A stretch of DNA of 25,863 nucleotides from a virus. Positions 1 to 25,863 of this stretch are shown here, one piece after another (within the stretch, counting starts at the first letter, position 1; each line of letters begins with the position of its first letter). The notes below the pieces were generated by a model. That model saw only the letters and a program-made list of their open reading frames with translations. It was not told the DNA's origin and ran no database searches. Position numbers and translations under genes: made by a program. The stretch covers positions 1 through 25,863 of the IMG/VR virus record IMGVR_UViG_3300001450_000244; one strand, written 5' to 3'.

Positions 1-7
1 AGCCCGA

Positions 8-314
8 TAGGATTATATTCCTACGATAGGATTTAATTCCTATGCAGACATAATAGGATTCTATTCCTATGTGATGGGATTTAATTCCTATGTAGCATTC
101 ATGGGATTATATTCCTACTATAGGATTATATTCCTATATCTGCCGTTTAGGAATCTATTCAGTAGTCTTAGGAATAACTGCCTAATATACAGGCAACTAG
201 GAATACAGTCCTATATATAGGCATATATGTGTTGTCAAGCCTTATTCCTAGCCATCTTATCCTATTCATAGGAACTATATCCTATAGCCCAATGATTATA
301 GGATTATATCCCTA
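8..314. repeat. Array of 16-bp dyads in a ~47-bp higher-order repeat
   Basis: At least ten copies of an imperfect 16-bp dyad with consensus TRGGATTnnATTCCTA lie at 8-23, 27-42, 54-69, 75-90, 102-117, 121-136, 169-184, 198-213, 269-284 and 299-314. A degenerate copy starts at 148 and a further one lies at 422-437. Centre-to-centre spacing in the left part alternates 19, 27, 21, 27, 19, 27, 21 and 29 bp, so dyads come in pairs and the pairs repeat every 46-50 bp. The first copies are the cleanest and they decay to the right. Such an array normally means many sites for one dimeric DNA-binding protein: a replication initiator, a partition protein or a repressor. Which of these applies cannot be told from sequence. 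The array may continue left of the window. Confidence 0.85.
223..238 (-). promoter_or_regulatory. Possible leftward promoter in direct repeat, copy 1
   Basis: The 16-bp word ATATATGTGTTGTCAA is repeated exactly at 396-411. Read on the minus strand it begins with TTGACA, a perfect -35 box. For this copy the minus strand continues into an AT stretch (TATATATAGG), giving possible -10 hexamers at spacings of 15 to 17. It would drive transcription leftward, out of the window. No leftward gene is visible inside the window to confirm it. Confidence 0.4.
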
Positions 315-395
315 AGTCTAGGAATGCATGTGATATGCCTAGGACTGTGTATGACATCGTAGGAATGCTCGCTTTGTACCCCCGAAAACCTAGGA

Positions 396-411
396 ATATA
401 TGTGTTGTCAA
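396..411 (-). repeat. Direct repeat, copy 2, with minus-strand TTGACA
   Basis: Exact second copy of the 16-bp word at 223-238, 173 bp to the right. It also carries TTGACA on the minus strand but has a poorer match to a -10 box at the right distance. It may be a second leftward promoter element or simply a protein-binding site shared by the two positions. Confidence 0.45.
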
Positions 412-502
412 CCCCTAATGTAAGGATTCATATCCTAATTGCACATTGGAATCATTCTAATATACGCCATAAGCCTATGAAATCATTGAATAAATTATTA
501 TA

Positions 503-532
503 TTGACACCAGTCAGGCATATTTGGTATATT
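503..532 (+). promoter_or_regulatory. Strong rightward sigma70-like promoter
   Basis: A perfect TTGACA (503-508) is followed after 18 bp by TATATT (527-532). Transcription would start near 539 and run into the first gene through a leader of about 115 nt. This argues against starting the first protein at the TTG of the -35 box, which is in frame. It is the natural early promoter for the rightward gene block and would be read by host RNA polymerase. Confidence 0.7.
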
Positions 533-585
533 TTGGGCATGAGAAATCCGTTAAAAAACGCTTTTAAGACTACATTCCTATCGCA

Positions 586-597
586 GGATTGCAATCC
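586..597. promoter_or_regulatory. 12-bp perfect palindrome in leader
   Basis: GGATTGCAATCC is a perfect palindrome about 50 nt downstream of the predicted start of transcription. Its GGATT half resembles the half-site of the upstream dyad array, and ATTCCTA lies just left of it (574-580). It may be an outlying operator of the same protein. Confidence 0.35.
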
Positions 598-623
598 AAC
601 CGGCGTGGGTTCTCATAATTTGG

Positions 624-639
624 AAATAACTGGTTATTT
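624..639. promoter_or_regulatory. Operator-like dyad AAATAACTGGTTATTT, copy 1
   Basis: The 16-bp sequence is AAATAAC, a 2-bp centre, then GTTATTT: a perfect inverted repeat. The identical 16 bp recurs at 1376-1391. This copy lies in the leader of the first gene, ending 16 bp before its ATG. A 2-nt loop makes it a better DNA operator than an RNA hairpin. Confidence 0.6.
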
Positions 640-655
640 GAAAGGCGACAAAACT

Positions 656-1273
656 ATGGAAAACAAAGAAAAATTCGATGTAAGCAGGAAATCCACAATG
701 GATACCGAAAACATTGTCAATATTATGAAATCTGCAGAATACGAAAATTCTGTTCGCGACGTGTCTATATCAGTTAAAATGGAAGAAATGTATAAAGACG
801 ACGAAACAAAGGCGAAAGGCTTGACGGTGAACGCTACTGACTTGACGCTTAAGTCATATCAGAAAGCCTTCACTGAATATGGGTATCGTCCATCAGAAGT
901 GTGGCAAGGCGTATGCTCTACGCGGCGTTGGCCGTTCCAGACATGGGATAACGTCAAAGGCGCGGTAGTAAAACATAAAGCGCCTGACGAACTATCAGAT
1001 ATTGAGAAAAAACGCCTTAACAGCGCCAGTGCAACCAAGTCTCTGATTGTAAAGGCTATGATTGAAATGCCGGAGACTTGGGTTACGCTGGAAAGCATGA
1101 AGGAACTGAAAGCAGCCATAGCGCCAGCACCAAAAACCAAGGCTGAAAAGGCTTGGAAAGCGTGGAACGATCTATCTGATCAAGAACGTGACGACATGCT
1201 TCAGTCAATCGTTGATAAGCGCGGCTTAATGACTTCGGAAATTGTTGGTCCTCAACTAGCCAAAGCCGCCTAA
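656..1273 (+). CDS. Unrecognised 205-residue protein, first gene of rightward block
   Basis: I do not recognise this protein. The ATG at 656 is chosen because AAAGGCGA (641-648) precedes it and because the longer in-frame TTG start at 503 falls in the promoter. The product is charged and looks mostly helical. A tryptophan-containing middle (about residues 66-90) is followed by an Ala/Lys/Pro linker (APAPKTKAEKAWKAW) and an acidic-basic tail. No catalytic motif or obvious helix-turn-helix can be named. Its base composition is clearly more GC-rich than the genes downstream, with GCG, GCC and CGC codons that are uncommon elsewhere, so it may have a different origin. Identical palindromes sit just before it and before the next gene, so an autoregulator is one possibility. 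That is inference only. Confidence 0.75.
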   Translation: MENKEKFDVSRKSTMDTENIVNIMKSAEYENSVRDVSISVKMEEMYKDDETKAKGLTVNATDLTLKSYQKAFTEYGYRPSEVWQGVCSTRRWPFQTWDNVKGAVVKHKAPDELSDIEKKRLNSASATKSLIVKAMIEMPETWVTLESMKELKAAIAPAPKTKAEKAWKAWNDLSDQERDDMLQSIVDKRGLMTSEIVGPQLAKAA

Positions 1274-1280
1274 CCGGCGC

Positions 1281-1354
1281 CCACGCCTAGCCAACGCCAA
1301 AGGCTTTGACGACCCTTTAAATAGGGTTGCCAAGGTCTTTGCGCGTGCTCGTGG
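1281..1354 (+). terminator. Large imperfect RNA hairpin after first gene
   Basis: The arm 1294-1316 pairs with 1323-1346 around a TTAAAT loop. The top of the stem is ACCCT/AGGGT, and the rest pairs with about three G-U wobbles, one A-C mismatch and one bulged base. Outside this, AGC (1289-1291) pairs with GCT (1347-1349) and CCACG (1281-1285) with CGTGG (1350-1354). It is followed by a U-rich but interrupted tract. It could end transcription from the first promoter or be an attenuator or structured RNA. The pairing is seen in the sequence; the role is inferred. Confidence 0.55.
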
Positions 1355-1375
1355 TTCTTTCTATCTATATTTTAC

Positions 1376-1396
1376 AAATAACTGGTTATTTATAAT
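1376..1396 (+). promoter_or_regulatory. Operator-like dyad copy 2 abutting a TATAAT box
   Basis: The second exact copy of AAATAACTGGTTATTT (1376-1391) runs into a perfect TATAAT (1391-1396). The best -35 candidate is TTTACA (1371-1376), at 14 bp, which is short of the usual 17. If used, this promoter would serve the 1441 gene onward, and a protein on the dyad would block it. The -35 weakness keeps confidence moderate. Confidence 0.5.
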
Positions 1397-1418
1397 TTTT
1401 TATTTTATTTTTATCTAT

Positions 1419-1442
1419 AGGACAATAGGACAATAGGACAAT
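1419..1442 (+). repeat. Three tandem AGGACAAT units ending in a start codon
   Basis: AGGACAAT is repeated three times without interruption (1419-1426, 1427-1434, 1435-1442). The last unit's AT is the beginning of the ATG at 1441. Each unit carries an AGGA Shine-Dalgarno-like core, so the gene has three stacked candidate ribosome sites; the middle one has the best spacing. The same 8-mer recurs inside the gene at 1495-1502 and 1575-1582. Confidence 0.7.
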
Positions 1443-1782
1443 GGCAAAACGACGAAAGCGCAACAAGAATAAAAAGAATAATAATAGTAGTAGTAGGACA
1501 ATTGCGGAAGCATTCACTAACAAGTCGTTAGAGTTCTTTGTAACAGGTCAAGTTGTAGTCCAGAAGGAACGGATAGGACAATGGGACTATGACGGCATAG
1601 GCTACAATGCAAGCGATATTAAGGGTAATACCTTGATCCATGCATTGTCAATGTCAGCTGTTCAAGCATTCTTCAATCAAATAGACTGGAAAAGTGTTCT
1701 AGGCTCAAGTAAATTTGAGATAGACCAACGAACGATCTATCCACGATCACCTGCTAATTACCCTAGATGGTCAGGATTTTAA
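1441..1782 (+). CDS. Small protein with very basic N-terminus
   Basis: I do not recognise this 113-residue protein. The first 19 residues are a Lys/Arg/Asn/Ser run (MAKRRKRNKNKKNNN then serines), the kind of tail that binds nucleic acid nonspecifically or the ribosome. The rest looks like a small folded domain ending in an aromatic segment (NYPRWSGF). The Asn/Ser part is encoded by AAT and AGT triplet repeats (about 1469-1495), which are prone to slippage. The start is set by the stacked AGGACAAT units. It is the first gene after the second palindrome and its TATAAT box, so it is probably the head of the early operon. Confidence 0.7.
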   Translation: MAKRRKRNKNKKNNNSSSRTIAEAFTNKSLEFFVTGQVVVQKERIGQWDYDGIGYNASDIKGNTLIHALSMSAVQAFFNQIDWKSVLGSSKFEIDQRTIYPRSPANYPRWSGF

Positions 1783-1800
1783 TAATGAAAGGTTGTAAAC

Positions 1801-2115
1801 ATGAGTAGAAAATGCTGTAGGTGCGATGCACCAGATAACTTGATGTACGCTGCTGAACCAGACGACTACTTCTGCATGTCCTGCTACTATGAGGAATTCT
1901 ATAGAGTATCCTTCAATCAAGGATTTGACGCAGCAGATCAGGAAATTGAAGCTGGTGAAATATATGATTTAGATTTAGCAATCTATATGTTTGATGTTAA
2001 CCCAGCGACCAACGCTTTCCAGTATGGTTTTCTGGAAGCGTTAAAACATCGAAAGAAAGAACAAGCTTTTTTTAAACTGAAGCAAGACATTAAGAAAGTT
2101 AATGACGATGAATAA
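1801..2115 (+). CDS. Small zinc-ribbon-like protein
   Basis: The 104-residue product begins with two CxxC pairs (CCRC near residue 5 and CMSC near residue 26), the spacing of a small zinc ribbon. An acidic helical region follows (FNQGFDAADQEIEAGE). It ends with a Lys-rich segment, FFKLKQDIKKVNDDE, that closely matches part of the 6376 gene product at both protein and DNA level. The start at 1801 follows AAAGG. The last eight bases overlap the next small gene. A DNA- or RNA-polymerase-binding role is common for such phage mini ribbons but is not shown here. Confidence 0.75.
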   Translation: MSRKCCRCDAPDNLMYAAEPDDYFCMSCYYEEFYRVSFNQGFDAADQEIEAGEIYDLDLAIYMFDVNPATNAFQYGFLEALKHRKKEQAFFKLKQDIKKVNDDE

Positions 2116-2272
2116 TAAAAGAATTAAAGAGGGTGACTTGATCACCCAAAACGGCATATCTTATATAGTAGAACGAGACGAAGAAGGCACACTATGGGGT
2201 GTGTCTAATAATGCAGAGCATGAAATCGAGCTAAGTGAAAACTTTGTCCCTGATGCTCTATTTTCTATATGA
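2108..2272 (+). CDS. 54-residue hypothetical protein
   Basis: An ATG at 2108 overlaps the previous stop by eight bases and opens a 54-codon frame ending TGA at 2270-2272. It fills what would otherwise be a gap, and it keeps the overlap style of its neighbours. The sequence (KEGDLITQNGISYIVERDEEG) alternates polar and hydrophobic residues as in a small beta-barrel. I do not recognise a family. Length alone makes it less certain than its neighbours. Confidence 0.6.
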   Translation: MNNKRIKEGDLITQNGISYIVERDEEGTLWGVSNNAEHEIELSENFVPDALFSI

Positions 2273-2287
2273 TAAAGGAAAATGACG

Positions 2288-2608
2288 ATGAACTTACTTG
2301 CAGAAACAATTAAAACTCTTGAAAACAATAAAGGGTTGTCATTATCCGACGTTAGCTTTGTAATGCTGAAAGGAAAGTTAATATGCTTTTCAGATTTTAT
2401 AGAGTTAGCGTCCAGAACGGACTATGACAACGGTTATGGTTCTAATCAAATACATGGAAGTTTAATTATTGTAGGACAAGATTGGTGGCTAACTAGAGAA
2501 CAATACGACGGGTCTGAATGGTGGAGATTTAACTCAATGCCTACCGCTGGATTTCCCGATACTCAAAAACTTACATCATTGAAAGAGGACAACTCATGGA
2601 CGACATGA
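2288..2608 (+). CDS. Hypothetical protein
   Basis: This is a 106-residue protein of unknown function. ATG 2288 is preferred over the in-frame ATG at 2282 because AAAGGA (2275-2280) then has normal spacing. The sequence is rich in aromatics (WWLTREQYDGSEWWRF) and looks like a compact alpha/beta domain, with no catalytic motif I can name. Its 3' end overlaps the next gene by 13 bases. Confidence 0.7.
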   Translation: MNLLAETIKTLENNKGLSLSDVSFVMLKGKLICFSDFIELASRTDYDNGYGSNQIHGSLIIVGQDWWLTREQYDGSEWWRFNSMPTAGFPDTQKLTSLKEDNSWTT

Positions 2609-2814
2609 CTATTATTATTAGTTACAAACCTGTCTTTATATTTGCGAAAGGTGAGACACAAAGAAATTCTCAAGCCTTCGCTACGTATCAAGAGGCTTGG
2701 GACAGCGCCGAATCACGATTTCAGCGATGGTCTATGCCTACTGGATATTATGTAGAAGAATCTACAGAGCCTGTGAACTTTCAATATAAAGATGGAGTGG
2801 ATAAAATATTATGA
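2596..2814 (+). CDS. Hypothetical protein
   Basis: This 72-residue unrecognised protein has a good ribosome site, AGAGGA, six bases before ATG 2596. It overlaps both neighbours: 13 bases at its start and an ATGA coupling at its end. The N-terminal strand-like segment (IIISYKPVFIFAKGE) and following helix suggest a small alpha/beta fold. Nothing indicates a function. Confidence 0.7.
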   Translation: MDDMTIIISYKPVFIFAKGETQRNSQAFATYQEAWDSAESRFQRWSMPTGYYVEESTEPVNFQYKDGVDKIL

Positions 2815-3152
2815 ATAAAGATACAAAAGAAAAATGGGTAGCAGCGTTGAGAAGCGGTGAGTACCGCCAGTGTCAAGGAGAATTGAAGGACTCCATCGGC
2901 GCACATTGCTGCCTAGGCGTGCTTTTAGAAACACAGGGTTGGAAGCAGACCACGTCTTATAAAGCTAAAAGCATTTTCTCAAACTATGTGTCACCTAAAG
3001 GTGTCATTAACATGGAAGAAAATGAATTAGACGAAGAAACATCTGACCGTTTCGGTCTAAATAGACAGCAACAAGTTAAGCTAATGAAGCTTAACGACGA
3101 TACAGGTTGGAGTTTCAACTTAATAGCTAGATGGATAGAGAATCATCTGTGA
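2811..3152 (+). CDS. Conserved phage protein of unknown function
   Basis: The 113-residue product has the layout of a widespread phage hypothetical family: KWVAALRSGEYRQ at the start, a HCCLGVL motif near residue 33, and a C-terminal LNDDTGWSFNLIARWIE segment. I recognise the pattern from many tailed phages but know of no assigned function. Start ATG 2811 overlaps the previous stop (ATGA). The neighbouring Cys pair in CCLG could be structural or bind metal. Confidence 0.75.
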   Translation: MNKDTKEKWVAALRSGEYRQCQGELKDSIGAHCCLGVLLETQGWKQTTSYKAKSIFSNYVSPKGVINMEENELDEETSDRFGLNRQQQVKLMKLNDDTGWSFNLIARWIENHL

Positions 3153-3153
3153 T

Positions 3154-3300
3154 ATGAGTAATAAATGTAAGCGATGCATGCATAAACAGGCATCCATCAT
3201 CGACAACAACATAGCTATCTGTGCTACTTGTTGGCTTGAGATGTATGGTGATGAAGATAAGAAAGAAAGTAGTAGTAATAATGAAGATGACCCCAGATAA
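3154..3300 (+). CDS. 48-residue mini zinc ribbon
   Basis: An ATG one base after the previous stop opens a 48-codon frame ending TAA at 3298-3300. The product carries CKRC near residue 5 and CATC near residue 23, a two-CxxC zinc-ribbon arrangement, followed by an acidic, Ser/Asn tail. The four ordered cysteines support it as a real gene despite its length. Function is unknown. Confidence 0.6.
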   Translation: MSNKCKRCMHKQASIIDNNIAICATCWLEMYGDEDKKESSSNNEDDPR

Positions 3301-3472
3301 TAATAATGATGACTATGCAAAAAGACGATACAAAGTATTTCAACGTCATAAGGAACAACTAGGTCGTTATGCAATGTCTTGGCATGAATTTAAAATTTCA
3401 TACAATAAAAAGATTAAAGAAAATTCAGCTAATATATCTCAGAGAACAAAACTAATAAACATATTGGACTAA
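3287..3472 (+). CDS. Small basic hypothetical protein
   Basis: This 61-residue frame overlaps the end of the mini zinc ribbon in another frame. I place the start at ATG 3287; ATG 3281 is equally possible, and a TTG at 3221 would add an unlikely Val/Lys-rich stretch. The product is polar and basic (YAKRRYKVFQRHKEQLGRY) and probably helical. No clear ribosome site is seen, so expression and start are uncertain. Confidence 0.5.
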   Translation: MTPDNNNDDYAKRRYKVFQRHKEQLGRYAMSWHEFKISYNKKIKENSANISQRTKLINILD

Positions 3473-3476
3473 TGAA

Positions 3477-4112
3477 ATGGCAATACGTGGTACATACCCA
3501 GCAGTACATATCTCTACAATGTCAGGGAAACTTGACAATTTTAAAGCTATAAGTACAAATACTATAACCAATGATTTTTGCAATCAACAGAATGCTTTGA
3601 ACAATCAAAGCAAAATTTGTACTCACTGTTACAGTCATACAATGCTAAAGAGCTATCGTAAGAACATGGCTCCAGCACTACAACGTAACAGTGATAGACT
3701 GTCAAGTAAGCCTCTCACTAGTGAAGAGATACCTAATATACTGGAAAGGGTATTCAGATTTAGTGCTCATGGTGAGCTTATAAATGACATTCATTTCAAT
3801 AACTTAATGCTGATAGCTGAATCAAATCCTGAAACAGTGTTCAGTCTGTGGTCTAAACGTAAGGATATTATAACCAAAGTATTGAACAAACGTCCTAAAC
3901 CTGTGAATCTAATACTGATTTACTCAAATCCCACTATTTCCAATGTACTTAAATCACCGCCCCTTTACTTTGATAAAACATTCAATAATGTGTTAGAGGA
4001 TGAACATGTAGAAATACAAAACTGCACTGGACAACAGTGTAAAAACTGTCTAAAGTGTTATACTCTTAATAACGGTATTACAACTATAGTAGAAAAAGTT
4101 AAGAAATACTAG
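3477..4112 (+). CDS. GP88-like cysteine-rich phage protein
   Basis: The 211-residue protein has CTHCYSH near residue 48, then SYRKNMAPALQRNSDRLS, and a C-terminal cysteine cluster CTGQQCKNCLKC. This order resembles the phage gene-product-88 group, whose members have a CxxCY motif near the N-terminus and a Cys-rich tail. The cysteines suggest a metal or iron-sulfur site, and some relatives are discussed as radical-SAM-like, but I cannot see a CxxxCxxC triad. The match is by memory of the pattern, so the family call is tentative. Function unknown. Confidence 0.5.
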   Translation: MAIRGTYPAVHISTMSGKLDNFKAISTNTITNDFCNQQNALNNQSKICTHCYSHTMLKSYRKNMAPALQRNSDRLSSKPLTSEEIPNILERVFRFSAHGELINDIHFNNLMLIAESNPETVFSLWSKRKDIITKVLNKRPKPVNLILIYSNPTISNVLKSPPLYFDKTFNNVLEDEHVEIQNCTGQQCKNCLKCYTLNNGITTIVEKVKKY

Positions 4113-4132
4113 CTTAAAATAAAGGACAGACT

Positions 4133-4339
4133 ATGACAGCACTACCAGCGCGTATGACTGTAAATCTACATAATGTAGAAGCAGTTGAACTAGAACAAAG
4201 CTCATTCAATAATGAAAGGACAGAAGGAACTACATACATACTATCAATAAAAATTAAACTTAAAGGAAGTAAGCATTATACTGAAAATGTAACCATGTTC
4301 TCTGACGAACAAATAACTATCACCAACAAGGAAGACTAA
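4133..4339 (+). CDS. Hypothetical beta-rich protein
   Basis: This 68-residue protein has a good ribosome site, AAAGGA, six bases before ATG 4133. Alternating polar and hydrophobic residues suggest a small beta-sheet fold. I do not recognise it. It sits four bases before the DUF932-type gene and is probably co-translated with it. Confidence 0.65.
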   Translation: MTALPARMTVNLHNVEAVELEQSSFNNERTEGTTYILSIKIKLKGSKHYTENVTMFSDEQITITNKED

Positions 4340-4343
4340 AGCT

Positions 4344-5261
4344 ATGACTTATGATTATCTAGACCAAATGACATCCGTTGATCGTCCCGTATTCTTTGAC
4401 GTTGAGAAACTAAACGTACAATCAGGCGGTGGACTATTCGATGCACCTGATAAACGAATGCTAGTACGTCACACTGAAGACTTCGGAAGGCGTGAGTATA
4501 TGTCAATCGTAAACAAGACATATGAAGTTGTCCTGAATTCTGATATCCTATTGCCCTTTCAAAAGCAATTGGTAAACCATTTTGATCCTTCAGTTTTAGA
4601 GGACATGGAGATAAAGGATCATGTCTTAAAGAACGGTGCAGTTTGTTACAGTGAGTATATCTTACCTAGAGTATCACGCCCTATTGAAACTAAGACAGGA
4701 CATAGGACTGATCTAGGATTAAGGTGGATCATGAAGAATTCCTTTAATGGAAGTTCATCTGTAGTTTTATACGGCGGGTTGATCGATTTCTTCTGTACAA
4801 ATGGTATGATTACAGGTAAATTCGACGTTATGAAACAGCGTCACACTAAGAACTTTGAAGTTGAAGGATTCTATCGTGCCTTTGAAGATACTGTACACAA
4901 ACATACATTAGTTATGGATAAGTATCAGGAGTATGCTGATAAGAAAGTTACGTCAGCTGTAAATGTTAACTTGTTATTCAAGAAGCTAGTTACACCAGCT
5001 GTAGATGCAGAGGTAAAATCGAAACGCACTAACACCTTGTCAGATCGACTGTTTGTTCAGTACGCTGAAGAAGCTGCTGTGAGAGGACATAACGTATTCT
5101 CTGTGTTGTCAGCCCTTACTAACTATGCCTCACATGGAGAGCAGGACGGTCGCTTTAAAGTACAGAAGCGTGCTGATGAGAGTGCCTTGTTCAAACGTCA
5201 AGAGCAGGTCGCGAAATGGACTAACTCCCGTGTATGGGAAGACTACTTAGAGGTTGCATAA
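4344..5261 (+). CDS. DUF932-type phage/plasmid protein
   Basis: The 305-residue product fits the DUF932 family of phage and plasmid proteins. The marker region is NSFNGSSSVVLYGGLIDFFC with TNGMITG following (near residues 132-157) and then RHTKNF. Members occur in many phages and mobile elements, but no biochemical role is established. An AAGGAAGA precedes the ATG. Length is normal for the family. Its position in the early block suggests a role at takeover or in DNA metabolism; this is inference. Confidence 0.75.
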   Translation: MTYDYLDQMTSVDRPVFFDVEKLNVQSGGGLFDAPDKRMLVRHTEDFGRREYMSIVNKTYEVVLNSDILLPFQKQLVNHFDPSVLEDMEIKDHVLKNGAVCYSEYILPRVSRPIETKTGHRTDLGLRWIMKNSFNGSSSVVLYGGLIDFFCTNGMITGKFDVMKQRHTKNFEVEGFYRAFEDTVHKHTLVMDKYQEYADKKVTSAVNVNLLFKKLVTPAVDAEVKSKRTNTLSDRLFVQYAEEAAVRGHNVFSVLSALTNYASHGEQDGRFKVQKRADESALFKRQEQVAKWTNSRVWEDYLEVA

Positions 5262-5262
5262 T

Positions 5263-5460
5263 ATGACTAAGAGTAAGATTAACTATAACTATAAGGAACA
5301 TGCGGACATACCGCCGTTCATGCAAAGCTATCTTCTCGATGTATCAGGCGCTCCAACGATTGAGAGTATTCATGTAGATGATCTTAACACATTCCTTAAC
5401 GGATTGGATTGGTTTGATTACCTTGAAGATGAAGGTTTAAAATACTACGATGAGGATTGA
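5263..5460 (+). CDS. Small acidic hypothetical protein
   Basis: ATG 5263 is preferred over an in-frame TTG at 5254 because AGAGG (5249-5253) lies nine bases upstream. The 65-residue product ends in a strongly acidic tail (DWFDYLEDEGLKYYDED). Acidic phage mini proteins sometimes mimic DNA or bind host enzymes, but nothing here proves that. Family unknown. Confidence 0.65.
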   Translation: MTKSKINYNYKEHADIPPFMQSYLLDVSGAPTIESIHVDDLNTFLNGLDWFDYLEDEGLKYYDED

Positions 5461-5462
5461 TA

Positions 5463-5678
5463 ATGATTGAACTTAGTAAATACTATAGTGATAAAAATGA
5501 GAAGACAGTGGTAGTTTGTGTGTCCGCAACAGATTACTATCTTAAGTACTACGAGAAAAATGGTAGATGTTTTCACACGGAATCTTTTCCGGGTCGTAGT
5601 GTATATTATGTAGAAGATGCTGCAGAAAATTGGGCATTAGGTATAAAAAATGATCCAGTAAAGGACGTATGTCCATGA
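5463..5678 (+). CDS. Hypothetical protein
   Basis: This 71-residue protein starts at ATG 5463, seven bases after GAGG; the in-frame TTG at 5457 is less likely. It has strand-like segments (KTVVVCVSATDYYLKYYEKNG) and no recognisable motif. Its last four bases overlap the deaminase start. Confidence 0.65.
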   Translation: MIELSKYYSDKNEKTVVVCVSATDYYLKYYEKNGRCFHTESFPGRSVYYVEDAAENWALGIKNDPVKDVCP

Positions 5679-6064
5679 ACCTAGAGAAACAAGTAAGGTT
5701 TCTTACAACGACTGCAAGAGACATAGTAATACCTGTCAAGTCCTCAAGGATTGCAGCTGGTATATACTATAAGAATGAGTTGTTAGGTCTGGGTGTAAAC
5801 TCATATAAGACACACCCTTTCCAAGCTAGGTATGGTAAGCATGAACATGCGATTTACTTACACGCAGAGATTGCAGCCATACATAATGCACTTAAAAGTA
5901 TGGATGATTTATCTCGAAAGTGTACTTTAATTGTAGTTAGAGTAACTAGAGATGGTAAATTAGCCCTTGCTAAGCCTTGTATAGGATGTTATAGATGTAT
6001 AGTTGAGTTTAATATAAGCAAGGTATATTACTCAACAAATGAACATACAATAATGGAGTTGTAG
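5675..6064 (+). CDS. Cytidine/dCMP deaminase-like zinc enzyme
   Basis: The 129-residue protein carries both parts of the deaminase zinc site: HAE (residues 63-65, in LHAEIAAIHNAL) and PCxxC (residues 101-105, in KPCIGCYRC). His63 and the two cysteines would bind zinc, and Glu65 would be the proton shuttle. It is short for phage dCMP deaminases and lacks an obvious extra zinc site, so substrate is uncertain: dCMP, deoxycytidine or a nucleic acid. With ThyX two genes downstream, making dUMP for thymidylate synthesis is the simplest role. Start 5675 is preferred over ATG 5669 from spacing to AAAGGA (5660-5665). Confidence 0.75.
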   Translation: MNLEKQVRFLTTTARDIVIPVKSSRIAAGIYYKNELLGLGVNSYKTHPFQARYGKHEHAIYLHAEIAAIHNALKSMDDLSRKCTLIVVRVTRDGKLALAKPCIGCYRCIVEFNISKVYYSTNEHTIMEL

Positions 6065-6071
6065 AAAAGTT

Positions 6072-6371
6072 ATGCTTATAGAAACAAGGAGTCAGTACTC
6101 AATAAATTTTCAGAATGAAGGGAATGATATTAATGTTGTGATATCTCCAGAATCTTCTGAACCTGTAGAAAAACTAATGAATATAAGTTTACTTAACTTA
6201 TTCTTAGGTAGTAAGAATGACTATAGGAGTCCAGATAGGACTAAAGAACTTTTATTTGCATTGGATAGCATATGTAATGTACTTGAAGATAAGATACGTG
6301 ATGCTGAATATAAAGAACTTATGAGGAAGGATCACCTTAATAAAGTTCTTTCTGATAGCACTAGTTTTTAG
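6072..6371 (+). CDS. Hypothetical protein
   Basis: This 99-residue protein is not recognised. The N-terminal half is beta-like and polar. The C-terminal half is charged and helical (NVLEDKIRDAEYKELMRKDHL). No ribosome site is evident, so translation may be coupled to the deaminase gene seven bases upstream. Confidence 0.6.
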   Translation: MLIETRSQYSINFQNEGNDINVVISPESSEPVEKLMNISLLNLFLGSKNDYRSPDRTKELLFALDSICNVLEDKIRDAEYKELMRKDHLNKVLSDSTSF

Positions 6372-6375
6372 TGTT

Positions 6376-6804
6376 ATGTCAGACAAGAACAAAGATACTA
6401 ATAAAATCTCTCTGTTAAAGAGGAATGTTTTTGATCTAACATCACAACTTTATGATCAACTTAAAAATGTAGCAGTTTTACAGAAGGATTTTTTTAAACT
6501 GAAACAAGAGATTAAGTTGGTTAAAGATAAACTTAAAATGGAAACACAGCAAGGTATTAAAGAGATGATAATACGAACTGACGCTGACGATGGAAAATAT
6601 AACTCTGAATTAGAACTTAATATCGCAGATATAATCCGTCACTACTCCACCCCTGTAGAGTGGGACGATTTACCTTACGATAATATGGATATAGAAGCAC
6701 GACAAAAGGTACGATTTCAAGATGCAAATCCACCACACAAGAGAGACCTGTTAAAAGCTGCAGAGGAGATAGTTAAACTAATTACTGGTAGTGCTTACTT
6801 ATGA
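6376..6804 (+). CDS. Coiled-coil hypothetical protein
   Basis: The 142-residue protein begins with a heptad-like, Lys-rich helix (about residues 8-55). Inside it, FFKLKQEIKLVKDK nearly repeats the tail of the 1801 gene product, and the DNA shares T7-A3-CTGAA-R-CAAGA. The C-terminal half is a separate acidic domain that I cannot name. Its stop overlaps the thyX start (ATGA), suggesting coupled translation with nucleotide metabolism. Confidence 0.65.
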   Translation: MSDKNKDTNKISLLKRNVFDLTSQLYDQLKNVAVLQKDFFKLKQEIKLVKDKLKMETQQGIKEMIIRTDADDGKYNSELELNIADIIRHYSTPVEWDDLPYDNMDIEARQKVRFQDANPPHKRDLLKAAEEIVKLITGSAYL

Positions 6805-7508
6805 GTGATACATCAGTAGAATTAATTGACTGCATGGGAAGTGATTTATCTGTAGTCAATGCAGCTAGGGTGTCAATGGATAAGGCTAGTCAGTGGAATA
6901 CTACAAACCTAGCAACCTATGGGGGTTGCATTAAAGAAAAGATACTACATGAGAATGACGTTAAATTAATCAAGTATCTAGCTAAGCACAATCACTGGAC
7001 ACCATTTGGACATGCGTTTGCATCCTTTAGAATTAAAGCTCCGATATTTATAGCTAGACAACTAGGTAAGCATCAAGTAGGATTAGTGTGGAATGAAGTG
7101 TCTCGACGTTACGTTGATAGTGACCCTGAATTCTACAAGCCTAGTGAATGGCGAGCTAAAGCTCCTAATATAAAGCAAGGTAGTTCAAGTGATACAGTAG
7201 ATGACAATGTAGGTATTAGTATCGACTATACTACTATAACTATGAGTTGTTATCTTACATATAAAAAGATGATCGATCATGGTGTATGTCCAGAGCAAGC
7301 ACGTATGATCCTACCGCAGAGCATGATGACCGAATGGATTTGGTCAGGTAGCTTGTATGCATTCTCGCGAGTATGTAATCTTAGAATTGATCCACATACA
7401 CAGAAAGAGACACAAGTTATAGCTTGGAAAATCGATGAATATATGGAACGAAGGTTCCCTGTATCTTGGAAGGAGTTACTTAATCAGAAGAATGAATTGG
7501 TAATTTGA
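6801..7508 (+). CDS. thyX: Flavin-dependent thymidylate synthase ThyX
   Basis: The 235-residue length and pattern fit ThyX, which makes dTMP from dUMP using methylene-tetrahydrofolate, FAD and NADPH. Visible marks are HWTPFGH (residues 65-71), PIFIARQ (81-87), WNEVSRRYV (97-105) and GVCPEQARMILP in the C-terminal half. The usual RHR(x7)S signature appears here as KHQ followed by eight residues and Ser101, so two of three signature residues differ and the spacing is one longer. I believe related phage enzymes share this form, but I cannot check that here. With the deaminase upstream and RNR downstream it forms the dTTP supply route. Confidence 0.9.
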   Translation: MSDTSVELIDCMGSDLSVVNAARVSMDKASQWNTTNLATYGGCIKEKILHENDVKLIKYLAKHNHWTPFGHAFASFRIKAPIFIARQLGKHQVGLVWNEVSRRYVDSDPEFYKPSEWRAKAPNIKQGSSSDTVDDNVGISIDYTTITMSCYLTYKKMIDHGVCPEQARMILPQSMMTEWIWSGSLYAFSRVCNLRIDPHTQKETQVIAWKIDEYMERRFPVSWKELLNQKNELVI

Positions 7509-7509
7509 A

Positions 7510-7764
7510 ATGAAAACGATCATCCATATAAACAAAAACCTAAAACAATCCAATGATAAGCAAGGAAAAACTCGCCCTGTTTGTCGAGTAGAGACAGAAG
7601 GTAAGACTTGGTATGGATCAAGTGTTGATATGCTTGGACCAAGTTCAATGATATACAGTCCAGACAAGCCAAGAAAATGTGGTGCTAAACTTTGGATTGA
7701 AACTGATGGTGAAGTTGTTATTCACGATAAGACTACATATGCTGATATGAGGAATGGTAAATGA
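7510..7764 (+). CDS. Conserved phage protein of unknown function
   Basis: The 84-residue protein follows a pattern seen in many phages: an N-terminal IHINKN, then GKTRPVCRVETEGK, a GPSSMIYSPDKP segment and CGAKLWIETDG. No function is known to me. The ATG is one base after the thyX stop, and its own stop overlaps the next start by ATGA, so it is part of the same operon. Confidence 0.7.
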   Translation: MKTIIHINKNLKQSNDKQGKTRPVCRVETEGKTWYGSSVDMLGPSSMIYSPDKPRKCGAKLWIETDGEVVIHDKTTYADMRNGK

Positions 7765-7958
7765 AACATACAGCAAAGATATTATACTTGACAAAAGTAA
7801 TCTTATGCAGTACATGTAGTAAGTGCTTTTTAAAGGAAGACCCGTCTAAGGTATTTGGTATTAAGCATTACTGTAGCTATGAGTGTGGTGCTAAAGATCA
7901 GCCTGAGTTTACAATTGGAACAACCAACCTAGAAACCACACCTTTAAATAAAATTTAG
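7761..7958 (+). CDS. Small zinc-ribbon-like protein
   Basis: This 65-residue protein has cysteines at CSTCSKC (near residues 13-19) and CSYEC (near residues 34-38), a treble-clef or zinc-ribbon-like arrangement. It is the third mini zinc protein in the early region. Function unknown. Start is set by the ATGA overlap. Confidence 0.65.
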   Translation: MKHTAKILYLTKVILCSTCSKCFLKEDPSKVFGIKHYCSYECGAKDQPEFTIGTTNLETTPLNKI

Positions 7959-7986
7959 ACAAAGAGAGAGAGATAGAGATACTAAT

Positions 7987-8448
7987 ATGGTAAGACATAG
8001 AACACCTCAAACAGCTGTAGCTGAATTCCACAAGGCATTCGGACATCCTATAGGTCAAGCTTACACAGATAAAAGTCTAGAGTTTAGGTTTGATTTATTA
8101 GAAGAAGAATTCATTGAACTAACAGTTGAGATGAATAACATGCGTAAAGAATTAAAAGAGTACGGTAAATGTTTTCCGTCATCTATAGCTGACATGCTAA
8201 AGGAGATGGCTGACCTGCAGTATGTCTTGTCAGGATTAGCTGTTACATTTGACTTACCTCTTGAAGTAGCCTTCACCAGAGTTCATAATAGTAATATGTC
8301 AAAGCTAGATGAAGATGGAAAGCCTGTGCTTAGAGCGGATGGTAAGATATTAAAGGGACCAAACTATGAGGCTCCATTTATGGTAGACTTAGTAGTAGGT
8401 ACTGAAGAGTCTAAACAAAAGGCTAGTATTTATGGTAAAACAAAATGA
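7987..8448 (+). CDS. MazG-like / PRA-PH-type NTP pyrophosphohydrolase
   Basis: The 153-residue protein has the all-alpha NTP-PPase pattern: a helix with EEEFIEL (near residues 38-44), then EMADLQYVLSGLAVTF (near residues 75-90), where the acidic residues bind Mg. The tail NSNMSKLDEDGKPV and GKILKGPNYEAP is typical of phage members. These enzymes hydrolyse NTPs or dNTPs to monophosphates, clearing unwanted nucleotides or altering alarmone levels. A purine-rich stretch (about 7961-7980) precedes the ATG. It is co-directional with thyX and coupled by ATGA to the next gene. Confidence 0.85.
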   Translation: MVRHRTPQTAVAEFHKAFGHPIGQAYTDKSLEFRFDLLEEEFIELTVEMNNMRKELKEYGKCFPSSIADMLKEMADLQYVLSGLAVTFDLPLEVAFTRVHNSNMSKLDEDGKPVLRADGKILKGPNYEAPFMVDLVVGTEESKQKASIYGKTK

Positions 8449-8666
8449 CAGTTAAAAACTTATGGGAAAAAGATCGTAAGATCATTCACAAGGAGTTAGT
8501 TAAAGAATATCTATCAGAAGGATATTCAATTAAGGAAGCACGTAAACTAGCTACTCAAGAAACTGACGACATCAAGTCAGGAGATTACGACTTTGTAAAA
8601 AATATGTTTGATGAATATACAGATGGAGATAACGACAGTGACAGTAACAAAAACGAGCAGCAGTAA
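8445..8666 (+). CDS. Small helical hypothetical protein
   Basis: This 73-residue protein has an amphipathic, charged helical body (HKELVKEYLSEGYSIKEARK) and an acidic Asp/Asn/Ser tail. It is not recognised. It overlaps the MazG-like gene by ATGA and the following gene by about 29 bases. Confidence 0.65.
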   Translation: MTVKNLWEKDRKIIHKELVKEYLSEGYSIKEARKLATQETDDIKSGDYDFVKNMFDEYTDGDNDSDSNKNEQQ

Positions 8667-8901
8667 TGATCAATGGAAGTTAGTTAAGAGAACACAAAGG
8701 AATCCTAAAGCTAAGATCACTGAAACTATTTATAGTGTTGGCACCTTAGAAGAGATAAGTGCTGACTTAGATTATATTACAAGCTTGTTCGACACACTAA
8801 ACTTCACAGCTGAAAGATTCAATGAAGCTGATAACGTAAGAACATACATTAATAAAACAAATAATAATGTAAAGTATACGTATACAATGGAGAAGGCATG
8901 A
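8638..8901 (+). CDS. Hypothetical protein
   Basis: I start this at GTG 8638 because GGAGA (8625-8629) lies eight bases upstream. In-frame ATGs at 8611 and 8623 are alternatives without a clear ribosome site. The 87-residue protein has a Ser/Thr N-terminus, then a helical domain (TLEEISADLDYITSLFDTL). I do not recognise it. It is coupled by ATGA to the primase-helicase. Confidence 0.6.
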   Translation: MTVTKTSSSNDQWKLVKRTQRNPKAKITETIYSVGTLEEISADLDYITSLFDTLNFTAERFNEADNVRTYINKTNNNVKYTYTMEKA

Positions 8902-10574
8902 CAGACAATGATAGTATCTTATCCAGAGGAAGTTGTCCCTCGTGTGACAGTAGTGATGGCTGTGTAAATTATAAAGACGGTCACTCGCATTGTTTCTCCT
9001 GTGGTAAGCACTATAATAAGTCTAATTCCAATGATAGCAGAGAAGTTAAAGATATGAGTACAACACAGACCCAGAAGACAGTCATACCTATGACAACTAT
9101 TAAATCTAAGGTGATAGCTCTTACAGATCGTAAGATTAGTGAAGATACCGCACGTAAGTATAATGTACGTACAGTGGAAGACCAGTCAGGTAAGCCAGCG
9201 CAACAACTATATCCTTATTATGATAAAGATGGTAACCATATAGGAGATAAGGTTAGGAACTTAGCTGATAAAACCTTTCATGCTAAAGGTGATGTAGCTA
9301 ATGCTAAGCTATTCGGACAGAACTTATTTGAAGCTAAGGGTAAGTTTGTAACTATAACAGAAGGTGAAGTCGATGCGTTAGCTGCGTTCCAAATGCTAGG
9401 TTCAAAGTGGCCTGTACTATCCATTAAGAATGGAGCACAAGGAGCTAAGAAGAATGTAGCTGAGAACTTAGATTACTTAGCAGGATTTGAAACTGTAGTA
9501 ATATGTTTTGATAACGACAAGCCGGGTAAGGCAGCATCACAAGCTGTAGCTAAACTATTCAAACCCAACACCTGTAAGATTGTAAACTTAACTGAAGGTA
9601 AAGATGCGTGCGATTACCTTAAGGCTAGTAAGCGAGAAGCGTTTAGTCAATCGTGGTGGAATGCTAAAACATATACACCCTCTGGCATCATTAACTTAGG
9701 TGACTTTGGTGATGAACTATTTGAAGAAGAGGAATGTAAATCAGTTCCATATCCTTGGAAGGGATTGAATGAGAAGACCTTTGGCTTGCGAACAGGAGAG
9801 CTTGTAACTATCACTGCAGGTACAGGCACTGGTAAGTCTAGTGTAATGCGAGAGCTACAGCATCACATCCTCAACAGCACTGAAGAGAACATAGGTGTCA
9901 TAGCTTTAGAGGAGAACGTGAAGCGCACAGTCTTTCATCTTATGTCAGTTGAAGCTAGTGATCGTCTGTATATTAAAGAGGTTAGAGATAACTACTCACG
10001 GGATGAACTTAATAAATATAAGGATGCAACTGTAGGTACCAGACGTTTCTTTGCCTTCGATCATTTTGGTTCAATGGATAACGATGAGATACTGTCAATG
10101 GTACGGTACATGGTTAAGTCCTTGGACTGTCAATGGATATTCTTAGATCACTTATCCATCTTAGTATCAGGACAAGAAGACAATGGTGATGAACGAAAAA
10201 GTATTGACGTACTAATGACCAAGCTACGTTCAATTGTAGAAGAGACTAACTGTTCATTGGTCTTAGTGTCACACCTTAAGAGAGTAGGTAACGGTAAGGG
10301 ACATGAGGATGGTGTTGAAGTATCACTGTCACACCTTAGAGGATCACAATCAATTGCACAGTTATCAGACATGGTGATTGCAATGGAGCGTGACCAACAG
10401 GCTGATGATCCTGTCGTAGCTAACACTACTGTAATTAGGATATTAAAGAATAGATATACAGGAGAGACAGGCTTAGCTACATACCTATTGTTTGATTCTG
10501 ATTCCGGTAGACTTAAAGAGATTGCTGCACCCTCTGAAGAAGACGATAGTGAGGAACAAGAAGGAGCCTTTTAA
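8898..10574 (+). CDS. T7-like DNA primase-helicase
   Basis: The 558-residue protein matches phage T7 gp4 in order and length. An N-terminal zinc domain has Cys13, Cys16, Cys32 and Cys35. A TOPRIM fold carries EGEVDA (about 155-160) and FDND (204-207). A RecA-like DnaB-family helicase has Walker A GTGTGKSS (308-315), Walker B WIFLDH (412-417) and VSHLK (456-460). It would unwind the fork and synthesise RNA primers for the polymerase encoded downstream. An internal Met53 follows the zinc domain and could give a short helicase-only form, as T7 does, but its ribosome site is weak. Confidence 0.95.
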   Translation: MTDNDSILSRGSCPSCDSSDGCVNYKDGHSHCFSCGKHYNKSNSNDSREVKDMSTTQTQKTVIPMTTIKSKVIALTDRKISEDTARKYNVRTVEDQSGKPAQQLYPYYDKDGNHIGDKVRNLADKTFHAKGDVANAKLFGQNLFEAKGKFVTITEGEVDALAAFQMLGSKWPVLSIKNGAQGAKKNVAENLDYLAGFETVVICFDNDKPGKAASQAVAKLFKPNTCKIVNLTEGKDACDYLKASKREAFSQSWWNAKTYTPSGIINLGDFGDELFEEEECKSVPYPWKGLNEKTFGLRTGELVTITAGTGTGKSSVMRELQHHILNSTEENIGVIALEENVKRTVFHLMSVEASDRLYIKEVRDNYSRDELNKYKDATVGTRRFFAFDHFGSMDNDEILSMVRYMVKSLDCQWIFLDHLSILVSGQEDNGDERKSIDVLMTKLRSIVEETNCSLVLVSHLKRVGNGKGHEDGVEVSLSHLRGSQSIAQLSDMVIAMERDQQADDPVVANTTVIRILKNRYTGETGLATYLLFDSDSGRLKEIAAPSEEDDSEEQEGAF

Positions 10575-10575
10575 A

Positions 10576-10782
10576 GTGACTGAGTATAGGATAGTAAAAG
10601 ATTTATACGATGGGTTTGAGGTGCAAATTAAACATGGATGGTGGTGGCCTTTCTGGCGACAGCCTATTGTTAATACACACAAGTCAATAGAAGAGGCTAA
10701 GAAGTGGGTAGTCTGGCACGCCAAGCCTGAAATCTTATACTTAGGAAAGGTGCATACTAAAGATGGCTCTAACCGCCGCTGA
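10576..10782 (+). CDS. Small hypothetical protein, GTG start
   Basis: GTG 10576 is one base after the primase stop and nine bases after AAGGAG (10561-10566), so I prefer it to a longer frame beginning inside the primase gene. The 68-residue protein has a tryptophan-rich centre (HGWWWPFWRQPIV) and a basic end. Function unknown. It overlaps the HNH endonuclease gene by 20 bases. Confidence 0.65.
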   Translation: MTEYRIVKDLYDGFEVQIKHGWWWPFWRQPIVNTHKSIEEAKKWVVWHAKPEILYLGKVHTKDGSNRR

Positions 10783-11224
10783 GTATTCTAGGAAATGGAG
10801 AGAAAAGAATCCTGATTACTATAAAAAATGGACAGTAACTAATACTGAGAAACGTAAGAAGTCCGCTAAGAAATGGAGAGAAAAGAATCCTAATCACAAT
10901 AAAGAATGGAAAGTAAATAATTCTGAGTACACAAAGAAGTACCATAAGGAATGGAGAAAAAATAATCGTGGAAAAATAAATGCTATTAATTCTAAACGTA
11001 GAGCTGCTAAGCTACAAGCTGCACCATCTTGGGCTAATAAAAAGACTATAGATATGATATATATTATAGCTAATATTTGTAATAAAACAGTTGACCATAT
11101 TGTTCCTCTACAGAGTTCTGTAGTATGTGGTCTACACTGGGAAGCTAACTTACAACTACTAACTCAACAAGAGAACAGTAGTAAATCTAATAAGCATGAC
11201 TTTGACACACCTTTAGGACGGTAA
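10763..11224 (+). CDS. Free-standing HNH endonuclease
   Basis: The 153-residue protein ends in an HNH nuclease: DHIVPL (residues 111-116), His125 in GLHWEANL, and Asn138 in QQENSSKSNK. The N-terminal half is a three-fold Lys/Trp repeat, with KWREKNP twice and EWRKNNRG, probably a DNA-binding helical array. It lies between primase-helicase and DNA polymerase genes, the classical place for homing endonucleases that mark and cut the same locus in competing phages. No intron or split gene is seen, so it would be a free-standing homing-type enzyme. Confidence 0.85.
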   Translation: MALTAAEYSRKWREKNPDYYKKWTVTNTEKRKKSAKKWREKNPNHNKEWKVNNSEYTKKYHKEWRKNNRGKINAINSKRRAAKLQAAPSWANKKTIDMIYIIANICNKTVDHIVPLQSSVVCGLHWEANLQLLTQQENSSKSNKHDFDTPLGR

Positions 11225-11234
11225 GGAATATTAA

Positions 11235-13004
11235 ATGGTAGGATATATTATATGTGATATAGAAACTGATAGTCTTCAGCCGTCCCTTATACATGTAATC
11301 TGTTGTCTAGATACTAATACTAATACCTATCATACTTTTACATCTGATCCTTCTATGGGTGAAGAACTTCTAATGTTCACTACATTTGTAGAGAATAACA
11401 AAGATACAAATAAGTTTGTATTCCATGGTGGTATTAACTTTGATCTACCTGTAATTAATAAGTTCATTAAGAAGGACTTACTTACAGTTGATATGATAGA
11501 AGATACTTTAATACTAAGCAGGATGCTTGATGTCTACCCTATAGATGGGTTAGGTCATAGCTTAGGTGCATGGGGACAACGATTAAACTGTCCTAAGATT
11601 GAGTTCCATGAGTATGAATTATTAACACAGGAAATGATCGACTACTGTAAAGGAGATATATCTACAGGTGCTAAGACATTTGAACACTTAAAGAAAGAAC
11701 TTATACGTAAGAAGATATCAAGGAAGTCTATTGACCTAGAGTACTGTGTACAAGAACTAATTACACAGCAGGAGAACAATGGTTTTAAACTAGATATACC
11801 TAAAGCTATGCAGTTTGTAGCATCGTTAGAAGATAAGGCTGATATATTAAATGACAGGTTGATTGAAACTTTTAAGCCTGTGCCTATCTTTGATAAAGAT
11901 ATTAAGGTTAAGTATATCAAAGCTACAGGTGAGTTATCAAAGGTAGGTTTGAACCACTATAGAAATTCCTTAGTTGATGTAGTAGGTGATCATAGTAGGA
12001 TTAAGTTCCAAGAGTTTAACCCATCAAGTAGGCAGCAGATAGCTGAGAGATTGATAAAGCTAGGCTGGAAACCTACTAAGTTCACAGAGAAAGGTAACGT
12101 CATAGTTGATGAAGGTGCCTTAGCTAATATAGATATACCTGAAGCTAACATACTAAAGGAGAAGATGTTATTAGAAAAAAGAATAACACAGACTGCTAGT
12201 TGGATAGATGCAGTAGATGATAATGACAGAGTGCATGGTAAGGTGTTCACGTTAGGCGCAGTCTCCACTAGGATGACACATAACAGTCCTAATATGGCAC
12301 AGGTACCAGCTTCATACTCACCGTATGGTCCTGAATGTAGACAGTTATGGATACCTGAAGAACCTAATGTATTGCTAGGGTGTGATGCATCAGGCTTAGA
12401 GCTTAGAGTGTTAGCTCATTATCTTAATGATCCTGTGTTCACCAAGGAAGTTCTAGATGGTGACATTCATACAGCCAATCAGAAGGCGGCAGGGTTAAGC
12501 ACTAGAGATGAAGCTAAGACGTTTATCTATGCATTCTTATACGGTGCAGGACCAGCTAAGATAGGATCAATTGTAGGTGGCTCAGCTAAGGATGGTCAGA
12601 GATTGATTGATCTATTCTTGAAGAACGTACCTGCATTAGCTGCATTAAAACATAAGTTAAGTATTGAGATTAAGACTAAGAAAGGATGGATTAGAGGACT
12701 AGATGGTAGACTACTCAAGGTAAGGTCAGAGCATTCAGCATTGAACTTGTTGTGTCAGGGTGCAGGAGCTATTATCTGCAAGGCATGGTTGGTTGGTATC
12801 TTTAGACTTAACTACGATAAACTACCCTTTAAATTAGTTGCAAGTATTCACGATGAATATCAATTTGAAGTTCATCCTGATCATGCAGAAGAATTAGGGA
12901 GTATAACACGGAGAGCTATTAAAGATATAGAACAACAGTACAACGTACTATGCCCACTTGATAGTGAGTTTAAGATCGGTGCTAATTGGAGCTTGACACA
13001 CTAA
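11235..13004 (+). CDS. T7-like family A DNA polymerase
   Basis: The 589-residue protein has both activities of a phage replicative PolA. The 3'-5' exonuclease shows DIET (8-11), NFD (68-70) and Y137xxxD141. The polymerase shows motif A DASGLELR from Asp384, motif B with Lys428, Tyr432 and YG (436-437), and motif C HDE (539-541). Tyr432 corresponds to position 762 of E. coli Pol I; Tyr there is the T7-type state. At 589 residues it is shorter than T7 gp5 (704), and whether it binds host thioredoxin cannot be judged. AAGGAA precedes the ATG by seven bases. Confidence 0.95.
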   Translation: MVGYIICDIETDSLQPSLIHVICCLDTNTNTYHTFTSDPSMGEELLMFTTFVENNKDTNKFVFHGGINFDLPVINKFIKKDLLTVDMIEDTLILSRMLDVYPIDGLGHSLGAWGQRLNCPKIEFHEYELLTQEMIDYCKGDISTGAKTFEHLKKELIRKKISRKSIDLEYCVQELITQQENNGFKLDIPKAMQFVASLEDKADILNDRLIETFKPVPIFDKDIKVKYIKATGELSKVGLNHYRNSLVDVVGDHSRIKFQEFNPSSRQQIAERLIKLGWKPTKFTEKGNVIVDEGALANIDIPEANILKEKMLLEKRITQTASWIDAVDDNDRVHGKVFTLGAVSTRMTHNSPNMAQVPASYSPYGPECRQLWIPEEPNVLLGCDASGLELRVLAHYLNDPVFTKEVLDGDIHTANQKAAGLSTRDEAKTFIYAFLYGAGPAKIGSIVGGSAKDGQRLIDLFLKNVPALAALKHKLSIEIKTKKGWIRGLDGRLLKVRSEHSALNLLCQGAGAIICKAWLVGIFRLNYDKLPFKLVASIHDEYQFEVHPDHAEELGSITRRAIKDIEQQYNVLCPLDSEFKIGANWSLTH

Positions 13005-13015
13005 AGGATAAGGTT

Positions 13016-13513
13016 ATGATTGAGATTGAAATAACTCCTAAGATGAGAAGGATAGCTGATAATAAATCTAAAGGCATGGGAGAACTTAAAGGTTCCATAA
13101 CTAAAGGTATAGGTAATCAAGTAGGATTCTTAGGAGAATGTTTGGTATCTTACTTCTTTAGATTACACTTTAAAAATACATACGATTATGATTTTATCTT
13201 ACCTAATGGAAAGACTGTTGATGTTAAAACTAAAACAACTACAGTTGAACCTAAAGATTATTATGATTGTAGTGTCGCTAAGTGGAATACTAAACAGAAG
13301 TGTGACTACTATATATTTGCTAGGATAAATAAAAAGCTTGACAAGGGATGGCTGCTAGGATATTATCCTAAGACTGATTACTTTAAGGATTCAATTGAAA
13401 TGAACAAAGGAGATATAGACCCATCAAATAACTTCGTAGTTAAATCAGATTGCTACAACATGCAGATAAATAAATTACATGATGTAGCTAAATTACTTGT
13501 TGACAGCGCCTGA
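13016..13513 (+). CDS. PD-(D/E)XK superfamily nuclease
   Basis: ATG 13016 follows AAAGGA (13003-13008); a longer frame from TTG 12986 would overlap the polymerase gene. The 165-residue protein has the nuclease core: Glu41 in GFLGECLVSYFF, Asp59 in YDYDFILPNGK, and Asp69-x-Lys71 in VDVKTK. This fits phage proteins found near replication genes that nick or cut DNA. Substrate and role are not known. The 3' end of the gene contains the -35 box of the SSB promoter. Confidence 0.75.
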   Translation: MIEIEITPKMRRIADNKSKGMGELKGSITKGIGNQVGFLGECLVSYFFRLHFKNTYDYDFILPNGKTVDVKTKTTTVEPKDYYDCSVAKWNTKQKCDYYIFARINKKLDKGWLLGYYPKTDYFKDSIEMNKGDIDPSNNFVVKSDCYNMQINKLHDVAKLLVDSA

Positions 13514-13530
13514 TTATTCAGGTATATACT
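13500..13530 (+). promoter_or_regulatory. SSB promoter with palindrome in its spacer
   Basis: TTGACA (13500-13505) is followed after 17 bp by TATATA (13523-13528), or after 19 bp by TATACT (13525-13530). The spacer holds the palindrome CCTGATTATTCAGG (13509-13522), which also spans the stop of the upstream gene. A protein bound there would directly compete with RNA polymerase. As RNA from upstream transcription it could form a short hairpin instead. It would drive the SSB, tRNA and winged-helix genes. Confidence 0.65.
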
Positions 13531-13593
13531 AAGAACTAAACCACAAGGACCACACATTTGGGTGGCCCATATAACATAAGGACTAATAGAATC

Positions 13594-14088
13594 ATGGCTA
13601 CTAAATTTAACTTCATCTCAGGTAAAGCTCAATGGGCTAGTGTCATCCAACCTAACACAACATACGAACCATGTTGGAGTATAGATGTAATTTTAGATGA
13701 GGATAATAAAGCTAAAGTTGAGAGCTTAGGATTAGTACCTAAGTATAAAGATAACGTAGGTGACTACATTCAAATCAAGCGTAAGGTTACAACTAAGAAA
13801 GGAGACACACGAGATGCTCCTGATGTTGTCGATTCCAAGCGTAATCCTTGGGGTAAGAATTTGATTGGTAACGGTAGCGAGGTCAATGTTAAATTCCACA
13901 CCTTCAACTGGACCTATAATAATAAGTCAGGCATTGGCGCTGATCTAGATGCAGTGCAGGTTGTCAAACTTGTAGAGTACGGTGCTGATTTTGACGACAT
14001 AGATGATGGCTATGTAGTTGATGATGACGGTTCCTCTAAGTCAGAGTGGGAAGATCAGCAAGGTAAAAACGATGAGGTACCTTTCTAG
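13594..14088 (+). CDS. T7 gp2.5-like single-stranded DNA-binding protein
   Basis: The 164-residue product starts at ATG 13594; upstream in-frame sequence is promoter and leader. It has an OB-fold-like body (ATKFNFISGKAQWASV near the start, then VNVKFHTFNWTYNNKSG) and a long acidic tail ending in VPF. An acidic tail with a terminal Phe is the mark of T7 gp2.5-type SSBs, where it contacts the polymerase and helicase. It would coat single strands at the phage fork. A likely 80-nt leader contains a small hairpin (13547-13568). Confidence 0.85.
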   Translation: MATKFNFISGKAQWASVIQPNTTYEPCWSIDVILDEDNKAKVESLGLVPKYKDNVGDYIQIKRKVTTKKGDTRDAPDVVDSKRNPWGKNLIGNGSEVNVKFHTFNWTYNNKSGIGADLDAVQVVKLVEYGADFDDIDDGYVVDDDGSSKSEWEDQQGKNDEVPF

Positions 14089-14118
14089 TTCCTACTAAAC
14101 TTTGAACTAAACTAGATA

Positions 14119-14195
<77 letters not shown>

Positions 14196-14213
14196 TATAA
14201 AGAAGGGTATACT

Positions 14214-14486
14214 ATGCAAAATAAATCAACAGCTAAGAGTCGAGTACTACGGGCATTGTCTAAGCGTAACCTTGTTACACGTAAGACTGCCATTGAGAGA
14301 GGTTGGTGTGAGAACCTTACAGCTACAATCTCACGCTTACGGGACGATGGTCATGTCGTAGAAAGGGTCTTAGTTAAAGGACCGCCATCGTATACACGCT
14401 ATCGTTTGGTACAAGAACATGGACGTTACATTCCTTCCAAGCATCTTGTAATCGGTGGCGATACAGGTTTGAAACTAGCAGCATAA
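14214..14486 (+). CDS. Winged-helix-like DNA-binding protein
   Basis: The 90-residue protein fits a small HTH/winged-helix pattern: KSRVLRALSKRN, TRKTAIERGW, then TATISRLRDDGHVVERV and a wing with PSYTRYRL. Similar phage and plasmid proteins are annotated as HTH domain proteins. It follows the tRNA by 18 bases and is probably transcribed from the SSB promoter. It is the best candidate in the window for a sequence-specific regulator, perhaps of the palindromes at 1376 or 13509, but that pairing is guesswork. Confidence 0.7.
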   Translation: MQNKSTAKSRVLRALSKRNLVTRKTAIERGWCENLTATISRLRDDGHVVERVLVKGPPSYTRYRLVQEHGRYIPSKHLVIGGDTGLKLAA

Positions 14487-14509
14487 GAAACTAAAATCGT
14501 ATAACTTTA

Positions 14510-14556
14510 TAGAGGCATTAGTAATTTAATAACTACTAAGTAAGTCCTCTACTTTT
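14510..14556 (+). terminator. Probable terminator after winged-helix gene
   Basis: TAGAGG (14510-14515) pairs with CCTCTA (14546-14551), and inside it TTAGTA (14518-14523) pairs with TACTAA (14534-14539). CTTTTATT follows. The nested stems and T-rich end fit a weak intrinsic terminator closing the SSB-tRNA-HTH unit. The AT-rich stretch on to 14598 may hold a promoter for the next gene, but none is clear. Confidence 0.5.
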
Positions 14557-14598
14557 ATTAATTTATATACATACACAAACTTAGGGATATGTAGAGAC

Positions 14599-15477
14599 AT
14601 GGTAGATAAAACAATTGATACATTAGTTCCTGATATCTACAAGCTTTTAGAAGAAGGACTTCCCACTACAGATGGTAACATTTGTGAGGGGTTAGCTATG
14701 AAAGATTTCTTAAGCGAGATGAAGGATGCAGTACTTAATGCTGTATCAGATTCAGATAAAGGATCAAGAGGTAATGCTTTAAGGTTGTCACAAATTGGAT
14801 ACCCTGATCGAAAGATATATTATAATTCACAGACTGAACTACCTGATGAAAAGCTAGATGGCTCTACTCTAATGAAGTTCTTGTATGGACACATGTTAGA
14901 AGCACTACTTATATTTTTAGCTAAGACTGCAGGTCATAAGGTTGAAGGCTTACAGAAAGAAGTTGATATAGGTGGTGTCTCAGGTCATCAAGATGCGATG
15001 ATTGATAATGTTGTAGTTGATGTTAAATCAGCATCGACCTTCAGCTTTAATAAGTTTAAGAGCGGTAGCATTGCAGAGAACGATGCTTTCGGATACATAG
15101 GACAGTTGTCAGCTTATGCAGACGCTAATAATACAGAAGAATGTGGTTGGTTAGTGGTTGATAAATCAACAGGAGAACTAGCGTGGTGTCCATTACATCC
15201 TATGGAGATGATCAATGCAGAAGAACGGGTCCATTCAATCAAAAGTATGTTACTATCTGATACAATACCCCCTCGATGTTATGATGATGTTCCTGATGGC
15301 ATGTCTGGCAACCGTGTTCTGGCTATTGGGTGTGTTTACTGCAACCATAAGAATACTTGTTGGGCTGATTCAAATGGTGGTATGGGGCTTCGGAGATTCC
15401 AATATTCCAATGGACCCAAACACTTCACAGAAGTCTGGAAAGAACCTAGAGTAGCAGAGATAACTACTGATGGTTAA
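14599..15477 (+). CDS. RecB/Cas4-like PD-(D/E)XK exonuclease
   Basis: The 292-residue protein has the motif order of this family: GHMLEA with Glu101, GHQDAMI with Asp132, VDVKS with Asp141-x-Lys143, and YIGQLSAYA with Gln169. Four cysteines (227, 245, 248, 254) form a C-terminal cluster like the iron-sulfur site of Cas4/AddB-type nucleases. The usual first Cys in the N-terminal CPRK-like box is absent: here it reads YPDRKIYY. It probably takes the place of T7 gp6 exonuclease in degrading host DNA and in recombination. It overlaps endonuclease I by eight bases. Confidence 0.8.
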   Translation: MVDKTIDTLVPDIYKLLEEGLPTTDGNICEGLAMKDFLSEMKDAVLNAVSDSDKGSRGNALRLSQIGYPDRKIYYNSQTELPDEKLDGSTLMKFLYGHMLEALLIFLAKTAGHKVEGLQKEVDIGGVSGHQDAMIDNVVVDVKSASTFSFNKFKSGSIAENDAFGYIGQLSAYADANNTEECGWLVVDKSTGELAWCPLHPMEMINAEERVHSIKSMLLSDTIPPRCYDDVPDGMSGNRVLAIGCVYCNHKNTCWADSNGGMGLRRFQYSNGPKHFTEVWKEPRVAEITTDG

Positions 15478-15946
15478 GACTGCTAAGAAAAAGAAGGAAT
15501 TCAGATCAGGTTCAGAGAAGAGAACTTCAAAGGTCTTGATCAGTGAGGGTATCAAGCACGCTTATGAACCTCACTTTATTCAGTATGAAGTTTCCTTAGT
15601 TAGACGCTACCTTCCAGACTTCATATTGAAACCTTCAGGTATAATACTAGAGGTTAAGGGATGGTTCAAGCCAGCTGATAGAGCCAAGCATCTACAGATT
15701 AGACATGTCCATCCTAACTTAGACATACGATTTGTATTTGATAATCCTAATTCCAGAATTAGTAAGATCAGTAAAACTACTTACGCGCAATGGTGTGATA
15801 AACATAACTTTAAATATTGTAAAGGACCAGCCATTCCGGTTGAGTGGATAGAGGAGAATCATGACAATAACAATAAAGCAAGAAGAATTGCTAGTAGACG
15901 ACTTAAAAAAAATAGTGACAAGCTCAAGAAAAGAGATAGTACATAA
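15470..15946 (+). CDS. T7-like endonuclease I, Holliday junction resolvase
   Basis: The 158-residue protein matches T7 gp3 closely. The four catalytic positions are present: Glu16 in RSGSEKR, Asp50 in RYLPDFIL, Glu61 and Lys63 in EVKG. Family segments LDIRFVFDN and KTTYAQWCDKHNFK follow. It cuts branched DNA and helps break down host DNA and resolve concatemers. The tail is longer and more basic than usual (residues about 138-158), and that extension is the part that overlaps the next gene. Confidence 0.92.
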   Translation: MVKTAKKKKEFRSGSEKRTSKVLISEGIKHAYEPHFIQYEVSLVRRYLPDFILKPSGIILEVKGWFKPADRAKHLQIRHVHPNLDIRFVFDNPNSRISKISKTTYAQWCDKHNFKYCKGPAIPVEWIEENHDNNNKARRIASRRLKKNSDKLKKRDST

Positions 15947-16223
15947 CGAGCAAGTACTGTTCTTATGTGTTATACTTCAAGCACTATTAGATGCAACTAA
16001 GCCTGAAGATAGTACGGAGTCAGTCGAAGCTAGACTAGCAAGGTCATCAGCTAAGGCGTGGTTCTCAGCTAGTGTAGGTGTTACAGCACAAGACTTCAGA
16101 GATGTCTGTGACTTAGCTAGAGTTGACTCTAATTATGTTAAATCGTTTGCGTATAAAGTTATAACTCAAAAGAGTATTCCTTTTATACGTAAGAGAATAA
16201 ATACTTTATTAACATTTGAATAA
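15861..16223 (+). CDS. Conserved phage helical protein
   Basis: This 120-residue protein starts inside the endonuclease I gene, an 86-base overlap. It has LCVILQALLDATK, then SAKAWFSASVGVTAQDFRDVCDLARVD (near residues 62-90). That is the pattern of small phage proteins with a helix-turn-helix-like fold found beside replication genes. Function unknown. The C-terminal part is basic. Confidence 0.65.
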   Translation: MTITIKQEELLVDDLKKIVTSSRKEIVHNEQVLFLCVILQALLDATKPEDSTESVEARLARSSAKAWFSASVGVTAQDFRDVCDLARVDSNYVKSFAYKVITQKSIPFIRKRINTLLTFE

Positions 16224-16233
16224 GGATCACGAT

Positions 16234-16758
16234 ATGCCCAAACAAGATAAAGATTCCACTAAGTCCTTAACTTCAGAAGAATATGATTCGTTAGGTTTAG
16301 AAGATAGTATTAAGTATATAGATGATATCAACCAACAGCTATGGCATCTTAATACAGCGAAACAGCCAAATGATAACGCACTATCTGCTAGTGCTGATAA
16401 GGATACTGAAGAAGATTATATTGCATATGAAGATATAAATCTTTCAAAGGTCTGTTGCTTAGAGCGTCCCGCTGAAGGCGTATCCTATAGGTATAATGAG
16501 GGTAACTTACTTACAGAAATTAAAGAATATATTGACAGCACGTATGACGAACACTATTCTCAAGATAAGATACAGGCATTAGAGGTTATCATTGATGCAG
16601 GTCATGGTGAAGGATTCATGTTAGGTAACTCTATGAAATATCTTAAGCGTGTAGGTAAGAAAAAGGGAGAGACCCGTAAGGATTTATTAAAAGTTATCCA
16701 CTATGGTCTACTGATGATTGATCTTCTCGATAAGAAAGAACAAGCTAACTCCGTGTAG
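16234..16758 (+). CDS. DUF3310-domain protein
   Basis: ATG 16234 lies eight bases after AAGGA (16222-16226); the in-frame TTG at 16216 is less likely. Residues 1-85 are polar and probably disordered. The C-terminal part is a DUF3310 domain, with NEGNLLTEIKEYI, then GFMLGNSMKYLKRVGKKKGE and DLLKVIHYGLLMI. T7 gp1.7, a nucleotide kinase, is to my knowledge assigned to this family, so a role in nucleotide metabolism is possible. The N-terminal half has no match I know. Confidence 0.7.
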   Translation: MPKQDKDSTKSLTSEEYDSLGLEDSIKYIDDINQQLWHLNTAKQPNDNALSASADKDTEEDYIAYEDINLSKVCCLERPAEGVSYRYNEGNLLTEIKEYIDSTYDEHYSQDKIQALEVIIDAGHGEGFMLGNSMKYLKRVGKKKGETRKDLLKVIHYGLLMIDLLDKKEQANSV

Positions 16759-16783
16759 ATACTGTAATAGAAAGAGAAATGCA

Positions 16784-17071
16784 ATGACAGACAGGAATTA
16801 TGTGACAGACAGGACTTATGAATATATTGATAATGAATTAATTTTTGATCCTACATTAATTCCAGATGCAGTGTCCCATTGGATGACTGATTGGACAATC
16901 GACGCATTAAAAAGTAACCTACCACTAGGTACAAAGTTCAACAAAGATTGGTCGAGAGAAACCTTGGAAGATATAGTTCATAAATCTTTAGTAGATTACT
17001 TTTCTAACAAATCTCGTGACCAAGAACTTGAGATGTTGTTTGATACATACAGTGGGTTGGCTAATTATTAA
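16784..17071 (+). CDS. Hypothetical protein
   Basis: I start at ATG 16784; the longer frame from TTG 16718 lies within the previous gene. The 95-residue product begins with a small internal repeat (TDRNYVTDRTYEY) and is otherwise an acidic helical protein. It is not recognised. It closes the replication block before the hairpins at 17100. Confidence 0.6.
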   Translation: MTDRNYVTDRTYEYIDNELIFDPTLIPDAVSHWMTDWTIDALKSNLPLGTKFNKDWSRETLEDIVHKSLVDYFSNKSRDQELEMLFDTYSGLANY

Positions 17072-17099
17072 AAGAATAGGAAAACTATTTCTTAGAATT

Positions 17100-17158
17100 A
17101 TAGCTAAAACAGCTATGTTCTAAACAGTCTGTGTGTTAAACTCATAGACTTTAATTTA
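17100..17158 (+). terminator. Two hairpins upstream of the RNR gene
   Basis: ATAGCT-AAAAC-AGCTAT (17100-17116) is a perfect 6-bp stem. AGTCTGTG (17126-17133) pairs with CATAGACT (17143-17150) with one G-U pair and is followed by TTAATTT. Together they may end the replication operon. No convincing -35/-10 pair or B12 riboswitch box was found in this 110-base leader. Confidence 0.4.
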
Positions 17159-17181
17159 CACCCTAACGGAGAGAATTTCGC

Positions 17182-18864
17182 ATGTCATTTAGAAGTAACC
17201 ACAACCCTATGTTCCGTTCCAAATTCAGCGAAGATATATTTAATAACAAGTATCAACACCAATCATGTGAGACATGGGCTGCATTATGCAAAGTCTTAGT
17301 TGAAGATGTATGCCTAGACATGATGACCAAGGATGAGAAAGAACAGTTAATACAGTACATGATTGAGATGAAGTTCATCCCCGGTGGACGTTACCTTTAC
17401 TATGCAGGACGACCTAACAAGTTCTTTAACAACTGCTATCTATTGAAGTCAGAGAGTGACACACGGGAAGATTGGGCTAACCTATCATGGAAGGCTGAGT
17501 CATGCTTGATGACAGGGGGTGGTATAGGTAATGACTACTCAATCTATCGTGCAGAGGGTGAAGTCTTAGGTGGTACAGGTGGACTAGCTAGTGGACCTAT
17601 ACCTAAGATGGAGATGATCAATGAAGTTGGCCGTCATGTGATGCAAGGGGGTAGTCGTAGATCAGCTATCTATGCTAGTTTAAATTGGAAACATTCAGAT
17701 GCTCATAAATTCTTATACATTAAAGATTGGTATCAGATGCCTGTAGGAAATACAGGATTGTCAATGGGTGATCTTAAGGAACAAGACTTTAACTTTCGTG
17801 CTCCATTAGATATGACTAACATCAGCTTGAACTACGATACTGAGTGGTTACTTAACTACTATAAGACAGGAGATACAGGCGACACGTTTAAAGCTAACGT
17901 GAAACAAGCACTATCAACAGCTGAACCGGGGTTTAGTTTTAACTTCTTTGATAAGGAAAAAGAAACCCTGCGTAATGCTTGTACTGAAGTTACATCTGAG
18001 GATGATAGTGATGTATGTAACTTAGGTTCGTTGAACATGGGACGAATAGATGGCATTGAAGAGTTCTCTGATATCACTGAACTAGCTACTAAGTTTCTGT
18101 TATGTGGTACAACTAGAGCTAAGCTACCATACGAAAAGGTCTATGAAACTAGAGAGAAAAATAGACGGTTAGGTTTAGGCTTAATGGGTATTCATGAATG
18201 GTTAATTAAGAAGGGTTCTAAATATGAAGTTACTAAGGAGCTTCATCAGTGGTTGTCCATTTATAAAGGAACCTCTGATCTTGTTTCAAAATCTTTTTCT
18301 AATAAGTTGGATGTGTCTTGCCCTGTTGCTAATCGTGCTATTGCTCCTACAGGAAGTATCGGTATTCTAGCTGGCACATCAACAGGTATTGAACCTATCT
18401 TTGCTACAGCCTACAAGCGTAGGTACCTTAAGAACGGTACACGTTGGCACTATCAGTATGTAGTTGACAGTGCAGCTGCTGAGTTGATTGATCTCTATGG
18501 TGTTGATCCTAATAAGGTTGAGTCAGCCTTGGACTTAGCTGATGACTATGAACGTCGTATTCGTTTCCAAGCTGACATACAGGACTATGTAGATATGAGC
18601 ATCTCATCTACAATTAACTTACCTTCATGGGGTAGTAAGAATAATAATGAAGATACAGTGGGTGCGTTCTGTAATACACTAGCATCTTATGCGTCACGCT
18701 TGAGAGGATTTACATGCTATCCTGATGGTGCAAGAGGCGGTCAACCTCTGACATCCGTACCATACTCTGAAGCTGTTGATAAATTAGGAGAAGAGTTTGA
18801 AGATAACATTCAATCCCATGACATCTGTGAGATCAGTGGTACAGGTGGAGTGTGTGGTGTATAA
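17182..18864 (+). CDS. Class II (B12-dependent) ribonucleotide reductase
   Basis: The 560-residue protein reduces ribonucleotides to deoxyribonucleotides. The first redox cysteine is Cys85 in FFNNCYLL. The active-site set is Asn265, Cys267 (thiyl radical) and Glu269, with the second redox cysteine Cys279 in DVCNLGSLNM. The APTGSIGILAGTSTGIEPIF loop follows, and the C-terminal redox pair is Cys549 and Cys558. No small subunit gene is beside it and the sequence has class II features, so I infer adenosylcobalamin dependence, with cofactor from the host. It is shorter than the ~740-residue Lactobacillus-type enzyme. GGAGAG precedes the ATG. Confidence 0.9.
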   Translation: MSFRSNHNPMFRSKFSEDIFNNKYQHQSCETWAALCKVLVEDVCLDMMTKDEKEQLIQYMIEMKFIPGGRYLYYAGRPNKFFNNCYLLKSESDTREDWANLSWKAESCLMTGGGIGNDYSIYRAEGEVLGGTGGLASGPIPKMEMINEVGRHVMQGGSRRSAIYASLNWKHSDAHKFLYIKDWYQMPVGNTGLSMGDLKEQDFNFRAPLDMTNISLNYDTEWLLNYYKTGDTGDTFKANVKQALSTAEPGFSFNFFDKEKETLRNACTEVTSEDDSDVCNLGSLNMGRIDGIEEFSDITELATKFLLCGTTRAKLPYEKVYETREKNRRLGLGLMGIHEWLIKKGSKYEVTKELHQWLSIYKGTSDLVSKSFSNKLDVSCPVANRAIAPTGSIGILAGTSTGIEPIFATAYKRRYLKNGTRWHYQYVVDSAAAELIDLYGVDPNKVESALDLADDYERRIRFQADIQDYVDMSISSTINLPSWGSKNNNEDTVGAFCNTLASYASRLRGFTCYPDGARGGQPLTSVPYSEAVDKLGEEFEDNIQSHDICEISGTGGVCGV

Positions 18865-18876
18865 GGATATATGTAG

Positions 18877-19443
18877 ATGCTAACCTATATAACATATGAT
18901 CAGGATTTACCCTTTGGTTTCTGTGATGAATTAGTTAAAATGTCAAGACACTTTAACCTAGTTGAAGCTAAGATTGGTAGAGATGGTGATCAGGTACTGA
19001 TGGATGAAGTTAGGAATACTAGGATAGCATGGCTTAATAACAAAGAGATTAATGATATATTATATTTCTATGCTGTAAAGGCTAACACAGATGCTAACTG
19101 GAACTTTGACTTAGCTGCTTCTGAAATACCTCAAGTGTCATTCTACGAGAAGGGAAACTTCTATGATTGGCATTATGATACAGGTTCTGAGAAAGCTGAC
19201 GAAGATTTACAGCGTAAGATAACTGTAACTGTAACCTTAAGTGATCAATATAAAGGTGGTGATCTTCAAGTACAGAAGTGGGTTCATCCTCAAGAATCTG
19301 ATAACTTTTCTACAATTAAAGCAATGAGAAATAGAGGTTCAGTATGTGTCTTTCCATCTTATATATTCCATAGAATTAATAAGGTACATAATGGAGAACG
19401 AGTAGCTTTAACTTCTTGGTTTAGAGGGAGAAAGTTTTCTTAA
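18877..19443 (+). CDS. 2OG-Fe(II) oxygenase, prolyl-4-hydroxylase-like
   Basis: The 188-residue protein has the iron and 2-oxoglutarate site: His99 and Asp101 in WHYDTG, distal His165 in YIFHRI, and Arg175 in ERVALTSWFRG. GGDLQVQK and VCVFPS fit the P4Hc/PiuC-like group. It would hydroxylate a protein side chain or a small molecule; a nucleobase substrate is possible but unproven. Start 18877 follows AAGGA by nine bases, 12 bases after the RNR stop. It is followed by two glycosyltransferase-type genes, which could act on the hydroxyl it makes. Confidence 0.85.
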   Translation: MLTYITYDQDLPFGFCDELVKMSRHFNLVEAKIGRDGDQVLMDEVRNTRIAWLNNKEINDILYFYAVKANTDANWNFDLAASEIPQVSFYEKGNFYDWHYDTGSEKADEDLQRKITVTVTLSDQYKGGDLQVQKWVHPQESDNFSTIKAMRNRGSVCVFPSYIFHRINKVHNGERVALTSWFRGRKFS

Positions 19444-19488
19444 CATGGTTGAATAAAGTCCTTGGACTATTGCGTAAATAGGAGTATG

Positions 19489-20310
19489 ATGTTCTGTACT
19501 AAATATAATAATAATAAAAAGAAACTAGAGAAGGGTACTAAGAATATTATGAATGTAGATTGTAAGTTACCTACAGTGTATATTGGGTATGATCCTACTG
19601 AAGATGACTACTTCAGAACACTAGTGTATAGTATTAGAAAACACGCTAGTGCGCCGGTACAAATAGTACCACTAGATCAGCACGAACTACGAAGAGCAGG
19701 TCTATACTCAAGATCATATGAGATTGTTGACGGTAGAAGAGTGGATGTCTTTGACGGAAAACCCTATTCAACCGAATTTAGTTTCACTAGATTCTTAGTA
19801 CCTTTCTTACAACAGTTTAGTGGTAAAGCTATATTCATGGACTCTGACATGTACGTTAGAGGAGACATCATGGAAGTATTTAATAGGTGTAATGCAGGGT
19901 CTAACAAAGCTATCTACTGTGTCAAGCACAACTATACTCAAGTTGAAGGTAGCATTAAGATGGATAACAAACTACAACAAAACTATTTCAGAAAGAACTG
20001 GTCTAGTTTTATACTGTGGAATTGTGATCACCCTTCTATCAAGAGATCATATACTTTAAGTGATGTTAATACTAAGAGTGGTAGCTGGTTACATGGTTTT
20101 TATTGGTTAGAGAACGATGAAATTGGTGAACTACCTGAAGAATGGAACTGGCTTGATAGTCATTCTCCTTCCAGTATATCAGCTAAGAATGTACACTTTA
20201 CTTTAGGCGGTCCTTTGTTTGCTACATGGGAACCAGCAAGAAAAGCAGACGCTATGTATGCTTTAGAGTATGGTGAATTATACAAGGAGATGATTGACAG
20301 TAATGATTAG
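19489..20310 (+). CDS. GT8-like glycosyltransferase
   Basis: The protein is a GT-A fold enzyme: VYIGYDP near the N-terminus, SFTRFLVPFL, then the metal-binding DxD motif in AIFMDSDMYVRGD. This order resembles GT8 and glycogenin-like enzymes, which move a sugar from a nucleotide-sugar donor. The start is uncertain: AGGAG (19480-19484) precedes tandem ATGs at 19486 and 19489, and a later ATG at 19549 begins exactly at the conserved domain. The first 20 residues are Lys/Asn-rich. Donor and acceptor cannot be inferred. It overlaps the next gene by eight bases. Confidence 0.8.
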   Translation: MFCTKYNNNKKKLEKGTKNIMNVDCKLPTVYIGYDPTEDDYFRTLVYSIRKHASAPVQIVPLDQHELRRAGLYSRSYEIVDGRRVDVFDGKPYSTEFSFTRFLVPFLQQFSGKAIFMDSDMYVRGDIMEVFNRCNAGSNKAIYCVKHNYTQVEGSIKMDNKLQQNYFRKNWSSFILWNCDHPSIKRSYTLSDVNTKSGSWLHGFYWLENDEIGELPEEWNWLDSHSPSSISAKNVHFTLGGPLFATWEPARKADAMYALEYGELYKEMIDSND

Positions 20311-22633
20311 ATTTGTAACTTCCTTTAGTGCTGAAGGGTATGAACAGTACGCTAAGAATATGTTGTTTTCAGTCCTCAAATATTGGAAGGATGATCTTCA
20401 ACTTATAGCATATTACCATGACATGCCTCAAGATGTAGTCAATGAATTTCCTGTAGGTAAGAACATTGAGTACCGTAATCTTAATGATGTGCCTGACATG
20501 CTGGCTTATAGAGAAGCTATGAAGGAGCATGATGGTACAGGCAAGGGAAAAGTACCATACAATTGGCGCTTAGATGCAATCAAATGGTGTCATAAAGTAT
20601 ACGCTATGACTGATACGTCCTTACAGATTACTGAGTCAGAAGTTAAAGGCGGTTGGCTTATATGGTTAGATGCTGATACTGTAACCAAGCGCCCTCTATC
20701 TGAAGAGAAGCTTAAGGAATTCTTGAATGACAAAGCTGAGATTTCTCATTTAGGTAGAACAGCTGCAGACTATAGTGAAACATCTTTCTTAGCTTTTAAT
20801 CTTGACTATCAAGCACCTCATCTTTTACTAGCAGACCTTAGAGGTTGCTATGATACTGGTGAGGTTGTGTCGTACAGAGAATGGCATGATGGATTTATCT
20901 TTGAACGTCTATTAAATATTTACTCCGCTCATGGTATGAAGGTACAGAATCTTTCACCTAAAGTTAAGGACTTAGATGCTTTCGGAGTATCACCTGTAGC
21001 TTACTACATGGATCACTTCAAAGGTAATAAGAAACATAACCTATCAGATGACAGGGTAAGTGGTGATGTTAAGTTGCCTCGATACAGGCAATTAGCTGAG
21101 CTTGTACGGACCTATGCTACTGACAACATCCTAGAAGTTGGTACATGGAACGGGGGTAGAGCTATCGAGATGGCTTTAGCTGCATTTGAGAAGTCTGACA
21201 CTGTACACTACACTGGCTTCGATATGTTTGAAGAAGCTACAGAAGAGATTGACGCATATGAACTTAATACTAAAGGACATAATACACTCAAGGCTGTAGA
21301 GAATAGATTAGAGAACTTCTGTAAGAAGATGGGTGAACAAGATAAGACTTTTACTTTTGAACTATACAAAGGAGACTCTAAGAAAACTTTAAGTAATCTT
21401 AGTTTAGAAGATGTGACATTTGCATACATTGATGGTGGTCACAGTGACGAGACAGTTAACAGTGACTATGAGAACCTAAAGCATGTACCTGTAATTGTAT
21501 TTGATGACTTCTTCTCTAAGGATGCAGCAGGTAATATCATAGGTGAAGAGCATCAAGGTACTAACCGATTAGTTTTGGATAAATTAGAAGGAAAACGAGT
21601 TACAGTCTTACCATCACAGGACAAGGTATTAGTTAAGGGTAAGCAACAAGGTTGTACACACCTTGCAGTTCTATTAAATAACGATGAGCTTCCACCTATC
21701 CCGTCTGACTTACGTAAAGCACCTATCATTATACAACCTAAAGATAGTGTACCTCAAGAACATATCACTGCTAATATTCAAGCTAACCTTGAGCTTATCA
21801 ATGATTGGAGCCTTATTAATAACTGTGATATTAATGATGAGTCTGTAATTATAGTATCGGGTGGTGACTCTACTGACTTTGAATCTATTAAATATCTTAA
21901 AGATACCTTAAACTCTAAGGTAGTGTGTGTCAAACACTCATATCCTAAATTACTAGAGGCTGGTATACAACCTTATGCATGTGTTATACTAGACCCCCGT
22001 GAAATTAAAGGAACATCAACACACGGCGTTGTACGTGCATCCTTGTTTGAAACCGTAGATGATAAGACTATGTTCTTTGTCGCATCAATGACTGATCCGT
22101 CAGTTACTAAGCATCTACTTCAGAAGACTGATAAAGTATATGGCTGGCACGCATTCTCACAAAGCTTAAAAGACAACACGAAGACTGAAGAAAATCCTAA
22201 TGGCGCTATTGATTTAGGTGAAGGTGCAACCTTTGTAACGGGTGGTACATGTGCAGCTATGAGAGCTATTGCGATGTTTCATATCTTAGGGTTCAGAGAC
22301 TTTGAATTATTTGGATATGATAGTAATATATTAGATGAAGTTACTGATGAGATGAAGAAAGAAAAGATTAGAGATAATCAACCTAAGTATATACCCGTTG
22401 AACTTAATGATAAAAACTTCTGGACTACAGGAGAACTACTTGCAATGGCACAAGATTGTGAGAAGCTGTTTGAATCTACAGATGTAGAGATGAACATTGT
22501 AGTTCATGACGATAAGAAAGAGACACTAATAGGTGAAGCTTGGAGAACATCTTCTAAGTTTGACTATCACCACTATTCATATAGGATTGAGAATCTTAAA
22601 CCTACCCCATACATCGAAGGAGATACTAAATAA
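20303..22633 (+). CDS. Glycosyltransferase / methyltransferase / Maf-MptE-like fusion
   Basis: The 776-residue protein has three parts. Residues about 1-260 look like a GT-A glycosyltransferase (IRFVTSFSAEGYEQYAKNM, then DxD in WLIWLDADTVT, residues 123-125). Residues about 265-445 form a class I SAM methyltransferase (ILEVGTWNGGRA, YTGFDMFE, YIDGGHSDETVNSDYENL). Residues about 485-700 resemble the DUF115/MptE-like fold of flagellin Maf transferases (VIIVSGGDSTDFESI, GIQPYACVILDP, GGTCAAMRAIAMFHILG). Each module points to glycan building or trimming, and having all three in one phage protein is unusual. ATG 20303 is preferred over TTG 20294. It would act with the GT8-like protein upstream. 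Confidence 0.75.
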   Translation: MIRFVTSFSAEGYEQYAKNMLFSVLKYWKDDLQLIAYYHDMPQDVVNEFPVGKNIEYRNLNDVPDMLAYREAMKEHDGTGKGKVPYNWRLDAIKWCHKVYAMTDTSLQITESEVKGGWLIWLDADTVTKRPLSEEKLKEFLNDKAEISHLGRTAADYSETSFLAFNLDYQAPHLLLADLRGCYDTGEVVSYREWHDGFIFERLLNIYSAHGMKVQNLSPKVKDLDAFGVSPVAYYMDHFKGNKKHNLSDDRVSGDVKLPRYRQLAELVRTYATDNILEVGTWNGGRAIEMALAAFEKSDTVHYTGFDMFEEATEEIDAYELNTKGHNTLKAVENRLENFCKKMGEQDKTFTFELYKGDSKKTLSNLSLEDVTFAYIDGGHSDETVNSDYENLKHVPVIVFDDFFSKDAAGNIIGEEHQGTNRLVLDKLEGKRVTVLPSQDKVLVKGKQQGCTHLAVLLNNDELPPIPSDLRKAPIIIQPKDSVPQEHITANIQANLELINDWSLINNCDINDESVIIVSGGDSTDFESIKYLKDTLNSKVVCVKHSYPKLLEAGIQPYACVILDPREIKGTSTHGVVRASLFETVDDKTMFFVASMTDPSVTKHLLQKTDKVYGWHAFSQSLKDNTKTEENPNGAIDLGEGATFVTGGTCAAMRAIAMFHILGFRDFELFGYDSNILDEVTDEMKKEKIRDNQPKYIPVELNDKNFWTTGELLAMAQDCEKLFESTDVEMNIVVHDDKKETLIGEAWRTSSKFDYHHYSYRIENLKPTPYIEGDTK

Positions 22634-22863
22634 TGTTAGATTTATTCATGGAAAATAAAGAGTTCTTGTTAATCACTTTAACACAGATCATTGCTGTAGC
22701 ATCTTTGTTAGTAGCTGGTACTAAGACCCCTGACCCTAGCACAATCTTAGGCAAAGCCTATACAGTAGTTGAGTTCTTAGCCTTGAACTTTGCAAGAGCT
22801 AAAGAAGTAGGCGAGAAGAAAGAAGTAGTAGTAGTAGCAGCAGTTGATAAGAAAGATACTTGA
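22633..22863 (+). CDS. Candidate holin, small membrane protein
   Basis: The 76-residue protein has one hydrophobic segment (about residues 11-28, FLLITLTQIIAVASLLVA), a short amphipathic region with PDPSTILGKAYTVVEF, and a charged tail with a GTA-repeat-encoded valine run. Size, membrane segment and position directly before the spanin genes fit a holin. A single-span type is less common, and no holin family is matched with certainty. The start overlaps the previous stop (TAATG). Confidence 0.55.
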   Translation: MLDLFMENKEFLLITLTQIIAVASLLVAGTKTPDPSTILGKAYTVVEFLALNFARAKEVGEKKEVVVVAAVDKKDT

Positions 22864-22865
22864 CA

Positions 22866-23078
22866 ATGATAGCTACAATACTGGGTTCAGTATTTAACTT
22901 ATTTACTAAAGTTTTACCTTTACTATTCGCATACAAAAGCGGTAAAGATAGTGCTAAGCTAGATCAATTAGAGGAGGTAGTAGATGTTATTAAAGAAGCT
23001 AACGAAGTTGAAGACAGTGTTAATCGTGCTAACTCCTCTGATATTCATAAGCGGCTGCAGCAGTGGGTCCGTAGGTGA
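22866..23078 (+). CDS. i-spanin-like (Rz-type) protein
   Basis: The 70-residue protein has an N-terminal membrane helix (MIATILGSVFNLFTKVLPLLFA), then a coiled-coil stretch (KLDQLEEVVDVIKEANEVEDSV) and a basic tail ending HKRLQQWVRR. This is the layout of inner-membrane spanins, which join an outer-membrane lipoprotein to fuse the two membranes at lysis. ATG 22866 is chosen over TTG 22860. The o-spanin gene begins inside it in another frame, as in lambda Rz/Rz1. It is short for Rz (lambda 153). Confidence 0.75.
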   Translation: MIATILGSVFNLFTKVLPLLFAYKSGKDSAKLDQLEEVVDVIKEANEVEDSVNRANSSDIHKRLQQWVRR

Positions 23079-23199
23079 TGGTAGGGTATACTGTAGCTGG
23101 TCTAAACCTATCTACCTAAGTGAGTTAGATGTGCTTAGTAATGACACAGCTAAGCAACTATTAACTCATAATGAAACATGGAAAAAACTGTGTGCTTAA
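22984..23199 (+). CDS. o-spanin lipoprotein (Rz1-type), overlapping gene
   Basis: The 71-residue product starts with a lipoprotein signal: KKLTKLKTVLIVLTPLIFIS followed by Gly24-Cys25, a fair lipobox (ISGC). A very strong ribosome site, GAGGAGG (22971-22977), lies six bases before the ATG and inside the i-spanin gene. The mature part (WSKPIYLSELDVL, then LLTHNETWKKLC) follows the WxRPI...HNETW...C pattern of small phage outer-membrane lipoproteins. It would be anchored in the outer membrane and pair with the i-spanin. This supports a Gram-negative host. Confidence 0.8.
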   Translation: MLLKKLTKLKTVLIVLTPLIFISGCSSGSVGDGRVYCSWSKPIYLSELDVLSNDTAKQLLTHNETWKKLCA

Positions 23200-23200
23200 T

Positions 23201-23749
23201 ATGATTAAAACATTATTAATAAACGCATATGCTAAAATATTCTGGTGGTGTAATAGACCTAAGAAGGCTACAGCTATGCCTCATGTTACTTTATGTAAGC
23301 CACCTGCTGAATATTCTGAGTACTTAAAACGTAATCCTACATATCGCACATTCTATGTAGGAGTACCTATGCTATTAAGACCTATAGATTGGTATAATAT
23401 GTGTGAAGTTAATGATACTATTAACTACGGCTCTCAATACAAAGATAACCTACAAGGTAAAGACTGCTGGTCTTTAGAAGGATCAGAGGGAAACTGTGAG
23501 TATTATGCGATAAAGAAAAGACAACTACTTTTAGATGGTGGTATTAAGAGAGCTAACTTACCACTAGCTACGTGTCTTAATGAGCAAGGGCTTCCTCATG
23601 TAGTTCTGTGTGTCACTACATCAGAGGGTGTATATGTACTTGACAGTAGATTCGATGAAGTTCTACCTTGGAATAAGATTAACTACTCAAGTTGGAAAAT
23701 TGAATTATCTACTAATAAAGAATTATTATGGTCACAAGTAACACACTAA
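23201..23749 (+). CDS. BTLCP transglutaminase-like cysteine peptidase
   Basis: The 182-residue protein has the bacterial transglutaminase-like cysteine peptidase pattern: VNDTINYGSQYKDN, then GNCEYYAIKK with Cys99, LPHVVLCVTT with His133, and GVYVLDSRFDEV with Asp148. These form the Cys-His-Asp triad of LapG-type periplasmic proteases. The N-terminus is hydrophobic and may be a signal or anchor. The gene follows the spanins where an endolysin would be expected, so a cell-envelope target at lysis is likely, but peptidoglycan cleavage is not shown. ATG 23201 avoids overlap with the o-spanin gene; ATG 23171 is possible. Confidence 0.8.
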   Translation: MIKTLLINAYAKIFWWCNRPKKATAMPHVTLCKPPAEYSEYLKRNPTYRTFYVGVPMLLRPIDWYNMCEVNDTINYGSQYKDNLQGKDCWSLEGSEGNCEYYAIKKRQLLLDGGIKRANLPLATCLNEQGLPHVVLCVTTSEGVYVLDSRFDEVLPWNKINYSSWKIELSTNKELLWSQVTH

Positions 23750-23761
23750 GGCATAATAAAT

Positions 23762-24337
23762 ATGACAGTACAATCTAAAGAACTAAACCTTAAGCAAGAG
23801 AAGTTTTGTCAAAGCTATGCTATGTATCATAATGCAACAGCTGCAGCTAAGACTGCGGGTTACTCTGACGGATCAGCGCATACACAAGGCTCTAGGCTTA
23901 TGGCTAGACCTGAGATACAAGAAAGAATTGAACAGCTTGAAGGTGAGATGGAGACTTCATTAGATGTAGTCTCTGAACTTGAGGATCAGTACCAGTATGC
24001 TAAAGTTAATAACCATACTAACAGTGCATTAAAAGCACTAGAGGTACTGTCGAGACTTAAGAGTGTAGAAGAAGTTGATATACCTAAGTCTATTACTGAA
24101 CTAGAAGAAGACATTATAAAGGACTTAGAAATCTTAGGTGAAGATACTGTAGCTAAGTTATTTCTTAAATGTAAATGGTATGCTAGTGAACCTGATGATG
24201 GTGATGATGATGAAGCAGATAATAATATAGCATCTGAAACAATTAAAGATATTGAGATACAGAAAGCAGCAGCTAAGAAAGAATATAGATACCAGCATAG
24301 AGCTAGGCGTAAGTCTGCAGGTAACGTACTAACTTAA
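23762..24337 (+). CDS. terS: Terminase small subunit
   Basis: The 191-residue protein begins with the Terminase_2-type DNA-binding region: LNLKQEKFCQSYAMYHNATA, AAKTAGYSD, GSRLMARPEIQERI. A coiled-coil stretch follows and the tail is acidic (DDGDDDEAD) then basic. It would recognise phage DNA for packaging and pass it to the large subunit. The large subunit is not in the window, so the two genes are separated, or the large subunit lies on the opposite-strand block. The gene closes the rightward block. Confidence 0.88.
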   Translation: MTVQSKELNLKQEKFCQSYAMYHNATAAAKTAGYSDGSAHTQGSRLMARPEIQERIEQLEGEMETSLDVVSELEDQYQYAKVNNHTNSALKALEVLSRLKSVEEVDIPKSITELEEDIIKDLEILGEDTVAKLFLKCKWYASEPDDGDDDEADNNIASETIKDIEIQKAAAKKEYRYQHRARRKSAGNVLT

Positions 24338-24351
24338 GAAGTACTACTTAA
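24334..24351. terminator. Dyad spanning convergent stops
   Basis: TTAAGAAGTACTACTTAA is an 18-bp near-perfect palindrome covering the end of terS on the plus strand and the stop of the metallopeptidase gene on the minus strand. There are only six bases between the two coding regions. It could end transcription both ways but has no T-run, so this is weak. Confidence 0.35.
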
Positions 24352-24844
24352 CTATAGTTTCTGAATCTGACGGTACAGACCACAGAGAATCTTCTCCACT
24401 ACATCTTGTTATAAAGAATACCCATAGAGGAGAGATACTAAGTTCTTCATATACATCCTTTCTATTATTCTTTATAAGCCACTGACTCTGTACTTTGTAA
24501 GCTAACTCTTCTAGTTCTGATAAGCATTCATATTTAATTTTATTTTGAAACTGCATGTAGTGAACTAACTCATGGACTAGTACACTGTCTTGTATCTTCT
24601 TGTCCATGTTACGTATAGATTCATTAAGATATATATTATTTGTATTATGATCAAAGAGACCCATTATAGAATTAGTGTTTTTTTCATTAGGAATAAGCTT
24701 ACATTTTTCTTTATTATCTTCATTTGAACAATCATACATTATGTATTTCATAACATGTTCATGTACATATAAAGGTTTATATGGGAGTGTTTCTGGTACA
24801 GACATGCTAGTTACAGAAGCAATCCATACCATCATAGCATACAT
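24344..24844 (-). CDS. HELVH-motif metallopeptidase-like exported protein
   Basis: The product has a hydrophobic N-terminus (MYAMMVWIASVTSMS) resembling a signal peptide or anchor. The zincin motif VHELVHYMQ follows, with two zinc-binding histidines and a catalytic glutamate. A glutamate in CLSELEELAY, about 17 residues on, could be the third ligand. The size (166 residues from ATG 24844, or 170 from TTG 24856 overlapping the upstream stop) is small for a peptidase. I recall similar uncharacterised phage and proteobacterial proteins, but no named function. An envelope or peptidoglycan target is inferred from the signal and the neighbours. Confidence 0.65.
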   Translation of the reverse strand: MYAMMVWIASVTSMSVPETLPYKPLYVHEHVMKYIMYDCSNEDNKEKCKLIPNEKNTNSIMGLFDHNTNNIYLNESIRNMDKKIQDSVLVHELVHYMQFQNKIKYECLSELEELAYKVQSQWLIKNNRKDVYEELSISPLWVFFITRCSGEDSLWSVPSDSETIVK

Positions 24845-24852
24845 TATTTCAG

Positions 24853-25200
24853 TCAAGGCTTAGGACTAACTGGGGGATGTTTTCCGTTATGCATACTATT
24901 GAGCTTATCAATTTGAAATTGTAACTGTTCTACAGCCCTGTCATTGTAGCCTCTACGCCTGTGTTCAGCCGCTAGATTATCAGGACTTAATATATCTTTC
25001 ATAACTGTAACTTGATTCTTTAAGACAGCAACACTGTTGTCATTAGTATCAGTTCTAATATACAGTTCATCAATAGAGTTTTTAAGTTCTCTTTGTAACT
25101 TGTATAGATTAGAGACTTGGTTCTTAACTAAAGCCCAAGCACCAGCCAGAGAAGCGATAACCGCCCCAATCTGGAATAAAAATTCAGTAGTCAATTCCAT
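24853..25200 (-). CDS. Membrane-anchored coiled-coil protein
   Basis: This 115-residue protein has an N-terminal membrane helix (FLFQIGAVIASLAGAWALV) followed by a long charged coiled coil and a Pro-rich end (HPPVSPKP). It sits between the large virion-type protein and the HELVH protein. The layout could be a second spanin, a holin-like protein or a tail/virion accessory protein; similar short proteins occur in many marine phages without known function. Its stop overlaps the possible TTG start of the next gene. Confidence 0.65.
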   Translation of the reverse strand: MELTTEFLFQIGAVIASLAGAWALVKNQVSNLYKLQRELKNSIDELYIRTDTNDNSVAVLKNQVTVMKDILSPDNLAAEHRRRGYNDRAVEQLQFQIDKLNSMHNGKHPPVSPKP

Positions 25201-25211
25201 TTATCTCACAG

Positions 25212-25863
25212 TTAGTTTAATATATCTTTGGCATCTTCAAGTATTTCTTCAAGTCTAGACACTATGTCTTCTTTTAAATCTTGAGCCAATGGTATATTTC
25301 TAATGATTGGTGCTAGGGCTGTAAGCTCCCTAGCTAAGCTTCGTTCTCCATCTTCACCTAGTAGATAACCAGCGGATGCTGTACCTAAACTAGAAACTGT
25401 ACTTGCTGTAGGGCCTAGTAGTGATGCCCAGAAGTCACCACCAAACTTGTCTGCATTTAAAGCATCGTATAAGATTGTACCACCACCAAAGATATTAGTA
25501 CCTAGCAGTGCTTCAATAACCCTGTCTCTCATGTCTAAGTCTTTACTAGGTTCCTCACCTTCAGGGTATCTAATAGCTTCCTTCATAGTCTGGATAGCTA
25601 AGGAAGCTCCCACCAAAGCTGTAAGAGATACGCTGTATCTAGCTATATCACCTGCAGGTACTCTTCCTTTAAGCAGGGGAAGCACTACATCTCTGTACAT
25701 CCTGCCACCTACGTTAGTACCGAATGTAGCCATGAATCCTTTAAGCTGTGCTACCAAAGCCCAATGAGGATCAGACATCCACAGTGGTTTGTTAGTAGGG
25801 TCAGGTGTCATTATGATTTCTTTAACCATCTTAGACATAGCTTTCCTTACAATAGTAGGATCA
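25212..25863 (-). CDS. C-terminal part of large virion-type protein (5' cut by window edge)
   Basis: The frame is open to the window edge: residues DPTIVRKA precede the first Met, so this is the end of a longer gene and not a 208-residue protein. The visible part has PHWALVAQLKGFMATFGTNV, membrane-like Gly/Ala stretches (SLTALVGASLAIQTM, GGGTILYDALN, STVSSLGTASAGYLL) and an acidic helical end. It resembles C-termini of very large phage proteins such as internal virion or polyvalent proteins. That call is by pattern memory. It faces opposite to the replication block, fitting a leftward late operon. Confidence 0.6.
   Translation of the reverse strand, partial: DPTIVRKAMSKMVKEIIMTPDPTNKPLWMSDPHWALVAQLKGFMATFGTNVGGRMYRDVVLPLLKGRVPAGDIARYSVSLTALVGASLAIQTMKEAIRYPEGEEPSKDLDMRDRVIEALLGTNIFGGGTILYDALNADKFGGDFWASLLGPTASTVSSLGTASAGYLLGEDGERSLARELTALAPIIRNIPLAQDLKEDIVSRLEEILEDAKDILN

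Follow-up and report, generated by a model that had tools for sequence, protein, structure and literature searches.

We propose that a run of genes in an uncultured and probably marine phage encodes a glycosylation system that makes a methylated glycan, and that a virion protein is a more likely recipient of this glycan than the host envelope. We put the probability of this reading, with its presumed acceptor, at about one half. The observations behind it are gene content, predicted folds, conserved catalytic residues, purifying selection, a conserved gene pairing and the exchange of one domain between near-identical proteins. The window, that is, the whole stretch of DNA analysed, is a fragment, 25.9 kb long, from the record of an uncultured virus; it carries genes for a T7-like primase/helicase, a family-A DNA polymerase, endonuclease I, ThyX, dCMP deaminase, a MazG-like protein and ribonucleotide reductase (RNR), with virion genes on the minus strand beyond a convergent switch. 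The cassette sits between the RNR and the terminase small subunit, itself outside the virion-gene block, in the following run of genes.

17182..18864, plus strand: RNR (PF02867, 155 bits), an upstream context gene outside the cassette
18877..19443, plus strand: 2OG-Fe(II) oxygenase of P4H/PKHD type, optional member (PF13640, 57.3 bits against a cut-off of 27)
19549..20310, plus strand (open reading frame from TTG 19462): GT8-like glycosyltransferase, core member (weak PF01501 match in the window copy; DxD motif)
20303..22633, plus strand (open reading frame from TTG 20294): GT-A, methyltransferase and Maf-like fusion of 779 aa, core member (Pfam; homologue starts)
20303..21028, plus strand: fusion domain 1, predicted retaining GT-A fold with DxD (AlphaFold2 model; PDB fold matches)
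21029..21613, plus strand: fusion domain 2, SAM-dependent methyltransferase, Methyltransf_24/TylF-like (PF13578, 38.7 bits against a cut-off of 26.3)
21665..22513, plus strand: fusion domain 3, Maf-like (MptE-like/Maf PF01973, 46.5 bits against a cut-off of 34.6; best PDB match 5MU5)
22633..22863, plus strand: small protein with a single hydrophobic segment, putatively holin-like; its start overlaps the fusion stop
22860..23078, plus strand: Rz-like spanin (phrog_1026, E 1.4e-9)
23762..24337, plus strand: terminase small subunit (PF03592, 59.4 bits), the downstream end of the co-directional run

The three cassette reading frames are intact; they are also consecutive and co-directional at the positions given, as a preliminary description of this DNA had stated. 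Judging from where homologues begin, the GT8-like gene probably starts at ATG 19549 rather than at 19462, and the fusion probably at ATG 20303, overlapping the GT8 stop. Downstream, the cassette overlaps the lysis genes and the run continues into the terminase gene. Since the genes overlap or are closely spaced and no forward terminator-like site was found between one cassette or lysis gene and the next, they likely share one transcript. Promoter-like sites occur in the window at chance frequency. In the gene pairs tested, dN/dS is 0.02-0.24, indicating purifying selection on the cassette genes.

The identities first assigned to these genes, a P4H-like oxygenase, a GT8-like enzyme and a glycosyltransferase-methyltransferase-Maf-like fusion, are supported by Pfam matches, predicted folds and conserved motifs. 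The oxygenase matches PF13640 (2OG-FeII_Oxy_3), 13661 and 13759 and not PF12851; its PF13640 score above the cut-off and its HxD...H iron triad, invariant in 80 of 80 homologues, assign it to the P4H/PKHD type, and its nearest solved structure is the PKHD-type hydroxylase 3dkq. The window copy of the GT8-like protein scores 18.6 bits with PF01501, under the cut-off of 24.3 that its homologue in phage Mosig exceeds (30.9 bits); its profile has weak matches to WbbM and a GT8 in the PDB, and the DxD motif is kept in 172 of 172 homologues. Residues ~1-245 of the fusion have no Pfam match. The AlphaFold2 model of this first domain (pLDDT 91.0) finds its best PDB fold matches in alpha-1,3-galactosyltransferase and xyloside xylosyltransferase (E about 1e-9 to 1e-8), which predicts a retaining GT-A fold, and its DxD is retained in 101-105 of 109 homologues. 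Sequence-profile matches of this domain to alpha-actinins in the PDB (E 0.006) were rejected as chance because the fold search yielded glycosyltransferases. The Maf-like domain (pLDDT 89.6) is structurally closest to the Maf glycosyltransferase 5MU5 (E 7.9e-9, TM-score 0.52), a remote match at ~14% identity. An archaeal (Methanocaldococcus) HPPK comes second, and mammalian sialyltransferases rank lower with weak E-values. A scan of genome contigs together with a sample of 385 genomes from the class of a Sneathiella MAG held the full fusion in one phage-like contig only, so no cellular origin was found for it.

The preliminary description would have been weakened if these genes rarely co-occurred elsewhere; they do co-occur, in dozens of contigs. 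A first search returned six loci, one of them the window's own virus, and a profile scan of IMG/VR then gave 497 stretches that encode a relative. The best 80 of these 497 were fetched; the fetched loci are contigs rather than independent viruses, in a sample biased to near relatives. The cassette order recurs in many uncultured podoviruses on a common plan of RNR, oxygenase, GT8, fusion, one or more lysis genes and terminase small subunit. Locus L003 has a divergent RNR in place of the usual one and retains the cassette, and in other relatives a GTA_holin_3TM protein follows the fusion. Additional genes occupy the cassette slot in some loci: an FkbM methyltransferase (L004/L005), HSP20 (L009, L010, L046), NrdB (L043) and HNH proteins (L062 and L116), with a weak methyltransferase match after the fusion in L112 and L113. 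In L018/L019 the slot holds a GDP-mannose 4,6-dehydratase (above its curated cut-off) and a DegT aminotransferase, which suggest a GDP-perosamine-type sugar. Distances of the cassette genes and their neighbours are correlated such that the cassette is not separated from the backbone, and because the fusion shows a stronger correlation with the terminase small subunit than with GT8, we make no claim of functional co-evolution.

Among these genes, the GT8 and fusion form the constant unit and the oxygenase an optional member, a distinction supported by comparison of loci. In fusion loci the two core genes are nearly always paired; in more distant phages, GT8 stands without an adjoining fusion in 56 of 172 loci. 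Among 105 paired loci whose upstream sequence exceeds 1.5 kb, the oxygenase lies within three genes of the pair in 73; its distribution requires at least four gains or losses on a tree of 54 representative fusions built without the methyltransferase domain. The window's nearest relatives, L002, L006 and L119, have the pair with no oxygenase next to it. Ten viral records with no adjacent oxygenase were searched whole for PF13640; nine had none, and the tenth, the 100-kb contig L119, had one match far from the pair. As these records are fragments, such absences are no proof. The patchy adjacency and the bare pairs in L002 and L006, close relatives of the window, leave the earlier idea of a hydroxylate-then-glycosylate pathway unsupported in an obligate form.

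Sequence comparison shows, as an observation new here, that fusions which are nearly identical elsewhere have exchanged their methyltransferase domain alone. Between loci L009 and L032, DNA identity is 0.90-1.00 in the GT-A part and 0.85-1.00 in the Maf part, and 0.58-0.78 in the methyltransferase, while the L032 methyltransferase core is 98% identical to those of L033, L034 and L106. For the window and L004, identity falls from 95% across the GT-A domain to 57-64% across the methyltransferase, the drop being sharp and close to residue 243; the far boundary is not visible because L004 ends within the fusion. We counted pairs in which three segments were all at least 85% identical and on average at least 15 points above the odd one. 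The odd segment was the methyltransferase in 39 such pairs, which are non-independent, and each other segment in 0. These patterns would correspond to at least two exchange events. Exchange so localized suggests diversifying pressure on the methylation step itself, and such pressure would be a sign that something outside the cell does the recognising.

More distant arrangements bear on both the chemistry and the acceptor. In L131 the order is terminase large subunit, two methyltransferases, GT8, a GT/Maf protein that has no fused methyltransferase, portal and head protein. Separate methyltransferases where the fusion has none suggest, by a Rosetta-stone argument, that methylation is part of the same process. 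A portal gene likewise adjoins the glycosyltransferase pair in L169 and L140, and in L129 the GT8 and fusion directly follow a 1906-aa virion structural protein. In CcrColossus a tail protein adjoins an MptE-like match of 31.8 bits, just under the cut-off, with a GT8 nearby; a paper on phiCbK-like Caulobacter phages contains no discussion of their glycosyltransferases. In Mosig, a GT-A homologue and GT8 are neighbours, accompanied by two FkbM methyltransferases and an annotated sulfotransferase gene.

In the mechanism that we propose, the individual catalytic reactions, their order and the sugar involved are all conjectural. The cassette would probably act at a late stage of infection. Its GT8-like enzyme and the GT-A part of the fusion would add sugars from host nucleotide sugars, which in some relatives may also be phage-made, and the fused methyltransferase would O-methylate a sugar. 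The Maf-like domain would transfer a sugar to a protein acceptor or dock that acceptor, and the oxygenase, where present, would tailor the product by hydroxylating either the sugar or the acceptor. The most likely acceptor would be a virion protein assembled in the same cytoplasm, with a host-surface acceptor in second place. The GT-A and Maf folds, the pairing of GT8 with the fusion, and the sugar genes (dehydratase/aminotransferase; FkbM) in the same slot of relatives argue for glycosylation. A virion protein is favoured because distant phages keep the glycosyltransferase pair beside virion genes, and it is in keeping with a cassette that in the window overlaps lysis genes and runs towards packaging. 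Maf enzymes that have been characterised act on a cytoplasmic structural protein, flagellin, whose Ser/Thr they glycosylate (PMC11339370), and phage enzymes are described as glycosylating virions in mycobacteriophages in the account given in PMC12363180.

The same genes could instead alter host LPS/O-antigen or capsule, blocking adsorption of other phages or the loss of progeny to debris, which we consider possible though somewhat unlikely. The dehydratase and aminotransferase of L018/L019 are typical O-antigen genes, the relatives in Mosig, S-SCSM2R and L183 belong to LPS-like clusters that also contain FkbM, sulfotransferase, KdsA/KdsB or mannose-6-phosphate isomerase genes, and published readings of marine phage glycosyltransferases favour LPS (PMC9602691; PMC9599517). 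Against this, the cassette showed no flippase, polymerase or ligase, its position with lysis and packaging genes is late for superinfection exclusion, and distant copies adjoin portal, head or giant virion genes. Several observations run counter to the virion reading: similar glycosyltransferase genes occur in large myophage sugar clusters (Mosig; S-SCSM2R, beside KdsA/KdsB), for which envelope modification is the usual guess, the window cassette is not within the virion-gene block, its Maf match is remote, and the loci annotated showed no nonulosonic-acid genes. A narrower host target would be flagellin, re-glycosylated by the Maf-like domain so that flagellum-dependent phages are unable to attach. 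The best fold match is indeed a flagellin-type Maf enzyme, and there is a weak 18-bit match to the flagellin modification protein PseD, far under its cut-off of 670. No nonulosonic-acid genes were seen among the annotated genes of the loci, for the part of the neighbours scanned, there is no link to motility genes, and two further glycosyltransferase domains and a methyltransferase would be superfluous, making this reading improbable in our view.

Pairs of an oxygenase and a glycosyltransferase are known in DNA modification, and the preliminary description had allowed for a hypermodified base, hydroxylated by the oxygenase and then given a sugar by the glycosyltransferases. Hypermodification genes are present in other marine podophages (PMC9599517). 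The base option gained no positive support here and met several contrary indications: the oxygenase belongs to PF13640 rather than Tet_JBP and is optional, the scanned ORFs of the window yielded neither a thymine pyrophosphorylase nor a hydroxymethylase-type gene, and the folds and neighbouring genes point to glycan chemistry. A search of 15 related records for Tet_JBP (PF12851) gave no match, which weighs only weakly because the control was silent as well. We regard DNA as an extremely improbable target, and a surface or virion glycan, among the targets first suggested, is supported in preference to it. Only slightly less improbable is an MptE-type pterin kinase in cofactor metabolism. PF01973 is named after MptE, and the Methanocaldococcus HPPK is first by profile (E 0.12); by structure it is surpassed by Maf 5MU5 (E 7.9e-6 against 7.9e-9, TM-score about 0.4 against 0.52). 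The domain moreover shares a protein with a GT-A and a methyltransferase, has GT8 as its paired gene, and lies in surroundings where no pterin genes were seen.

Glycosylation of a virion protein, if true, would have a wider meaning. As far as we found, phage enzymes are documented to glycosylate virions in mycobacteriophages; the conserved GT8 and fusion unit would bring in further phages, from a widespread lineage of uncultured podoviruses. Two genes would suffice to make it testable, and related database entries are currently labelled merely 'methyltransferase' or 'MptE-like'. It is tempting to speculate, though we think it unlikely in full, that Gram-negative marine podoviruses encode a compact machine for protein O-glycosylation which covers a virion protein in a methylated glycan, and that recombination confined to the fused methyltransferase domain gives otherwise near-identical phages different particle surfaces, a form of antigenic or receptor variation.

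Several known systems bear comparison with the cassette. The cultured HMO-2011-type roseophages CRP-3 and CRP-212, whose RNRs are 76% and 74% identical to that of the window, share its gene order up to the RNR and then lack the cassette, likewise a new observation, with only two small ORFs before the convergent genes. The autographivirus CRP-361 was dropped as a relative because of its different plan after the RNR, CRP-3 and CRP-212 being better comparators. The Pelagibacter phage Mosig and the cyanophage S-SCSM2R both encode a GT8 homologue at 38.5% identity, adjacent in Mosig to the GT-A homologue (27%), and differ in that they are myophages with separate genes in larger sugar clusters. Uncultured Caudovirales proteins labelled 'Methyltransferase domain containing' or 'MptE-like' (A0A6J7X5Q0 and others, BFVD), entries without functional analysis, match over 290 columns at 32% identity (TM-score 0.73), a likeness that covers the Maf-like domain. 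This domain is a member of PF01973 and shares its fold best with the Magnetospirillum flagellin glycosyltransferase 5MU5. Canonical Maf enzymes combine a degenerate Rossmann-like N-domain, a Maf_flag10 centre and a helical C-domain (PMC11339370), whereas the window protein carries a GT-A and a methyltransferase N-terminally and lies in a phage, and as a whole is not a canonical Maf. Mycobacteriophage virion glycosylation, exemplified by Che8 gp110 and Corndog gp38 (Freeman et al. 2023, as relayed in PMC12363180 and PMC11256854), differs in domain make-up, and tblastn of the fusion and GT8 against 50,697 phage records gave no mycobacteriophage match, so that homology to these two proteins was not found; we therefore do not claim membership in that kind. 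What is alike is the use of phage-encoded glycosyltransferases with, in those accounts, virion proteins as the proposed or shown acceptor, the role that we infer for a virion protein here. By analogy, the cassette would resemble phage virion glycosylation or phage surface-glycan modification in its working.

The methyltransferase domain of the fusion gene (window 21029-21613) is swapped among phages that are near-identical elsewhere, and DNA identity changes sharply at the domain edges. The swap is seen when the fusion genes of two cassette-bearing loci, L009 and L032, are compared, and also in a third, L004:

L009 6713-9019, fusion gene, compared with L032
L032 7992-10298, fusion gene, compared with L009
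L004 4184-5524, fusion gene with methyltransferase swap

In some relatives, an HSP20 chaperone gene is inserted between the oxygenase and GT8 genes. Locus L003 carries a divergent RNR (24% identity) in place of the usual RNR and retains the oxygenase, GT8 and fusion genes next to it. In the window, a BTLCP/Peptidase_C93 gene lies between the spanin and terminase genes, a site at which none was found among the relatives examined.

L009 5230-5703, HSP20 gene
L010 5496-5930, HSP20 gene
L046 6739-7233, HSP20 gene
L003 2955-4862, divergent RNR
Window 23171-23749, BTLCP/Peptidase_C93 gene
Window 14119-14195, tRNA-Arg (tct) gene, with the Gp2.5-like gene on one side and the Cas4-like exonuclease gene on the other

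The sole match in the bacterial/archaeal genome collection was L104, a contig that looks like phage DNA and was assigned by binning to a Sneathiella MAG; this is a possible, unproven hint of an alphaproteobacterial host. On L119, a 100-kb contig of unusual length for the lineage, GT8 and the fusion are present and a PF13640 gene lies tens of kilobases away; this contig is possibly a concatemer or chimera.

The window ThyX (6801-7508) is without the canonical RHR-x7-S motif, reading KHQVGLVWNEVSRRY there. This departure is unlinked to the cassette, because the ThyX of the cassette-free CRP-1 also deviates from the motif (KHEYMPWNEISRRY).
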